Source of the DNA: Pseudolabrys sp.
Lineage (GTDB): Bacteria; Pseudomonadota; Alphaproteobacteria; Rhizobiales; Xanthobacteraceae
Direction of reading: 5' to 3'
DNA: 64,000 bases
Assembly: GCA_022841665.1 (NCBI GenBank)
Contig: JALHRB010000001.1
Location: 1 to 64,000, forward strand
In this document: one piece after another, positions 1 to 64,000 of the stretch
Layout: each line of letters starts with the position of its first letter
Numbering within the stretch: the stretch's first letter is position 1
Program-made: the position numbers and the translations under genes
Notes under the pieces: model-generated
What the model saw: the letters and a program-made list of their open reading frames with translations, nothing else
What the model was told of the DNA's origin: nothing
Databases searched by the model: none

Positions 1-1
1 C

Positions 2-709
2 GGCGGCTGGGGCGGCGGCGGATCGGGCGGCGGTGGGTCGGGCGGCGGTGGGTCGGGCGGTGGTAGCAGTTGCGTGCCCAAAAACCACAACACCTGGAAC
101 GGCTGCGTCACTGATCGTGGTCCGTCCAACGGGCCAGGCACTTCCACTTGGGATCAGGTCGTCACCTTGCCGGACGGCACAAAAAATTCGCTTTGGCCGG
201 CCGAGCAATACGGCAGTTGCCCGGTCGCGATGATGGGCCTCAACTATAACTGGACGTCGATGAACAGCGTGGTCGACTCCCTGCAGCCAGTCGGCAGCAC
301 TAACCAGCCCATCGGCCTGGTGTGGGCCTGGCAGTCGCTGGTCGGCGGCGGTCCTTTCACCGCGCCCGCCAAGCAATCCGGCGTCGACTACAAGGAAATC
401 ATCATCCTGATGTCGGATGGCATGAACACCGAGAACCGCTGGTACGGCAATGATCCGAATGCCAGCCAGGCCGTTGACAATCGGATGTACCAGCAAGGCA
501 ATGGCTCCGGCACCTGCGCCAACATCAAGGCCGCCGGCATCACGATCTACACCGTCCACGTCAACACCGACGGCGATCCGAAATCGACCTTGTTGCAGAA
601 CTGCGCCAGCACGTCGGATAAGTTCTGGATGATCACCTCGGCCGCCGACCTGAACGGGGTGTTCAACAAGATCGGGACCAACCTGACGCAGCTGCGCGTC
701 GCCGAGTAA
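2..709 (+). CDS. TadG-like von Willebrand factor A protein, C-terminal part (5'-truncated by window edge)
   Basis: The reading frame is open from base 2, so the gene begins upstream. The first 20 or so residues are a glycine/serine linker containing near-perfect GGGGS units, followed by SSC. The rest looks like the C-terminal half of a VWA domain: the ILMSDGMN strand/loop (about positions 409-427) matches the fourth strand of such domains, and IYTVHVN followed by a Cys-containing stretch and an ADLNGVF helix fits TadG-like pilus-assembly proteins of alphaproteobacteria. TadG proteins sit in the cell envelope with Tad/Flp pilus genes, but those genes are not in view. The final residues (QLRVAE) are typical of TadG-like proteins. 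The MIDAS motif itself lies upstream. Confidence 0.75.
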   Translation, partial: GGWGGGGSGGGGSGGGGSGGGSSCVPKNHNTWNGCVTDRGPSNGPGTSTWDQVVTLPDGTKNSLWPAEQYGSCPVAMMGLNYNWTSMNSVVDSLQPVGSTNQPIGLVWAWQSLVGGGPFTAPAKQSGVDYKEIIILMSDGMNTENRWYGNDPNASQAVDNRMYQQGNGSGTCANIKAAGITIYTVHVNTDGDPKSTLLQNCASTSDKFWMITSAADLNGVFNKIGTNLTQLRVAE

Positions 710-727
710 CCTCGACGCAAAGCAAAA

Positions 728-758
728 CAAAAAGCCCGGCCTTATCGGCCGGGCTTTT
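728..758. terminator. Bidirectional Rho-independent terminator
   Basis: An eight-base GC stem (GCCCGGCC / GGCCGGGC, 734-741 and 747-754) with a five-base loop is flanked by A-runs on the left and T-runs on the right. It lies between the convergent TadG-like and phasin genes and should terminate both. Confidence 0.85.
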
Positions 759-824
759 CAATTATCAGCACGCGAAACGGAGCGGCAGGCGGACGGCGCC
801 TTGACGGAAGGCTTACTTGATCGC

Positions 825-1154
825 TTACTTGGCCTTCGCCATCAGCGTTTCGAACGGCTTGTAGGTTTCCTTGGCGAGATCGGCATAGAGCTCGCCGATC
901 TTGGAGGCCTTGGAGACGAAGCCTTCATAGGCCGCCTTGGCGTACTCGGTCTGCACTTCGATCGCCTTGTCGAGCGACTTCACGCCGAACAGCTTCTCGA
1001 GCGCGGCGGTGGAGTCTTCGAAAGCCTTCTTGGAGTAGTCGGCAACCTCGACGGCGATCGCCTGGCTGCCCTTGGAGAGCGCGCTCATCGATTTCAGCGC
1101 GAGGTCGACGTTCTCTTTGCCCACTTGCTGCAGGTCGTCGAAATTCTTGACCAT
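825..1154 (-). CDS. Phasin family protein (polyhydroxyalkanoate granule-associated)
   Basis: 109 residues, almost wholly amphipathic helix, with the phasin pattern: an N-terminal MVKNFDDLQQ segment, then AVEVADYSKKAFEDSTAALEKL and a VQTEYAKAAYE segment. Phasins coat PHB granules and often pair with PhaC, which is present here at 35.5 kb. I chose the ATG at 1154 because a GGAAGG ribosome-binding sequence sits six bases before it; an in-frame ATG at 1160 lies directly against that sequence. The upstream frame as far as 1241 crosses the operator-like repeats and is probably not translated. There is no signal peptide, consistent with a cytoplasmic granule protein. It ends convergently on a shared terminator. 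Confidence 0.88.
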   Translation of the reverse strand: MVKNFDDLQQVGKENVDLALKSMSALSKGSQAIAVEVADYSKKAFEDSTAALEKLFGVKSLDKAIEVQTEYAKAAYEGFVSKASKIGELYADLAKETYKPFETLMAKAK

Positions 1155-1232
1155 GGTCATCCTTCCCGGCCGCTTCAGCGGCACCCAATGTGTGCATTTG
1201 CGAACCCCGGCCTGCCCGGGAATGAGATGAAT

Positions 1233-1283
1233 ATATTGCACTGCACAAAAATGTCAAGACACCATATTGCAGCGCGAAAAATG
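1233..1283. promoter_or_regulatory. Paired direct repeats upstream of the phasin gene (putative PhaR-type operator)
   Basis: Two copies of an ATATTGCA-(c)-GC-AAAAATG element lie at 1233-1253 and 1264-1283, with starts 31 bp apart, close to three helical turns. They are 80-130 bp upstream of the phasin ATG. PhaR, the repressor of phasin genes, is known to recognise TGC-rich DNA; assigning this site to PhaR is inference. Confidence 0.5.
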
Positions 1284-1423
1284 CAATAAAATCTAAGGGA
1301 TCGTATTAAGAAATTGTAAACCGCGTTCTCCTACGGTGATAAATTGTGGCGTCGCGGGGACGCTATAAAAAGGCCACGAAGGCGGCTTAACCGGCCTGCC
1401 TCGAACGGGGTTGGGGAGAGCGG

Positions 1424-3040
1424 ATGTCGTTGCGGGGAGCGTTCGTCCAGCGCGGTCTACGTTGGGGCGCCCTGGGCTTGGCAGGCCTTGTGTTCGCCAC
1501 CGCCGTCAGCTCCGACGCCGATGCCCGCACCCGCCGCAAGCCCAAGGCCGCCGCGGCGCAGAGCTACCAGCCCGACACCGCCTCGATCGTGGTCGACGCC
1601 AACAGCGGCGCGGTCATGCAGGCAAGCAACGCCGACAGCCCGCGCCACCCGGCCTCGCTCACCAAGATCATGACGCTCTATATGCTGTTCGAGCGGCTGG
1701 AGAGCGGCAAGATCAAGCTCAACACCGAATTGCCCGTCTCCCCGCACGCCGCCGCGCAGGCGCCGTCCAAGCTCGCCCTCAAGCCGGGCGAGACCATCCG
1801 GGTCGAGACGGCCATCCGCGCCATCGTCGCCAAGTCGGCCAACGACGTGGCCGTGGTCGTGGCTGAGGCGCTCGGCGGCGACGAGCCGAGCTTCGCCCGC
1901 CAGATGACCGCCAAGGCGCGCGCGCTCGGCATGCGGCAGACCAGCTACTTCAACGCCTCCGGCCTGCCCGACGAACGCCAGATCACCACCGCGCGCGACC
2001 AATCGGTGCTCGGCCGCGCCGTCTACGACCGCTTCCCGCAATACGCCCATTACTTCGCCACGCGCACGTTCGAGTTCCGCGGCAAAACGATGCGCAACCA
2101 CAATCGCCTGCTCGGCTCGGTGCCCGGCGTCGACGGCCTGAAGACCGGCTACATCCGCGCCTCCGGCTTCAACATCGTCACCTCGGTCCACCGCAACAAC
2201 CGCCGCATCATTGCCGTCGTGTTCGGCGGCCGCACCGCCAAGGCGCGCGACGCGCGCGCCCGCAGCCTGATCGACAACAACATCAACATCGCCGCCGTGA
2301 AGCGCACCGCACCGATGGTGGTGGAAGGGTGGGATTCGAAGGAGCCGGTGGCCATCGCCAGCGCCGCGCCGATGCCGCCGCCGGCGCCGGCGCGCGAGCC
2401 GGTTGCCGCGCCAGCACAGGTCGCTTCCGCCTCGCCGATCGCCGTGCCGGTCGCACCCGCCGCGCCGGCCGCCAGGCCCGCATCCGAAGGCCCGAGCCCC
2501 GGCTCGACCGAGCCGATCAAGCCCAATGCCGTGAAGACCTTCACCGTCCAGCCGGGCGCGGTGACGACGGCCACGCTGTCGCCGCTGCCGGCCGATAGCC
2601 GCCGCCTCACCCCGGGCGGCGCCCCCGCCAGCGTCACCAATGTCGCCACCGTGAAGGCCGACGTGCCGCCGCTGCCGCCGCCCCCGGGCGCCAAGCCGGG
2701 CGTGCTCGGCACGATGCCCGCGCACGGCACCAAGCTCGCGTCCGCCAGCCCCAATGTGCCGGTCCCCGCCGCCGCCGAGAGCGCGTCGAGGCCGCGCGGC
2801 GGCTGGATGATCCAGGTCGGCGCCTTCGACGACGAGAAGGACGCCAAGTCGCGGCTCGACACTTGCCAGAACAAGGCCAAGGACCAACTCGGCAAGGCCG
2901 ATCCGTTCACCGAGAAAATCAGCAAAGGCGAGAAGGCGCTCTACCGCGCGCGCTTCGCCGGGCTCGACAAGGACACGGCCGAAGCCGCCTGCAAGAGCCT
3001 CAAGCGCAGCGACATCCCTTGCATGCTGCTGAAGAACTGA
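1424..3040 (+). CDS. D-alanyl-D-alanine carboxypeptidase (S11 family, PBP5/6 type) with C-terminal SPOR domain
   Basis: A 538-residue periplasmic enzyme that would trim the terminal D-Ala from peptidoglycan pentapeptides. An N-terminal hydrophobic signal runs about residues 13-35. The three penicillin-binding motifs are intact: SLTK at 78-81 (nucleophile Ser78), SAN at 138-140 and KTG at 240-242. A long Ala/Pro/Val linker covers about 310-450, and a SPOR domain (GGWMIQVGAFDDEKDA...) about 455-538 should bind denuded septal glycan. The DacF/PBP5 plus SPOR arrangement is typical of alphaproteobacteria. GGGGAGAG lies just before the ATG. The gene stands alone, divergent from the phasin across about 270 bp. 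Confidence 0.93.
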   Translation: MSLRGAFVQRGLRWGALGLAGLVFATAVSSDADARTRRKPKAAAAQSYQPDTASIVVDANSGAVMQASNADSPRHPASLTKIMTLYMLFERLESGKIKLNTELPVSPHAAAQAPSKLALKPGETIRVETAIRAIVAKSANDVAVVVAEALGGDEPSFARQMTAKARALGMRQTSYFNASGLPDERQITTARDQSVLGRAVYDRFPQYAHYFATRTFEFRGKTMRNHNRLLGSVPGVDGLKTGYIRASGFNIVTSVHRNNRRIIAVVFGGRTAKARDARARSLIDNNINIAAVKRTAPMVVEGWDSKEPVAIASAAPMPPPAPAREPVAAPAQVASASPIAVPVAPAAPAARPASEGPSPGSTEPIKPNAVKTFTVQPGAVTTATLSPLPADSRRLTPGGAPASVTNVATVKADVPPLPPPPGAKPGVLGTMPAHGTKLASASPNVPVPAAAESASRPRGGWMIQVGAFDDEKDAKSRLDTCQNKAKDQLGKADPFTEKISKGEKALYRARFAGLDKDTAEAACKSLKRSDIPCMLLKN

Positions 3041-3136
3041 TTGCCGAAACGCGGGCCGCCAAGAGCCCGCGCAACAAGAACGATAACGGGAAAGCGTCGA
3101 GCCAGGAGCCGCTGATGGTGTTGCGTGTGGAGTACC

Positions 3137-3838
3137 TCAGCGATGGCGGCGAAGAAGAACTTCCTTGGCTTCATTGATGCGGGCGGCGAGATACGTCGAC
3201 CCGCCCTGGTCGGGATGCATTTTCTTCATCAGCGTGCGGTGCGCGCGGCTGATGTCGTCGGCGCTCGCGCCGGCTTCCAGGCCAAGGATCTGATAAGCCT
3301 CCTGTTCCGACATTTTACCGCCGGACGGCGAAGCCCGCCCCGCTGCCGCGTCACCGTGCGCGTGTTCACGCCAAGAGGCATCCCGGCGGTCAAGATACGC
3401 CATCAATAGCGCACGGCTTTCGTCGTCGAAGTCGGTGAGCAGGCCAACGAGCGTCTTTACGTCGAGCCGATCGAGCGCCACGCCCTGGTGGCGGCCGGCG
3501 ACGATCGTTCCGCGCATGGCGCCGCTGTCGTGGTCGAGCTCCATTTCGAGATAAGCCGCGCGCACGCGCGAAGCCTGCCCGCCGCTTTTCTGCGTGCGCT
3601 GGCCGAAGCCGGCCGGCCCGAACGGCAGCCAGCCCAGAAGGCCGAGGCCGAAGGCGCCGAGCGGGATGGCCACCGCCAGCTCGCCGCGCAGGCCGAGAAA
3701 TACCGCAAGCCCAAGCGAGATCAGGCCGCCGCCCGCCTTCGTGACACGCGCGGCGATCTTCGGATCGGCCTTGGAGACGACGTTGAGCGCCCAAAGGATC
3801 AGAACCAGAGCCAACAGGCCGAATATGAGGGTCGGCAT
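3137..3838 (-). CDS. Membrane-anchored J-domain (DnaJ-like) protein
   Basis: 233 residues. One or two hydrophobic segments (about 3-19 and 37-70) are followed by a cytoplasmic region and a C-terminal J domain (about 180-233) containing the diagnostic HPD tripeptide at 208-210. J-proteins stimulate the ATPase of Hsp70/DnaK. The layout (membrane N-terminus, J domain at the very end) is like Tim14/Pam18-type proteins, here with an extra central domain of unknown role. The start is three bases after the stop of the upstream VWA gene, so the two are probably co-translated. Confidence 0.85.
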   Translation of the reverse strand: MPTLIFGLLALVLILWALNVVSKADPKIAARVTKAGGGLISLGLAVFLGLRGELAVAIPLGAFGLGLLGWLPFGPAGFGQRTQKSGGQASRVRAAYLEMELDHDSGAMRGTIVAGRHQGVALDRLDVKTLVGLLTDFDDESRALLMAYLDRRDASWREHAHGDAAAGRASPSGGKMSEQEAYQILGLEAGASADDISRAHRTLMKKMHPDQGGSTYLAARINEAKEVLLRRHR

Positions 3839-3841
3839 GGG

Positions 3842-4552
3842 TCAGCTCAATTGCGCGAGCAGCTTCTGCGCGCTGCCGGAGCGCTGCGCCGCGAGCGCGG
3901 CCAGCGCTTTACGTCCGCCGGAGGCATAGGCCGCGACCGCGCGCAGCAATTCGCGCAGCTCATGCGCCGCGCCGGTATCGAAGCGGCACCAGGCGCCGCG
4001 CGACAGCCGCGCGATCTCGCGATAGGCGTTCTCGGCCACCGGATCGTTGCCTTCCTGAAACATGAACACCGGCACGCCCAGGAGCCCCAGTTCGCCCGCC
4101 GCCGCGCAGAGAGCGTCGATACCCTCCTCCATGGCGTCGCCGACGAAGACGACCGCCTGCACCTTCTGCCTCCCGTGTTCCTGCCGCGCGTGGCTCAAGA
4201 CCTTGCCGATCTGGGTATGGCCGCCGCGGCAGTCGATGCGCGACATCAGCTCGGCGAGCTTGTCGCTGCCAGCGACCCAGCCGGAGGCGCGGCATTCGTT
4301 CAGGCCGCGGAAATACACGAGCTGGATGTCGAGCCCGCCGGCATTGGCGGCTTCGCGGAACATGTCGGCCTGCAGTGTGCAGGCGGTGTCCCAGGTCGGC
4401 TGCCGGCTCATGGTGGCGTCAAGCGCGAAGATCAGCCGGCCGCGCCCGCCCGCCGTGACCGCCGGCCCGAGCGCGCGCACTTTCTCAAGGAAGGCTTCGA
4501 TTTCCGGCTTGGACGAGGCCGGCGCCGGGGTCTGGGAACGGTCTTTGGTCAT
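3842..4552 (-). CDS. VWA domain-containing protein
   Basis: About 236 residues from the ATG at 4552; an in-frame start at 4597 would add 15. The RLIFALDATMS segment resembles the MIDAS strand of a von Willebrand A domain (D-x-T-x-S rather than the usual D-x-S-x-S), and AVVFVGDAMEEGIDAL resembles the later LxDG-type strand. There is no signal peptide or membrane segment, so it is probably cytoplasmic. The tight spacing with the downstream J-protein gene suggests a two-gene operon, possibly linking chaperone recruitment to a VWA adaptor, but the role is unknown. Such proteins are conserved in Bradyrhizobiaceae as far as I recall. Confidence 0.75.
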   Translation of the reverse strand: MTKDRSQTPAPASSKPEIEAFLEKVRALGPAVTAGGRGRLIFALDATMSRQPTWDTACTLQADMFREAANAGGLDIQLVYFRGLNECRASGWVAGSDKLAELMSRIDCRGGHTQIGKVLSHARQEHGRQKVQAVVFVGDAMEEGIDALCAAAGELGLLGVPVFMFQEGNDPVAENAYREIARLSRGAWCRFDTGAAHELRELLRAVAAYASGGRKALAALAAQRSGSAQKLLAQLS

Positions 4553-4606
4553 GCCGATATTGTACACCGAATTGGGAGCAATCGGTGGCCGCGACATATC
4601 ATCCGC

Positions 4607-4690
4607 TCGCCGCCGCGCAAGCGGGGGGCCAGGGCCACGAAATTTTGCCTAAAAAACTGGTTCTCCGCTTGCGCGGGGACGAGCGGCTCT
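4607..4690. repeat. Imperfect long inverted repeat (REP-like intergenic element)
   Basis: Two arms of about 30 bp match imperfectly as reverse complements around a CCCCGCGCAAGCGG core, separated by an AT-richer loop of about 20 bp. It lies between mipZ and the VWA gene. The core matches palindromes that are common between genes in Bradyrhizobium-type genomes; this is from memory. Confidence 0.6.
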
Positions 4691-4694
4691 CTCG

Positions 4695-5615
4695 TCAGGC
4701 CAGCACGTCGTGAACCTGCAACGGCTGGTCCATGACCGAATACCACTCGGCGCGGGCGGCGGCGCGGCGCTTGCCGTTTTCCGTCAGCGGCAAATGCAGC
4801 GCGTTCAAGAGCGCGATCACTTCCTCGCGCGCCGTGACGTGCGACATGTTCGGCCGCGTGCCGAGCGTCGTCTCGTCGAGATCGTCGAGCGCCGTCAACC
4901 CGCGCGGAAAGAACTCGCGGTAGACCACGCGCTCGGCGAAGCCGTCGACGCAGCGGAAGCCCATGCGCTTGGCGAGCTCCGCGATGCCCTCGCCGACCAG
5001 CCGCTTGTTGCGCGAGCCGAGCTGCGAGAGACGGTTGCGCACCACGATCCAGTCGGTGAGCCGGCCGTCGACCAGGCGGCGCTGGCGGCGCGCCTCGCGC
5101 ACCATCTCGGCGTAGTGGCTCTCGCCGGTAACGGCGAAATTGGTCGGGTCGAGCGTGGCGAGCACGTCGAAGTCGACGAAGCTATCGTTGAGCGGCGTGA
5201 CCAAAGTGTCGGCCATCGAATGCGCGAGCCGCATCAGGTAGGTGTCGTTGCCGGGCGTGTCGATGACGACGACGTCGTGCGTGTGCTCGATCTTGGCGAT
5301 CGCCTGCGAGAAGTTGGCGAACTCCTGCGCCTCGTTGGCTTCGACCGACGCGCCCTCCGCGCGCTCGACGCAATAGTGCGTCGGCGTCTCGAGCTTGAGC
5401 CCCGCGCGTTCCGCCCACGCGCGGCGGTTCTCGATGTAGTGCGTGAAGCTCTTCTGGCGCGAGTCGAGGTCGATGGTGGCGACGCGCTGGCCGGCTTTCA
5501 GAAGCGCGACCGCGATGTGGAGCGCGGTGGTCGATTTGCCGGAGCCGCCCTTCTCGTTGCCGAGCACGACGACGTGCGCAGACTGAGAATTATTGTGGAT
5601 CGGCTGGACCAGCAT
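4695..5615 (-). CDS. mipZ: MipZ, division-plane positioning ATPase
   Basis: 306 residues, a ParA/MinD-family deviant Walker P-loop ATPase. The Walker A motif is KGGSGKST at 22-29, and VVVIDTPG forms the Walker B region. MipZ forms a bipolar gradient by binding ParB at the chromosome ends and inhibits FtsZ assembly except at mid-cell; it is confined to alphaproteobacteria. Length and C-terminal motifs (RVVYREFFPRGLTALD) fit the family well. It is divergent from panC, an arrangement common in Rhizobiales. A GTG or other upstream start is not needed, because the ATG at 5615 directly precedes the conserved AHVVVLGNEKGGSGKS stretch. Confidence 0.95.
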   Translation of the reverse strand: MLVQPIHNNSQSAHVVVLGNEKGGSGKSTTALHIAVALLKAGQRVATIDLDSRQKSFTHYIENRRAWAERAGLKLETPTHYCVERAEGASVEANEAQEFANFSQAIAKIEHTHDVVVIDTPGNDTYLMRLAHSMADTLVTPLNDSFVDFDVLATLDPTNFAVTGESHYAEMVREARRQRRLVDGRLTDWIVVRNRLSQLGSRNKRLVGEGIAELAKRMGFRCVDGFAERVVYREFFPRGLTALDDLDETTLGTRPNMSHVTAREEVIALLNALHLPLTENGKRRAAARAEWYSVMDQPLQVHDVLA

Positions 5616-5766
5616 GAAGCGCCCTTTGATGCGCGAATTCTCAAAACATTACCGGCCTTTAGTCAAGTTCGCGGCGATTTAACCATTAATCCGCGTGGCC
5701 GTCATTAAGGCTCTTTGCTAAGTGCTAGCCGGGCAAAACGACAGTTCCGCGACAAGGCTCACAATT

Positions 5767-6618
5767 ATGGCAAAGCGTCCGCTCGTCATGCGCACCGTCT
5801 CCTCGCTCCGCCGCACTTTGGCGCCTTGGCGCAAGCGCGGGCAAAGCATCGCATTGGTGCCGACGATGGGGGCGTTGCATGCCGGCCACCTCAAGCTGGT
5901 GAGCGACGCGAAACGCCGCGCCGACCGGGTCGTGGTGTCGATCTTCGTTAACCCGGCCCAGTTCGCGCCGCACGAGGATTTCGGCAGCTATCCGCGTACC
6001 TTCGATGCCGACATTAAGGCTCTCGGCGAAGCCAAGGTGGACCTGGTTTGGGCCCCTACCGCCACCGCGATGTATCCAGGTGGTTTTGCGACGCGCATCG
6101 CCCCGCAGGGCGCGGCGCTGGCCGGGCTAGAGGACAAGTTCCGTCCGCATTTCTTCGGCGGCGTCGCCACCGTGGTGGCCAAGCTGTTCCTGCAGGTGCA
6201 GCCCGACTTCGCGATGTTCGGGCAGAAGGACTACCAGCAGTTTTGCGTCGTCACCCAGATGGCGAAAGACCTCGACCTGCCGGTGAAGGTGATCGGGATA
6301 CCGACCGTGCGCGAGAAGGATGGCCTCGCGCTCTCCTCGCGCAACGCCTACCTCTCGGAAGCCGAGCGCCGTGCCGCGCCGGAACTGGCGCGGGTGCTGA
6401 AGGTGAGCGCTTCGCGCATCAAGGCCGGCGAGCCGATCGAGATGGTGCTGGAGGAAGGCGCCGTCGAGATCGCGCGGGCCGGCTTTTCGCTCGACTACCT
6501 GGAGGCGCGCCACGCCGTGACGCTGGCGCCCGTCGCCTCGCCCAAGGACGGCCCGATCCGCCTGCTGGTGGCCGCCCGCATCGGCAAGACGCGGCTGATC
6601 GACAATATGCCGGTGTGA
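5767..6618 (+). CDS. panC: Pantothenate synthetase
   Basis: 283 residues. It condenses D-pantoate with beta-alanine using ATP (via a pantoyl adenylate) to make pantothenate for coenzyme A. Family motifs are clear: [10 protein letters not shown] (the HIGH-like nucleotide site), [21 protein letters not shown] and [11 protein letters not shown] (KMSKS-like). The ATG at 5767 was chosen because the upstream in-frame codons are not family-like; an ATG seven codons later is also possible. It is divergent from mipZ. Confidence 0.96.
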
Positions 6619-6733
6619 CGGGCGCCGCGCCGACAGGCCGGATTCAGCACGGCCGTTCTTTTCGAATGGACCCCCTATCTCAAAAGGTGTATTTTTTGTA
6701 TTTGCTACTTATACGCGCTGTCGGGAGGACGCC

Positions 6734-6949
6734 ATGTTTCGCACGCTCATCGCGCTCGGTCTTGTCTCTGCCATGGTCACTTTCGCCGATATCCCGCAAG
6801 CCGCCGCGCAGCAGAAATGCTGGTCGGCGCAGAAGTGCGGCGGCAAGGTGCTGAGCAACCGCGACTGCCACAACTGCAAAGTAAAGAGCAAAGGTAAGTC
6901 GTGGTCGAACGCCTCCGGGACCTGCTACCCCGTTGGCAGTTGCCCGTAG
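6734..6949 (+). CDS. Small secreted Cys-rich protein
   Basis: 71 residues. A cleavable signal peptide (MFRTLIALGLVSAMVTFADIPQAAA) is followed by about 46 mature residues with six cysteines (CWSAQKC, DCHNC, TCYPVGSC), suggesting a periplasmic or secreted disulfide-stabilised peptide. CGGGAGGA lies eight bases before the ATG. I do not recognise the family. It overlaps no other gene and converges on the DUF1489 gene. Confidence 0.75.
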   Translation: MFRTLIALGLVSAMVTFADIPQAAAQQKCWSAQKCGGKVLSNRDCHNCKVKSKGKSWSNASGTCYPVGSCP

Positions 6950-6959
6950 CCGACGGCGG

Positions 6960-7397
6960 CTATAGCAGCCCGAGTTCCTGCAAGTCGCGGCGCATCTTCT
7001 CCGGCATGCGCGCGGCACCCGGCGCGGCGCGCGCGAGGTCGCGCGGCGCATCCTTGGCCTCGAGGTAGCGCCAGCCCTGGAAAGCCGCGCGCGGGCGCGG
7101 CTCGACCAGCACCACCTTGCCGTCGAGCACGACCTGGCAGCGCTTGATGCCGTCCTTGCCGGTCGCCTGGCGGATATCGAGGATGCGCTCGCGGCAGGTG
7201 ATTTGGCCCTTGATCACCCAAAAGAGCGAGCCGCCGTCGGTGAGTTCCCCGGCCCGCTTGGGCAACATGCGGGTGGTGTGGATGTGCTCGGGCTTCTGCC
7301 CACGCCGCTTTTTTTCTTTCAGCTTGAGCTTGATCCAGTCTTCCAGGTCCGCGACCGAGTCGCAGCCGACGCAGAGCTTGATGAGGTGAAGCGCCAT
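6960..7397 (-). CDS. DUF1489 family protein
   Basis: 145 residues from the ATG at 7397. The sequence MALHLIKLCVGCDSVADL, with RMLPKRAGELTDGGSLFWVIKGQ and QGWRYLEAKDAPRDL, matches the alphaproteobacterial DUF1489 family, a conserved cytoplasmic protein of unknown function. Family members usually start at MxLHLIKLCVG, which fixes this start. It lies convergent to the small Cys-rich gene and divergent from the basic-tailed small protein. Confidence 0.88.
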   Translation of the reverse strand: MALHLIKLCVGCDSVADLEDWIKLKLKEKKRRGQKPEHIHTTRMLPKRAGELTDGGSLFWVIKGQITCRERILDIRQATGKDGIKRCQVVLDGKVVLVEPRPRAAFQGWRYLEAKDAPRDLARAAPGAARMPEKMRRDLQELGLL

Positions 7398-7543
7398 GGG
7401 GGCATGCTTAGCGTGCCGCCCCGGAGGGCGAAAGCCCAGCGGCCGCGCCTTGTTGATAGCGGTGGATGGCGGTTCCCTCTTGCGGAAATCGCAGGCCACG
7501 GCCGATGATGGCGGCTCCGCCACGCGACGCCCAAGGGGGGCAT

Positions 7544-7837
7544 ATGAAGAAATTCGTCATCACGCTCGTTGCCGCGTCTCTCGCCGCCGCGCCCGCCGCC
7601 GCCGCGACCAAAAAGAAGAAGGCGGCTCCGCCGGAGAGCGAGACGAGCGAGTTCGCCAAGCAGAACGCGAACACCGGCCGGCTCCTGCGCAACGGGCTGC
7701 CGCTCATTTTGCCGTCCTGGTCGCTGCCGATCTTCTTCGGCATGAAGATGGACGAGAAGCTGAAGGAAGGCGACGCCAAGCCTGCAACCAAGCCGGTCGC
7801 AAAAAAGGCGAGCAAGAAGCCGGCCAAGAAGCAGTAG
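7544..7837 (+). CDS. Small exported protein with basic tail
   Basis: 97 residues. A signal peptide (MKKFVITLVAASLAAAPAAAA) is followed by a Lys-rich patch, a short conserved-looking core (NTGRLLRNGLPLILPSWSLPIFFGMKMDEK) and a Lys/Ala/Pro-rich tail. AAGGGGGG sits just before the ATG. The function is unknown; the positive charge could favour binding to peptidoglycan or nucleic acid, which is speculation. Confidence 0.7.
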   Translation: MKKFVITLVAASLAAAPAAAATKKKKAAPPESETSEFAKQNANTGRLLRNGLPLILPSWSLPIFFGMKMDEKLKEGDAKPATKPVAKKASKKPAKKQ

Positions 7838-7847
7838 GCGCGCCGGG

Positions 7848-9800
7848 CTAGCTTTCGGCCGCCGGCTCGATCGTGAGTACCTTGGCGCCTTCGGCCACCT
7901 GCGCGCCCGCCGCGACCGCGATCTCGGCCACCGCGCCGTCGATGGGCGCGGTGAGCGTGTGCTCCATCTTCATCGCCTCGATGATGGCGACGCGCTGGCC
8001 GCGCGCGACGGCAGCGCCCTTGTCCACCAGAACCGCCAGCACCTTGCCGTGCATCGGCGCGCGCACCAGGCCGCCCGCGCCGGCATCGGCCGCCTCCTCG
8101 AGCGCCAGGTCGCGCAGTGAGACCTTGGTCTGGCGGCCCCGACGCAGCACATAGACCGCCTCGTCCGCCGCAATCGCCACCGCGTCCGCCGCCGGCCCTT
8201 CGCCGCCGACGCTGACCGACGCGCCGCCCGGCCCGTAGTTCACCTGCGCGAGGACGCTTTCGCCGTCGGCGATCACCGGCAGCGTCAGGCTGCGCGTACC
8301 CGAAAGCTGGAAGGCGTCGCCGTCGTCCCAGGGTGAGGCGACCGCGTCCTCATCGACGGCGAGCCGCGCCTGCTCTTGCGCCAGCAGCATCTGCACGCCG
8401 CGCGCGGCGGCGGCGCGGTCGAGGCCGAGGCGGACCCCACCAAGCTCGGCGAGGTGCGCGTCGATGAAACCGGTGCCGAAGTCGCCGCGCCTGAAGTCGT
8501 CGGCGCGCGCCAGCGCCGCGAGGAACCCGGCATTGCTGCGCGGGCCGGCGACCACGGTCTGCTCCAGCGCGTCGGCCAGGCGGTCGAGCGCCTCATCGCG
8601 CGTCGGCGCATGCGCGATCAGCTTGGCGATCATGGGATCGTAGAACGGCGACACCGTATCGCCCGCCTCCACCCCGCTGTCGACGCGCAGGCCTTCATGG
8701 CGGGGAAACGCCAGCGCAACCAGCCTGCCGGTCGAGGGCAGGAAGCCGCGCTCGGGGTCCTCGGCATAGAGCCGCGCCTCGACCGCGTGGCCGTCGAGCC
8801 GAATTTGGTCCTGCTTGAGCGGGAGCTTTTCGCCCGCCGCGATGCGGAACTGCCATTCCACCAGATCGAGCCCGGTCACCGCCTCGGTCACCGGGTGCTC
8901 GACCTGCAGCCGCGTGTTCATCTCCATGAACCAGAAGCCGCCCTCTTTCAGACCGCCGGCGCCATCGGCGATGAACTCGACCGTGCCGGCGCCGCGATAG
9001 CCGACCGCCTGGGCGGCCGCGACCGCGGCCGCGCCCATGACGGCGCGCAAGTCCGCGCTCATGCCCGGCGCGGGCGCTTCCTCGATCACCTTCTGGTGCC
9101 GCCGCTGCAAGGAGCAGTCGCGCTCGTTGAGATGGACGGCGTTGCCGTGCGCGTCGGCGAAGATCTGCATCTCGATGTGGCGCGGCGCGCCGACATATCT
9201 TTCGATCAGCACCCGCGCGTCGCCGAAGGCGGCTTTGGCCTCGCGCTGCGCGGCTTCCAGCGCGGCGTCGAAGTCGGCGTGGCGATCGACGCGGCGCATG
9301 CCCTTGCCGCCGCCGCCCGCCACCGCCTTGATCAGAACCGGATAGCCGGTCTCATAGGCTTTCTGCTTGAGGAATTTCGGCTCCTGCATCTCGCCGTGAT
9401 AGCCCGGCACCACCGGCACGCCGGCCTTCTCCATCAGCGCCTTGGCGCGATCTTTAAGCCCCATCGCGCGGATCGCCGCCGGCGGCGGGCCGACAAAGAC
9501 AATGCCGGCGTCGGCGCAGGCCTGCGCGAAGGCGGCGTTCTCCGACAGGAAGCCGTAGCCGGGATGGATGCAGTCGGCGCCCGCCGCCTTGGCGGCCGCG
9601 ATCAATCTCTCGGCGACGAGATAGCTTTCCGGCGCCGGGGCCGGGCCGATGGGGTGCGCCTCGTCGCAGGCGCGAACGTGCAACGCGCCCGCATCGGCCT
9701 CCGAATAGACCGCGATCGTGCGCAGGCCGAGCCGCCTGGCCGTGCGGGCGATCCGGCAGGCGATCTCGCCGCGATTGGCGATGAGGACGGATTTGAACAT
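7848..9800 (-). CDS. mccA: Methylcrotonyl-CoA carboxylase biotin-containing (alpha) subunit
   Basis: 650 residues. The biotin carboxylase half begins MFKSVLIANRGEIACRI and contains the glycine-rich ATP-grasp loop (GGGGKGMR) and QRRHQKVIEEAPAPG. The C-terminus is a biotinyl domain with AMKM, biotin-accepting Lys611. QRRHQKVxEEAPAPG and the overall length favour MccA over PccA. It would carboxylate biotin and pass CO2 to the beta subunit, converting 3-methylcrotonyl-CoA to 3-methylglutaconyl-CoA in leucine breakdown. The partner mccB is 9.6 kb away at 19.4 kb rather than adjacent, which is unusual. The start at 9800 is set by the conserved N-terminus; the open frame continues upstream without family likeness. 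Confidence 0.9.
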   Translation of the reverse strand: MFKSVLIANRGEIACRIARTARRLGLRTIAVYSEADAGALHVRACDEAHPIGPAPAPESYLVAERLIAAAKAAGADCIHPGYGFLSENAAFAQACADAGIVFVGPPPAAIRAMGLKDRAKALMEKAGVPVVPGYHGEMQEPKFLKQKAYETGYPVLIKAVAGGGGKGMRRVDRHADFDAALEAAQREAKAAFGDARVLIERYVGAPRHIEMQIFADAHGNAVHLNERDCSLQRRHQKVIEEAPAPGMSADLRAVMGAAAVAAAQAVGYRGAGTVEFIADGAGGLKEGGFWFMEMNTRLQVEHPVTEAVTGLDLVEWQFRIAAGEKLPLKQDQIRLDGHAVEARLYAEDPERGFLPSTGRLVALAFPRHEGLRVDSGVEAGDTVSPFYDPMIAKLIAHAPTRDEALDRLADALEQTVVAGPRSNAGFLAALARADDFRRGDFGTGFIDAHLAELGGVRLGLDRAAAARGVQMLLAQEQARLAVDEDAVASPWDDGDAFQLSGTRSLTLPVIADGESVLAQVNYGPGGASVSVGGEGPAADAVAIAADEAVYVLRRGRQTKVSLRDLALEEAADAGAGGLVRAPMHGKVLAVLVDKGAAVARGQRVAIIEAMKMEHTLTAPIDGAVAEIAVAAGAQVAEGAKVLTIEPAAES

Positions 9801-9826
9801 CGGGCCCCGGCTATCCAGCGGCGATC

Positions 9827-10669
9827 TTAACGCGCCGGCGCGTCGGCCGCTTGCGGGGTCTGTGGACGTTTTGGCGGCACCGGAACCGTGCCGCCCTCGG
9901 CCGGCGGCTGCGAGGCCTGCGCCTCGGTGCCCTCCTTCGGGCGCGGCGGCTCGGCCGTCATGATGCTGACCGCCGGGATCGAGGCGGCCGACGGGTAATC
10001 CCATTGCTTCAAAGGCGGCTTGAGGCCGCCCGTAGGCTCGATCGCCGCCGCCGTGCTGGCGGGCGGCGCGCGCGGGGCTTCCGACATTGCCGGCGGCGGC
10101 GGCTCCACGGGCGGTGCGTTCCAGCGCGCGGCATGGCGGCCGACATACTGGTCGAACACGCGCAGCTTCATATTGGCCTTGAGGGTGGCGTCGTCCTCAA
10201 GCAGCGCGAAGGCGTCGCAGGCCTCGGACGTGCAGCCCTCGCGCTCGGCCAGCACATGGGCGGCAATGCCGAAGCGGTCGGCGGCGATGGCGCGCCGCGT
10301 GCCGGCGAGCAGGTCGTCGAGATCATCGCCGCCCGCTTCCGCCAGGTCGTGCGCCGCCCACAGCAGCGACAGCCGGGCGCCGACATAGGCGACCGCCCCG
10401 GCCGCGCTCCGGGCGTCGGCAAACACCGCCCGTTCGCAGGCGCTTTCGACCGTGTCGCCGGCGCCGCCGTCGAGGCAGGCCAGCGCCGAGCCGGGCATGA
10501 GCGCCCGCGCGGTCAGTTCCGCATCGCGCGCCAGCAGCGCGCGGCGCTCGGCCGCGCGCTCGTTGAGCGCCATCCGCTCGACCACGGCGACCGCCGCCAG
10601 GGCGACGGCGACGATCGCCGCCAGCGGCAGCAGCACGCGGGCCGAGAACAGACGGGACATGCTCGGCAT
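9827..10669 (-). CDS. Membrane-anchored conserved hypothetical protein
   Basis: 280 residues. One N-terminal membrane segment (about 8-31) precedes an Ala-rich helical region (about 33-185) with four or five cysteines, then a Pro-rich low-complexity tail to the C-terminus. It probably faces the periplasm. I do not recognise a named family. It lies 26 bp upstream of mccA on the same strand and could be co-transcribed with it. Confidence 0.65.
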   Translation of the reverse strand: MPSMSRLFSARVLLPLAAIVAVALAAVAVVERMALNERAAERRALLARDAELTARALMPGSALACLDGGAGDTVESACERAVFADARSAAGAVAYVGARLSLLWAAHDLAEAGGDDLDDLLAGTRRAIAADRFGIAAHVLAEREGCTSEACDAFALLEDDATLKANMKLRVFDQYVGRHAARWNAPPVEPPPPAMSEAPRAPPASTAAAIEPTGGLKPPLKQWDYPSAASIPAVSIMTAEPPRPKEGTEAQASQPPAEGGTVPVPPKRPQTPQAADAPAR

Positions 10670-10689
10670 TGCACTCCGCTATTGCGGCC

Positions 10690-11652
10690 CTATTGAGCCT
10701 TCGCCCCCGAGACCTTCACCACGTTGGCCCACTTCTCGATGTCCTTGCGCAGATAGGCGTCGAATTGCTCGGGCGTCATCACCAGCGGAACGGCGCCCTG
10801 CTTGAGCCAGGCTTCCTTCACCGCGGGCGAGTTGATCGTCTTGTTGATCGTCGTGTTGAGGAAGGTGACGACCTCCTTGGGCGTGCCCTTCGGGGCCATG
10901 ATGCCGAGCCAGATGGTCGACTCGTAGCCCTTGACCGTCTCGCCTACCGTCGGCATGTCGGGGGTAAGCGGGTTGCGCTGCGCACCCGAAGTCGCCAGCG
11001 CGCGCACCTTGCCGTCCTTGGCCAGTGCCGACATGACGGTGATGGCGTCGAACATCATCTGCACGTTGCCGGACAGCACGCTATTGCGCATGTCGCCGGA
11101 GGCCTTGTGCGGCACGTGCACGATGTCGGTGCCGCTCATGGCTTTGAACAGCTCGCCGGCCATGTGATAGGGCGTGCCCGGGCCGGAGGACGCGTAGTTC
11201 AGCTTGCCCGGGTCCTTCTTGGCCAGATCGACGAATTCCTTCACCGTCTTGGCCGGCACCGAGGGGTGCACCACGATCAACAGGTCGGAATAGTTGATCG
11301 GCGCCACCGGCACGAAGTCGCGCATCAGTTGGAACGGCTTGTTTGGCAACAGCGACTCGTTGGTGGTGTGCGTGTTCGACATCACCAGCAGCGTGTAGCC
11401 GTCGGGCGTCGATTTCGCGACCGCGTCGGTGCCGATAATGGCGCCTGCGCCCGGCCGATTCTCGACCACGAAGGACTGCTTGGTTTCCTCCGACAGATGC
11501 TGGGCGAGCACGCGCGCATAGACGTCGGCCGGGCCGCCGGCGCCGAACGGCACGATCAACTTGACGGTGCGGTTCGGATAGTTCTGCGCCGAGGCCGGCA
11601 CGGCCAGCAGCACCGCCACGAGCGCGGCGGCAAAACTCAAAATCTTCGACAT
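10690..11652 (-). CDS. Tripartite tricarboxylate transporter substrate-binding protein (TctC/Bug family)
   Basis: 320 residues. A signal peptide (about 1-22, ending VPASAQ) is followed by the Bug-family opening YPNRTVKLIVPFGAGGPADVYAR and later GTPYHMAGELF and GRVRALAT-like motifs. It binds a carboxylate or similar solute in the periplasm. The TctA/TctB membrane partners are not in the window, which is common because Bug proteins are often orphan and amplified. The ligand cannot be inferred. Confidence 0.9.
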   Translation of the reverse strand: MSKILSFAAALVAVLLAVPASAQNYPNRTVKLIVPFGAGGPADVYARVLAQHLSEETKQSFVVENRPGAGAIIGTDAVAKSTPDGYTLLVMSNTHTTNESLLPNKPFQLMRDFVPVAPINYSDLLIVVHPSVPAKTVKEFVDLAKKDPGKLNYASSGPGTPYHMAGELFKAMSGTDIVHVPHKASGDMRNSVLSGNVQMMFDAITVMSALAKDGKVRALATSGAQRNPLTPDMPTVGETVKGYESTIWLGIMAPKGTPKEVVTFLNTTINKTINSPAVKEAWLKQGAVPLVMTPEQFDAYLRKDIEKWANVVKVSGAKAQ

Positions 11653-11732
11653 GTTTCCTCCCTTTATGCTTTTTTGCTCAGGCTGATGATAACGCCGCCT
11701 TTGACGCGTTTATTCCCTCCAAGCTGCGGCGT

Positions 11733-12068
11733 TCAGACGCCGCCAGCCGACTTGAAGCTCGGCGCGAGGTCGCTCGCCGCCGCAAAGGCGCCCTTGGCCT
11801 CGATCGAGGTCAGGGCAACCGTGGTTTTAAGGTCGGTGACGCCGCCGCCCGAGCCGGCGGCAAACAAGGCGGCCGCCATCTGCTGCTCGTTGGGCGCATC
11901 CGCGATCAGCAGGAAGTCGTAATCGCCGAAGGTGACGTAATAGCCGATCAGCCGCCCGCCGACCTTCGACAGCAGGCGGGCCACTTGGTCGGCGCGGTCC
12001 TCCGGCTTCACGATCATGCCCTTGATGGCCTCGCGGGTGTAGCGCCCCTGCGTGATGTAGACCGGCAT
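11733..12068 (-). CDS. GYD domain-containing protein
   Basis: 111 residues. MPVYITQGRYTREAIKGMI and GRLIGYYVTFGDYDFLLIADAP are the hallmark of GYD-domain proteins, small ferredoxin-like-fold proteins of unknown function that are probably oligomeric. GGAGG precedes the ATG. It stands as a single gene. Confidence 0.9.
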   Translation of the reverse strand: MPVYITQGRYTREAIKGMIVKPEDRADQVARLLSKVGGRLIGYYVTFGDYDFLLIADAPNEQQMAAALFAAGSGGGVTDLKTTVALTSIEAKGAFAAASDLAPSFKSAGGV

Positions 12069-12158
12069 GGGAACCTCCTTGCGGCGCGACGGGCCGCCAA
12101 AGCCGTACCTTAAGATAGCCGATGGCGCGGACGAAAGCGCGGCACCCTGCGCGGCCGC

Positions 12159-12602
12159 TCAGGCCTTGTCGAGCTGGCTTTCCTTGGCCACGCGCTCGAA
12201 GGCTTCGCCGGAGCTCTTGATCCGGTACTGGTAGTCGTCGCCTTCGGAGGGCAAAAGCTTCACCACGGTGTAGCTGCCGGTCGCGGCCGCGCGGCCGAAG
12301 GTCGGCGAGGTGTAATAGACGACCTCGCCCACCTTGTATCTGTGCGCGCGCACTGGCAGCTCCAAAGCCATCGGCTGCGTCGGCGGGCTCGCGGTGCGGA
12401 TCATCGTCGCCGCGGCGGGCGCCAACGCGGGCGCGGCGCGTTTCGGCGTCACCGGCGCGGAGCGTGCAGCCTTGCCGGCGGGACGGCGGCCGGTCGTGGA
12501 CGCCTTCTTCACCGTGGAACGGGCTGCCTTGGTGGTCTTCTTGGCGGTTCTGCCGGACGACTTCGCAGAGCGCCCGGCGGTCTTGGCTGAATGTCTGCTC
12601 AT
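12159..12602 (-). CDS. Histone H1-like N-terminus joined to small SH3/KOW-like domain
   Basis: 147 residues in two parts. Residues 1-60 are a Lys/Ala/Ser/Thr-rich basic tail resembling bacterial H1-like proteins. Residues about 84-147 (RYKVGEVVYYTSPTF...SYTVVKLLP...YQYRIKSSGEAFERVAKESQL) look like a small beta-barrel conserved in Bradyrhizobiaceae hypothetical proteins. A nucleic-acid-binding role is plausible from charge but unproven. Confidence 0.7.
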   Translation of the reverse strand: MSRHSAKTAGRSAKSSGRTAKKTTKAARSTVKKASTTGRRPAGKAARSAPVTPKRAAPALAPAAATMIRTASPPTQPMALELPVRAHRYKVGEVVYYTSPTFGRAAATGSYTVVKLLPSEGDDYQYRIKSSGEAFERVAKESQLDKA

Positions 12603-12751
12603 GTCGTTAATATAGCAGCAAATTTCGTTCGGGTGCGAACTTTTTCGTCGTGATAGTTATGCAATTTCAAATGGTTACCGGCCGCAGCCGGGTAGTGGCC
12701 GGGATTTGCGCACTTTAATGCAAACTGCCCGAATTCAGGTCATTTGCCGCC

Positions 12752-12777
12752 GGAACCCCGGCCTTCCCCGGCGCGTT
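12752..12777 (+). promoter_or_regulatory. EcfG-type general stress promoter
   Basis: GGAAC (12752-12756) and CGTT (12774-12777) are separated by 17 bp, matching the sigma-EcfG consensus of alphaproteobacteria. It ends 27 bp upstream of the 12805 start. Confidence 0.7.
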
Positions 12778-12804
12778 TTGCTCACCGACGAGGTGGAGGT
12801 TCCC

Positions 12805-13014
12805 ATGCGGTTGCTGCTTGGCATTATTCTCGGTGCCGTCCTGACGGTCGGCGGCGCCTATCTCTACGATTCACACAATGCCATGGCAGCTGCGCAAGCT
12901 CAGGCGGGCGTGCAGCGGCCGATGGTGAACTGGGACGTGGTCGGGCACCAATGGGATCGCCTGACCGACATCGCGCGCTCGGAATGGAACCGGCTGCGCT
13001 CGCACGCCACCTGA
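12805..13014 (+). CDS. Small single-pass membrane or exported protein, stress-regulated
   Basis: 69 residues. A hydrophobic N-terminus (MRLLLGIILGAVLTVGGAYLY) is followed by a short soluble stretch ending WNRLRSHAT. GGTGGAGG lies just before the ATG. The EcfG-type promoter directly upstream argues for induction in the general stress response. The function is unknown. Confidence 0.75.
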   Translation: MRLLLGIILGAVLTVGGAYLYDSHNAMAAAQAQAGVQRPMVNWDVVGHQWDRLTDIARSEWNRLRSHAT

Positions 13015-13022
13015 CGCCGCGC

Positions 13023-13256
13023 CTAGCCGAGCCGCTCGCGCGCGCCCACGCCCAGGGCGCCGGCGATGGCGCGGCGGTCGAGGCTGGTGCCGTCGTCGCC
13101 CTCGATCAGCAGCGGCACGCGCCCGGTCTGACCGACATGACGGGCCCACGACAGCGCCTCGTCGAGACTGCCGAACTGCTTGAACAAATGCTGCGACTTG
13201 GCCATCGGCGTGATGTTCTCGGCCCCCTTGGGACCGCTATAGACGCGATAGTTCAT
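13023..13256 (-). CDS. Conserved small hypothetical protein, stress-regulated
   Basis: 77 residues, MNYRVYSGPKGAENITPM... followed by KQFGSLDEALSWARHVGQTGRVPLLIEGDDG. It looks like a compact alpha/beta cytoplasmic protein; I recall similar short proteins in Rhizobiales but know no function. An EcfG-type promoter faces it about 80 bp upstream. It converges on the stress gene at 12805, eight bases apart. Confidence 0.7.
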   Translation of the reverse strand: MNYRVYSGPKGAENITPMAKSQHLFKQFGSLDEALSWARHVGQTGRVPLLIEGDDGTSLDRRAIAGALGVGARERLG

Positions 13257-13337
13257 TTCTCACCTCGTGCGAATGACGTTTGAGCGCCCGCGCGCCGCGC
13301 GTTCGCCGCCCCTGCCCGTTGCGTGTTGAGAGAAACC

Positions 13338-13363
13338 AACGCGGCGGCCGCGCGCGCGGTTCC
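13338..13363 (-). promoter_or_regulatory. EcfG-type general stress promoter (reverse strand)
   Basis: On the reverse strand GGAAC (13363-13359) and CGTT (13341-13338) are separated by 17 bp. It reads toward the gene starting at 13256. Confidence 0.65.
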
Positions 13364-13408
13364 CCGTGCATGCTAGTGTGCCGCCACGGTTCCCGGGGAG
13401 GACAAGCG

Positions 13409-14383
13409 ATGCGGGCGGCCTATTATGAGCGCAACGGCGCGGCGCGTGAGGTGCTGCGCGTCGGCGAGGTCGAGACCCCGCAGCCCGGTCCCGGCGAAGT
13501 GCGGGTGAAACTCGCGACCTCCGGCGTCAATCCCTCCGACGTGAAGTCGCGCCAGGGCAGCACGCGCAAGATCGCCTGGCCGCGCGTCATCCCCCAAAGC
13601 GACGGCGCCGGCGTCATCGACGCGGTGGGCGACGGCGTGCCGAAATCCCGCATCGGCGAGCGCGTCTGGATCTGGAACGGGCAATGGAAGCGGCCCTTCG
13701 GCACCGCCGCCGAATATATCGCCCTGCCGGCGGCGCAGGCGGTGCCGCTGCCGGACAAAGTAAGCTTTGCGGCCGGCGCCTGCCTCGGCATTCCCGCCAT
13801 GACCGCCTGGCATGCCGTTGCGCTCAGCGAGGCCGCCAAAGGCTCGACCGTGCTGGTGTCCGGCGGCGCCGGCTCGGTGAGCCAGTACATCATCCAGTTC
13901 GCCAAAATGGCGGGCGCCACCGTGTTCACCACCGTGTCGTCGCCCGAGAAGGCGCAGGCCGCGCGCGAGGCCGGCGCCGACGCCACCATCGACTACAAGC
14001 GCGAGGAGGTCGGTGAGCGCGTCATGGCGCTGACCGACAAGCGCGGCGTCGATGCCGTGCTGGAAATGGACCTGTCCGCCAATGCCAAGCTGCTGCCCGC
14101 GGTGCTGCGCCCCAAAGGCAGCGTCGTCATCTACGGCACCGGGCCGGAGGCGACCCTGCCCGCCGCCTTCTGCCTGACCCAGTCGATCCGGCTGCTGTTT
14201 TTCCTCGTCTACGAGCTCGACACCGCCCAGCGCGAGGCGGCCGTCTCCGCCATCACCAAGTCGCTCGCCGCCGGCCGGCTGATCAACCGCGTGGCGCAAC
14301 CCACTTACGCGCTTGCCGACATCGCCGCCGCGCACGAGGCGGTGGAAAAAGGCACTATCGGCAACGTCATCGTCACGATGTGA
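13409..14383 (+). CDS. NADPH:quinone oxidoreductase-like protein (zinc-independent MDR family)
   Basis: 324 residues of the medium-chain dehydrogenase/reductase superfamily. The N-terminal GroES-like part includes LATSGVNPSDVKSRQG; the Rossmann part carries VLVSGGAGSVSQYIIQFAKMAGATVFTT, with SGGAGSVS in place of the usual AAAGGVG. The zinc-binding Cys/His set is absent, as in quinone reductases. GGGGAGGA precedes the ATG at 13409. Its substrate is unknown. It is followed within a few bases by the MFS gene and probably heads a three-gene operon. Confidence 0.88.
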   Translation: MRAAYYERNGAAREVLRVGEVETPQPGPGEVRVKLATSGVNPSDVKSRQGSTRKIAWPRVIPQSDGAGVIDAVGDGVPKSRIGERVWIWNGQWKRPFGTAAEYIALPAAQAVPLPDKVSFAAGACLGIPAMTAWHAVALSEAAKGSTVLVSGGAGSVSQYIIQFAKMAGATVFTTVSSPEKAQAAREAGADATIDYKREEVGERVMALTDKRGVDAVLEMDLSANAKLLPAVLRPKGSVVIYGTGPEATLPAAFCLTQSIRLLFFLVYELDTAQREAAVSAITKSLAAGRLINRVAQPTYALADIAAAHEAVEKGTIGNVIVTM

Positions 14384-14388
14384 GCCCC

Positions 14389-15609
14389 ATGAGCGCCACC
14401 ATGAGCGCCACGCACCGCTTCGGCTGGTATCTCGCGCTGCTCCAGCTCCTGTTCACGCTGTGCTGGACCGTCTACGCCATCTACCTGCCCAAGCTCGCGG
14501 CAAACGCCGGCATCGCCGCCTCCTCGGTCATCCTCATTTTGATGCTCGACCAGGCCATCTTCACGGTCTGCGATTTCGCCACCGGCGTCGCCGCCGACAA
14601 GGTGACGCGCGTGCTCGGCCGCCTCGGCGTCTTTGTGGCCGCGGCGACCGCGATCTCCTGCGCGGCGTTCCTGGCGCTGCCTTTCGCCACCGCGGGCGGC
14701 GCGGCGGTGTTTCTCACGCTCACCATCGTCTGGACGATCACCTCCTCGGCCCTGCGCGCGCCGCCGCTGATGCTGCTCGGCAAATACGCCGCCAAACCGT
14801 CGCTGCCCTTTCTCTCCAGCCTGGCGATGCTCGGCTACGGCATTGCCGGGGCGCTGGCGCCCTATCTCGCGGTCACGCTGCGCAATGTCGATCCGCGCTG
14901 GCCCTTCGCGCTCGCGAGCATCGCGCTGGTGCTGACCACGCTCGGCATGATCGCGGCCGAGCGCCGCCTGGCGCAGGCGCCCGAAAAGCCGGCCGAAGCG
15001 GCGCCGCGCGCCTTCGGCACGCTGACGCGGCCGGCGCTGGTGTTCGGCCTCGCCATGGTGGTGCTGGCGATCGGCTACCAGGTGCATTTTGCGCTGCAAA
15101 GCGCGCCGATGTTCCTGCGCTTCGCCAAGCCGGCCGACCTGGAATGGCTGATGCCGGTGTTCTGGATCGGCTTCAACATCACCATGTTTCCGGCGAGCGT
15201 GCTGACCAAGCGCTTCGGCGGCTATGTCGTGATGGGCGGGGCCGGGCTGGTCGGGGCGCTTGCGATCCTCGCGGCGCACTTTGCCGGCAGCCTCGGCATG
15301 GTGGCGGCGGCGCAGTTTGCCGCCGGTGCGGCCTGGGGCGCGATCCTGATGAGCGCCTTCACCGTCGCCTTCGCCATCGGCGAGAACGGCGCCGAGGGCC
15401 GCATGTCCGGTCTCTTGTTCTCGGCGCTGGCGCTGGCGACGCTCGCGCGCATGGCCGCGGTGGCCAGCGGCATGAACGCCGACGCCGCGTTAAAGCCGCT
15501 GCTGCAATGGCTGCCGGTTGTGTGCTGGGCGCTGGCCGGCGCCGGCCTGCTCTATGCCGCGCTGGCCGGCCTCAAGCGCTGGACGGCCCCGCGCGAGGCG
15601 CTGCGATGA
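14389..15609 (+). CDS. Major facilitator superfamily transporter
   Basis: About 406 residues with roughly twelve hydrophobic segments spread through the protein, and an MFS-like loop after TM2 (GVAADKVTRVLGR, the motif-A position). The substrate is unknown. A GTG at 14380 overlaps the stop of the upstream oxidoreductase; the ATG at 14389 is equally plausible. The stop overlaps the start of the next gene (ATGA), so the two are translationally coupled. Confidence 0.85.
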   Translation: MSATMSATHRFGWYLALLQLLFTLCWTVYAIYLPKLAANAGIAASSVILILMLDQAIFTVCDFATGVAADKVTRVLGRLGVFVAAATAISCAAFLALPFATAGGAAVFLTLTIVWTITSSALRAPPLMLLGKYAAKPSLPFLSSLAMLGYGIAGALAPYLAVTLRNVDPRWPFALASIALVLTTLGMIAAERRLAQAPEKPAEAAPRAFGTLTRPALVFGLAMVVLAIGYQVHFALQSAPMFLRFAKPADLEWLMPVFWIGFNITMFPASVLTKRFGGYVVMGGAGLVGALAILAAHFAGSLGMVAAAQFAAGAAWGAILMSAFTVAFAIGENGAEGRMSGLLFSALALATLARMAAVASGMNADAALKPLLQWLPVVCWALAGAGLLYAALAGLKRWTAPREALR

Positions 15610-16148
15610 CGGAAGTGCCCGGCGCCATCGAGATCGCCCTGCGCGCCCGCACCGTCGGGCAATTGTTCAATTCCTTCGACCCCTCGCCTTTCCGCGAGAA
15701 GGATCTCGACGTCGGCGTCGAGGAATTCGTCACCGGCTGGGTGCGCGAGCTGCCGCCCGGCGCGCCCTTCGCCATCGTGGTGCACCTGCCGCCGGAAGAA
15801 GCCGCCCGGCCGGAAGCGGCCGGCATCGGCGAGGCCTTCGCGCATTATTTCGCGTATCGCGCCGAGGCCGGTGAGCACGAGCAGCGCGAGCTGTTCCGCA
15901 TCGGCCGCCGTTCGCTCGCCATCGGCGTCGTCGTGCTGATCGCCTGCCTGGTGGCGAGCCAGCTCGCCGCGGCGCTGATCCCCAACAAGGTCGCGGCTCG
16001 CGTGGTCGAGGAAAGCCTGATCATCGTCGGCTGGGTGGCGAACTGGCGGCCGATCGAGATTTATCTCTACGACTGGCTGCCGATCCGCCGCCGCATTCGC
16101 CTTTACCGCCGGCTGGCCGCCGCGCCGGTGCAGGTCAAAGCTGGCTAA
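15606..16148 (+). CDS. Conserved hypothetical protein with central membrane segments
   Basis: 180 residues. A soluble N-terminus (FNSFDPSPFREKDLDVGVEEFVTGWVRELP) resembles a small binding domain. A hydrophobic stretch about 103-125 and a second near 135-150 are followed by a basic C-terminus. I recall this FNSxDPSPF...LDxxVEEFIVGWARE pattern in uncharacterised alphaproteobacterial proteins. It is translationally coupled to the MFS gene by ATGA. The tail overlaps the next convergent gene by four bases. Confidence 0.75.
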   Translation: MTEVPGAIEIALRARTVGQLFNSFDPSPFREKDLDVGVEEFVTGWVRELPPGAPFAIVVHLPPEEAARPEAAGIGEAFAHYFAYRAEAGEHEQRELFRIGRRSLAIGVVVLIACLVASQLAAALIPNKVAARVVEESLIIVGWVANWRPIEIYLYDWLPIRRRIRLYRRLAAAPVQVKAG

Positions 16149-16873
16149 GGCGCGACTTCCGCATCTATGAAGCCGGCGGCATCGAAGGCGCGCCGCACCA
16201 GGCCGGTGCGCTTGGCGTCGTCGAGCAGCGCGGTCGCGAGCTTGAGCGCGCCCGCGCGCCCCTTCGGCACCGCCACCGCGATGCCGGTCTGCTGGAAGTG
16301 GCCCGCCAGCACGCGCGCGCCCGGCAGCTTCGGCAGCAGGCCGGCGAAGGAGTCGTGCGTGAGCGCGAAGGCGTCGCCGTCCCCCCTGCGCGCCATCTCG
16401 CACATCTCCTCCACGCTCGGCACTTCCTGCACCGTCGCGCTCGGCGCGGTGCGCGCCGCGCTGCGCCCGGTGGTGGTGTTGGAGATGGCGACGATGCGCA
16501 CGCCCGGCCGGTTGACCTCGTCGAGGCTGCGGATGGCCGAACCCGCCGGCACGAGATAGGTGCTGGCGATGAAATAATAGGCCGGGCCGAAATCGACCTT
16601 CTGCGCGCGCGCCGCGTCCTGCGGCATGAAGGCGACGTCGCAGGCGCCGCCCGCCACCGCCTCGGTGACCTGGCCGGAATTGTCATAAACCTGCAGCGCG
16701 ACCGGCAGCTTCAGCGCCTCGGCAAAGCCGCGCAGCAGATCGGCGGTGACGCCGCGCACCGCTCCTGAGGCATCCTTCACCGCGAAGAAGGCGGAGGCCG
16801 CCGGCGCCACCACCACGCCGGCGCGCAATTGGCCGGTGGGGGCAAGCTCTTTGATGGCGTCGGGGCTGAACAT
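16145..16873 (-). CDS. Amino-acid-type periplasmic binding domain protein lacking a signal peptide
   Basis: 242 residues with the family-3 solute-binding fold: LRAGVVVAPAASAFFAVKDASGAVRGVTADLLRGFAEAL, the D-x-x-F-M-P-Q-D segment, and FGPAYYFIASTYLVP. No signal peptide or lipobox precedes the domain, so it may stay in the cytoplasm or the true start may be missing. The SDR gene is immediately upstream. The ligand is unknown. Confidence 0.8.
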   Translation of the reverse strand: MFSPDAIKELAPTGQLRAGVVVAPAASAFFAVKDASGAVRGVTADLLRGFAEALKLPVALQVYDNSGQVTEAVAGGACDVAFMPQDAARAQKVDFGPAYYFIASTYLVPAGSAIRSLDEVNRPGVRIVAISNTTTGRSAARTAPSATVQEVPSVEEMCEMARRGDGDAFALTHDSFAGLLPKLPGARVLAGHFQQTGIAVAVPKGRAGALKLATALLDDAKRTGLVRRAFDAAGFIDAEVAP

Positions 16874-16890
16874 CGCGGCTCCGTCTTTCC

Positions 16891-17583
16891 TTAAAATTTT
16901 TCCACCCAGGGACGCAGCTCGAGCTCCTGCGTCCAGGCGCTGCGCGGCTGGCGCAGCAGGTGCAGATAGCTCTGCGCGATGGCGTCGGGATCGAGCAGCG
17001 AATCCGGCGCGTCGGCGGGCTCAACGCGCCGCGCGCTGCGGATGCCGCCGTCGACCACGACATGGGCGACATGGATGCCCTTGGGCTGCAGCTCGCGCGC
17101 CAGGCTCTGCGCCAGCCCGCGCAGCGCGAACTTGCCCATGGCGAAGGGCGCCGACTGCGCATAGCCCTTCACGCTCGCGGAGGCGCCGGTGAACAGGATG
17201 GCGCCCTGCCCGCGCGGCAGCATGCGCCGCACGGCGGCCTGCGCCACCAGGAAGCCGCCGAAGGCGGTGATGGCCAGCGCCTTCTCCACTTCGGCGGGAT
17301 CGAGGTCAATGAAGGGCCCGCGCGTGCGGTAGCTGGCGTTGTAGACCACCACATCGGGCGTGAGCTTTGCGGCGTCGAGCTCGGCGAACAGCCGCTCGAC
17401 CTCGTCGCGCCTGGCCGCGTCGCAGTTGAAAGCCTTGGCGCCGGTGGCCTGCACGAACTCGGCAAGCTTGGCCGGCGAGCGCGCTGCCAGCGCGACCTGC
17501 ATGCCCTCCTTGCCGAAGGCGCGCGCGAGCGCGGCCGAAAGCCCGGAGCCGGCGCCGACGATGAGGGCGGATGTGTAGGTCAT
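16891..17583 (-). CDS. SDR-family oxidoreductase with Phe in place of the catalytic Tyr
   Basis: 230 residues. The Rossmann glycine motif is VGAGSGLSAALARAFG, and the NAS motif appears as YNASYRTRGP. The usual YxxxK reads F147-A-M-G-K151, so the catalytic Tyr is replaced while Lys151 is kept. GASASVKGYAQSAPFAMGKFALRGLAQ looks conserved in a subfamily, so this is probably a subfamily trait rather than decay. Activity may be lost or altered. The ATG at 17583 is set by the start of the Rossmann strand. It is probably co-transcribed with the binding-domain gene. Confidence 0.85.
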   Translation of the reverse strand: MTYTSALIVGAGSGLSAALARAFGKEGMQVALAARSPAKLAEFVQATGAKAFNCDAARRDEVERLFAELDAAKLTPDVVVYNASYRTRGPFIDLDPAEVEKALAITAFGGFLVAQAAVRRMLPRGQGAILFTGASASVKGYAQSAPFAMGKFALRGLAQSLARELQPKGIHVAHVVVDGGIRSARRVEPADAPDSLLDPDAIAQSYLHLLRQPRSAWTQELELRPWVEKF

Positions 17584-17596
17584 GCGGGCGACCTTA

Positions 17597-17631
17597 CCCG
17601 TCATGGCCCGGTCTGTCCCGGCCATGACGGG
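17597..17631. repeat. Short palindromic intergenic repeat
   Basis: A perfect 12-bp inverted repeat (CCCGTCATGGCC, 17597-17608 and 17620-17631) surrounds an 11-bp loop. A relative with the same CGGCCATGACGG arm lies near 63880-63907. Confidence 0.7.
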
Positions 17632-17654
17632 TCGCAGCAAGCGCGCGATCGCCG

Positions 17655-17930
17655 CTAGCGCCAGCCGGCCTGCCGGTCACAGGCGCGCCGCGCGGCGGGG
17701 TTGGCCTTTTCCCACTGCGTGATCGAGCGCGTCTCGTTGTCGTCCATCTTCTCGTTCATGCAGACGCAATAAGCGCGCACGATGGCCGGCGTCGCGCCCG
17801 GCTCGGCCTTGTTGTCGTCGATGCACTGGTTGACCCACTTCATGTCGTCGGCCGTCATCTTCTGCGCCGAAGCCGGGCCGGCCGCGAACAAGGCGGCTAC
17901 CGCTACCGCGCCAATCAACATTTTCTGCAT
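17655..17930 (-). CDS. Small secreted protein with four cysteines
   Basis: 91 residues. A signal peptide (MQKMLIGAVAVAALFAAGPASA) is followed by a helical mature part with Cys in VNQCIDDNK, YCVCMNEKM and ACDRQ, probably disulfide-bonded in the periplasm. It resembles Bradyrhizobium small exported proteins of unknown function. It is downstream of the DUF3617-type gene on the same strand. Confidence 0.75.
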   Translation of the reverse strand: MQKMLIGAVAVAALFAAGPASAQKMTADDMKWVNQCIDDNKAEPGATPAIVRAYCVCMNEKMDDNETRSITQWEKANPAARRACDRQAGWR

Positions 17931-17975
17931 GGTATTCCCTGGGGTTGGATTTCGAACCTGCCGCTTGAGGCTAGC

Positions 17976-18464
17976 TCATTTTCCCGTCGCCGTCCCCGGC
18001 TTGCAGTCGCCGACGCGCACGGCCTCGATCTTCTTGTCCTGCGCCATGGTCTTACCCATCATCGTCACCGCCGACTTCATGGTGCCCGAATAGCGCGTCG
18101 CGGAGACGAAGGTGTAGGTGCCGGAGATGTCGAACAGGAACTGCTTGGCGTCGCCGCAGCGCATGGCGAAGACGACGCTGTTGCCGCTCTCGCGCACCTC
18201 GAACTTCTGGCACGCGCCGGCGTCCTTCTGCATCTGCTCCTTCATCTCTTTGACGATGTTGGTGGCGTCGCGCGCCTCCTCCGCCGTCATGCAGCTCTTG
18301 TCGACCTCCGGCGGCACCGGCTTGCCATCCTCGGTGCCGGTCGCCGTCTCCTGCCATTCGCCGGGCTGAAGGGTGATGGCGGCGTGGGTGGGGGCTGCGG
18401 CCAGAAGGCCGGCGGCAAACAAAAGGCCGAACGCGGCCGCGCGTGATGTCGTGGTCAGGATCAT
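17976..18464 (-). CDS. DUF3617-type periplasmic protein
   Basis: 162 residues. A signal peptide (about 1-29, ending THAA) precedes ITLQPGEWQETATGT, the usual opening of DUF3617 proteins, then a conserved SCMTAEEARDA and a GTYTFVSATRYSGTMKS strand pair near the end. The function is unknown; several cysteines suggest disulfides. It is separated from the next small secreted gene by about 45 bp. Confidence 0.82.
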   Translation of the reverse strand: MILTTTSRAAAFGLLFAAGLLAAAPTHAAITLQPGEWQETATGTEDGKPVPPEVDKSCMTAEEARDATNIVKEMKEQMQKDAGACQKFEVRESGNSVVFAMRCGDAKQFLFDISGTYTFVSATRYSGTMKSAVTMMGKTMAQDKKIEAVRVGDCKPGTATGK

Positions 18465-18534
18465 GAGTGCCCTCCGGGCTCGATTCGCCTTCGCCGATGC
18501 GCGACTATAATCGAGGAGCTTCCTCCGGCGCCAC

Positions 18535-18567
18535 TTGACCGCCCTATTTATTGTATATACAATAAAT
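18535..18567 (+). promoter_or_regulatory. Promoter overlapped by a perfect 22-bp palindrome (putative BrnA autoregulatory operator)
   Basis: TTGACC (18535-18540) and TACAAT (18558-18563), 17 bp apart, form a good sigma-70 promoter. A perfect 22-bp AT-rich palindrome (18546-18567, centre TGTATATACA) covers the spacer and the -10. It sits 24 bp before the brnA start, where an autorepressor would bind. Confidence 0.75.
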
Positions 18568-18590
18568 GACGTGGAAAGTCAGGAAGGCCA

Positions 18591-18923
18591 ATGGCCGCGA
18601 AAAAGAAAAGTACGGCGCCGAGATCGAAGCCCGTCGGTAGCGACATGAAGAAGGTCGATGCCTATGTGCTCGGCCCGAAGGATTACGAGGAAATTCCCGA
18701 ACTCACCGAGGAATGGTTCAAGCGGGCTGATCTCTATGAGGGCGGTCGGCTCATCAAGCGCGGGCGGCCACCCTCGCCGCAGCCCAAGAAAGCGCTCAGC
18801 TTGCGGCTCGACGCCGACATCGTCGCCCATTATCGCCGCAGCGGCCGCGGCTGGCAGAGCCGCATCAACGAGGCGCTGCGCAAGGCAGCGAAGCTGCCGG
18901 CGGAGAAGAGGAAGAAGGCGTGA
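18591..18923 (+). CDS. brnA: BrnA-family antitoxin, apparently orphan
   Basis: 110 residues. The C-terminal region LSLRLDADIVAHYRRSGRGWQSRINEALRKA is the BrnA ribbon-helix-helix pattern. BrnA normally follows and neutralises the RelE-fold ribonuclease BrnT and represses their operon. Here no brnT-like frame precedes it: the upstream 126 bp is promoter, and the gene before that is the divergent DUF3617-type gene. It therefore looks like a solo regulator. AGGAAGG lies about six bases before the ATG. The palindrome over its promoter supports autoregulation. Confidence 0.85.
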   Translation: MAAKKKSTAPRSKPVGSDMKKVDAYVLGPKDYEEIPELTEEWFKRADLYEGGRLIKRGRPPSPQPKKALSLRLDADIVAHYRRSGRGWQSRINEALRKAAKLPAEKRKKA

Positions 18924-18943
18924 GCTGCGCGGCGAACCTCTCT

Positions 18944-19048
18944 CCGCCCTCATCTTGAGGAGCGGCCGTTAGGCCGCGTCTCGAAGGATGGGGCGGCCCC
19001 ATGGTTCGAGGCGCTCCTGCGGAGCGTTCCTCACCATGAGGCCGGGAG
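18944..19048. repeat. Dispersed intergenic repeat with hairpins
   Basis: The stretch CTCATCTTGAGGAGCGG...CCGCGTCTCGAAGGATGG recurs in nearly the same form at 55265-55303, showing that it is a dispersed element. The right part can pair with the left (CCTCATGGTGAGG-type arms). It fills the gap between brnA and the broken gene. Confidence 0.7.
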
Positions 19049-19089
19049 AGGCGCTTGGGCACGGCGCTACGCGCTTTGCCAACCTGCGT

Positions 19090-19385
19090 TCACTCACCTA
19101 TGTGGTGCCAGTCTTCTTCGCGCAGACTACGGAGAAACGTTTCTACCTCGACTAAAGCACCGTTTGCATGCGCCCATTCAATATGCTCGCTCAATCGTAC
19201 CATCTTGGAAATCGCCGGGCTGTCATGCCACGCCGCAAGAATGAGTGGCATGAAGGCTCCCAACCAGCACTGATTTGCTTCCGGTTAGGAAGCATTTGCC
19301 ACAGTTGGTTCCATTTCTGCGGCATTGGGCAAACTCGGCCGTTTTGCCGACAATAGGCGATTAGGTCTTCGACCCTCTCAGTCAT
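19090..19385 (-). pseudogene. Small conserved gene broken by a one-base deletion
   Basis: From the ATG at 19385 the frame reads MTERVEDLIAYCRQNGRVCP followed by MPQKWNQLWQMLPNRKQ and then GWEPS. Near 19247-19253 the sense continues in another frame as PLILAAWHDSPAISKMVRL, then EHIEWAHANGALVEVETFLRSLREEDWHHIGE and a stop at 19090. Restoring one base (TCA-TG-CCA read as TCA-CTG-CCA) joins both halves into a protein of about 98 residues. I recall similar short hypothetical proteins in Bradyrhizobium. It starts four bases after the mccB stop, so it was probably the last gene of that operon. A sequencing error is the alternative. Confidence 0.7.
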
Positions 19386-19389
19386 CCCC

Positions 19390-20997
<1,608 letters not shown>

Positions 20998-21083
20998 TTG
21001 CGCCTCCCCGGACGGCGCAAAAGGTGCCCCGCGGGAACCGGGAAGGCAATGCCCGCGCGCCGGCATCAATCTGCATCGCTTTC

Positions 21084-21108
21084 GGAACCGCCCGCCGCCG
21101 CATGCGTT
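21084..21108 (+). promoter_or_regulatory. EcfG-type general stress promoter
   Basis: GGAAC (21084-21088) and CGTT (21105-21108) are separated by 16 bp. It is 65 bp upstream of the DUF1236 gene. Confidence 0.75.
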
Positions 21109-21172
21109 CACATGACCTAAACGCATCACAGGAATGCGCATGTTCGTGGGGTAGCCAAAAGGAGGCACACCG

Positions 21173-21928
21173 ATGAAGACTTTGAATTTGCTATCCGGCG
21201 TCGCGGCCACCGTGCTGCTCAGCGCCAGCGTCGCGCTGGCGCAGGCCCCGCAGGCGCCCGAAAAGGCGCCGGCGGCTCAGCGGCAGGCGCCCGCCGAGAA
21301 GATGGCGCCGGCGATGAACGCCGGCGAGCAGAAGGGCACGACCGGTCAGGCGTCGCCCGGCATGAAATCCGAGCCCTCGACCACCGGCCAGGGTTCGCCC
21401 GCGCCGGGCATGAAGGCCGGCGAGCAGAAGCCGTCCACCGCCGGCCAGGCTCCCTCGGGCGCCGATCCCAAAGCGTCGTCCGACACCAAAGCCTCCTCCG
21501 ACACGAAGGCGAAGAGCTCGACCGAAATGAACAAGTCGGACAAGAGCGCGACCGACGCCAACAAGAACGACGCCGCCAAGGGCGCCGCGTCCACCACCGA
21601 CAGCAAGTCGAAAGACAGCGCGCAGGGCGCCTCGTCGACCACGACGGGCCAAGGTGCGGCGGCCGGCGCCGCCAAGCTGTCGACCGAGCAGCAGACCAAG
21701 ATCACGACGACGTTCAAGTCGGCCAAGATCCAGAGCGTGCCGAAGTCGCAGATCAACGTCTCGATCTCGGTCGGCACCAAGCTGCCGCCGACGCTGCGCT
21801 ACACGCCGATCCCGGCCGAGGTGGTGACCGTGTATCCGCAGTGGCGCGGCTACTACGTCATCCTGGTCGACGGCCAGTACATCATCGTCGAGCCGCGCAC
21901 GCACGAGATCGTCTACATCATCGTGTAA
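21173..21928 (+). CDS. DUF1236 exported protein with long low-complexity linker
   Basis: 251 residues. A signal peptide (about 1-23) is followed by a long Ala/Ser/Thr/Lys/Gly-rich region (24-165) with repeated TTGQ and ASSDTK words, then a C-terminal DUF1236 domain ([44 protein letters not shown]). DUF1236 proteins are envelope proteins of Rhizobiales with unknown role, often stress-linked. AAGGAGG precedes the ATG. The EcfG-type promoter upstream supports stress induction. Confidence 0.88.
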
Positions 21929-21948
21929 GCGAAACTGCCGATCGCGGG

Positions 21949-21980
21949 AACGGCCGGGAACTTCCCGGCCGTTTTCTTTT
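21949..21980 (+). terminator. Rho-independent terminator
   Basis: AACGGCCGGGA and its complement TCCCGGCCGTT form a strong hairpin (21949-21973) followed by TTTCTTTT, just after the DUF1236 gene. Confidence 0.85.
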
Positions 21981-22002
21981 GCGGCAAGCGCCGCCGGTTC
22001 CG

Positions 22003-22027
22003 GGAACTCCGCTCGGCTGCCTCCGTT
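22003..22027 (+). promoter_or_regulatory. EcfG-type general stress promoter
   Basis: GGAAC (22003-22007) and CGTT (22024-22027) are separated by 16 bp, 42 bp upstream of the 22069 start. Confidence 0.75.
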
Positions 22028-22068
22028 GAACGTAGGCACCGGTTCCGGTGCCAGCCAAGGAGGTACTC

Positions 22069-22419
22069 ATGAAGACATGCACGACACTGACCGCGGCCGC
22101 CGCGCTGCTCGCCGGCATCACCATCGCCGGCGCGCAAAACATGCCCAGCAACCCGCCGCAGAATTCGTCCCCCAACCAGATCAACAAGGGCAGCGCGCCT
22201 GGCGTGAATTCGGGCACACAGAGCCAGCGCTCCGCGCAGACGCCAGGAAAGTCCGGCCCGAGCATCGCCGGCAGTGCGAAGTTCTGCCTGCAATCCACGC
22301 CGGGATCGAACACGCTTGACTGCAAGTATCAGACGATGGCCGCCTGCCAGCAGGTCGCCAAAACGGACTACAAGAACTGCGTCGAAAACCCGCGCGCCGG
22401 AACCACCGGTTCGCGCTGA
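22069..22419 (+). CDS. Small exported protein with DUF3551-like Cys pattern
   Basis: 116 residues. A signal peptide (MKTCTTLTAAAALLAGITIAGA) is followed by an Asn/Ser/Gly/Gln-rich linker, then a short Cys domain: FCLQSTPGSNTLDCKYQTMAACQQ...DYKNCVENPR. The C...DCxYxTxxxC...C spacing resembles DUF3551 proteins of Bradyrhizobiaceae. AAGGAGG lies before the ATG. It is one of three consecutive genes with EcfG-type promoters. Confidence 0.75.
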   Translation: MKTCTTLTAAAALLAGITIAGAQNMPSNPPQNSSPNQINKGSAPGVNSGTQSQRSAQTPGKSGPSIAGSAKFCLQSTPGSNTLDCKYQTMAACQQVAKTDYKNCVENPRAGTTGSR

Positions 22420-22472
22420 TTGTGGCGCGTTGCGTCCGCGCTTGACGCGGGCGCAACGCTCCCCTGCGCAAC

Positions 22473-22498
22473 GGAACCTCGCCCCGCACTCGCACGTT
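22473..22498 (+). promoter_or_regulatory. EcfG-type general stress promoter
   Basis: GGAAC (22473-22477) and CGTT (22495-22498) are separated by 17 bp, 44 bp upstream of the CsbD gene. Confidence 0.75.
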
Positions 22499-22541
22499 GA
22501 CCGTGCGAGTGCTTCATCCGTCCAAACAAAATGAGGAACCA

Positions 22542-22724
22542 ATGAACAAGGACCGCATCGAAGGCAGCTTCGAGCAAGCCAAGGGTAAGACCAAGGAAGT
22601 GACCGGCAAGGTCACCGGCGACGCCAAGCTGGAAGCGGAAGGCAAGGCGCAGAAGACCGCCGGCAAAGTTCAGAATACCGTCGGCGGCATGAAGGACGCG
22701 GTCAAGGAAGCCGTCGAGGATTGA
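22542..22724 (+). CDS. CsbD family stress protein
   Basis: 60 residues. MNKDRIEGSFEQAKGKTKEVTGKVTGDAKLEAEGKAQKTAGKVQ is the CsbD signature. CsbD-like proteins are small, hydrophilic and helical, and are strongly induced under general stress in many bacteria; the molecular function is unknown. The start at 22542 follows a GAGG. The EcfG promoter fits the family. Confidence 0.93.
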   Translation: MNKDRIEGSFEQAKGKTKEVTGKVTGDAKLEAEGKAQKTAGKVQNTVGGMKDAVKEAVED

Positions 22725-22778
22725 TGGCGCGAGCCATCGCTTGACGGCTGGCGGACCAGCCGCATCCCTCTGTCGACG

Positions 22779-22810
22779 AAAACCCGGCTTCGCGCCGGGT
22801 TTTCTTTTTT
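22779..22810. terminator. Bidirectional Rho-independent terminator
   Basis: AACCCGGC-TTCGC-GCCGGGTT with flanking A and T runs lies between the convergent CsbD and endonuclease-fold genes. Confidence 0.85.
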
Positions 22811-22832
22811 GCGCACAAGCCCTCCCCGTAGC

Positions 22833-23528
22833 TCAGGGCCGCAAGTCCGCGATCACCGGCAGATGGTCGGACAGCGCGCGCGCCTCGGTATCGACGCAGC
22901 TTGCGACCAGCGCCGTGCGCGGCCGGCAATAGATGCGGTCGAAGCGGAACAGCGGACAAAAGGACGGGAACGTGCGGTGACGCGTGCGCCCGCCCAGCAC
23001 GCGCGTCAGCACCTTGCGCACCGAGCCCGGCCAGAACCAGTCGTTGAAATCGCCCACCACGACGGCGGGCCCCTCGCCTTGCGCCATGTCGATCAGCGTG
23101 CGCGCCTGCCCGCGCCGCTCGTGCACGCTTAAGCCCAGATGGGTGGCGACCACGGTGATCTTGCCGTGCGGGGTCGCCACCTGCGCGCGGATGGCGCGGC
23201 GCGGCTCGCGCTCCGGAAACGAGATGTCGCGCACTTCCTGCGTCTCGATCGGCCAGCGGCTGATCAGCATCTGCCCGTAGTCGCCGTCCTTGGTCGTGAT
23301 CGACTTGGCGCCGATCCCATAGAGCCCGACCGCGCCGGGCAGGAAGTCGAAGGGATTGGCGGCGTCGGCCAGCGGGCGGCGCGAGTCCACCTCCTGCAAG
23401 GCGACGATGTCGGGATCCCAGCGCCGGATCAGCGCCACCACGCGCATCAGGTCGAAGCGCGGGTTGCACCCGAAAGCGCCGTGGATGTTCCAGGTCATGA
23501 CGCGGATCGTGCCTTCGCTTCGGTTCAC
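22833..23528 (-). CDS. Endonuclease/exonuclease/phosphatase (EEP) family protein
   Basis: 231 residues. EEP motifs are MTWNIHGA, DIVALQEVDSRR, THLGLSVHERRGQ, VVVGDFNDWFW and LSDHLPVIADL; the metal-binding Asn, Glu, Asp and His are all present. The family includes nucleases, sphingomyelinases and phosphoinositide phosphatases. The GTG at 23528 overlaps the stop of the upstream phospholipase D-VTT gene (GTGA), so the two are coupled and a role in membrane lipid or headgroup hydrolysis is plausible. No signal peptide is seen. The open frame continues upstream inside the neighbouring gene, but only as an antisense-free shadow. Confidence 0.87.
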   Translation of the reverse strand: MNRSEGTIRVMTWNIHGAFGCNPRFDLMRVVALIRRWDPDIVALQEVDSRRPLADAANPFDFLPGAVGLYGIGAKSITTKDGDYGQMLISRWPIETQEVRDISFPEREPRRAIRAQVATPHGKITVVATHLGLSVHERRGQARTLIDMAQGEGPAVVVGDFNDWFWPGSVRKVLTRVLGGRTRHRTFPSFCPLFRFDRIYCRPRTALVASCVDTEARALSDHLPVIADLRP

Positions 23529-25630
23529 CGCGCGCCGCTCCAGTAGCGCGCCACCAGCGCCTGCACGGCAATCGAGAGCGCGATCCAGCCGGCGACCGCG
23601 AGCGCCAGCCAGGCGAAGTCGGCCGGACTCGGATTGGTGAGGATGCGCGCGAACTGATGGCCGACCGCCGAGATCATGATCAGCCCGGGCAGCATGCCGA
23701 GCAGCGTGCCGGCGGTATAGGCAAAGACCGGGATCGAGCTGGCGCCGGCCACCAGGTTCACCACCGTGAAGGGCGCGACCGGCACCATCCGCAACGCCGC
23801 GATGGTGATGACGCCGCGCTTGGCCGCCTGCCGCCGGATACGGTTGAGCCGCGGCCCCAGAATGTCGCGCAGGGTTTTCTTGCCGATGGCGGCGCCCAGC
23901 GCGTAGGTCGCAAGCGCGCTGGCGAGCGCGCCGGCCGCAGCATAGGCGAAGCCGAACCACGGCCCGAAGGCGGCCGCGGTCGCGGCGATCAGCACCGTCA
24001 CCGGAAACAGCACCAGCCCGGCCAGCACGAAGGCGCCCACCACCACCACCGGCGCCAGCGGATTGCCCGCGATGTCGCTGAACAGGCTCTTCACCACCTG
24101 CGGATTGGCCAGCGGCATGAATTGCCAGGCCAGCGCCAGCGCCACGATCAGCAGGCCCGCCCCGACCACCTTGGCGATGGTCGCGACATGGCGCGACGAC
24201 ACGCGGCGCCCGAAGATGGTGCCGACGAATTGCTCCGCGCCGATCGGCTTCTCGGGATCGGCGACGCCCTGAATGAGGCCGACCAGGTCGGGGCCGCTCA
24301 GCGGCTCGTCGACGATCGGCTCCAGGCTATGGCCCTCGCGCGCCAGGCTGCGCGCGGCTTTCACCGGCGAACCGCCGTTCTCCGCCAGCGCGGCCTCGAC
24401 GTCCTTTGCCGTCGCGCCGCAATGATGCCCGAGCAATCCGTTGCGCAGATGGACGATGCGCCCGCGCTGGTCTTCGCTTTCGCCGACGATGACGAGGTCG
24501 CACTCGGTGTCGGTGCCCATCGAGCGGTTGTTCAGGTTGGCCGAGCCGACGCGCAGAATGCGGTCGTCGACGACCATCACCTTGGCGTGCACCATCACCG
24601 CGCTGGCGCGTTCGCCGTCGGCGACTTTCGGATAAGCGAGAAACACGCGCTCGCCACCGGCCTCCTGCAGCGTCTTTGTGAAGCGCATGCGGCCGGCGCG
24701 CATGCTCTGCGCCTCCAGCCAGGAATCGTGCGAATCCGGCGCGACGATCAGCACCTCCAGCTCCGGCCGCTCGCGCAGGCGCTTGGCCAGGCGCTCGGCG
24801 ATGGCCGGCGCGGTCAGGAACTGGTTCTCGATGTAGATCGAGCGCTCGGCCGCGTCGATGCTGTCGAGGAACAGTTGCGCGACCTCCTCGACCTGCTCCT
24901 GCTGCTCGTAGACCGGCTGCGTGCGCGCGATGCCGATTTCGACGTCGGTAAAATGCGGCTCGACCGGATCGGGCCAGGGATCGGTGTCGACCTGCGGCCT
25001 GGGCAGGTCCTCGCAGGCCGCGCAGGACCAGCGCCCGCGCAGCAGCTCGCCGAGCGCCCGCGCCGCCTCCCCGTCCACCACCATCTGCACGTCATGGAAC
25101 GGCCGGTAGGGCTTGCCATCGGGGTCGACCCGATGCGGCTCGTCGAGCCGGTGCTTGCTGGTGTCCCAGCGCCGGATGGTGATGTCGAGCCCGCCGCTGA
25201 AGGCAACCTTGTCGTCGATCACCACCAGTTTCTGGTGCTGCGAGGAGCCGAGCGGCACGCAGTCGTCGAGGCAGAAGCGGACGCGGGACGGCGTGTTCCA
25301 GGCGAGCGCCATGGTCGGAAAAAGGTCGCGCTCGGCCGCGTAAAGGACGGAGAAGTCCCACAGCAGGATGCAGACGTCGAGCTCCGGCCTTTCGTTCACC
25401 AGGGCGGCGAGAAAGGCGGCGAGCTCGGCCGGATAGCCGTCTCCCGCCTCGCCCGAGCGGCCGACCAGCCGCGTCTGGCTGTGGATGTCCCAGCCGGCGA
25501 TCAGGATGGAGCGCTGCGCCTTGCGCATCGCCTGGCGCAACGCGTCGAAATAGGCGGCGCCGTCCACGAGCACCGCCGCGCGCGAAGCTTTCGCCACGCG
25601 CCAGACATTCCGGTCGGGTTGGAGGATCAT
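23525..25630 (-). CDS. Phospholipase D-like protein fused to a VTT/DedA membrane domain
   Basis: About 701 residues. Two HKD motifs are complete: HQKLVVIDD and HAKVMVVDD followed by GSANLNNRSMGTDTE, so the cardiolipin-synthase/phospholipase D active site should form. After about residue 470 come several hydrophobic segments with the VTT (SNARE-associated, DedA-like) pattern, including RMVPVAPFTVVNLVAGAS. VTT proteins are linked to lipid scrambling, so the fusion suggests a phospholipid-remodelling enzyme. The start is uncertain: the ATG at 25630 lacks a good ribosome site, and an in-frame start at 25708 is possible. Confidence 0.85.
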   Translation of the reverse strand: MILQPDRNVWRVAKASRAAVLVDGAAYFDALRQAMRKAQRSILIAGWDIHSQTRLVGRSGEAGDGYPAELAAFLAALVNERPELDVCILLWDFSVLYAAERDLFPTMALAWNTPSRVRFCLDDCVPLGSSQHQKLVVIDDKVAFSGGLDITIRRWDTSKHRLDEPHRVDPDGKPYRPFHDVQMVVDGEAARALGELLRGRWSCAACEDLPRPQVDTDPWPDPVEPHFTDVEIGIARTQPVYEQQEQVEEVAQLFLDSIDAAERSIYIENQFLTAPAIAERLAKRLRERPELEVLIVAPDSHDSWLEAQSMRAGRMRFTKTLQEAGGERVFLAYPKVADGERASAVMVHAKVMVVDDRILRVGSANLNNRSMGTDTECDLVIVGESEDQRGRIVHLRNGLLGHHCGATAKDVEAALAENGGSPVKAARSLAREGHSLEPIVDEPLSGPDLVGLIQGVADPEKPIGAEQFVGTIFGRRVSSRHVATIAKVVGAGLLIVALALAWQFMPLANPQVVKSLFSDIAGNPLAPVVVVGAFVLAGLVLFPVTVLIAATAAAFGPWFGFAYAAAGALASALATYALGAAIGKKTLRDILGPRLNRIRRQAAKRGVITIAALRMVPVAPFTVVNLVAGASSIPVFAYTAGTLLGMLPGLIMISAVGHQFARILTNPSPADFAWLALAVAGWIALSIAVQALVARYWSGAR

Positions 25631-25790
25631 GCGGCCGCGTTCGTCCCGGTTCGTGCAAGAATTACCGGGGGTTAACGCACGGTGGGAACTTTGGTTCGCC
25701 GCCTCCACGGCGCCCGGCCGGCAATCACATATTCGCGTTTAGCCCGCGCAAATGGCCCGTGCTTTGCTTGCCTTTCAGGCATGTGATTCC

Positions 25791-26267
25791 ATGTCCCGCC
25801 GCACCGAAATCTCCTCCGGCATCCTGGCCTATCGCCGCGCGCGCGGGCTCGAGCTGCTGCTCGCCCACCCGGGCGGCCCCTACTGGCGCAACAAGGACGA
25901 AGGCGCCTGGTCGATTCCCAAAGGCGTGGTGGTGTCGGGCGACGTGTTCGCCTGCGCCAAGCGCGAGTTCAACGAGGAGACCGGGCTGGTCGCCGAAGGC
26001 GCGTTCATCACGCTCACGCCGCTGAAGCAGAAGAGCGGCAAGATCGTGCACGCTTTCGCGCTCGAGGCGGATTTCGACCTCGCCGCCTTCTCCAGCAACA
26101 GCTTCGAGATGGAATGGCCGCCGCGCACGGGCCGGCGGCAGGCCTTTCCGGAGATCGACCGCATCGCCTATTTCCCGCTGGCCGTCGCGCGCAAGAAGAT
26201 CCTGCCCGGCCAGAAGCCGTTCATCGAAGAACTGGTGAAGAAGCTGCGCGAGGCGGAGAAGGCGTAA
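25791..26267 (+). CDS. Nudix hydrolase
   Basis: 158 residues. The Nudix box reads GVVVSGD-x7-REFNEETGL: REFNEE is intact, while the Glu after G-x5 is Asp. ISSGILAYRR, WSIPKG and the following helix fit bis(5'-nucleosyl)-tetraphosphatase-like or general NUDIX proteins that cleave nucleoside diphosphates linked to another moiety. The substrate is not predictable. The ATG at 25791 directly precedes the domain. Confidence 0.88.
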   Translation: MSRRTEISSGILAYRRARGLELLLAHPGGPYWRNKDEGAWSIPKGVVVSGDVFACAKREFNEETGLVAEGAFITLTPLKQKSGKIVHAFALEADFDLAAFSSNSFEMEWPPRTGRRQAFPEIDRIAYFPLAVARKKILPGQKPFIEELVKKLREAEKA

Positions 26268-26270
26268 AGC

Positions 26271-26960
26271 TCACGCGACCGGCACACCGCGCACCAGCGG
26301 CCAGTCCGGCTCGTTGTGCCGCATGATCCATTTTTCCTGCATCGCCGCGGCGTGCCATTCCTGCCAGGCCGGCAGCGCCATCACCGCGTCCATGTAGGCG
26401 CGCGTCTGCGCGCCGACCGGCAGGCCGTAATTGTGGAAGCGCGCCACCACCGGCGCGTACATGGCGTCGGCCGCACCGAACGTGCCGAACAGAAACGGCT
26501 CGCCCGCATTCTTGCCGAAGCGCGCGCGGCAGTCCGCCCACAGCGCCTCGATGCGGCGCACGTTAGCCATCACCTCGTCCGGCTGCGGGCGCGGCTTCGC
26601 CGGCAGCCACAGGTTCATCGTGCAGTGCTGACGCAGCGGCTGGAAGCCGGCATGCATCTCGGTCGCCACCGCGCGCGCATGGCTGCGCGCGCGCGGATCG
26701 GACGGCCACAGCCCGGCTTGCGGGAATTTCTCCGCCAGGTGCTCGAGGATGGCGAGCGACTCCCAGACGGTGTCGCCGCCGTCGATCAGCACCGGCACCT
26801 TGCCGGCGGGCGAATATTTGCGGATTTCCTCCGCGCTGCCCGGCTCGTAAAGCGGAATCAGGGTCTCCTCGAAGGAAATGCCGGCCGCCTTCATGGCGAT
26901 CCACGGCCGCAGCGACCAGGAGGAGTAGTTCTTGTTGCCGATGATCAGTCTCAAGGCCAT
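26271..26960 (-). CDS. Glutathione S-transferase family protein
   Basis: 229 residues. The thioredoxin-like N-terminal domain begins LRLIIGNKNYSSWSLRPWIAMKAAG, with the serine-type active site NYSSWS, and has KVPVLIDGG and WESLAILEHLAE for glutathione binding. The helical C-terminal domain contains FGAADAMYAPVVARF. This NYSSWSLRPW type forms a recognised proteobacterial subgroup. Convergent with the Nudix gene, ending four bases apart. Confidence 0.92.
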   Translation of the reverse strand: MALRLIIGNKNYSSWSLRPWIAMKAAGISFEETLIPLYEPGSAEEIRKYSPAGKVPVLIDGGDTVWESLAILEHLAEKFPQAGLWPSDPRARSHARAVATEMHAGFQPLRQHCTMNLWLPAKPRPQPDEVMANVRRIEALWADCRARFGKNAGEPFLFGTFGAADAMYAPVVARFHNYGLPVGAQTRAYMDAVMALPAWQEWHAAAMQEKWIMRHNEPDWPLVRGVPVA

Positions 26961-27070
26961 CGCGGCGATCCCGTTGCGCTGTCGTTCCGCCGGCGGCACA
27001 CTCGGCGGCAAGTCCGTGCCAGTCTCACGAAAGGCGATTTCCCGGCAAGCCAATTTTTTTGATTGGGGGG

Positions 27071-27541
27071 ATGACCATGACGAATATCTTGCGCGCGCTC
27101 AGAACCTTGCTCGGTGCGCTAACACTATGCGCGGCGCTGACGGCAATGGCGGCGGCGCAAGGCCTTTCGGAAGCCGACCGCGCGGCGCTCGCCGGCCCCT
27201 GGAAGGGCCTGTGGCTGTCCGACACCCATGAATACGAGGCCTCGCTGAAGATGACTGTCGCCGCCAGCGGCCAGGCCGAAGGCGCCATCACCTGGACGCT
27301 GCGCAAATCAAACCGGCCCGACTACCAGAACAAGCTCGGCCTGACCGGCACCGAATACGTGCGCGGCCGTTTTGACCCGCGCGCGTCGTTGCTCAGCATC
27401 GACGGCTATCGCCTGGACGATCCCAACAAGATTCTGGGCACCGACAAGTACCGGCTGGTCGTCGGCGACAACCGCAAGGCCATGGGCGGGCTTACCTGGA
27501 ACCACAATACCTGGACGGGGCGGATTTTCTTGCGGCGCTGA
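27071..27541 (+). CDS. Exported hypothetical protein
   Basis: 156 residues from the ATG at 27071; GGGGGG lies a few bases upstream. The signal peptide region is about 1-28 (LLGALTLCAALTAMAAA). The mature part (PWKGLWLSDTHEYEASLKMTV...ITWTLRK...EYVRGRFDPRASLLSIDGYRLDDPNKILGTDKYRLVVGDN) looks like an all-beta, lipocalin-like small barrel. The function is unknown. It converges on the rhodanese gene two bases away. Confidence 0.75.
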   Translation: MTMTNILRALRTLLGALTLCAALTAMAAAQGLSEADRAALAGPWKGLWLSDTHEYEASLKMTVAASGQAEGAITWTLRKSNRPDYQNKLGLTGTEYVRGRFDPRASLLSIDGYRLDDPNKILGTDKYRLVVGDNRKAMGGLTWNHNTWTGRIFLRR

Positions 27542-27543
27542 CG

Positions 27544-27972
27544 TCAGCCAGGCGTCTTCTTCTCGCCCGGCATCGTCTCCGGCTCCTCCACCGGCCCGCC
27601 CGCCTTCTTCCAGGCGCCGAAGCCGCCCTTGATGTGCGCCACCGGCTTCAATCCCATCGCCTGCGCCGTCTGCGCGGCGAGCGCCGACCGCATTCCGCCG
27701 GCGCAGAAGAACACGAACTTCTTGTCCTGCGCGAACACCGGCTTGTGGTACGGGCTCTGCGGATCGATCCAGAATTCGAGCATGCCGCGCGGGCAATGGA
27801 AGGCCCCCGGCACCTTACCCTCGCGCTGCAATTCGCGGATGTCGCGGATGTCGACCAGCACGATGTCGTCGCGGCCGGCGAGCCTGACCGCGTCCTCCGT
27901 CGCCAGCGTCTCGATCTCGCGCTCGGCCGCCTCGCACAAGGCCTTGTATCCGGTGGTGATGGTCTGCGGCAT
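27544..27972 (-). CDS. Rhodanese-like domain protein
   Basis: 142 residues, one rhodanese domain. The active-site loop is C-A-G-G-M-R-S (FFCAGGMRS), and DDIVLVDIRDIRELQREGKVPGAFHCPRG is the CH2A region. Single-domain rhodaneses carry sulfane sulfur as a persulfide on the Cys. The ATG at 27972 is chosen because the upstream frame is repeat DNA. It is probably cytoplasmic. Confidence 0.9.
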   Translation of the reverse strand: MPQTITTGYKALCEAAEREIETLATEDAVRLAGRDDIVLVDIRDIRELQREGKVPGAFHCPRGMLEFWIDPQSPYHKPVFAQDKKFVFFCAGGMRSALAAQTAQAMGLKPVAHIKGGFGAWKKAGGPVEEPETMPGEKKTPG

Positions 27973-27979
27973 GGCTCCT

Positions 27980-28146
27980 CCTCTTCCTACCTCCCCTTTC
28001 AGGGGGAGGTCGTCCGGCGAGCGCAGCGAGCCGGACGGGTGGGGGTCAATAGCACAGCGTTGCGAAAGAGTGACCCCCACACATCGTAAGCGACCCCCAC
28101 ACATCGTAAGCGACCCCCACCCTGACCCTCCCCCTTTCAGGGCCAG
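27980..28146. repeat. Intergenic palindromic element with a 20-bp tandem repeat
   Basis: Two exact tandem copies of a 20-bp unit (GACCCCCACACATCGTAAGC, 28072-28111) and a partial third (28112-28120) sit between inverted arms of CCCCCTTTCAGGG-type sequence (27990-28008 and about 28125-28146). No gene is seen in it. Confidence 0.75.
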
Positions 28147-28225
28147 GGAATGAAAAAGTTGGGCCCAGTTGAAGCCCGCCGGCCGAGCGGGCAGCATGGG
28201 CCGCGTTTCGACTCACAGGCGCGCC

Positions 28226-28936
28226 ATGACGATCCCGCACCCCGACCTGCTCGCGCTGGCCTGGTTTCTCGGCGTCTGGATCATCTATTCGATCGTCATC
28301 GAAAAGACCGCCAAGGGCCGCACTGGCCTCAACGCGCTGATGAACGGCTACCGCGACGCCTGGATGCAGCAGCTGATCGCGCGCGACATGCGCATGGTGG
28401 ACGCGCAGGTGACCGCCGCCCTGCAAAACGGCACGGCCTTCTTCGCCTCCACCAGCCTGATCGCCATCGGCGGCACGCTCACGCTGCTGCGCGCGACCGA
28501 GGAAATCCTGCCGGTCGTGTCGCTGTTGCCGTTCGGCGCCCAGCCGTCGCGTCAATTGTGGGATCTGAAGATGCTCGGCCTCGCCGTCATCTTCGTCTAC
28601 GCCTTCTTCAAGTTCGCCTGGTCGTACCGGCTGTTCAACTACTTCGCCATCATGGTCGGCGCGGCGCCGCCGCCGGAGGAAAAGGACACGCCCGCCGCCA
28701 AGGAATTCGCGCACCGCGCCGCCCGGCTGTGCACCGACGCCGGCCGCCATTTCAACCGCGGCCAGCGCGCCTTCTTCTTCGCGCTCGGCTATCTCGGCTG
28801 GTTCCTGGGGCCGGTCCCCTTCGCGCTCACTACCGCCGGCATCGTCGTGGTGATGTGGCGCCGGCAATTCTCCTCGGATTCGCGCCGCGCTTTCGAGGCG
28901 CGCGCGCGCGATGCCGGAGCGGCCGGCGAAAATTAG
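28226..28936 (+). CDS. DUF599 membrane protein
   Basis: 236 residues with four to five membrane segments (about 8-25, 72-90, 113-132, 190-215). LALAWFLGVWIIYSIVIEK, LNALMNGYRDAWMQQLIARDMRMVDAQ and GTAFFASTSLIAIGGTLTLL match the DUF599 family, whose function is unknown. It is a monocistronic gene with repeat DNA on both sides. Confidence 0.88.
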   Translation: MTIPHPDLLALAWFLGVWIIYSIVIEKTAKGRTGLNALMNGYRDAWMQQLIARDMRMVDAQVTAALQNGTAFFASTSLIAIGGTLTLLRATEEILPVVSLLPFGAQPSRQLWDLKMLGLAVIFVYAFFKFAWSYRLFNYFAIMVGAAPPPEEKDTPAAKEFAHRAARLCTDAGRHFNRGQRAFFFALGYLGWFLGPVPFALTTAGIVVVMWRRQFSSDSRRAFEARARDAGAAGEN

Positions 28937-28938
28937 GC

Positions 28939-28987
28939 GCGCATGATCCCGAAAAGTGGGAACCGGTTTTCGGATAAGATCATGCGC
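28939..28987. repeat. Rhizobial intergenic palindrome
   Basis: Perfect 10-bp terminal inverted repeats (GCGCATGATC / GATCATGCGC) enclose CCGAAAAGTGGGAACCGGTTTTCGG. I recall this element as widely dispersed in Rhizobiales genomes. It starts three bases after the DUF599 stop. Confidence 0.8.
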
Positions 28988-28994
28988 AAATCGA

Positions 28995-29150
28995 CTAAGC
29001 CATGCCCATCAGCACGGCGATGGCGGCGACCACCATGACGGCCAACGTGGTGCCCGCGACGGTGACGATGCGCTCGCGCCGCAGCGCGCGCAGTTCGGCG
29101 AGTTCGGCGGCGGCGTCGCCGCGCACATATGCTTCGCTGTTGAAAGCCAT
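28995..29150 (-). CDS. Small single-pass membrane protein
   Basis: 51 residues: MAFNSEAYVRGDAAAELAEL, a basic RALRRERIV stretch, then a hydrophobic tail VAGTTLAVMVVAAIAVLMGMA. AAGGGGG lies nine bases before the ATG, and coding sense is clear on the reverse strand. It is a likely tail-anchored membrane protein of unknown function, too short for usual cut-offs. Confidence 0.7.
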   Translation of the reverse strand: MAFNSEAYVRGDAAAELAELRALRRERIVTVAGTTLAVMVVAAIAVLMGMA

Positions 29151-29283
29151 AATCGATCCCCCTTAAGGGCACCCCTTCGGATGGTGCCGCGAGCACGCTG
29201 ACGCGAACCCGACGTCACGAATCGATGCGAATCGTTAAAGAATACCTCTCGCTTGCGTCCGCAACAACGTACGGCCAGCGATT

Positions 29284-31101
29284 CTAAGCCGCCGCCACGT
29301 CGATGAGCCGCATCTGCACGCGCTCCTCGCCCTGCCAACGGTCGATCGCGATGAAGCCGGCGGCGTGCACGCTGCGGCCGCGATAGTCCAGCAAGGCCTT
29401 GCCGAGCGGCGTGCCCATCGACCGGAACGCGATGGCGTTGACCATCTTGCCGTCGCCGGCGCGCAGCCGCACGCGGATGTGGTTCTCGCCGACCGGATCG
29501 GCATAGGCGAGCGTGTGCGCCGGCAGTGCGAGCACCGGCTCCGGGTTGCCGGCGCCAAAGGGCCCGGCGCGGTTGAGCAGCGCGGCCAGCGCGAGGTTGA
29601 CGCCGCCGGCGCTGACCGCGCCGTCGATCTTGAGCGCGCTGTCGCGCCGCGCCGCCTCGACCGAAGGCGCCAGCGTCTCTTCCAGGAAGGCGCGGAAGGG
29701 GCCGAGCGCGTCCTTCTTCATTGTGACGCCGGCCGCCATGGCATGGCCGCCGCCTTTCAGCAGCAAGCCCTCGTGCACCGCGCGCCGCACGGCTGCGCCG
29801 AGATCGACGCCGGGGATCGAACGGCCCGAACCGGTGCCGGTGCCGCCCGCTTCCAGCGCGATGGCAAAGGCGGGGCGGCCGTAGCGCTCCTTCAGCCGCG
29901 CGGCGACGAGTCCGACCACGCCCGGATGCCAGCCCTGCCCGGCCGTCACCACCGTGGCGCCCTTCTCTTCCAGCCCGAGCGCGGCGAGCGCTTCGGCCTC
30001 AGCCTGCATCAGCGTCGCCTGCTCGATCTCGCGCCGCTCGCTATTCAGCCGGTCGAGCTCGGCGGCGATGCGCGCCGCTTCCGCCGGGTCTTCTTCGAGC
30101 AGCAGGCGCACGCCGAGGTCGGCGCGGCCGATGCGGCCGCCGGCATTGATGCGCGGACCCAAAAGAAAACCGAGATGCCACGGCTCCGGCGGGCCGGACA
30201 GGCGCGCGGCGTCCATCAGCGCGGTCTGTCCGATATGCTCGCGGCGCCTGAGCGCGATCAATCCCTTGGCGACGAAGGCGCGGTTCAAGCCCGTGAGCGG
30301 CACGACGTCGGCCACCGTGCCGAGCGCGACGAAATGCAGGAGCGACAACAGGTCTGGCTCGGGCCGCAAGCCGGTCCAGAAATTCTGCCGGCGCAGCGCG
30401 CGCGTGAGCGACACCAGTGTCAGGAAGACGAGCCCCACCGCCGCCAGATGGCCGAGGCCCGAGAGATCGTCGGCGCGGTTCGGATTGACGATGGCCACCG
30501 CCGGCGGCAGTTCCTCGTCGGCCTGATGATGGTCGATCACCACCACGTCGAGGCCGAGCAACCGGGCTTCTACGAGCGTTAAATGGCTGGTGGTGCCGCA
30601 ATCGACGGTGACCAGCAGCGTCGCGCCGCGCTCGGCAAAAGACCTGACGGCGTCGACATTTGGCCCGTAACCTTCAAAAATTCGATCAGGAATGTGCACG
30701 ATCGGATCGAGCCCGCAGTGCCGCAGGTAGCGGCACAGCAGCGCCGCGGCGGTCGCCCCGTCCACGTCGTAATCGCCGAAGATCGCGACTTTCTCGCCGG
30801 CGGTGACCGCGCGCACGAGGCGGTCGCAGGCCGCCTCCATGCCGGTCAAGGTGTGCGGGTCCGGCATCAGCCGCTTGATGGTCGGGTCGAGAAAGACCTC
30901 GACCGCGTCCGGCTCGACGCCCCGGCCCGCCAGCACCCGCGCCAGCAGTTCAGGCAGGCCGTGCCGCTGCGCGATCGCGAGCGCCCGCGTCACGCCGCGC
31001 TCATCCAGCCGGTCGCGCCAGGCGCGCCCGCAGACGGACTTCTCGACGCCGAGAAAATGACGGTCGCGTTCTTGCAGAATGGCTGCGGGCAAAGCCGCCA
31101 T
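29284..31101 (-). CDS. recJ: Single-stranded-DNA-specific exonuclease RecJ
   Basis: 605 residues. DHH-family motifs are FGDYDVDGATAAALL, TVDCGTTSH, VIDHHQADEELP and GPRINAGGRIG, with the DHHA1 region GGGHAMAAGVTM. RecJ degrades single-stranded DNA 5' to 3' in RecF-pathway recombination and mismatch repair. The ATG at 31101 was chosen because the 25 codons upstream are not conserved. It lies downstream of glpX on the same strand, the last gene of the aminotransferase-hom-glpX-recJ block. Confidence 0.95.
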   Translation of the reverse strand: MAALPAAILQERDRHFLGVEKSVCGRAWRDRLDERGVTRALAIAQRHGLPELLARVLAGRGVEPDAVEVFLDPTIKRLMPDPHTLTGMEAACDRLVRAVTAGEKVAIFGDYDVDGATAAALLCRYLRHCGLDPIVHIPDRIFEGYGPNVDAVRSFAERGATLLVTVDCGTTSHLTLVEARLLGLDVVVIDHHQADEELPPAVAIVNPNRADDLSGLGHLAAVGLVFLTLVSLTRALRRQNFWTGLRPEPDLLSLLHFVALGTVADVVPLTGLNRAFVAKGLIALRRREHIGQTALMDAARLSGPPEPWHLGFLLGPRINAGGRIGRADLGVRLLLEEDPAEAARIAAELDRLNSERREIEQATLMQAEAEALAALGLEEKGATVVTAGQGWHPGVVGLVAARLKERYGRPAFAIALEAGGTGTGSGRSIPGVDLGAAVRRAVHEGLLLKGGGHAMAAGVTMKKDALGPFRAFLEETLAPSVEAARRDSALKIDGAVSAGGVNLALAALLNRAGPFGAGNPEPVLALPAHTLAYADPVGENHIRVRLRAGDGKMVNAIAFRSMGTPLGKALLDYRGRSVHAAGFIAIDRWQGEERVQMRLIDVAAA

Positions 31102-31242
31102 TGGCCGGACCTTATGCGGACACCAAGCGTCCGCCGAATAGATGTATGGGGGTCGCACGCACCGGACAGACCCCAAAGCTATGCCGCCGCTGGCTTAATG
31201 CAAGCGCCGGTAAAATCCCGGTGCAGGGCTGTGGAGAGCGAA

Positions 31243-32235
31243 TCAGTCGAGATGGAATTTCGCGAGTTCGCGATGCTCGGCGCGCACGCGCCGCACCGTG
31301 CCGGTGACCGAGCGCATCACCACGGTGTCGGTCTCGATCACGTCCTTGCCGAACTTGACGCCGTCGAGCATCGCGCCGGACGTGACGCCGGTGGCGGCGA
31401 ACAGGCAGTCGCCCCTCACCATGTCCTCGATGGTGTACTTCTTCTTCGGGTCCTTGATGCCCATCTTGAGCGTGCGCTCGCGCAGCTCCTCGGTGTCGAT
31501 GATGAGCCGCGTCTGCATCTGGCCGCCGATGCAGCGCAGCGCCGCCGCCGCCAGCACGCCTTCCGGCGCGCCGCCGATGCCGAGATAGATGTCGATGCCG
31601 GTCTTCACCTCGGCGCAATGGATCACGCCGGCGACGTCGCCGTCCGAGATCAGCGACACCGCAGCACCCGTCTTGCGCACCGCCGCGATCATGTCGGCGT
31701 GGCGCGGCCGGTCGAGCAGGATGGCGGTAATCTCGGAGGGCTTCACGCCCTTGGCCTTGGCGAGCGAAAGGATGTTCTCCTCCGTCGGCGCGTCGAGGTC
31801 GACCGTGCCCTTGGGATAGCCGGGGCCGATGGCGATCTTGTTCATGTAGCAGTCGGGCGCGTGTAGCAGCGTGCCGCCATTGGCCATGGCGATGGTGGCG
31901 ATGGCGCCCGGCATGTTCTTGGCGCAGAGCACCGTGCCCTCCAGCGGATCGACCGCGATGTCGACCTTCGGGCCCTGCTTGGTGCCGACCTTCTCGCCGA
32001 TGAACAGCATCGGCGCCTCGTCGATCTCGCCTTCGCCGATCACCACGGTGCCGTCGATCGGCAGCTTGTTGAGCTCGCGCCGCATGGCGTCGACCGCCGC
32101 CTGGTCGGAGGCCTTGTCCTTGCCGTGGCCGCGCAGGCGCGCCGAGGACACCGCCGCGCGTTCGGTCACGCGCACGATCTCGAGGGTGAGAATTCGCTCG
32201 ATCAACAGATCGGGCTGAACGGTAATGGACGGCAT
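31243..32235 (-). CDS. glpX: Class II fructose-1,6-bisphosphatase
   Basis: 330 residues. Class II FBPase motifs include VVIGEGEIDEAPMLFIGE, DIAVDPLEGT, ANGGTLLHAPDCYMNKIAIGP and GIGGAPEGVLAAAALRCIGGQMQ. It removes the C1 phosphate of fructose-1,6-bisphosphate in gluconeogenesis (and of sedoheptulose bisphosphate in some autotrophs). The position between hom and recJ is the usual one in Bradyrhizobium-type genomes. Confidence 0.96.
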   Translation of the reverse strand: MPSITVQPDLLIERILTLEIVRVTERAAVSSARLRGHGKDKASDQAAVDAMRRELNKLPIDGTVVIGEGEIDEAPMLFIGEKVGTKQGPKVDIAVDPLEGTVLCAKNMPGAIATIAMANGGTLLHAPDCYMNKIAIGPGYPKGTVDLDAPTEENILSLAKAKGVKPSEITAILLDRPRHADMIAAVRKTGAAVSLISDGDVAGVIHCAEVKTGIDIYLGIGGAPEGVLAAAALRCIGGQMQTRLIIDTEELRERTLKMGIKDPKKKYTIEDMVRGDCLFAATGVTSGAMLDGVKFGKDVIETDTVVMRSVTGTVRRVRAEHRELAKFHLD

Positions 32236-32290
32236 CGTTTTACTCCCCTCAACACGCGCGCGGCTCTCAAGCGCCGGCCGCTTCGATACG

Positions 32291-33604
32291 TCAGTTCTTC
32301 TCGATCCGGATCACCTGCGGGCGGCCGGAGATCACCCGATCTTTCCCCACCGCCGCAAGCGCCTTGCGCACCGCGTCCTCGGTGGTCGCATAGGTGATGA
32401 GGATAACGGGGACCGAGCCCCCTTTCACCTCATTGTCCGAGGCCCCCTTGGCGTGCCGCTGCACGATCGATTCAAGCGAAATCTCCTGCTCGGCCAGGCG
32501 CGTGGCGATGGTCGCCGCGGTGCCGGGCTTGTCGCGCGCCTGCAATCTTATGTAATAGCCACCCTCGTGCCGCTGCATCGGCGCCTTGCGCACGGTGCTA
32601 AGCCGCGCCGTCGGCCGGCCGAACGGCGCGGTGCGCACGCCGCGGGCGATGTCGCCGATGTCGGCGAGCACGGCCGACGCGGTCGCCGCGCCGCCGGCGC
32701 CGGGACCGACCAAAGTGAGCGGGGCGATGCCCTCGGCGTCGACGGTGACGGCATTGGTCACGCCCATCACCTGCGCGATCGCCGAGTCCTTGCGCACCAT
32801 GGTCGGATGCACGCGCTGCTCGATACCCTTCGGCGTCTTCACCGCCACGCCCAAGAGCTTCACGCGATAGCCGAGCTCGTCGGCGGCGGCGAGATCGGCC
32901 GCCTGGATCGACGAGATGCCCTCCACGTAGATCGCCTTCTCGTCCACCTTGGTGCCGAAGGCGAGCGAGGCCAGGATTGCCAGCTTCTGCGCGGTGTCGT
33001 GGCCTTCGACGTCGAAGGTCGGGTCGGCCTCGGCATAGCCGAGCCGCTGCGCGTCCTTCAGGCATTCCTCGAACGACATCTTCTCCTGCTCCATCCGCGT
33101 CAGGATGTAATTGCAGGTGCCGTTGAGGATGCCGTAGATGCGCTCGAACGAATTGCCGGCGAGCCCCTCGCGCAAGGTCTTCACGATCGGGATGGCGCCG
33201 CCGACCGCGGCCTCGAAATTGATCGTGGCGTGATGCTTCTCGGCCGCGGCGGCGAGCTTGACGCCGTGCTTGGCGAGCAGCGCCTTATTGGCGGTGACCA
33301 CCGACTTGCCCGAAGCGAGCGCCGCCTCGATCGCGCTTTTGGCGGGATCGCCGGAGCCGCCGATCAGTTCGACGAACACGTCGATGCCGGGCGCCTTGGC
33401 GAGCGCGACCGGATCGGGAAACCACTGCATCTTCTTGAGGTCGACGCCGCGCTCCTTGCCGCGCGAGCGCGCGGTGACCGCGACGATCTCGATGCCGCGG
33501 CCGCAGCGCGCGGCCAGCGCCTCGCGCTGACGCGCCACCTGGGCGATCAGCGCCGAGCCGACCGTGCCCAGACCGGCGACTCCTACTTTGAGAGGTTGAG
33601 CCAT
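32291..33604 (-). CDS. hom: Homoserine dehydrogenase
   Basis: 437 residues. The NAD(P)-binding motif is GVAGLGTVGSALI; substrate and catalytic region GILNGTCNYILTRM and DPTFDVEGHDTAQKLAILASLAFG; C-terminal ACT domain about 360-437 (YYIRLQARDKPGTAATIATRLAEQEISLESI), usually the allosteric threonine site. It reduces aspartate semialdehyde to homoserine for threonine and methionine synthesis. It follows the aminotransferase gene by about 20 bp. Confidence 0.97.
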   Translation of the reverse strand: MAQPLKVGVAGLGTVGSALIAQVARQREALAARCGRGIEIVAVTARSRGKERGVDLKKMQWFPDPVALAKAPGIDVFVELIGGSGDPAKSAIEAALASGKSVVTANKALLAKHGVKLAAAAEKHHATINFEAAVGGAIPIVKTLREGLAGNSFERIYGILNGTCNYILTRMEQEKMSFEECLKDAQRLGYAEADPTFDVEGHDTAQKLAILASLAFGTKVDEKAIYVEGISSIQAADLAAADELGYRVKLLGVAVKTPKGIEQRVHPTMVRKDSAIAQVMGVTNAVTVDAEGIAPLTLVGPGAGGAATASAVLADIGDIARGVRTAPFGRPTARLSTVRKAPMQRHEGGYYIRLQARDKPGTAATIATRLAEQEISLESIVQRHAKGASDNEVKGGSVPVILITYATTEDAVRKALAAVGKDRVISGRPQVIRIEKN

Positions 33605-33625
33605 GATGCCTGGCGTGGTGCGGGC

Positions 33626-34843
33626 CTAGCGCCGGGTGGCGAGCGGGACGACGTTGTGGAGCTGCTCCGGCGCGGTCTCGAGGAAGCGGCGGATATTGCG
33701 CGCTGCCTGGCGGATGCGCTGCTCGTTCTCGACCAGCGCGATGCGTACGTGCCCTTCGCCATATTCGCCGAAGCCGATGCCCGGCGACACCGCGGTCTCG
33801 GCCTTCTCGACCAGCAGCTTGGAGAACTCGACGCTGCCGAGGCTTTTGAACGGCTCCGGGATCGGCGCCCAGGCGAACATGGTCGCGCGCGGCGCGGGCA
33901 CGTCCCAGCCGGCACGGCCGAAGCTCTCCACCATCACGTCGCGGCGGCGCTTGTAGGTTTCGCGCATCTCCTTGATGCAGTCGTCGGGGCCGTTGAGCGC
34001 GGCCGTCGCCGCCACCTGCACCGGCGTGAAAGCACCGTAGTCGAGGTAGGACTTCACGCGGCCAAGCGCGGCGATGACGCGCTCGTTGCCGACCGCGAAG
34101 CCGATGCGCCAGCCCGGCATCGAATAGGTCTTCGACATCGAGGTGAACTCGACGGCGATATCGTTTGCGCCCGGCACCTGCAGAATCGACGGCGGCGGAT
34201 GGTCGTCGAAATAGACTTCCGCGTAAGCGAGATCCGACAGCACCAGCAGGCTGTGCTTCTTCGCGAAGGCCACGAGGTCCTTGTAGAAGTCGAGCGTCGC
34301 CACATAGGCGGTCGGATTGGCCGGATAGCAGACCACCAGCACCTGCGGCTTCGGGATCGAGTGGATGATCGCGCGCTCGAGCGTGTGGAAGAAGTTCGGG
34401 GTCGGCTCCGACGGCACCGAGCGCACCGCCCCGCCCGCCATCAGGAAGCCGAAGGCATGGATCGGATAGCTCGGGTTCGGCACCAGCACGACGTCGCCCG
34501 GCGCGGTGATCGCCTGCGCGACGTTGGCGAAGCCTTCCTTGGAGCCCAAGGTGGCGACGATCTGCGTGTCCGGGTTGAGCTTCACCCCGAAGCGGCGCTC
34601 GTAATAGGCGGCTTGCGCCCGCCGCAGGCCGGGGATGCCGCGCGAGGCCGAGTAGCGGTCGGTGCGCGGCTTGCCGAGCGTCTCCTTCAGCTTGTCGAGG
34701 ACATGCTGCGGGGCCGGCAGATCGGGGTTGCCCATGCCGAGGTCGACAATGTCCGCGCCGGCGTTGCGGGCCTTTGCCTTGGCCTTGTTCACCTCTTCGA
34801 ACACGTAGGGCGGCAAACGGCGGATGCGGTAAAATTCTTCCAT
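33626..34843 (-). CDS. PLP-dependent aminotransferase (AlaC / LL-diaminopimelate aminotransferase-like)
   Basis: 405 residues of fold-type I class I/II. PLP lysine is Lys238 (SMSKTYSMPGWRIGF), Asp204 and Tyr207 contact the cofactor (SDLAYAEVYF), and NPTAY and MGNPDLPAP are conserved. Sequence-based annotation in alphaproteobacteria is alternately LL-DAP aminotransferase or alanine/glutamate-pyruvate aminotransferase (AlaC); placement directly before hom supports amino-acid biosynthesis but does not decide. It is the first gene of the block. Confidence 0.88.
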   Translation of the reverse strand: MEEFYRIRRLPPYVFEEVNKAKAKARNAGADIVDLGMGNPDLPAPQHVLDKLKETLGKPRTDRYSASRGIPGLRRAQAAYYERRFGVKLNPDTQIVATLGSKEGFANVAQAITAPGDVVLVPNPSYPIHAFGFLMAGGAVRSVPSEPTPNFFHTLERAIIHSIPKPQVLVVCYPANPTAYVATLDFYKDLVAFAKKHSLLVLSDLAYAEVYFDDHPPPSILQVPGANDIAVEFTSMSKTYSMPGWRIGFAVGNERVIAALGRVKSYLDYGAFTPVQVAATAALNGPDDCIKEMRETYKRRRDVMVESFGRAGWDVPAPRATMFAWAPIPEPFKSLGSVEFSKLLVEKAETAVSPGIGFGEYGEGHVRIALVENEQRIRQAARNIRRFLETAPEQLHNVVPLATRR

Positions 34844-34936
34844 CGGCTTAGACCTTTAAGCGGCTCGTCCTGCCTGCGCACGCGCGGTGCGCCGCTGCCC
34901 TTTCCAGCCGGCAGGCGTTACCCCGGCTGGCTTTTA

Positions 34937-35302
34937 TCACGGGTTCGTCTTTGCGCCAGTGTTCTGGCCGGTTTTGGGCGCCGGCGGCGGCTTTTTGCCG
35001 GCCGCGGCCCCCCGCTCCGCCGCCTCCCGGCCCTCCTGGCGGTCGCGCACGGCGCGCAGCTCCTTTTGCGCTTTGTCCAGCTCTTCCTCGGTCATGGGCC
35101 GGGTCGCGCGCGCCGGCGGCATGTCGTGCACCGCCGGGTACTGGTAGGGCGTGGCCGGCCGCGCCGGCGCGGCGGAAGGCAGGCCGCCGAGGCTTTCCGG
35201 CACGCGGTCGACCACCGAGCCCGGCGAGCAGCCGGCCAGCAGGGCCGCCAAAGCCGAAGTGGCCAGAGTGGCCAGACCTATCCGGGCGCGCATGACCGCC
35301 AT
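34937..35302 (-). CDS. Putative outer-membrane lipoprotein
   Basis: About 121 residues from the ATG at 35302 (GAGGA lies four bases upstream; starts at 35317 and 35293 are also possible). A signal of type II, with lipobox LLAGC, precedes a Pro/Ala-rich segment and a charged helical region (MTEEELDKAQKELRAVRDRQEGREAAERG). The function is unknown. It is divergent from phaC. Confidence 0.75.
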   Translation of the reverse strand: MAVMRARIGLATLATSALAALLAGCSPGSVVDRVPESLGGLPSAAPARPATPYQYPAVHDMPPARATRPMTEEELDKAQKELRAVRDRQEGREAAERGAAAGKKPPPAPKTGQNTGAKTNP

Positions 35303-35496
35303 TTCCGTCCTCGGCATGTCGTAAAATCGATGCAGACTCAATGAATTATAGCATAAGCCCGGTAACCGGCTAATATGGCCGCAGCGTGGTTTCGAGGCCG
35401 CCCCCCGTGCCGGCGGATGCGCACCTCGGCCATGCGGTGAATTGCACCTTGCGGGGGAGCGGGGTCCGGGCCACTTCTCACGGCAGGGACCCGGAA

Positions 35497-37311
35497 ATGC
35501 CGATGAATAAGCCGACACCCGAGCCGGCCAACGTCACTGCCGTCGATTACGAGGCGCTCGCGCGCAATATCGCCCGCCTGGTCGAGGAAGGCGGCAAGGC
35601 CGTCGCCGCCTATATGAAGCCGCGCGAGGAAGGGAAGATTAAGCCCGAGCTCGCCGACGGCATCGCCGACGCGGTCAAGAGCATCGGCCAGGTCGCCGAA
35701 TACTGGCTGTCCGACCCGCAACGCACCCTCGCTTTGCAGGCCAGCCTCGGCCGCGCCTATCTCGATCTCTGGGCCGGCGCAGTAAAGCGGCTGGCCGGCG
35801 AAGAGGCCCCGCCCACCGCAACCCCCGATCCGCGCGACAAGCGCTTCGCCGATCCGGAGTGGTCGCAGAACCAGTTCTTCGACTTCCTCAAGCAGGCCTA
35901 TCTGCTCACCGCGCAATGGGGCGAAAAGCTGGTGAAGGACGCCGAGGTCGACGAGCACACGCGCAAGAAGGCCGAGTTCTACGTCCGGCAGATCGCCAAC
36001 GCGGTCTCGCCCTCGAACTTCATCTTCACCAATCCGGAACTGCTGCGCGAGACTTTGTCGTCGAACGCCGACAACCTCGTGCGCGGCATGCACATGCTGT
36101 CGGAGGACATCGCCGCCGGCCAGGGCCACCTGCGCATCCGCCAGTCGGATCCTTCGCTGTTCGAGGTCGGCAAGAACCTCGCGGTCACGCCCGGCAAGGT
36201 CGTGTTCCAGAACGACCTGATGCAGCTCATCCAGTACGAGGCGACGACGCCCGAGGTGCTGAAGGTGCCGCTGCTGATCGTGCCGCCCTGGATCAACAAG
36301 TTCTACATTCTCGATCTGACGCCCGAAAAATCCTTCATCAAGTGGTGCGTCGACAGCGGCCTCACCGTGTTCGTGGTCTCGTGGGTCAATCCGGACGCGC
36401 GCCAGGCCGAGAAGAGCTTCGAGCAGTACATGCGCGAAGGCGTGCTCACCGCGATGGACGCGGTCCGCGACGCCACCGGCGAAGACGAGATGCACACCAT
36501 CGGCTATTGCGTCGGCGGCACGCTCTTGTCGATCACGCTGGCCTATCTCGCCGCCAAGAAGCAGTCGCGGGCGAAATCCGCCACGCTGTTTGCCGCGCAG
36601 GTCGACTTCACCTTTGCCGGCGACCTCAAGGTCTTCGTCGACGAAGACCAGATCAAACATCTCGAAGAGCATATGAAGGAGCAGGGCTACCTGGAGGCCT
36701 CGCGCATGGCGAACGCCTTCAACATGCTGCGCTCGAACGACCTGGTCTGGCCCTACATCGTCAACAACTACCTGCGCGGCAAGAAGCCCTATCCGTTCGA
36801 CATCCTCTACTGGAATTCCGACGCCACCCGCATGCCGGCGGCCAACCACTCCTTCTATCTGCGCAACTGCTATCTCAACAACCGCCTGACCAAAGGCGAG
36901 ATGGAGATCGCCGGCGTCACGCTCGACCTGCGCAAGGTGAAAGTGCCGATCTACAATCTCGCCACCCGCGAGGACCACATCGCGCCGGCGAAATCGGTTT
37001 TGAATGGCTCGCAGTTCTTCGGCGGCCCGGTGAAATACGTGCTGGCCGGCTCCGGCCACATCGCCGGCGTCATCAATCCGCCCAGCAAGCCGAAGTACCA
37101 GTACTGGACCGGCGACAAGCCGGAAGGCGCCGACGTCGAGGCCTGGCTGAAGACCGCCACCGAGCACCCCGGCTCCTGGTGGCCGGACTGGCTCGATTGG
37201 CTGAAGCAACTCGACGGCGAGACCGTCCCTGCCCGCAAGATCGGCGGCGGCAAGCTCAAGGCGATCGAGGACGCGCCCGGCTCCTACGTGAAGGTGCAGA
37301 GCTGGATTTGA
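35497..37311 (+). CDS. phaC: Poly(3-hydroxyalkanoate) synthase, class I
   Basis: 604 residues, the usual class I length. The alpha/beta-hydrolase triad is visible: Cys338 in the lipase-like GYCVGG, Asp493 in REDHIAP and His521 in [24 protein letters not shown] and LLARDLKLPTYN-like stretches fit the family. It polymerises hydroxyacyl-CoA into PHB on the granule surface, where the phasin at 0.8 kb would bind. The ATG at 35497 follows a GG-rich stretch; ATG 35503 is an alternative. No phaA/phaB/phaR neighbour is in the window, so regulation is not visible. Confidence 0.95.
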
Positions 37312-37324
37312 AGGCGAAGCGCGG

Positions 37325-38662
37325 CTAGCCGAGGTTCACCAGCCCGACCTTCGGCTCCCTGTCGATATAGAGCTCCACCAAGGTGGTCGTGAACGGCGAC
37401 AGGAAACCATCCCCGGTGCCCAGCAGCCCGGACAGGTCGAGCCACGCATCCCAGCTCTTGCGCGAAGTCTCCGGACCGACCTCGATCGTCGGATCGGCGT
37501 CGTGACCTTTGTAGTCCACCCACTGCGACCCGGACTCGGCCATGATGCTGAGCCATAGCGTCGCCCTCCCCGCAACCGTGTTGAGATCGACCAGGAAACA
37601 GCGGTAGCTGGCGTCGTTGCCGTAGACATCGACGTGGTCGTCGAATGTATCGACCTGGGTGGCCGGATCGTTTTTCTTCTCGAACATCTGAATGTTGTAA
37701 TCGGTGATCGGATCGCCGCGCTCGTCGAGCGCGCGCACGACAAATTGCTGCCATATCCCGTCCCTCGCCTTGGCAAACCGTTTGCCGGCATCGACGTCCT
37801 TTAGCCACGCCTTGTAGGAATCGGCGTCCTTCACGTCGAGCGCCGCCCTCACCTTTTGCACCAGCTCGCCGCTCGGGTCGGTCAGGATGGTGCCGTGGTT
37901 GAGTCCTTCGAACAGATGGACCGGGATGTTCGCGTTCTTCCAGTCGCCGATGCGCCAGCGATTGACCCCCGGCTTGTTCTCCGGGTTGAGCACCGACATC
38001 GCCTTGGTCAGGTCGATGACGATCTTGCGCGAGTTGAAGGCGGCGCCGGCCTGCCGCACGGTGCCGTCGGTGCCGGGCTCGTTCACCAGCTTGCGGATGC
38101 CGCTGTAGGTGTCGGTCCCGCAGAAGATGTGGACATAGGGCGTGCCGAAATCGACGTCATAATAAGGAACGGGGCCGAGCAGGTCTTTTTCGGCCAGTTG
38201 CCAGGTGAAGGGGCTCGCCAGCTCAAGCCCGTCGAGCACCAGATCGCCGGCGGCCATGAAATCCGGCCCGAGATCCTTGTTGCCCTTGAAGATGGAGCCG
38301 ATCCAGCTGCGTCCTTTCTTCGCCAGCGGCGAGCCGAAGGTCGCCGGCGCAAGGCCGATCAGGTGTTTCAGCCGGCTGCGGCGGGCCGGATAGGTGGTGA
38401 GCCAGGAGCGGATGACCAGCATGCCGGTCGAATGCACGATGGCGTCGAAATCCTCGTCGCCTTGCAGGCCGGCGCGCGTCTTGAGCGCAATGTCGAAGCC
38501 TTCCGCCAGATCCTTGATCGTCACTTCATTGGTGAGCGAGACGTAGTCGCAGACACAGATTTGCTCGGTGTTGTCATAGCGGTCCTGCAGCAGGTCGCGC
38601 CACTTTCGAAACGACTCGCCCTTGTCGGAATAGCCGTGAATGAGCACCAGCGTGTTCGGCAT
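37325..38662 (-). CDS. Alpha/beta hydrolase (lipase-like) with C-terminal extension
   Basis: About 445 residues. MPNTLVLIHGYSDKGESFRKWRDLL is a hydrolase oxyanion strand, and IVHSTGMLVIRSWL carries a nucleophile elbow (H-S-T-G-M instead of G-x-S-x-G). The lipase-like part covers about 1-280 (with LFEGLNHGTIL supplying a His). A separate C-terminal beta-rich domain of about 150 residues (VRALDERGDPITDYNIQMFEKKND...LSPFTTTLVELYIDREPKVGLVNLG) has no family that I recognise. No signal peptide. The substrate is unknown. GGGGGAG precedes the ATG at 38662. Confidence 0.8.
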   Translation of the reverse strand: MPNTLVLIHGYSDKGESFRKWRDLLQDRYDNTEQICVCDYVSLTNEVTIKDLAEGFDIALKTRAGLQGDEDFDAIVHSTGMLVIRSWLTTYPARRSRLKHLIGLAPATFGSPLAKKGRSWIGSIFKGNKDLGPDFMAAGDLVLDGLELASPFTWQLAEKDLLGPVPYYDVDFGTPYVHIFCGTDTYSGIRKLVNEPGTDGTVRQAGAAFNSRKIVIDLTKAMSVLNPENKPGVNRWRIGDWKNANIPVHLFEGLNHGTILTDPSGELVQKVRAALDVKDADSYKAWLKDVDAGKRFAKARDGIWQQFVVRALDERGDPITDYNIQMFEKKNDPATQVDTFDDHVDVYGNDASYRCFLVDLNTVAGRATLWLSIMAESGSQWVDYKGHDADPTIEVGPETSRKSWDAWLDLSGLLGTGDGFLSPFTTTLVELYIDREPKVGLVNLG

Positions 38663-38745
38663 CGCTCCCCCCATTTTTTGAATTTGGGGAACGGTAGCAT
38701 GTTTTCATGATACCCGAAATGATTGTATCGGGTTGGGGACGCTGA

Positions 38746-38782
38746 CGGCAAAAAGGGCCGGATCGCTCCGGCCCTCTTTGTA
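38746..38782 (-). terminator. Rho-independent terminator for the MBL gene
   Basis: GGGCCGGA/TCCGGCCC stem around TCGC (38756-38775), followed on the reverse strand by TTTTT. It is just downstream of the metallo-hydrolase stop. Confidence 0.8.
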
Positions 38783-38801
38783 TTCAAACAATCGGGGCGC
38801 T

Positions 38802-39677
38802 CTACGACGCCAGCTTCACCGGCACCTTCAGGTAGCGCACGCCGTTCGCCTCCGCCGGCGGGAATTTGCCGGCGCGGATGTTGACCTGGATCGAGGGCAA
38901 GAGCAGCAGCGGCGCCGGCAGGGTCGCGTCGCGCGTCTCGCGCATCTTGACGAACGCGTCCTCGCTCACGCCCTCGTGCACATGCACGTTGCGCGCCTTC
39001 TCCTCGCCCACCGTCGTCTCCCAGGCATATTGGTCGCGCCCGGGCGCCTTGTAGTCGTGGCACATGAACAGCCGCGTTTCCTTCGGCAGCGACAGGATGC
39101 GCTGGATCGAGCGGTAGAGCGCACGCGCGTCGCCGCCGGGGAAGTCGGCGCGCGCGGTGCCATAGTCCGGCATGAACATGGTGTCGCCGACGAAGACCGC
39201 GTCGCCGACATGATAGGACACGCAGGCCGGCGTGTGGCCGGGCGTGTAGATCACCTCGCCCTCGATATTACCGATCTTGAAGCGCTCGCCGTCCTTGAAC
39301 AGGTGGTCGAACTCGGAGCCGTCGCCCGACACGTCGGTGGCGTTGAACACCGGGCGGAAGATGCGCTGCACGTCCTTGATGTGCTCGCCGATGCAGATCT
39401 TGGCGCCGGTCTTCATCTTGATATAGGGCGCGCCCGACAGATGGTCGGCATGCGCGTGCGTCTCCAGGATGCAGCCGAGCTTGATGCCGAGCCTCGCCGC
39501 CTCGGCCAGCATGGCGTCGGCGGATTTGACGTTCGCCTCCCCGCTGCGGTGGTCGAAGTCGAGCACCGGGTCGATGACCGCGCCTTCCATGGTCGCGGCG
39601 TCCCAGACCAGATAGCTCACGGTATTGGTCGGCTCGTCGAAAAAGGCCTTTATTTCGGGCTTTGCGGGCGCGGGCAT
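38802..39677 (-). CDS. blh: Persulfide dioxygenase-type MBL-fold metallo-hydrolase (Blh-like)
   Basis: 291 residues. Metal motif THAHADH, plus CxxPGHTPAC and CHDYK. The ETHAHADHLSGAPYIK-type layout and the C-terminal RYLKVP region match Blh, which lies in the BigR regulon and oxidises glutathione persulfide (ETHE1-like) to sulfite. AGGAG precedes the ATG. It is divergent from bigR, so BigR probably controls both directions; that sulfite would then be exported by the TauE protein is inference. Confidence 0.88.
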   Translation of the reverse strand: MPAPAKPEIKAFFDEPTNTVSYLVWDAATMEGAVIDPVLDFDHRSGEANVKSADAMLAEAARLGIKLGCILETHAHADHLSGAPYIKMKTGAKICIGEHIKDVQRIFRPVFNATDVSGDGSEFDHLFKDGERFKIGNIEGEVIYTPGHTPACVSYHVGDAVFVGDTMFMPDYGTARADFPGGDARALYRSIQRILSLPKETRLFMCHDYKAPGRDQYAWETTVGEEKARNVHVHEGVSEDAFVKMRETRDATLPAPLLLLPSIQVNIRAGKFPPAEANGVRYLKVPVKLAS

Positions 39678-39721
39678 GGCTGACGCTCCTTCGATTTTGA
39701 CTCGTTCGTCCGTCCTCGGAC

Positions 39722-39750
39722 TTGACTTATATATTAGGCTTACCTAATTT
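39722..39750 (+). promoter_or_regulatory. bigR promoter with ATTAGG-CTTA-CCTAAT operator
   Basis: TTGACT (39722-39727) and TAATTT (39745-39750), 17 bp apart, read toward bigR. An inverted repeat ATTAGG (39733-39738) / CCTAAT (39743-39748) lies across the spacer and the -10. It is well placed for BigR autorepression and control of the divergent blh. Confidence 0.72.
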
Positions 39751-39777
39751 AGCAATATCTTATTTAAGGAGGCTCCG

Positions 39778-40110
39778 GTGGGCCAAGCCCAACGCATCAA
39801 ATTGCCGGCCGATATCGGCATCGCGGAACTCGAGCGCAAGGCCGGCCAAGCGGCCGCGCTCTTGAAGCTGCTCGCCAACGAGAACCGGCTGCTCATTCTC
39901 TGCCGGCTGGCGCTCAAGGGCGAGATGTCGGTCAACGACCTCGCCGCCGCGGTGGAGCTGTCCCAGTCGGCGCTGTCGCAGCACCTTGCCAAGATGCGCG
40001 AGGAAGGCCTGCTCGCCACGCGGCGCGAGGCGCAGACCGTCTTCTACCGCATCGACAATCCCGACGCCGCGCGCCTGCTCGCGCTGCTCAAGAACATTTA
40101 CTGCCCGTAA
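39778..40110 (+). CDS. bigR: ArsR-family persulfide-sensing repressor BigR
   Basis: 110 residues, GTG start with AAGGAGG upstream. The winged-helix recognition region is VNDLAAAVELSQSALSQHLAKMREEGLL. The two redox cysteines of BigR/SqrR are present: Cys42 (LLILCRL) and Cys109 (NIYCP). In the family they form a disulfide or polysulfide bridge and release DNA on exposure to reactive sulfur. It begins the operon bigR-rhodanese-TauE. Confidence 0.9.
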   Translation: MGQAQRIKLPADIGIAELERKAGQAAALLKLLANENRLLILCRLALKGEMSVNDLAAAVELSQSALSQHLAKMREEGLLATRREAQTVFYRIDNPDAARLLALLKNIYCP

Positions 40111-40140
40111 CGGGCCAAGACCAACAACCGAGGACAGATC

Positions 40141-40680
40141 ATGAGCGAACTCAAATCCATCTCCCCCACCCGCGCCGCCGAGCTGATCAAGCAGGGCGCC
40201 GTTCTGGTCGACATCCGCGAGGCCGACGAGCATGCGCGCGAGCGCATCCCCGGCGCCCGCCACCACGCGCTCAGCCGCATCGACGCCGAAACGCCGGTGC
40301 GTGCGGGCGACGACGTGCTCGTTTTCCATTGCCGCTCCGGCGCGCGCACCAAAGGCAACGCGGGAAAGCTCGCGGCCGCCGCCGGCCAGTGCCAGACTTA
40401 CGTGCTTGAAGGCGGCATCGACGCCTGGCGCAAGGCCGGCTTGCCGGTCGCACTCGACCGCAAGCAGCCGATCGAGATCATGCGCCAGGTGCAGATCGCC
40501 GCCGGCTCGCTGGTGCTGATCGGCGTGCTGCTCGGCGCCTTCGTCGCGCCCGGCTTCTATGCGCTGTCCGGTTTCGTCGGCGCAGGCCTGCTCTTTGCCG
40601 GCGTCACCGGCTTTTGCGGCATGGCCAACATGCTGGCGCTGATGCCCTGGAACCGGCGCGCGTCCGCCGCCGCCAAATGA
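40141..40680 (+). CDS. Rhodanese fused to DUF2892 membrane domain
   Basis: 179 residues. The rhodanese domain (1-105) has Cys64 in the active loop CRSGART. The C-terminal part has two membrane helices (about 118-140, 147-170) of the DUF2892 type, as in YgaP. It should place a sulfurtransferase on the inner membrane. It is separated from bigR by 30 bp and couples (ATGA) to the TauE gene. Confidence 0.9.
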   Translation: MSELKSISPTRAAELIKQGAVLVDIREADEHARERIPGARHHALSRIDAETPVRAGDDVLVFHCRSGARTKGNAGKLAAAAGQCQTYVLEGGIDAWRKAGLPVALDRKQPIEIMRQVQIAAGSLVLIGVLLGAFVAPGFYALSGFVGAGLLFAGVTGFCGMANMLALMPWNRRASAAAK

Positions 40681-41462
40681 CGCTGCTTACCGCCCTGCTC
40701 GCTATCGCCTCCGGCGGCGCGGTCGGCTTCACGCTCGGCCTCGTCGGCGGCGGCGGCTCGATCCTGGCGGTGCCGCTGCTCGTCTATGTCGTCGGCGTGC
40801 CGTCGGCGCATGTCGCCATCGGCACCAGCGCCATCGCGGTGGCCGCCAGCGCCGCCTTCAATCTGGCCGGCCACGGCCGCGCCGGCACGGTGAAGTGGCC
40901 CTGCGCGCTCGTCTTTGCGCTCGCCGGCATGGTCGGCGCCGCCGCCGGCGCGCAACTCGGCAAGATGGTCGATGGCGCGCGCCTGCTCACCGCTTTCGGC
41001 GCACTGATGGTCGTGATCGGCCTCCTGCTGCTGCGCCCGCGCAAGTCCGGCGCCGACAGCGGCGTGCGGCTCACGCGCGCAAGCCTGCCGCGCCTCTTGC
41101 CCTGGCTCATCGGCGTCGGCTTCCTGGTCGGGCTCGCGTCCGGCTTCTTCGGCATCGGCGGCGGCTTCCTGGTGGTGCCCGGCTTGATCGCCGCCACCGC
41201 CATGCCGCTGATCAACGCCATCGGCTCCTCGCTGGTCGCGGTCACCGCTTTCGGGCTGACCACCGCCGCGAGCTATGCCTGGTCGGGCCTGGTCGACTGG
41301 CCGCTCGCCGGCCTGTTCATCCTCGGCGGCGCGCTCGGCGGGCTTGCCGGCACGGCGCTCGCCGGAAAACTCGCCGGCCACAAGCACGCGCTCACGCTCA
41401 TCTTCGCCGGCGTGGTGATCGCGGTCGGGCTCTACGTGATCGCGCGTTCAGTCTGGCTCTAG
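40677..41462 (+). CDS. Sulfite exporter TauE/SafE family permease
   Basis: 261 residues with about eight membrane segments. Family motifs GLVGGGGSILAVPLLVYVVGV and GFFGIGGGFLVVPGLI occur in both halves. The start ATG overlaps the rhodanese stop (ATGA). In BigR operons this permease is thought to export sulfite from persulfide oxidation. Its end overlaps the convergent flavin-reductase gene by 15 bases. Confidence 0.92.
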   Translation: MTLLTALLAIASGGAVGFTLGLVGGGGSILAVPLLVYVVGVPSAHVAIGTSAIAVAASAAFNLAGHGRAGTVKWPCALVFALAGMVGAAAGAQLGKMVDGARLLTAFGALMVVIGLLLLRPRKSGADSGVRLTRASLPRLLPWLIGVGFLVGLASGFFGIGGGFLVVPGLIAATAMPLINAIGSSLVAVTAFGLTTAASYAWSGLVDWPLAGLFILGGALGGLAGTALAGKLAGHKHALTLIFAGVVIAVGLYVIARSVWL

Positions 41463-41987
41463 TTCCCAGAAGTCGATGACCGGACCGGCCGGCACTTCCT
41501 TGCGGTGCTGGAGCGTGGCGTATTTGCCGGCGTGATAGACCAGCGGCGCCCGCTCGTCGTCGCGCAGGCCGACGATGCGGCCGATGAAAATGCTGTGGTC
41601 GCCGCAGTCGTGCTGCGCATGGACGGTGGCGGCGATGGCCGCGCTCACATTGGCGATGACCGGCACGCCGCCCATGTGCTCGAATAGCAGCTCCGGATCG
41701 GCCGACCCCTGCCCGGCGAAATGCTGGCTGATCGCCTCCTGCCCCTGCGCCAGAATGCTGACGCCGAAGTGGCCGGCCGCCTCGAGCGCGCCGTGCATGC
41801 GCGCCTTCTTGGCGATCGAAATGATGCACAGAGGCGGCGACAGCGAGCCCGACATGAAGGCGTTGGCGGTCATCCCGCGCACCGCGCCTTCCGCCTCCGC
41901 CGTGATGACGGTCACACCGGTGGTGAAGCGCCCCATCACCCGGCGGAATAGCTTGCCGTCCACCGCCTGCTTCTCATGCACGTCCAT
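41448..41987 (-). CDS. Flavin reductase family protein
   Basis: 179 residues. FRRVMGRFTTGVTVITAEAEGAVRGMTANAFMSGSLSPPLCIISIAKKARMH is the FMN-binding split-barrel of the HpaC/FRP-like reductase family that supplies reduced flavin to two-component monooxygenases. No monooxygenase partner is adjacent, so the partner is unknown. Confidence 0.9.
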   Translation of the reverse strand: MDVHEKQAVDGKLFRRVMGRFTTGVTVITAEAEGAVRGMTANAFMSGSLSPPLCIISIAKKARMHGALEAAGHFGVSILAQGQEAISQHFAGQGSADPELLFEHMGGVPVIANVSAAIAATVHAQHDCGDHSIFIGRIVGLRDDERAPLVYHAGKYATLQHRKEVPAGPVIDFWELEPD

Positions 41988-42182
41988 TCTGCCGTTCCAT
42001 CGCTTCGCCCCGCAGTGTCTCGCCTCAGCCGGCGCCTTTGGCGGCGTGATAGCTCAATTCGTCCGGATCGGTTAGGTCCGGCACCCGCCGGTCGTCAAGG
42101 TGTATTCTAAAGGTGGCAGACGCGACAGCTTAGTCCGTTTGCCCTACACTGCCGTCCTAAACTTCCTCGCAGGAGACCGGCA

Positions 42183-42581
42183 ATGTCCAAGGAACTGATG
42201 TGGCTGACGCTGACGGTCGCCCTGACCGGCGTCCTGTGGATTCCCTACATCCTCGACCGCATCAAGGTGCGCGGCCTGATGGGCGCCATGGCCAATCCCT
42301 CGCGCACCGACACGCCGCAATCGCCCTGGGCGCAGCGGCTGTATTTCGCGCACACCAACGCGGTCGACAATCTGGTGATCTTCGCGCCGCTGGTGCTGAT
42401 CCTCGACAATCTCGGCCACTCCACCATGAGCACGCAGATCGCCTGCGCGGTCTATTTCTGGGCACGGCTGGCGCACGCCGTCGTCTATGCGCTCGGCATC
42501 CCGGTAGCGCGCACGCTGGCCTTTGCCGTCGGCTTCGCGGCGCAGGCCGTGCTGGTGCTGGCGGTGTTCGGGAAGCTTTAA
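42183..42581 (+). CDS. MAPEG family membrane protein
   Basis: 132 residues, four membrane segments. The MAPEG pattern is seen in ANPSRTD...RLYFAHTNAVDNLVIFAPLVL and the FWARLAHAVVYALGIPVARTL stretch. MAPEG proteins include membrane-bound glutathione transferases; activity here is unknown. AGGAG precedes the ATG. Confidence 0.85.
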   Translation: MSKELMWLTLTVALTGVLWIPYILDRIKVRGLMGAMANPSRTDTPQSPWAQRLYFAHTNAVDNLVIFAPLVLILDNLGHSTMSTQIACAVYFWARLAHAVVYALGIPVARTLAFAVGFAAQAVLVLAVFGKL

Positions 42582-44182
42582 GACGCCGGCGCCGCCCGCT
42601 CGGCGATCGCGCGCGCGTCCACGCCGCGCGGCAGCACGCCGAAGGCGCTGCCCTCGCCGGCAAGCCGCGACGCGCAGAAGGCGTCCGCCACTGCCGCCGG
42701 CGCGTGCTTGATGAGCAGCGCCGCCTGCAAGCCCAGCACCATGTCGCGCGTGAGCGCGCGCGCCTGCGCCTCGTCGTTGCGCGCGGGCGAGGCCAGCCGC
42801 TCGAAGAAGCGCGCGACGAAGGCCTTCAGCCGCGCGTCGCCGCCGTCCATCTCGCGCTTGAGCACGTCGGCCGCGTTCGGCGTGCGCGCGATTGCGCGCA
42901 GCACGTCGAGGCACATGACGTTGCCCGAGCCCTCCCAGATCGAGTTCACCGGCATCTCGCGATAGATGCGCGGCAGCACGCTCTCCTCGATGTAGCCGGA
43001 GCCGCCCAGCACCTCCATCGCCTCCACCCCGAGGAAAGGCGCGCGCTTGCAGATCCAGAACTTGCCGGCCGGCGTCACCACCCGCCGCAGCGCCAGCGAC
43101 GCCTCGTCGTCCTCGTCATAGGCGCGCGCGAGCCGCATGGTCAGCGCGGTGGCCGCCTCGCATTCGAGCGCGAGGTCGGCCAGCACATTGGTCATCAGCG
43201 GCTGGTCGATCAGCTTCTTCTGGAAGGCGGTGCGATGGCGCGCGTGGTGCACCGCCTGCGCCACCGCCGCCCGCATCAGGCCGGACGAGCCGATGCAGCA
43301 GTCGAGCCGCGTGTAATTGCTCATCTCGATGATGGTCGGGATGCCGCGCCCCTCCTCGCCGATCAACTCGGCGTAAGCGCCGTGAAATTCCACTTCGCTC
43401 GAGGCGTTCGACTTGTTGCCGAGCTTGTCTTTCAGCCGGTTGATGTGCACGGCGTTGCGTTTGCCGTCCGGCGTCCAGCGCGGCATCAGGAAGCAGCTCA
43501 GGCCCTTGGGGCTTTGCGCCAGCACCAGGAAGGCGTCGCACATCGGCGCCGACATGAACCATTTGTGCCCGTGCAGCGCGAAGGCGCCGCCGACCGGCTC
43601 CGCCCGCGTCGTGTTGGTGCGCAGATCCGAGCCGCCCTGGTTCTCGGTCATGCCCATGCCGATGAGCGCGCCGTTCTTCTGCGTGGCCGGCATGAAGCGC
43701 GGGTCGTAGGCGCGCTGGGCGATGCGCGGCAGCCATTCGGCCGCGGCCTTCGGCGATTGCCGCAAGGTCGGCGCCGAGCCGTAGGTCATGGCGATCGGGC
43801 AATAGATGCCGCTCTCGATCTGCGTCGCCATGTAGGTGCCGGCCGCGCGCGCCACATGGGCGCCCTTCTGCGGCTTCGCCCAGGGGCTCGAATGCAGCCC
43901 GGCCTCGAGCGCGATGGTCATCAGCGCGTGCCAGGCCGGGTGAAACTCGACCTCGTCGACGCGGTGGCCGAAGCGGTCGAAGCTCTTGAGCTTGGGCTGG
44001 TTTTCGTTGGCGGCGAAGCCAAGCGCGATGGTCTCCGGCCGCCCGAGCGTGGCGCCGAGCGCGGACAGCTCCTGCTCGGCCCAGCCCGCCCCCTCGCGCT
44101 TGACCGCCTCGCGCAGCACGGCGTCGCTGCCGAACAGGTTATAGGATTCAAGCGGCGGCGGCTGGTTCTGGACCTCGAACAT
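42578..44182 (-). CDS. AidB-like acyl-CoA dehydrogenase
   Basis: 534 residues, close to E. coli AidB (541). Characteristic features are the N-terminal NQPPPLESYNLFGSDAVLREAVKREGA and GMGMTENQGGSDLRTNTT, with the acyl-CoA dehydrogenase fold in the middle and an extra C-terminal domain. AidB is induced in alkylation stress and binds DNA and FAD; its in vivo role is debated, and some alphaproteobacterial members are annotated isovaleryl-CoA dehydrogenases. The ATG at 44182 (MFEVQNQPPPLESYN) is preferred to 44224. It overlaps MAPEG by four bases. Confidence 0.85.
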   Translation of the reverse strand: MFEVQNQPPPLESYNLFGSDAVLREAVKREGAGWAEQELSALGATLGRPETIALGFAANENQPKLKSFDRFGHRVDEVEFHPAWHALMTIALEAGLHSSPWAKPQKGAHVARAAGTYMATQIESGIYCPIAMTYGSAPTLRQSPKAAAEWLPRIAQRAYDPRFMPATQKNGALIGMGMTENQGGSDLRTNTTRAEPVGGAFALHGHKWFMSAPMCDAFLVLAQSPKGLSCFLMPRWTPDGKRNAVHINRLKDKLGNKSNASSEVEFHGAYAELIGEEGRGIPTIIEMSNYTRLDCCIGSSGLMRAAVAQAVHHARHRTAFQKKLIDQPLMTNVLADLALECEAATALTMRLARAYDEDDEASLALRRVVTPAGKFWICKRAPFLGVEAMEVLGGSGYIEESVLPRIYREMPVNSIWEGSGNVMCLDVLRAIARTPNAADVLKREMDGGDARLKAFVARFFERLASPARNDEAQARALTRDMVLGLQAALLIKHAPAAVADAFCASRLAGEGSAFGVLPRGVDARAIAERAAPAS

Positions 44183-44227
44183 GGCGACGTCCCAACGAGA
44201 ATCGCCCCGGCGGGCGCGATCCAAGGA

Positions 44228-45283
44228 TTACGCCGAAGGCCGCGCCACCTCAATCGCCGGCGTGGTGGGCTTGCCGGCGAAATCGAGCCAGCGGTGGTTG
44301 TCATAATCGTAGAGCTTGCAGGCGCGCATGATCGCGCGGTGGCGCCGGAAGGTCCACGGCTCGACCACGATCTCCTCACCCGCCTCCGCCAGAATGCGCG
44401 CCTCCGCCGGTTCCAGTTGCCAGATCGGGATGCGCGGGTCGATGTGGTGCGCGCCGTGCAGGCCGAGGTCGGTGAGAAAGAAGATCATCCATTGCGGCAC
44501 GCCGACATGCACCGTGCAGTGCACCTGGCCCTGATAGAACGACCAGTCCTCGCGCCGCGCAAACCACGGCACGCGCGGATGGGTGTGGTTGAGGAAGCTG
44601 GCGAAGCCGACCAGCCAGTTGAAGATCAGGTACGGCACGACGATCGCCAGCACGACGCGCAGCGCGAAGGTCGCGGCGTCGGGCCGGTCGAGCCCCAGCA
44701 GCACAAACTGCGCGGCGAAAAACGCGAAGGCGATCAGCGCGTCGCGCAGGTAGACCCATTTCACCTTGCGCACCAGCGACGGCCGCACCATGACCATGCC
44801 CATCGAGATGGCGCACAGGTAATAGAGCCCGACGCCCCAAGAGGTGCGGTACACGCGCTCCCTCAGCCGCCTGAAAGGCCCGAGCGCGTCGTACTCCGCT
44901 TTCGATTTCGGGATCCAGATGTAATCGCAGTCGCGCAGGTTGGTGAACGAATGATGCCGCCCGTTGTGCAGCAGCACCCACACGCTATGCGGATGATAGG
45001 ACGGCAGCAGCGACAGCCGGCACACCAGCCGGTCGAGCCGCGCGTGGGCGAAGTGGCTGCCGTGGCCGGCGTCGTGCGCAATGCGGAACAGCAGCGCGAT
45101 CAGCGGCCCGCACGCGGCCGACGCCATGAGCCGCAGCCACAGCGGCCCGGCATAGGCGGCGGCAAAGAACGCGAGCGCATAAGCCATCGTCGCGGCGGCC
45201 GACAGGAACAGGGCCCACGCCGCCTCTTGCGTATGAAATGGCGCCAGCGGCCGGCGCAGCGCCAGAATGCGGCTGACCCCCAC
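44228..45283 (-). CDS. Membrane fatty acid desaturase
   Basis: 351 residues. Three histidine boxes bind the di-iron centre: HDAGHGSH (70-77), HNGRHH (106-111) and HGAHH (276-280). Four or more hydrophobic segments surround them. This delta-12/omega-type arrangement inserts double bonds into membrane lipid acyl chains. An adjacent AidB-like gene follows on the same strand with about 45 bp between. Confidence 0.92.
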   Translation of the reverse strand: MGVSRILALRRPLAPFHTQEAAWALFLSAAATMAYALAFFAAAYAGPLWLRLMASAACGPLIALLFRIAHDAGHGSHFAHARLDRLVCRLSLLPSYHPHSVWVLLHNGRHHSFTNLRDCDYIWIPKSKAEYDALGPFRRLRERVYRTSWGVGLYYLCAISMGMVMVRPSLVRKVKWVYLRDALIAFAFFAAQFVLLGLDRPDAATFALRVVLAIVVPYLIFNWLVGFASFLNHTHPRVPWFARREDWSFYQGQVHCTVHVGVPQWMIFFLTDLGLHGAHHIDPRIPIWQLEPAEARILAEAGEEIVVEPWTFRRHRAIMRACKLYDYDNHRWLDFAGKPTTPAIEVARPSA

Positions 45284-45367
45284 CTCTGCCCCCGCTTGCC
45301 AACTCCCGCCGCAACTACTTTAGGTTGCGGCCGGAATTTTGGCAAACAGACCTACGGCTTTTCAACT

Positions 45368-45410
45368 GTCATTCCGGGGCGCGAGCGGCAGCAAGCGGAC
45401 CCGGAATGAC
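45368..45410. repeat. Palindromic intergenic repeat
   Basis: A perfect 11-bp inverted repeat (GTCATTCCGGG 45368-45378, CCCGGAATGAC 45400-45410) lies between argC and the desaturase. A relative is at 59233-59280. Confidence 0.7.
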
Positions 45411-45416
45411 CAAGGA

Positions 45417-46475
45417 TCAGGGAAACAGCGCCACCTGGTCGATGCCCGCGGTCTCCGGCCAGCCCATCATCAGGTTCATGTTCTGAATCGCCTGCCCCGA
45501 CGCGCCTTTCACCAAATTGTCGAGCGCCGCGACCACGATGGCGCGGCCCGGGATGCGGTCCTTGGCCACGCCGATGAAGGTCATGTTCGAGCCGCGCACA
45601 TGCCGCGTGTGCGGCGTCTCGCCGAACGGCAGCACATGCACGAACGGCTCCTTGGCGTAGAAGTCGAGCAGGATCGCGTGCAGCTCCTCCGGCGTCTTGC
45701 CGCGCCGGCCACGCACATAGATGGTCGAGAGGATGCCGCGGTTCATCGGCACCAGATGCGGCGTGAAGGTGACGGTCACCTCCCGCCCGGCCGCGAGCGA
45801 AAACTCCTGGTCGAGTTCGGCCATGTGGCGGTGATGGCCGACGCCATAGGCGTTGAAGCCCTCCGACACTTCCGAAAACAGCATCGCCTCCTTGGCGGCC
45901 CTTCCCGCGCCGGTCATGCCCGACTTGGCGTCGATGACGATCTCGTCGAGTTCGATCGCCTTGGCCTTGATCAGCGGCGTGAGCGGCAACTGGGCACAGG
46001 TGGTGTAGCAACCGGGATTGGCCACAAGGTGCGCCTTTTTGATCTCGCGCCGGTGGATCTCGGCCAGCCCGTACACCGCCTGCTTCTGCAGATCGGGCGC
46101 GAGGTGCTCGTGCCCGTACCACTTGGCATAAGCCGCCGTGTCGGCGAGCCGGAAGTCGGCCGACAGGTCCACGACCTTGGCGTTCGGCGTTGCCGCGAAG
46201 ATCGTCTTGATCACCTTCTGCGTCGTGGCGTGCGGCAGCGCGCAGAAGATGAGGTCGAGATTGGCGCCGACCCAGTCCAGCCCATCGAGCGCCACCAGCG
46301 TCGGCAGCGGAAACGGCGAGAACTGCGGAAACACCTCGCGCATCGCCTTGCCGGCCGAGCGCTCGGCGGTGAGCAAGGCGATCTCCACGCGTGGATGCCG
46401 CAACAGCATGCGCACCAGTTCCGATCCGGTGTAGCCCGAGGCGCCGAGGACGCCGACCTTCGCTTTGCTGGCCAT
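45417..46475 (-). CDS. argC: N-acetyl-gamma-glutamyl-phosphate reductase
   Basis: 352 residues. GVLGASGYTGSELVRMLLRHP is the NADP-binding start, and NPGCYTT carries the catalytic Cys. It reduces N-acetylglutamyl phosphate to the semialdehyde in arginine synthesis. The ATG at 46475 directly precedes ASKAKVGVLGASG; an ATG two codons upstream (46481) is equally possible. Confidence 0.96.
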   Translation of the reverse strand: MASKAKVGVLGASGYTGSELVRMLLRHPRVEIALLTAERSAGKAMREVFPQFSPFPLPTLVALDGLDWVGANLDLIFCALPHATTQKVIKTIFAATPNAKVVDLSADFRLADTAAYAKWYGHEHLAPDLQKQAVYGLAEIHRREIKKAHLVANPGCYTTCAQLPLTPLIKAKAIELDEIVIDAKSGMTGAGRAAKEAMLFSEVSEGFNAYGVGHHRHMAELDQEFSLAAGREVTVTFTPHLVPMNRGILSTIYVRGRRGKTPEELHAILLDFYAKEPFVHVLPFGETPHTRHVRGSNMTFIGVAKDRIPGRAIVVAALDNLVKGASGQAIQNMNLMMGWPETAGIDQVALFP

Positions 46476-46481
46476 GGCCAA

Positions 46482-46862
46482 GCCCTTCCCTTCGTTCCCA
46501 AGCGGGAGCGCTGTTCAGTCGTACCGGATGAAGGAAACCGCGAGGACGATCAAGGCGCCGCGGAGCTTATCCGGCGGCACGGAAACGACGGCTTACGCGC
46601 CCGTCCGTGCCGGGGTGGCACGGCGGCGGCGGAAAATCGCTGCTGCACAAGGCGTCGTCATGGCGCGCGATATAGGCCTTGGCGTGGGACCGGTCAACCG
46701 CCCCGCAGCGCCAGCGGCTGCTCGGCCAGCATGACCTTCACCACCACGTCGCGCGCCTTGGCCTCCGCGATGACGTAGCCCGCCAGCATGTCGCGGCAGT
46801 CGGCAGGCATCAAAAAAAAGAAGGCCGCCCCGAAGGGCGGCCTCCTCATGTCCGGGACAAAG
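46482..46862. other. Gene-poor stretch between argC and the MBL gene
   Basis: About 380 bp with no supportable gene apart from the terminator at its right end. A 38-codon frame (46689-46805, reverse) and an 89-codon forward frame have no family likeness. No tRNA or riboswitch pattern was recognised. Confidence 0.5.
46811..46845 (-). terminator. Rho-independent terminator for the MBL gene
   Basis: AGGCCGCCC / GGGCGGCCT stem with loop CGAA, then CTTCTTTTTTTTG on the reverse strand, 18 bp after the MBL gene stop. Confidence 0.9.
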
Positions 46863-47837
46863 TCAGCCGATGCCGCCATTGCCGGGAACGACCCGATAGC
46901 CGTTGCCGTCCTTTTCAATGTAGCCGACCGCACCAAACGGGAAGTGATATCCGATAATGGGCAGTTTCTCCGCCAGCGCCATATCGTAGATCTTCTTGCG
47001 CGTAGTGACCGCAAGGTCCGGTTCGTTGTCGAACATGATTTTGTAGTCCGGATTCTTCACGAAGACCTGCGGCGCCAGCGCGATGTCGCCCTGGATAAGG
47101 ACACGCTTGGAGCCGGAAGCCACCACAAAGGAGGTGTGGCCCGGCGTGTGGCCGGGCGTGGCAACCGCAGTGATGCCCGGGGCGACTTCCTTGCCCGCCT
47201 CGAACTGGGTCGCCTTAAGGCCCTCGAACACTTTTTTCACGTTGGCGAAATTGCCTTTGTTGGTGGCGCTCGCCTTCTCAATGTTCGCGTCGTTGGTGAA
47301 GAAAGCCCACTCTGTTGCCGGCACCTTGATCTCGGCGTTTGGAAAGGCCGGCGTGCCGTCCGGGTTTTTCAGCCCGCCGATGTGGTCGCCGTGGAAGTGC
47401 GAGATCAGGATGATGTCGACCGCCTTGGGATCGATGCCGGCGGCCTGCAAATTGGCGCGGTGGTGGCCGACCTCGCCTTTGGTCGCGGCTATGGCGCCGA
47501 TGCCGTTGCCGGTATCGATCGCGATGGTTTTTCCACCCGCCTTTACGACCGCCGGGCAGTAAGGATTGAGAAAAATGCCCTTCGGCATGTAGGCGGCTTC
47601 AAGGGCCGCCGCAGACTGCTCTTTCGACAGCCCGTTGATGAAGGTCGCCGGCATTGGAATGGCCCGAATGCCGTCAAGAATCTGGATCACTTCCGCATCG
47701 CCCAATGAATAGCGAAACACGCCATTCGTGGTGCCCGAGGCTGCCTGCGCAAAGGCCGGCAGAGGATTGAAACCGGCTGCCGATGTGGCCGCGGTGACGG
47801 CAGCGCCCGTAAGCGCCGCACGACGTGTAAATTGCAT
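46863..47837 (-). CDS. Tat-exported MBL-fold metallo-hydrolase
   Basis: 324 residues. The N-terminus MQFTRRAALTGAAVTAATSAAG has the twin-arginine motif and a hydrophobic core, then PAFAQA. The metal motif is HFHGDHIGG, with TPGHTPGHTS downstream. Substrate unknown; quorum-quenching lactonases, aryl-malonate and other families share this fold. Metal loaded in the cytoplasm before Tat export is an inference from the signal type. The terminator downstream ends a monocistronic transcript. Confidence 0.85.
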   Translation of the reverse strand: MQFTRRAALTGAAVTAATSAAGFNPLPAFAQAASGTTNGVFRYSLGDAEVIQILDGIRAIPMPATFINGLSKEQSAAALEAAYMPKGIFLNPYCPAVVKAGGKTIAIDTGNGIGAIAATKGEVGHHRANLQAAGIDPKAVDIILISHFHGDHIGGLKNPDGTPAFPNAEIKVPATEWAFFTNDANIEKASATNKGNFANVKKVFEGLKATQFEAGKEVAPGITAVATPGHTPGHTSFVVASGSKRVLIQGDIALAPQVFVKNPDYKIMFDNEPDLAVTTRKKIYDMALAEKLPIIGYHFPFGAVGYIEKDGNGYRVVPGNGGIG

Positions 47838-48107
47838 GGAAACCTCCCAGTTCGTGGTGTTTGGACGTTTTCAAACGCCCGCTTTCTCCGGACTCAGCGA
47901 TAAGAACCCTGCTAGGGGCAGTTTATTCATTGTACGAAATCGCATCGCCCCGGTCTCGCTGCGTTTTCGCCCGCGGGTTCGTTCTTGTCGTCCGGGCATA
48001 GCGTCGCATCGCAGTGCAGCAAACTTTGTGTGCTAACGACGCGCGGTCTGCCGCAGCCCTAAATCTACGACGAGTAGGCGCTGTTCGCCGGCGGATTTTC
48101 TGTTCGC

Positions 48108-48638
48108 TCAGCCCCAGAAGTAGCCGAACGCCTTGTTGATGCCGTCGCCGAGCGTGAGCAGGACCGCCGCCCATACGAAGGCCGAGGCGAAATTGGCGAA
48201 CTGGAAGCGCCAGTACGGCATCTCGAAGATACCGGCGACCAAAGGCACCGAGGCGCGCAGCGGCCCGAAGAAGCGCCCGATGAAGATGCCGAGCACGCCC
48301 CACTTCTTCACGAAGGCTTCGCCGCGCGGAATCAAGTTGGGATGCCGCGACAGCGGCCACATGTGCTGCACCGAATATTCGAGCTTGAGGCCGATCCAGT
48401 AGGACAGCCAGTCGCCGAGCGCCGCGCCGATCGAGGCTGCCACCCACACCGGCCAGAAGCTCACGCCGCCGGCCTGCGCCAGCGCACCGATCGCCACCAG
48501 CGCCGCCCAGGCCGGCAGCAGCAGCGAGACGAAGGCGAGCGATTCCCCGAAAGCGAGCAGAAACACCACCGCCGGGGCCCAGGCCGCATGCGCGCGCACG
48601 AACTCGACGATCGGGTGAACGTAAGCGTTGAGATCCAT
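48108..48638 (-). CDS. DedA/VTT family membrane protein
   Basis: 176 residues, about five hydrophobic segments. Family features GDWLSYWIGLK, GRFFGPLRASVPLVAGIFEM and the early FGESLAFVSLLLPA match DedA proteins, which are linked to phospholipid (undecaprenyl phosphate) flipping and membrane homeostasis. Confidence 0.9.
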   Translation of the reverse strand: MDLNAYVHPIVEFVRAHAAWAPAVVFLLAFGESLAFVSLLLPAWAALVAIGALAQAGGVSFWPVWVAASIGAALGDWLSYWIGLKLEYSVQHMWPLSRHPNLIPRGEAFVKKWGVLGIFIGRFFGPLRASVPLVAGIFEMPYWRFQFANFASAFVWAAVLLTLGDGINKAFGYFWG

Positions 48639-48696
48639 GCGGGTCGGCGGGGTTCCTGACCGGTGGTCTCTACCCCGCCGTTGCGCCCGGCGCCAG

Positions 48697-49815
48697 TCAG
48701 TCCGGCAATTCCGGCTCGTCGCTCGGAAACAGGTGCGCGAGCGCGACCAGCCCCATGATCAGCAAGGGCACCGCCAGGAAGGCGCCGACCGGTCCCCACA
48801 GCCAGGTCCAGAACACCAGCGACATGAATACCGTCAGCGGATTGAGCGTGAGCCTGTGGCCGACCACGGCCGGCGTGATGAAATGGCCTTCCAGCGTGGT
48901 GAAGCCGAGATACAGAAGCGGCGCGATCAGCGCGTGCGTCAGCGTCGGAAACGTCACCAGCCCGACCAGGAACAACGCCACTTCCATCAAGAGCGCGCCG
49001 ATATAGGGAATATAGTTGAGCACGAAGCCGAGCACCGCCCAGGCCACCGGGTCCGGCATGCCGGTCACCCACGCTATCGTACCGGCGGCGATGCCGACGA
49101 AGATGTTGATCACCGTCACCATGCTCAGGTAGCCAGTCAGATTATGCTCGATGTCGTTCATAATTTTTAGCGTGCGCAGCTTGGCCTCGCGCACGCTGAA
49201 GAATCCGACCAGTTCGCGCCGGATGCGGCTGCGGCCGAGCAGCATGAAGAACAGCGTGCCGAAGAAGATGAACACCTGGCCGATGCCGGGCGCCACAATC
49301 GCCACCACCGGCTGAACGAAGTTCGCGATGTCGACGCCGACGCCCTCTTTGCCGGTCGCCGGCAGCAGCGCGTTGCGCAGGTCGTGCAAGGCGCTCAGCG
49401 GCCCATCGAGCACGTGCAGCTTCTCGCGGATGTTGCGGCCGATCTCCGGTCCCTTGCCGATCCAGTCGAGCGCCGGCGAGGCGAGCAGCGTGATCAGCCC
49501 GTAGAACGCGGCGATCACCAGAAGCCAGAGCGCGATCGCGGTTGCGATCGTCGGAATGCCAGCCTTCTCCGCGCGGCTCGACAGCGGCCCGAGCATCATG
49601 GTGACGACGAAGGCGGAAACCGCCGGCAGCAGCACCGGCCGCGCCAGACTCATCGCGGCAATCAGCGCTAGCACGAACAGGCCGACCGCCGCCGCTTGCG
49701 ATGACGTGCGCCACGCCTGCGGCGTCCCGGCTACCGGCACGGGATCGTTGATGTCGAGCGCGGAGCGGCGGCGCCGTCCGTTACGCTCCTGCTTGTCTTC
49801 GGCGTCAGCTTTCAT
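48697..49815 (-). CDS. AI-2E (PerM/UPF0118) family permease-like protein
   Basis: 372 residues, about eight hydrophobic segments. The LNPLTVFMSLVFWTWLWGPVGAFLAVPLLIMG segment is the strongest family match. Substrate is unknown. The N-terminal 40 residues are basic and Arg-rich before the first helix. It is divergent from the TRAP genes. ATG at 49815 is the first after the repeat-like upstream frame. Confidence 0.87.
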   Translation of the reverse strand: MKADAEDKQERNGRRRRSALDINDPVPVAGTPQAWRTSSQAAAVGLFVLALIAAMSLARPVLLPAVSAFVVTMMLGPLSSRAEKAGIPTIATAIALWLLVIAAFYGLITLLASPALDWIGKGPEIGRNIREKLHVLDGPLSALHDLRNALLPATGKEGVGVDIANFVQPVVAIVAPGIGQVFIFFGTLFFMLLGRSRIRRELVGFFSVREAKLRTLKIMNDIEHNLTGYLSMVTVINIFVGIAAGTIAWVTGMPDPVAWAVLGFVLNYIPYIGALLMEVALFLVGLVTFPTLTHALIAPLLYLGFTTLEGHFITPAVVGHRLTLNPLTVFMSLVFWTWLWGPVGAFLAVPLLIMGLVALAHLFPSDEPELPD

Positions 49816-50009
49816 ATCGCGAAAGGCCCCCAGGTTCCTGATAACGAACGACGCGTCTTTTGGTTGCGCGCGGCCCGCATGGCGGTGAAATCCGTGGGTG
49901 CGCGACATCGCGGTGCTGCCAGAGGGATTGACAGCCGGCGTCGCGCCGACCGAATGTCCGTCACCACCACAAAACGACGCCGCTACCGGCATCAGAGGGG
50001 GAAAACATC

Positions 50010-51080
50010 ATGAAGAGTCGCGCCTTGCTGCGCCTTGCCGTCATTGCAGCGGTAACCGCCGCCGCTACCGCCGCTTCCGCCCAGGAAGTCATCCGCCTGC
50101 GCATCGCCTCCGGCCACCCGCCGGCGAACACTTACGTCAACCTGATGCAGGGCTTCTTCGTGCCGGAAGTGACCAAGCGCGTCGCCGCCAAGACCAAGTA
50201 CAAGGTCGAGTTCGTCGAAGGCTACGGCGGCGCGATGGTGAAGGTCGCCGACACGCTGGAAGGCGTGCAGGCCGGCATCATCGACATCGGCGGCTACTGC
50301 TTCTGCTTCGAGCCGTCGAACCTGCCGCTGCACGCGTTCCAGATCATGCTGCCCTTCGGCACCATGGACCCGACGGTGAGCCTGAAGGTCGCGCGCGCCG
50401 TGTACGACAAGGTGCCGTACATGTCGAAAGTGTTCGAGGACAAGTATAAGCAGAAGCTGATCGCGCTGATCGCCGACAACGGCTACAACCTCGGCACCAA
50501 CTTCGCCTGGCAGAACGTCTCCGACCTGAAGGGGCAGAAGATCGCCGGCGCCGGCCTCAATCTCAAGTGGCTGGAATTCGCCGGCGCGACGCCGGTGCAG
50601 TCCTCGTTGCCCGACGCCTATACCTCGATGCAGACCGGCGTCTACAACGGCTGGATCATGTTCCCGTCGGCCTGGGTGAACTTCAAGCTCTATGAAGTCG
50701 GCAAGTACTACACCGAGGTCGGCTTCGGCGCGATCACCTGGCACGGCCTCACGGTCAATTCCGCGCGCTGGGAAAAGCTGCCGAAGGAAGTCCAGGCCGT
50801 GATCCTGGAAGTGGCCAAGGAGTTCGAGGCCAAGACCGGCACGGTGAACAAGGAGAACTATCCGAAGCAGATCGCCGAGCTGAAGGCCAAGGGCGTCAAC
50901 GTCAACGCCGTCACCGACAAGGTGAGGCAGGACTGGGCGAACTCGCTCGCCGCCTGGCCGGCGCAGAAGGCCAAGGAGCTTGACGCCGCCGGCATGCCCG
51001 GCACGCAGGTGCTCGAGATCGCGCTCAAGGCGGCCGAGGACAACGGCCACAAGTGGCCGATCCAGTACAAGCTCAAGTAA
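50010..51080 (+). CDS. TRAP transporter substrate-binding protein (DctP family)
   Basis: 356 residues. Signal peptide about 1-24 (VTAAATAASAQE), then DctP fold: RLRIASGHPPANTYVNL and the ligand-contact W-rich GKIAGAG...SLPDAYTSMQTGVYNG. It delivers an organic acid or related solute to the DctQM membrane pair. A hairpin terminator follows it, before dctQ, so the binding protein is probably in excess over the permeases. Confidence 0.93.
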   Translation: MKSRALLRLAVIAAVTAAATAASAQEVIRLRIASGHPPANTYVNLMQGFFVPEVTKRVAAKTKYKVEFVEGYGGAMVKVADTLEGVQAGIIDIGGYCFCFEPSNLPLHAFQIMLPFGTMDPTVSLKVARAVYDKVPYMSKVFEDKYKQKLIALIADNGYNLGTNFAWQNVSDLKGQKIAGAGLNLKWLEFAGATPVQSSLPDAYTSMQTGVYNGWIMFPSAWVNFKLYEVGKYYTEVGFGAITWHGLTVNSARWEKLPKEVQAVILEVAKEFEAKTGTVNKENYPKQIAELKAKGVNVNAVTDKVRQDWANSLAAWPAQKAKELDAAGMPGTQVLEIALKAAEDNGHKWPIQYKLK

Positions 51081-51093
51081 ACCTTGCCGAGGT

Positions 51094-51130
51094 GCGGGCG
51101 GCCGGACAAACCGGCCGCCCCGCTTTTTTT
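51094..51130 (+). terminator. Intra-operon terminator between dctP-like and dctQ-like genes
   Basis: A 12-base stem GCGGGCGGCCGG around ACAAA, paired with CCGGCCGCCCCGC, then TTTTTTT. Likely partial termination setting binding protein excess. Confidence 0.85.
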
Positions 51131-51142
51131 GAAGTCGAATAA

Positions 51143-51676
51143 ATGCACAAACTCCAAGACGTGAACGCTCAGATCGTCCGCGGCCTGCTCGCGGCCGCCG
51201 CGGTCATCATTTTCCTGCTCGGCTTCCTGGTCTGCGCCGACGTATTCGGCCGCGCGCTGTTCAATTCGCCGGTCAAAGGCACGCCCGAGCTGGTGTCGAT
51301 GTCGATCGTCATCATCTGCTTCCTGCTCGCCGGCTACTCCGTGCAGAGCGGCGGCATGATCTCGACCGACGTGGTGGTGGGCGCCTTCGGCGCGCGCGGG
51401 CGCGCCTTCGCGCAACTCCTGTCGTCCGTGCTCGCCATCCTGTTCTTCGGCTTCATCGTATGGGGCAGCTACGAGCCGACGCTGCACGCCGTGGTCAGCG
51501 GCGAATATGAAGGCGAAGGCGCGCTGCGCGTGCCGGTGTGGCCGGCGCGCACGATCGTGCTGCTCGGCGCGGTGCTGGTCATCACCAGCTATGTCATGCT
51601 TGCCATAAACGCCGCCATCGTGCTTTTCACCGGCCGCGACGATGGCGACGTGCCCGCCGCCACGACTCATCGCTGA
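51143..51676 (+). CDS. TRAP transporter small permease (DctQ family)
   Basis: 177 residues with four membrane helices. It has the DctQ trait VSMSIVIICFLLAGYSVQSGGMISTDVVV. It joins DctM in the inner membrane. It lies between the binding protein and the large permease, spaced about 12 bp from dctM. Confidence 0.9.
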   Translation: MHKLQDVNAQIVRGLLAAAAVIIFLLGFLVCADVFGRALFNSPVKGTPELVSMSIVIICFLLAGYSVQSGGMISTDVVVGAFGARGRAFAQLLSSVLAILFFGFIVWGSYEPTLHAVVSGEYEGEGALRVPVWPARTIVLLGAVLVITSYVMLAINAAIVLFTGRDDGDVPAATTHR

Positions 51677-51688
51677 GGGAAGCGCATC

Positions 51689-53053
51689 ATGCTTGGCCAT
51701 TTCGACATGATCGCCATCGTGGTGGTGGTGCTGGCGCTGGTCTTTGCCGGCGTGCATATCGCCATCGCGCTCGGCATCACCGCCGCGCTCGGCATCTATT
51801 TGATGATGGGCGACATCGAGGTGGTGCGCACCTTCGTCGCCAACACCGCCTACGAGGCGCTGCGCGACTACGTCTTCGCCGTCATCCCGCTGTTCATGCT
51901 GATGGGCGACTTCCTCGCCAAATGCGGCGCGGCGCGCGACCTCTACACGCTCGGCAACCGCGCCACCAAATGGCTGCCCGGCCGGCTCGCCGCCGCCACC
52001 ATCATCGCCAATGCGCTGTTCGGCTTCGTCACCGGCGTGAGCATCGCCGCCGCCGCCGCCTTCTCCCGCATCGCCTATCCGGAAATGCGCCGCTACGGCT
52101 ACCGCCGCGACTTCGCGCTCGGCTCGGTCGCCGGCTCCGCCTGCCTCGGCATGCTGATCCCGCCGTCGGTGCTGATGATCGTGTGGTGCGTGCTCACCGA
52201 ATTGTCGATCGGCAAGATGTTCCTGGCCGGCGTCATTCCCGGCCTGCTCGCCGCCAGCGGCATGGTGCTCTACGTCGTGATCGCGGCCAAGCTCAAGCCG
52301 GAATTGGTCGGCGAAACGCACGCCTCGCGCCTGGCCGCGCGCCCGCTGTCCGCCGCCGTGACGCCGCCCCTGAGCGCATCCGCGCCCGCCGACGAGGAGA
52401 ACATCCGCGCCATTTTGTTCAGCACGCTGCTGGTGATCGCGCTCATCGTCGGCACGCTGGGCGCGATCTGGCTCGGCCTCTGCACGCCGACCGAAGGCGC
52501 CGGCATCGGCGCGGTCGGCGCGCTCATCCTCGCCGTCGTCAAAGGCATCCGCCCGCGCGAGATCTGGCAGGTGGTGCTCGACGTCGGCCGCACCTCCGGC
52601 CCGCTGCTGCTCTTGTTGTTCTGCGCGCAGCTTTACTCGCGCGTGCTGTCGATGACCGGCTTCACCGAAGCCGCCAAGAACTTCCTGCTCGCCACCGGCG
52701 CGGGTCCCTGGGGCATTCTCGCCGTCATGGTCGGCATCTGGTTCGTGCTCGGCTGCCTGATCGACTCGATCTCCATCATCCTGTTGACGGTGCCGATCTT
52801 CGCGCCGATCGCCGCCGCGCTCGGCTTCGACCCGCTCGCTTTCGCCATCATGGGGATTCTCGCAATCGAGACCGGCCTGCTCACCCCGCCCTTCGGCATC
52901 CTGGTGTTCACCGTGAAGGCGGCCGTGCCCGATAAGAGCGTCACCCTGGCGGAAATCTTCCGCGGCGCCATCCCCTACTGGATCGTGCTGCTGTCGGTCG
53001 TGGCCCTGCTCGCGATCTTTCCACAGATCGCCACGTTCCTGCCCAGGCTGTAG
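51689..53053 (+). CDS. TRAP transporter large permease (DctM family)
   Basis: 454 residues with about twelve membrane segments. The substrate-transport motifs include SVAGSACLGMLIPPSVLMIVW and FVLGCLIDSISIILLTVPIFAPI. It uses the sodium or proton gradient to move the ligand captured by DctP. GAGGGAAG lies just before its ATG. Confidence 0.93.
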   Translation: MLGHFDMIAIVVVVLALVFAGVHIAIALGITAALGIYLMMGDIEVVRTFVANTAYEALRDYVFAVIPLFMLMGDFLAKCGAARDLYTLGNRATKWLPGRLAAATIIANALFGFVTGVSIAAAAAFSRIAYPEMRRYGYRRDFALGSVAGSACLGMLIPPSVLMIVWCVLTELSIGKMFLAGVIPGLLAASGMVLYVVIAAKLKPELVGETHASRLAARPLSAAVTPPLSASAPADEENIRAILFSTLLVIALIVGTLGAIWLGLCTPTEGAGIGAVGALILAVVKGIRPREIWQVVLDVGRTSGPLLLLLFCAQLYSRVLSMTGFTEAAKNFLLATGAGPWGILAVMVGIWFVLGCLIDSISIILLTVPIFAPIAAALGFDPLAFAIMGILAIETGLLTPPFGILVFTVKAAVPDKSVTLAEIFRGAIPYWIVLLSVVALLAIFPQIATFLPRL

Positions 53054-53170
53054 CGCAACCAAAGCCTCCCTGCCCCCGCGCGTGGAACCGGCCGCCCTCG
53101 CCGGCCGCGGATGCGTCCGCCGTGGCATAGTGCTGGCAACTGATTCGCTCCGTCCCCAGATAACGAGACC

Positions 53171-55258
<2,088 letters not shown>

Positions 55259-55264
55259 TCCGCC

Positions 55265-55303
55265 TCATCCTGAGGAGCGGCCGAAGGCCGCGTCTCGAAA
55301 GAT
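55265..55303. repeat. Dispersed intergenic repeat (second copy)
   Basis: CATCCTGAGGAGCGGCCG...GGCCGCGTCTCGAAAGATGG closely repeats 18952-18993. It forms a hairpin by CGGCC/GGCCG pairing. Confidence 0.75.
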
Positions 55304-55327
55304 GGGCGGCCTGAACGCCGCCCAACT

Positions 55328-55981
55328 TCATTGCCATAGCTTCCCGTCTCGCTGTCGGACTACCGTAAACGATTGGAAGGAAAGACGCGCTTTACAGACC
55401 GTTATCTCGGTCGCCAAATCGCCCAATGCGTCGGACAACTCTTGTCGGGTTATAGTGGAGGAATGCCCGACAATCACTTCTCTTAGCGCCATCGATTGCG
55501 AAAACTCGCAAAAATATAAGCCAGACGTATCGCAATCACTTAAGGCAACAAATAGGCGCACTTCGTTTTCGTAGCGCCAGTGAACATATTTTGTCGTTAG
55601 CACTTTGAGAATTTCTTTTTGAGCGGGAGCCCCTCCTCCTTCAATTACGCCGACATTCGGCTCTATTCGTCTTGGCTTATATTCAACGGGGGCCAAATAT
55701 CTTTTTGGAATGTCAAAGCCCAAACACAACCCTTGGTGCTTTTCAGCATAATGACTCCATTGGACTGGATTTCGCCAGTTCCGGCTAAAACACAACATCC
55801 CTCTATTGAGGGCTAATTGATCCTTGAGAATTCTGAAACGTCGCCTTAGGCGTTTGTCACTTGATGATGGCCCCAACAACTCAAACGGGTCATTCAAGTC
55901 ATTAATCGTAGCAATCTTGAGCCTGCGGCGACGCAAATTTTCTAGACCGTAATTCCTGCCAACGAAATGAAATACTCGCAT
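55328..55981 (-). CDS. DUF2971 domain protein, low GC
   Basis: 217 residues. The DUF2971 pattern is visible: the early YHFVGRNYG-like start, FCFSRNWRNPVQWSHYAEKHQGLCLGFDI and KYVHWRYENEVRLF. DUF2971 proteins are often found in genomic islands and near phage-defence genes; the function is unknown. Base use is clearly AT-richer than its neighbours, with codons such as AAT, TTA and AAA, suggesting recent acquisition. Translation reads well from the ATG at 55981 to the stop. Confidence 0.85.
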   Translation of the reverse strand: MRVFHFVGRNYGLENLRRRRLKIATINDLNDPFELLGPSSSDKRLRRRFRILKDQLALNRGMLCFSRNWRNPVQWSHYAEKHQGLCLGFDIPKRYLAPVEYKPRRIEPNVGVIEGGGAPAQKEILKVLTTKYVHWRYENEVRLFVALSDCDTSGLYFCEFSQSMALREVIVGHSSTITRQELSDALGDLATEITVCKARLSFQSFTVVRQRDGKLWQ

Positions 55982-56021
55982 CCTGTTTATCCGAGATACA
56001 GTCTACATTGGCCGTTTGTTT

Positions 56022-56300
56022 TCACTGCCGCCTCGGCAGCCTCGCAATTTCCTTCCCCGCCGCTTCTCCCGCCACACGAATATCGTAAGCCCCCTGCAGA
56101 TTGAGCCAGAACTGCGCGCTGGTGCCGAACCAGTGGCCGAGGCGGAGCGCGGTGTCGCCGGTGATCGCGCGCTTGCCCTGGACGATCTGGGTGATGCGGT
56201 TGGCCGGCACGCGCAACTGGCGCGCCAGCTCGGTCGGCGTCACGTCGACCTCGCCGAGTTCTTCGGCCAGGATTTCGCCGGGATGGATGGCCGGACGCAT
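56022..56300 (-). CDS. higA: HigA-family antitoxin
   Basis: 92 residues from the ATG at 56300 (MRPAIHPGEILAEELGEVDVTPTELARQLRV), the classic HigA/VapI opening with an XRE helix-turn-helix at about 22-70. It is downstream of the toxin gene, as usual in HigBA. The stretch upstream to 56348 is not family-like. Confidence 0.92.
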   Translation of the reverse strand: MRPAIHPGEILAEELGEVDVTPTELARQLRVPANRITQIVQGKRAITGDTALRLGHWFGTSAQFWLNLQGAYDIRVAGEAAGKEIARLPRRQ

Positions 56301-56310
56301 GGTTCGCTCC

Positions 56311-56595
56311 TCAGTGATAGTCCACGATCTCGACATTCGACGGCCCACGGGCGCCGCGCGGCCATTCGAAACAGATGCGCCATTGCTCGTTGATGCGGAT
56401 GCTGAACTGCCCCGCTCGGTCGGCCTTCAACGCTTCCAGCCGGTTGCTGCGCAGCACGCGCAATTCGTCGAGACTGACCGCCGCGTCGAGCACTTCCAGC
56501 CGCCGGTAGGCCTGGCGCGCAAAACCCTGAAACTCGCGGACGAAGCTGCCTTCCGCAAAAGCCGAAGTCCGCTTGTCCCGGTAGCTCAGGATCAT
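56311..56595 (-). CDS. higB: HigB (RelE-superfamily) toxin
   Basis: 94 residues. MILSYRDKRTSAFAEGSFVREFQGFARQAYRRLEVLDAA, RSNRLEALKADRAGQFSIRINEQWRICFEW and a C-terminal VEIVDYH are the HigB features, with the Arg and His residues of RelE-like mRNA interferases. It cleaves mRNA at the ribosome in characterised relatives. It precedes higA by 10 bp. Confidence 0.92.
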   Translation of the reverse strand: MILSYRDKRTSAFAEGSFVREFQGFARQAYRRLEVLDAAVSLDELRVLRSNRLEALKADRAGQFSIRINEQWRICFEWPRGARGPSNVEIVDYH

Positions 56596-56620
56596 GTCGA
56601 AGCCTACCAGTAATTTACCT

Positions 56621-56637
56621 TGTACGTCAAGCGTACA
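56621..56637. promoter_or_regulatory. Inverted-repeat operator between higB and the divergent gene
   Basis: TGTACG-TCAAG-CGTACA (56621-56637) lies 25 bp upstream of the higB start on the reverse strand. It could be the HigA operator and would also lie in front of the divergent SelO-like gene. Confidence 0.6.
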
Positions 56638-56702
56638 GTGATATCGATGGGATGCGCGGCATCGCTACTTGTGGACGCTTTCCATCGAACTACAATCTAC
56701 GG

Positions 56703-57968
56703 ATGCATTCGGCCGAAGCCCTCCTGCCCGATCCCAAATCCCTCTCCGCCCGCGGCCCCTTCGCGCGCGACGCGCCGCTCACCTCGCTTGCCGCCTTCGA
56801 CGCCCAAGGGCTGACGCCGGAGACGATGGCTGGCGTCGCCGGCGCGCGCGTGCTGCTCGCCCATTACGACCTGCTGCTGCACGATTTCGCCGAGCCCCTC
56901 GCCGCCCTGCTCAGCCGCCACGTGCCGCACGCGTGCGATCTGCGCGCTGACGAAGCCCAAGCGATCGACGCTTGGCTTGTCGCCCACACCGCCTTCGTCT
57001 CCGCGCCGCAAGCGGCGCAGGCTTACGCCAACACGCCGATCCCGCTCACCGGACAAGCCCGCACCGCCTGGCGGCCGCCACGCTATGGCCGCGCCGCCGT
57101 CATGGGCGCTCCGGGCGGCGTCCTGTTCGACGTCAAGGGCTGCGGCGTGCCGCCCGATGAGGTGCCCGAACTGCCGAATTCGAACGGGCTGCTCACGTTG
57201 AGCGAAGCCTTGTACGAGTTCGCCCTGGAGCGCCTGGTCTACGCCGCGCTCGTGCATGGCGGCAGCGCCGTCCGGCCGGTGCCCGCCTATGCTATCGTCG
57301 ATCTCGGCTTCGACGCGCTGGCGCTGGCCGATCATCCGGACGGCCGCGCGCGCGCCACGTTGCTGCTGCGCCGCGCGCAGACGCGGCCGCGTTGCCAATG
57401 GGGCAAGGAAGATCCGGGGCCGCGCATGGCCGGCCTGCTGCTGGAGATCGAACTTTCGCTGCGCCGTTACGGCATCAGCGCGAGCAATTGCGGCGCCGTG
57501 CGGTTCGACATCGTTCCCGCGCACAACGGCATCGCCGTCAGCCGCGACGGCAAGGCCCTGCCCTTCGATCCGGACCGCCTCGCGCAGATCGCCCGCGCCA
57601 CCGGCTATGCCGGCCGCCCGCTCGCCGTCGATGGCGTCAACGTGCAGATCGCCGACAGCGAGCCGCCGTGCACGCGCGTGCTCGACTTCGGCCGCTATCG
57701 CCTGCGGCCCGCGTTCGATGCCGTCCTCTACACCTGGTGGAGGCGCGACTACGAAAGCCTCGAGGGCGAATTCCTGCGGCCGGACGCGCCGCGTTACGTG
57801 CAGCCGGAGCCTGCGCTCAGCATGGCGGCGCTCGAAGCGCAGCCGTCATGGCAGGCGCTGTGGGAGGCCGCCGGCAACTACGGCAAGGGCCGCCTCGGCC
57901 GCCACGCGCTCGCGAAAGCCTTCGACGGCGCGGTCGCCGACGCGACCGCGCACCTTGCTTGCGATTAG
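56703..57968 (+). CDS. Unrecognised protein with kinase-fold (SelO-like) motifs
   Basis: About 421 residues (an in-frame start at 56652 would add 17). I do not recognise the family by whole-protein likeness. Three regions recall SelO-type protein AMP-transferases and other kinase-fold enzymes: FDVKGCG in the place of the ATP-binding Lys strand; LSEALYEFALERLVYAAL in the place of the Glu helix; and VDGVN-VQIAD followed about nine residues later by VLDFGRYR, resembling the catalytic Asn and DFG metal loop. No signal peptide or membrane segment. It ends seven bases from the convergent Cys-repeat gene. Function unknown; an ATP-dependent modification of a protein or peptide is a hypothesis only. 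Confidence 0.55.
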   Translation: MHSAEALLPDPKSLSARGPFARDAPLTSLAAFDAQGLTPETMAGVAGARVLLAHYDLLLHDFAEPLAALLSRHVPHACDLRADEAQAIDAWLVAHTAFVSAPQAAQAYANTPIPLTGQARTAWRPPRYGRAAVMGAPGGVLFDVKGCGVPPDEVPELPNSNGLLTLSEALYEFALERLVYAALVHGGSAVRPVPAYAIVDLGFDALALADHPDGRARATLLLRRAQTRPRCQWGKEDPGPRMAGLLLEIELSLRRYGISASNCGAVRFDIVPAHNGIAVSRDGKALPFDPDRLAQIARATGYAGRPLAVDGVNVQIADSEPPCTRVLDFGRYRLRPAFDAVLYTWWRRDYESLEGEFLRPDAPRYVQPEPALSMAALEAQPSWQALWEAAGNYGKGRLGRHALAKAFDGAVADATAHLACD

Positions 57969-57975
57969 CCGGCGG

Positions 57976-58470
57976 CTACTTGCACTTGTCCTGCTTGCAG
58001 CCGGTCAGCGCCACCGGTCCTTTGCACTTGTCGTGCGCGCAACCGGTGAGCGCGACGATCGGGCTCTTGCACTTGTCCTGCTTGCAGCCCGTGAGCGCCA
58101 CCGGGCTTTTGCATTTGTCCTGCTTGCAGCCGGTGAGCGGCGCCAGGTCGCCGATCTCGAAGCCGGCCTGCATGTTGGCCAGGCTCCAGCTCGTCATCTT
58201 GGTGTCCTCGCCGAGATCGCCCACGCGCGTGGCGCGCAGCGAGAAGGTGCGCTCCTCGGTATCGTGCGTCTCGAGCATGATCTCGTCGTCCGCGAGCGGG
58301 AAATGCTCGTGCAGCAGGCAGAGGCCGAAGCGCTGCAAATTGTTATGCTTGGCCAGCACGGCGACGACGTCGCGCAGAAAGGCCTCGTCGCCGGGCCCGA
58401 GCGGCTTGGCCTCGTCGAAGGTCGGCAGGTGACTGGAGGGGGATACTGAAACGTCGAGCGTTGCTTGCAT
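57976..58470 (-). CDS. Protein with four C-terminal LTGC-x-x-DKCK repeats (candidate modified-peptide precursor)
   Basis: 164 residues. Residues 1-110 form a leader-like domain with a conserved-looking FGLCLLHEHFPLADDEIMLETHDTEERTF segment. Residues 112-164 are four decapeptide units: LTGCKQDKCK at 112-121, 126-135 and 155-164, and LTGCAHDKCK at 141-150, separated by SPVA, SPIVA and GPVA. Each has two Cys four residues apart, a Thr and three Lys (two in the third unit). GGGAG precedes the ATG. The leader-plus-repeat layout fits multi-core RiPP precursors, or alternatively metal-binding tandem repeats. No export signal. Coding sense is strong: repeats differ mainly at third codon positions. 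Confidence 0.7.
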   Translation of the reverse strand: MQATLDVSVSPSSHLPTFDEAKPLGPGDEAFLRDVVAVLAKHNNLQRFGLCLLHEHFPLADDEIMLETHDTEERTFSLRATRVGDLGEDTKMTSWSLANMQAGFEIGDLAPLTGCKQDKCKSPVALTGCKQDKCKSPIVALTGCAHDKCKGPVALTGCKQDKCK

Positions 58471-58520
58471 GGCTCACTCCCGCTTTGGGCAAAGGGCATT
58501 TTCTACCTGCGGTGGTATTT

Positions 58521-58544
58521 AAACGCTATGCGACCTTAGCGTTT
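58521..58544. promoter_or_regulatory. Inverted-repeat operator upstream of the Cys-repeat gene
   Basis: AAACGCTA-TGCGACCT-TAGCGTTT, eight-base arms with an eight-base spacer (58521-58528, 58537-58544), about 50 bp upstream of the 58470 start. A candidate regulator site. Confidence 0.55.
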
Positions 58545-58605
58545 GTGGCAAGGCCGCCGCTGCCGCTGTCCGGCGGCAGGTCCCAAAATTTTTTTATCCT
58601 ATCGC

Positions 58606-58634
58606 TTGACTTATATCCTATTAGGAATTAATGT
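58606..58634 (+). promoter_or_regulatory. Promoter-like sequence with internal TCCTA-T-TAGGA palindrome
   Basis: TTGACT (58606-58611) and TAATGT (58629-58634) are 17 bp apart, with a palindrome between them. It shares TTGACTTATAT with the bigR promoter. It would read into the structured non-coding region. Confidence 0.5.
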
Positions 58635-59100
58635 CCTGCCATCCCGCCCCGATAGCGAGGGGTGTCTGATCAGCGTCTCCAGACGCGGGGCGGGGAGCGG
58701 TGGCCGGGGAATGGGGGCGTCGGAGATGCGGCGCAAGTTTCCCCACCCGGCGGTCCAAGCCGCTTCGTCCTGGCGTGCCAGCCGCACGTCACGGGGCGTA
58801 AAGCGACGCGCGCAAGGGGCAACAGTCGATGGGTCGGCCCGCAAGGCGATCCGGATGACCGAAGCAACCTCCGCGCAGCGCCGAGCCCCATAGCGGTGGA
58901 TAAAAAGGTGCGTCCACCGGGGGCGTTGCGGAGCAAACCTAATAAACACCGCGCGCGGGACGCCATGGGTTGGGCGGACTTGCGGCTTGCCTGTCGAAGC
59001 CCGAACCGGGCGTAGACAGGTTTCGGACCTCAGCATGCCTCGATGCTGCGAGGCGTCGAGGTCCGCGGGTCCGTTGGGACCCAATGGCGTCCCGCGCGCC
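58635..59100 (+). ncRNA. Highly structured non-coding region, candidate RNA or dispersed repeat
   Basis: About 470 bp without a supportable gene but with at least five predicted stem-loops: CCCGCCCCG/CGGGGCGGG (about 58645-58694) enclosing GTCTG/CAGAC; GGTGGA/TCCACC (about 58893-58917); CCTGTC/GACAGG enclosing GCCCG/CGGGC (58990-59020); a nested GGACCTC/GAGGTCC with GCCTCG/CGAGGC (59025-59064); GGGTCC/GGACCC (59067-59082). The opening resembles a sequence I recall as dispersed in Bradyrhizobiaceae. The strand is inferred from the promoter-like sequence to its left. Confidence 0.45.
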
Positions 59101-59362
59101 CTCGCTTCTCTTTCGAGGCGCCGCGGAAAACTCCCCCAAGCGACAGGCGATCCCGGCGCCTGCCAAACAACACGGGCGGCGGAGCGTTGGCTGTTTGACA
59201 AATAAATATGGCAAGGGATGGCAACAGGCGTGGCTGTCATTCCGGGCGACCCCCGACTTGATCGGGGGGAGACCCGGAATCCAGTACGCCGTGCCCTCTC
59301 GATATGCTGCGGCGTACTACCTCCCCGCTTTCGCGGGGACGACAAGCATGCGAACGAACCTG
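59101..59362. repeat. Intergenic palindromes before ccdA
   Basis: No gene is seen. 59233-59280 has GTCATTCCGGG with a partner ACCCGGAAT and an inner GACCCCCGACTTGATCGGGGGAG hairpin, similar to the 45368 repeat. A CCCCGCTTTCGCGGGG hairpin at 59323-59340 resembles the element beside mipZ. Confidence 0.65.
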
Positions 59363-60091
59363 TCACCCGATTTTGCCCAGCGCGGGAAACACTTCGATCA
59401 GCCAGTAGGCGATGGTCGCCATCTGCCCGGTGACGATCAGCACGCCGGTCACCACCAGCAGCGCGCCCATCGCCTTCTCGATCGCGCCCATGCGCGAACG
59501 CCAGCGCGCCATCGCGCGCATGAAAGCGCCGGCAAAGCCCGCCGCGATCAGGAACGGCACGCCGATGCCGAGCGAATAGACCAGCAGCAGGCGCGCGCCC
59601 TCGCCTGCACTCTCTTGCGCGCCGGCGACGATCAGGATCGCCGCCAGCACCGGCCCGACGCACGGCGACCAGCCGAAGCCGAAGGCAAGTCCGATCAGAT
59701 AGGCGCCGATCATGCCGGCCGGCTTTTGCGCCACCCCGACGCGCGCAGTGCGGTCGAGCAGCGGCAGCCGCAGCACGTGCAGGAAGTGCAAGCCCATCAG
59801 AACGATCAACGCGCCGGCGATGACGCTGAGCCAGCCGAGATACGCGCTCACCGCTTGGCCAACCCACGATGCGGTCGCGCCGAGCGCGACGAAGACCGTG
59901 CTGAAGCCGGCGACGAAGCACAGCGCCGCCAGCCACACGCGCGCCCTGCCGCCGCTGGCGCCGCGCAATTCCTCCACCGTCACGCCGCCGATGTAAGCGA
60001 GGTAGGGCGGCACCAGCGGCAGCACGCAGGGCGACGCGAACGACAGGAGGCCGGCGAGAAACGCGCCGCCGGTGGTAACGTCGAGACTCAT
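59363..60091 (-). CDS. ccdA: CcdA/DsbD-type thiol-disulfide membrane transporter
   Basis: 242 residues, about six membrane helices. The two redox cysteines lie in proline-rich contexts: Cys22 (SFASPCVLPLVPPY) and Cys144 (GWSPCVGPVLA). CcdA passes electrons from cytoplasmic thioredoxin to periplasmic thiol proteins (cytochrome c maturation, or SoxV-like function in sulfur oxidation). It is divergent from the thioredoxin-like gene, which may receive its electrons. Confidence 0.93.
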   Translation of the reverse strand: MSLDVTTGGAFLAGLLSFASPCVLPLVPPYLAYIGGVTVEELRGASGGRARVWLAALCFVAGFSTVFVALGATASWVGQAVSAYLGWLSVIAGALIVLMGLHFLHVLRLPLLDRTARVGVAQKPAGMIGAYLIGLAFGFGWSPCVGPVLAAILIVAGAQESAGEGARLLLVYSLGIGVPFLIAAGFAGAFMRAMARWRSRMGAIEKAMGALLVVTGVLIVTGQMATIAYWLIEVFPALGKIG

Positions 60092-60141
60092 CGCGCGCCC
60101 TGCTCCATCGACATATTCGAGTTTTGTGATATATTGCGCCT

Positions 60142-60621
60142 ATGATCAAGCCCCGAGAATCGCAGGGAAAATCGCCCCGGAGAATGAAACTATCGTGCGC
60201 AGTCGCGCACGTGAAATTTCTTTCTATGGTTGCGCTGTTCGGCGCAACGTTCATCACGTTTGCGCCGGCGCGCGCGGCCGAACTGGTGATGTTCGAAGAC
60301 CGCGGCTGCGCCTGGTGCGAAGTTTTCAACCGCGAGATCGCGGTTGTTTACGACAAGACCGCCGAAGGCGCGCGCGCGCCGCTGCGCCGCGTCAATATCG
60401 CGCAAAAGCTGCCGGACGACCTCTCCTTCATCGCGGTCGAGCGGCTCACGCCTTTGTTCGTGCTGGTCGACAAGGGCCGCGAAATCGGCCGCATTCGCGG
60501 CTATCCCGGCGAAGATCATTTCTGGGGACTGCTCGGCGCGCTGCTGAAGAAGCTCGACGAGACTGGTACGAGTGAGGAACGCGTGCAGCGGCTGGAAAAA
60601 ACGTTGCACGCGGCAAACTGA
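60142..60621 (+). CDS. Exported thioredoxin-fold protein (SoxS-like)
   Basis: 159 residues. Signal region about 24-46 (KFLSMVALFGATFITFAPARAA) after a basic lead; an ATG at 60184 would shorten it. The motif CAWC (Cys56, Cys59) in FEDRGCAWCEVFNREI is the active site. It resembles the regulatory thioredoxin SoxS of sulfur-oxidising alphaproteobacteria. Its neighbours ccdA and an ArsR gene support a periplasmic thiol role. Confidence 0.85.
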   Translation: MIKPRESQGKSPRRMKLSCAVAHVKFLSMVALFGATFITFAPARAAELVMFEDRGCAWCEVFNREIAVVYDKTAEGARAPLRRVNIAQKLPDDLSFIAVERLTPLFVLVDKGREIGRIRGYPGEDHFWGLLGALLKKLDETGTSEERVQRLEKTLHAAN

Positions 60622-60666
60622 TCGTCTGTATTCAGGCGCCGCCGCACGGCGACAATTGGTGTACCC

Positions 60667-61011
60667 ATGGATCTACAGCAACTCGAAGGCAACGCACGCT
60701 CGCAGGAACTCGACCGCATGGTCGGCAGCGCCAAGCGCGCGAGCGACTTCCTCAAGGCGCTGGCGCATGAGAGCCGGCTGATGATCCTGTGCATTCTCGC
60801 CGAAGGCGAGAAGTCGGTGAGCGAGCTCGAGGACATTCTCTCGCTGCGCCAGCCGACCGTGTCGCAGCAGCTCGCGCGCCTGCGCGCCGACGGCCTGGTG
60901 ACGACGCGGCGCGACGGCAAGGCGATCTACTACGCCCTCGCCAGCGAGGACGCGCGGCTCATCATCGGCGCCGTCTACGACGTGTTCTGCCGCAAGGCGC
61001 GCAAGCGCTAG
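60667..61011 (+). CDS. ArsR-family SoxR/BigR-like repressor
   Basis: 114 residues, winged helix: KSVSELEDILSLRQPTVSQQLARLRADGLVTTRRDGKAIYYAL. Two cysteines sit where BigR has them: Cys42 (LMILCIL) and Cys108 (YDVFCRKA). Together with the thioredoxin-like and CcdA genes it resembles the soxR-soxS-soxV regulatory part of sox loci, without the oxidation genes. The separation from the previous gene is 45 bp. Confidence 0.88.
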   Translation: MDLQQLEGNARSQELDRMVGSAKRASDFLKALAHESRLMILCILAEGEKSVSELEDILSLRQPTVSQQLARLRADGLVTTRRDGKAIYYALASEDARLIIGAVYDVFCRKARKR

Positions 61012-61020
61012 TTCTTTGTT

Positions 61021-61812
61021 TTATGGCGCGGGAAAGAACGCGTCCGTTTTGCCCGTGATCCAATAGGCCAGCAAGCCGATCCATTCGTGCGCGGCGGCGT
61101 CGAGCGCGCCAAGCCCGCGGACGAACGAAAGTTGCGGCCACCAGCTCGGGCGCGGATACGTACGCCAGTCCACCGGATAGGCCTCGACCGAAAAGCCCGC
61201 GCGCCTGAAGCAACCCATGGCACGCGGCATGTGGAACGCCGACGTCACCATCAGCCAGCGCTCGCCCGGCTTGGGGTCGGCCAGCTCCTTGCTGAACACG
61301 GCATTCTCCACCGTGTTGCGCGCGCGGTTTTCCAGCGTGACCCGCCCGCGCGGCACGCTTAAGATGTCGAGCAGCGGATAGAGCGCATCGGCTTCGGCCC
61401 CTTCGTTGCGCATAAGGCTGGCGTCGCCGCTGGAAAAAATGATGCGCGCGTTCGGGTAGTCGCGCGCAAGCTTGGCAATGGCGGTGATGCGCTCGGCATT
61501 GCCGTTGATCGCGGGCTCCCCGCGAATGCGCGACAGCCGCGGATTGATGATGCCGCCGAGCACGACGATTCCATCCGGCGTCCCGCGCGAGGCGTCCCAG
61601 CGCGGAAAGCGGTTCTCCAGCGCGTTCTGCAGATGCAGGCCGATGGGCAAAAACGCGCAGAGCACGAGAAGGGTGGCGCTGGCGCCGGCGAGCCGCAGGC
61701 CGGCGCGCCGCCAGCGCGTGAACGCCAACACAAGCCCGAGCAAGAGAAGCAATAAGAGAAAATTCGACGGCAACAGAAGGAGTGCGAAGGTCTTCGACAG
61801 GACGAAGAACAT
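61021..61812 (-). CDS. YdcF/DUF218 family membrane protein
   Basis: 263 residues. Two N-terminal membrane segments (about 7-31, 42-60) then a DUF218 domain: DGIVVLGGIINPRL, FSSGDASLM, ENRARNTVENAVFSKEL and LMVTSAFHMPRAMGCFRRAGF. YdcF/SanA-like proteins are linked to envelope integrity (ElyC). The ATG at 61812 overlaps the stop of the upstream gene by one base; a GTG at 61830 is possible. Confidence 0.9.
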   Translation of the reverse strand: MFFVLSKTFALLLLPSNFLLLLLLLGLVLAFTRWRRAGLRLAGASATLLVLCAFLPIGLHLQNALENRFPRWDASRGTPDGIVVLGGIINPRLSRIRGEPAINGNAERITAIAKLARDYPNARIIFSSGDASLMRNEGAEADALYPLLDILSVPRGRVTLENRARNTVENAVFSKELADPKPGERWLMVTSAFHMPRAMGCFRRAGFSVEAYPVDWRTYPRPSWWPQLSFVRGLGALDAAAHEWIGLLAYWITGKTDAFFPAP

Positions 61813-62507
61813 CAGCGTGACTTCTTCCACGCTTCGTAGCGCTTTTTGTTCTCTTCGTTGGGCGGATAAAGGCCCGGCAGCTTGGCGCCCTTCTCCACTT
61901 CCTGCACCAGCCAGCTTTCCAGGAGCTCGTGCTCGGCCCCCTCATGCGCGACGAAGTCGGCCAGATCCTTCGGGATCACCACCGCGCCGTCATCGTCGGC
62001 GACGATGACGTCGCCGGGGAAGATGGCGCAGCCGCCGCAGCCGATCGCCTCGTTCCAGCCGACGAAGGTGAGCTGATTGACGGAGGCCGGCGCGGCGACG
62101 CCTTGGCACCAGACCGGCAGGCCGGTCGCCAGAACGCCGTGCTTGTCGCGCATGACGCCGTCGGTGATCAGCGCGCTCACCCCGCGCTTGACCATGCGCA
62201 TGCAGAGGATGTCGCCGAAGATGCCGGCGCCGGTGTTGCCCATGGCGTCGGCGACCACCACGCAGTCCGGCGGCATGTCCTCGATGGCGCCGCGCGTCGA
62301 GATCGGCTTCGACCAGCTTTCCGGCGTCGCCAGATCCTCGCGCACCGGCACGAAGCGCAGCGTGAAGGCGGGTCCCACCACGCGCTTGCCGGAAAAGCCG
62401 AAGGGCATGGCGCCCGCCATCCACGCGCGGCGGATGCCCTTCTTCAGCAGCATGGTGGTGATGGTGCCGGTGGTGACGCTGCGCAGGATGTCGAGCGTGG
62501 AAGCCAT
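61812..62507 (-). CDS. RraA-like / HMG-aldolase family protein
   Basis: 231 residues. VGPAFTLRFVP, VVVADAMGNTGAGIFGDILCMRMVKRGVSALITDGVMRD and VIVADDDGAVVIPKDLADF are the RraA/4-hydroxy-4-methyl-2-oxoglutarate aldolase family patterns; DGVMRD is the metal/substrate region. Members act as class II pyruvate aldolases or as RNase E inhibitors; which is unresolved here. Start ATG at 62507. Confidence 0.88.
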   Translation of the reverse strand: MASTLDILRSVTTGTITTMLLKKGIRRAWMAGAMPFGFSGKRVVGPAFTLRFVPVREDLATPESWSKPISTRGAIEDMPPDCVVVADAMGNTGAGIFGDILCMRMVKRGVSALITDGVMRDKHGVLATGLPVWCQGVAAPASVNQLTFVGWNEAIGCGGCAIFPGDVIVADDDGAVVIPKDLADFVAHEGAEHELLESWLVQEVEKGAKLPGLYPPNEENKKRYEAWKKSR

Positions 62508-62527
62508 TGAAGTCCCCGGAGTAATGT

Positions 62528-63094
62528 TCAAGCAGGCATGAGGCCGAGCCGCTCGTCGCGGCGACGCAGATAGGCGACGAAGGGAATGGCGATCAGCACC
62601 ATCCACGACTTGCCGACGATCTGGCCGGCGAGGAAGTCGAGCGAGCCGAAAGCGAGCCACAGGAAGACGATGGAGTCCACCACCAGCCCGACGATGCTGG
62701 AGGCGACCACCGCGGCGACCAGCCGGCGGCGGGCGAGCGGCGTGTAGACGGCAAAGTCGGCGAATTCCGACAGTAGGAAAGCGGCCGCCGACGCCAGCAC
62801 CAGCGCGCGCGGCGCGAGCGCGGCCGAGATCGCGGCCCCGACGAGGATGGCCGCGATCGCCAGACCCGGCCCGAGCCGCCGCTGCACCAGGTCGCGCAGC
62901 ACCAGCGCCAGCCCGACCATCAGCACGCCCGACGGCGCCATCAGCGCGGGCGCGACCGGCACCAGGCACGGGCCGTCGCGCAGGCACACGGTGCCGACGT
63001 TGCCGATCATCCAGTTGGCCGCGGGAATGGTGAGGCAGAACAGGACGAGGAACAGGGTGCCCTCGATCTTCCTGCGCTTGTCGTTGTCGATCAT
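62528..63094 (-). CDS. Queuosine precursor transporter (VUT/YhhQ family)
   Basis: 188 residues, six membrane helices. Family likeness is seen in the N-terminal [20 protein letters not shown] and in [14 protein letters not shown]...[18 protein letters not shown]. YhhQ-like proteins import queuine-type precursors. The ATG overlaps the queC stop (ATGA), and this coupling strengthens the call. Confidence 0.9.
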
Positions 63095-63804
63095 GCCGTC
63101 TCGTCCCTCTTGAATTTCGCAAAGCCCTGCGCCCGCAACTGGCAGGCCGGACAGGTGCCGCAGCCATAGCCCCAGTCGTGGCGCTTGGCCCGGTCGCCCA
63201 GATAGCAGCTATGGCTGTCCTCGATGACGAGATCAAGCAAGGCCTTGCCGCCGATCGCCTCGGCCAGCGCGAAGGTGGCGGCCTTGTCGATCCACATCAG
63301 CGGCGTATGGATGACGAAGCGCTTGTCGAGGCCGAGCCCCAGCGCCACCTGCATGGCCTTGACGGTGTCGTCGCGGCAGTCGGGATAGCCGGAGTAGTCG
63401 GTCTCGCACATCCCCGCCACCAGGTGCCTGGCGCCGCGCCGGTAAGCGAGCGCGCCGGCGAAGCAGAAAAAGATCAGGTTGCGCCCCGGCACGAAAGTCG
63501 TCGGCAGGCCGTCGGCGGCCATTTCGATGGCGGTATCGCGGGTGAGCGCGGTCTCGGAGATGGCGGCGAGCGCGTCGAGCTTGACGACGTGATCCTCGCC
63601 CAGCCGCTCCTTCCAGGCCGCCTTGAGCGCCGCCATCGCCGCGCGCAGCTTTTCGCGCATGGCAAGTTCGACGACATGACGCTGGCCGTAGTCGAAGCCG
63701 ACCGTCTCCACTCTGGCGAAGCGTTCGAGCGCCCAGGCCAGGCAGGTGGCGGAGTCCTGCCCGCCGGAGAACAGGACGAGCGCGCTGTCGTTCGCAATGG
63801 TCAT
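63091..63804 (-). CDS. queC: 7-cyano-7-deazaguanine synthase
   Basis: 237 residues. The N-terminal P-loop is [12 protein letters not shown], and the C-terminal zinc site is [26 protein letters not shown]. It converts 7-carboxy-7-deazaguanine to preQ0 with ATP and ammonia for the queuosine tRNA modification. The transporter gene downstream points to a salvage-plus-synthesis locus. Confidence 0.96.
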
Positions 63805-63816
63805 GGGGCCAGTATC

Positions 63817-63907
63817 CCGTCATGCCCGCGCTTGTCGCGGGCATCCACGCCTTTCTTCATCGTCTAAAAGCAGACGTGAATGGCCGGGACAAGCCCGGCC
63901 ATGACGG
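63817..63907. repeat. Pair of palindromic intergenic hairpins
   Basis: ATGCCCGCG-CTTGT-CGCGGGCAT near 63824 and ATGGCCGGG-ACAAG-CCCGGCCAT near 63879. The latter is a relative of the 17597 repeat. Confidence 0.7.
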
Positions 63908-63914
63908 CGACCCC

Positions 63915-64000
63915 TTAATCCCAGTTCGGCGACCAGGACCAGTCGACGATGCGGTCGCCGCGGGCGCCCAGCGTGCCGATCTCGAACATCTGGTCCTCCG
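63915..64000 (-). CDS. C-terminus of a gene cut by the window edge
   Basis: The frame on the reverse strand reads EDQMFEIGTLGARGDRIVDWSWSPNWD and a TAA at 63915. It is open to the edge. I do not recognise the family from these 28 residues. Confidence 0.5.
   Translation of the reverse strand, partial: EDQMFEIGTLGARGDRIVDWSWSPNWD

Follow-up and report, generated by a model that had tools for sequence, protein, structure and literature searches.

We analysed a window of 64,000 nucleotides of Pseudolabrys sp. DNA, the term denoting the whole stretch at its full length. In it, an open reading frame with a repetitive tail faces a longer gene of no recognised family. The features of this locus are as follows:

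57976..58470, minus strand: repeat-tailed precursor-like protein, 164 aa, ATG start, stop codon at 57976-57978
58138..58470, minus strand: N-terminal 'leader' domain, residues 1-111, present in close and distant relatives
58249..58332, minus strand: most conserved core of the leader, R47-R74 (RFGLCLLHEHF...E..E..D...R), with invariant alignment columns
58108..58137, minus strand: unit 1, LTGCKQDKCK, residues 112-121
58066..58095, minus strand: unit 2, LTGCKQDKCK, residues 126-135
58021..58050, minus strand: unit 3, LTGCAHDKCK, residues 141-150
57979..58008, minus strand: unit 4, LTGCKQDKCK, residues 155-164, abutting the stop codon
56652..57968, plus strand: partner protein, candidate modifying enzyme, 438 aa (421 aa if translation starts at the next ATG, 56703)

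In the 164-aa protein, a conserved front domain (about 105 residues) precedes a 53-residue tail that contains four LTGC-x-x-DKCK units. Each unit has four residues between its two Cys, and the spacers between units are SPVA, SPIVA and GPVA. The original prediction had described a leader-like domain of about 110 residues with four near-identical decapeptides behind it, and the reading frame and its units were confirmed at 57976-58470. A GGGAG sequence is present shortly 5' of the ATG, and the reading frame has a GC3 of 0.90. The array is also visible in the DNA as a 42-nt unit present in 3.7 copies with 80% matches (Tandem Repeats Finder score 216), and the differences between the units are mostly synonymous (pS 0.48, pN 0.06). 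Because the units differ mostly in this way, and because the motif recurs at six further loci in other genera, the array is, judged by its sequence, no accident of composition. A hydrophobic N-terminal stretch is missing in the window protein and in the six other motif-bearing proteins (maximum 15-residue Kyte-Doolittle mean of 0.55-0.76 in the first 60 residues), consistent with the predicted lack of an export signal. A structure model of the precursor (pLDDT 47.2, in the tail about 27-37) shows one helix, residues 26-41, and two strands, residues 63-70 and 75-82, and as a whole tells us little. Rfam gave nothing between 57900 and 60200 at E <= 0.5.

For relatives of the front domain, a profile of three close members recovered 39 loci from 84,980 genomes (one genome per species), a set in which the window protein alone as query found no relative. 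There are 42 close relatives, the window included, of which 7 bear the motif and 35 are of a Streptomyces type. This count omits L071 (truncated) and L020 (a fragment under another annotated gene), and takes L024, L029 and L033 as the one locus that they are. Alignment of 17 homologues places R47-R74 as the most conserved part of the domain, in keeping with the prediction of a conserved leader segment, and identifies 13 invariant residues: R47, F48, G49, L50, C51, L52, H54, H56, F57, E63, E67, D70 and R74. In the window's order, a profile search found a relative in 6 of 397 genomes (window included). Among the weak matches of another search, only G000 and G025 were kept, the rest looking like chance (the frames of L004, L007 and L014 were read). 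On plasmids, tblastn found the front domain in 15 records, from Streptomyces, Thiodictyon, Sinorhizobium, Pseudomonas and Planococcus. Several of the six plasmid relatives that we read have Cys/His-containing tails of other kinds, and Cys/His-rich tails on front-domain relatives include CVCSRTDQGHSGGH and CHYSGGTHHSGH. Three scans of viral contigs gave no relative, and phages gave no match.

The precursor has no Pfam match over the cut-off and, searched alone, none in NCBIfam, PHROGs or the PDB. Its profile gave 42 matches in the PDB, the best of which (0.0084) is a designed protein over 30 residues and was not taken as homology. Of the three observations that would have refuted the original prediction, none was made: the protein as a whole corresponds to no named domain over the cut-off, repeats do stand behind the leader in several lineages, and the model of the tail is too poor to show a fold through the repeats. 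Repeats are missing from most front-domain relatives, and the domain, which keeps a His-x-His and acidic residues, may have a function of its own. Among the distant relatives L016, L017, L018, L021 and L023, most have tails of the kind CVC...GHxGxH, the tails read being those of L016, L017, L018 and L023. The relative on the Pseudomonas plasmid L018 lies near a DM13-domain gene, and that on the Pseudomonas plasmid L021 near DM13 and carbonic anhydrase genes. In L026 and L027 the relatives are frames of 263-266 codons with, by eye, a second partial copy, and end in CRTKCKTTC...GPWHEGKTH.

The seven motif proteins come from the window's order (two families), from Pseudomonas and from the actinomycete Lentzea; Labrenzia sp. 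OB1 is classified by NCBI in the Hyphomicrobiales. They carry four units in the window, six in Labrenzia OB1, nine in P. chlororaphis PCL1601, five in P. protegens FD6, six in each of Pseudomonas G828 and G875, and one in Lentzea jiangxiensis. The units are of the TACDQDKCKSPMEM type in Labrenzia OB1 and of the LTACAMDKCKVEA type in P. protegens FD6. The check that the original prediction had proposed, a conserved leader set against repeats that vary in number and sequence, was run and bore the prediction out, with the front domain kept and one to nine units of differing sequence behind it. A ribosomal precursor with a conserved leader and a variable, often repeated core is also what characterizes RiPPs, and the protein has this architecture. 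The C, D, C and K positions are constant in all 37 units and the two x positions vary. The extraction pattern already demands both Cys, the Lys, and either D or E, so that this part of the constancy is by construction. The second Cys is preceded by K in 35 of the 37 units and by H in 2, giving C-x-x-D-[K/H]-C-K. All tail Cys lie inside units, with the sole exception of C112 of Lentzea. The motif CxxDKCK was sought in front-domain relatives, a search that partner-less motif proteins with other leaders would escape.

Comparison of the units within each of six genes gave pS values of 0.26-0.78 and pN values of 0-0.06. Three of these genes have pN/pS ratios of 0.07-0.17; the other three, all from Pseudomonas, have a pN of zero. 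The amino acids of the units are thus kept while their DNA drifts, and the motif is under purifying selection. A neutral expansion by DNA slippage, in which the tail would matter only as a disordered extension, could account for the tandem arrangement and for the different copy numbers of close Pseudomonas (five in FD6 and six in G828, with partners 96% identical). We consider it very improbable, given a pN/pS of 0-0.17 among units and the presence of the same motif in four lineages together with its association with the partner.

The position two residues before the first Cys is T in 35 of 37 units, S in one and Q in one. The Q occurs in the single Lentzea unit, LQGCKEDKCK, which has neither Ser nor Thr and so speaks against the Thr dehydration and thioether chemistry raised in the original prediction. 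With no Thr in this unit, the family as a whole is unlikely to rely on Thr-based thioethers. Lanthionine chemistry, which needs a Ser or Thr in each core for dehydration and joining to Cys, was set aside as a general explanation on the same ground, and no lanthipeptide enzyme family was found among the scanned proteins.

The tail could alternatively be an unmodified metal-binding or redox array, similar to metallothioneins or copper storage proteins, with the partner serving as a chaperone or metallation factor. Cys-rich repeats of varying copy number would suit such a role, as would the other Cys/His-rich tails of front-domain relatives and the retention of C51, H54 and H56 in the front domain. 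A simple Cys chelator needs neither Asp nor the final Lys, however, and these are as constant as the Cys (37/37 each). We regard this explanation as unlikely, though it is the strongest of the alternatives, and further points that bear on it are given with the neighbouring genes below.

The 438-aa neighbour accompanies the motif wherever the motif was found. The original prediction had held that maturation or export by a partner would be required, and a gene that goes with the motif does exist (56652-57968), with a homologue at 7/7 motif-bearing loci. In the window, the partner is convergent with the precursor and ends 7 bp from its stop codon, so the two do not form one operon there. Elsewhere it adjoins the precursor or, in Pseudomonas, lies one gene away with a PLP gene between; at the Lentzea locus the order is operon-like with a 10-base gap, given the starts chosen here. 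Gene calls in the compared loci are our own choices based on GC3. The window partner shares 40-50% identity (tblastn) with those of Labrenzia, P. chlororaphis, P. protegens and Lentzea, and the G828 and G875 partners are 83-96% identical to that of P. protegens. In Pseudomonas G875, the partner is broken by a frame change and the giant gene described below is a remnant, while six identical precursor units remain; this locus may be decaying.

The partner occurs rarely. Five of 397 genomes in the window's order gave a match, of which the window, Labrenzia and a remote homologue in G288 look real; the weak matches G425 and G095 were excluded. It is found in 2 of 349 genomes of a phylum sample (the window and G288), in 3 of 199 Pseudomonas genomes and in 2 of 160 genomes of the Lentzea family, one of them weak. 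The G288 homologue is 30% identical over 255 aa, and its locus, inspected by eye for reading frames over 14 kb and by a pattern scan for the motif, contains no motif or leader.

Residues invariant among six aligned partner homologues include K162, E189, R240, R245, N330, Q332 and D345. The partner matches no Pfam family over the cut-off and no NCBIfam or PHROGs family, and its best PDB values (0.031 by sequence, 0.28 by profile) were not taken as homology. An AlphaFold2 model built from 5 sequences is poor (pLDDT 39.7). Judged by eye, the succession of KGxG, invariant Glu and DFG-like D345-F-G along the partner matches that of the kinase motifs in the SelO pseudokinase family (PF02696). The conserved Glu falls in a helix of the low-confidence model, and the F and G of D345-F-G are not kept in the remote G288 homologue. 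A SelO-like partner found no support: hhalign with four usable SelO sequences gave E values of 0.064 (six rows) and 0.66 (five). A reversed decoy reached 0.17 and 0.055, so that the similarity is not significant, and the partner has no Pfam match to PF02696.

The Streptomyces-type relatives have a different tail and a different neighbour. C-x5-C-P, with x6 in one case, forms the C-terminus of all 35, and CxxDKCK occurs in none. The partner is present in none of these 35 loci (tblastn, E <= 0.01; the flanks covered 4 kb in L015 and at most 8 kb elsewhere, some being shorter). For partner against motif, Fisher's exact test gives p = 3.7e-8, a value that is overstated because the seven motif loci represent four lineages and the 35 one related group. 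A gene for a DUF6185 protein (PF19683, Pfam-confirmed in the one copy scanned) lies divergently upstream or downstream at 35/35 of these loci (L015, L035-L067 and L069). By eye, the DUF6185 protein has many hydrophobic segments. About 15 Streptomyces-type loci share wider synteny, and the association with DUF6185 is therefore partly one of common descent; a functional link between the front-domain family and DUF6185 is possible. On the sequences compared, tail type and partner switch together, CxxDKCK going with the 438-aa protein and C-x5/6-C-P with DUF6185. Of all the observations, this co-switching argues most strongly for the tail as the part on which each partner would work. Searches of the openly licensed PubMed Central literature found no paper for DUF6185 and none for the motif strings, and among the other titles listed none describes such a precursor and partner pair.

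An accessory gene is present in two of the motif-bearing lineages. In Pseudomonas it separates precursor and partner, in Labrenzia it follows the partner, and in P. chlororaphis it overlaps the partner by a 4-base ATGA, an operon-like order. At three loci its product matches the DegT family PF01041 with E values of 1.3e-17 to 3.1e-20 (64.5-73.2 bits against a cut-off of 19.8), and what we take to be the active-site Lys segment is present in 3/3 aligned proteins. By these matches, the gene can be assigned to the DegT/DnrJ/EryC1/StrS family of PLP proteins. At 1e-5 nothing in the window genome matches this gene, and the Lentzea genome has only weak matches, on other contigs. The presence of this gene in two lineages tells against an unmodified metal-binding or redox array.

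A giant gene forms a further part of the setting at several loci. Its open frames run to about 3,400-4,650 codons, with uncertain starts, and both giants scanned (P. protegens and Lentzea) contain LysM. It occurs in all seven host genomes, partly similar or as a remnant in two. In P. protegens FD6, G828 and Lentzea the giant immediately precedes the precursor. P. chlororaphis has the end of a giant upstream of the precursor, at a contig edge, and G875 has the remnant. In Labrenzia it is on another contig and 40% identical over its length. On contig C22 of the window genome, a frame of 3,425 codons is 37.5% identical to the giant over about 300 aa, with weaker similarity elsewhere. Giants are found in 5 of 164 Pseudomonas genomes, three of which are hosts of the pair, and in 8 plasmid records (Mycetohabitans, Azospirillum, Nostoc and others). 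In scattered bacteria, the window genome among them, giants often have a large co-oriented reading frame or a fused part upstream. PADLOC gave no match for the precursor, the partner or the PLP gene, nor for the segment of the giant used as query.

This arrangement raises the possibility that the pair is an accessory of the giant, an adaptor, assembly or cross-linking factor, and not the maker of a free peptide. The position of the giant immediately upstream in three genomes, with its end or remnant in two more, is what such a role would predict, as is its rarity otherwise (1 of 198 other genomes of the window's order). We nevertheless find this improbable, more so than a metal-binding array. 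In the genomes of the window and of Labrenzia the giant is unlinked from the pair, the similarity of the former's giant is partial, and giants occur without the pair in G784, G850 and G103, where the flanks we read contain no motif or leader. In the cases seen, the pair was always accompanied by a giant, but a giant not always by the pair.

Other genes surround the locus in the window. On the other side of the precursor, 59363-61011 encodes a DsbD-type membrane protein (PF02683), a protein with a weak thioredoxin-like match and an ArsR-family regulator. These genes could be a separate thiol/sulfur module or part of the precursor system. They would suit a metal, sulfur or redox role for the tail, but thiol and ArsR genes were not seen at the other motif loci in a partial scan of the flank genes listed. 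No protease or exporter recurs among the listed flank genes, and no RiPP enzyme family was found among the scanned flank proteins, which cover part of the flank reading frames. Directly beside the partner, on the minus strand at 56022-56595, are a HigB-like toxin gene (PF05015) and an HTH antitoxin-like gene, followed at 55328-55981 (minus) by a gene for a DUF2971 protein that matches the PADLOC candidate defence group PDC-S31 (5.7e-23). A short palindrome-like stretch at 59235-59340 (gtcattccgggcgacccccgacttgatcggggggagacccggaat) is presumably an intergenic repeat element.

Several known peptide modification systems share individual features with this one. Proteusins and other NHLP precursors are described as having long, structured, protein-like leaders ahead of a C-terminal target (PMC12455567), which is the layout seen here. 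The front domain differs from them in lacking a Pfam (cut-off), NCBIfam or convincing PDB match, and the neighbouring genes are different. MNIO substrates are described as carrying Cys-motif repeats in variable number; they include the Buf_EGKCG/oxazolin precursors, with a Lys next to Cys in EGKCG, and the CxxxxC family, in which the C-x4-C spacing of the units here also exists (PMC12452194). Sec signal peptides and neighbouring MNIO, DUF2063 and DoxX genes are given as features of these precursors (PMC12452194). In our proteins the N-terminus is without a hydrophobic stretch of that kind, and no MNIO (MbnB_TglH_ChrH), DUF2063 or DoxX match was found by Pfam in the partner, the PLP gene or the scanned part of the flank reading frames. 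Multicore graspetides have repeated cores (PMC8939145), and Lys and acidic residues such as those of the units could in principle form lactams, but neither the partner nor the scanned flank proteins (part of the flank reading frames) has an ATP-grasp match. MNIO, graspetide and YcaO readings were set aside, with no such gene among the proteins scanned.

Taken together, we consider it moderately probable that a RiPP-like system modifies the 164-aa protein, as a multicore substrate, by means of a dedicated enzyme that belongs to none of the recognised families. The protein-like front domain would be the recognition part that docks the substrate, and the tail would present the target motif C-x-x-D-[K/H]-C-K one to nine times. 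The 438-aa neighbour would be the dedicated enzyme, or the core of one, acting on each unit, with the side chains of the constant Cys, Asp and Lys as likely targets. In Labrenzia and Pseudomonas, a further step could be carried out by the DegT-like PLP enzyme. Alignment and comparison of loci establish the homology of the front domains, the variation in unit number, the purifying selection on the motif and the joint switching of tail and partner. What we infer is any modification of the tail, the enzymatic nature of the partner and its action on the tail, and the residues that would change. The original prediction of a RiPP precursor is thereby supported in part.

More tentatively, the family might represent a new class of modified repeat peptides. 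A folded leader would present one to nine C-x-x-D-K-C-K cores to a maturase of a fold new to peptide modification. This maturase might be kinase-like and activate the carboxylate of Asp so that it could be joined to Lys or Cys, and a PLP step would be optional. The leader family would re-use another tail with the DUF6185 protein in Streptomyces, and the pair would work with the giant. We put this fuller proposal forward as a possibility, less secure than the modification system itself.

Modification of the tail, if it takes place, would make the neighbour a maturase outside the recognised families and the front domain a new protein-like leader, and mining by known enzyme families would miss such a system. 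The co-switching of tail and partner offers a direct handle on the roles of both an uncharacterised protein family and a DUF.
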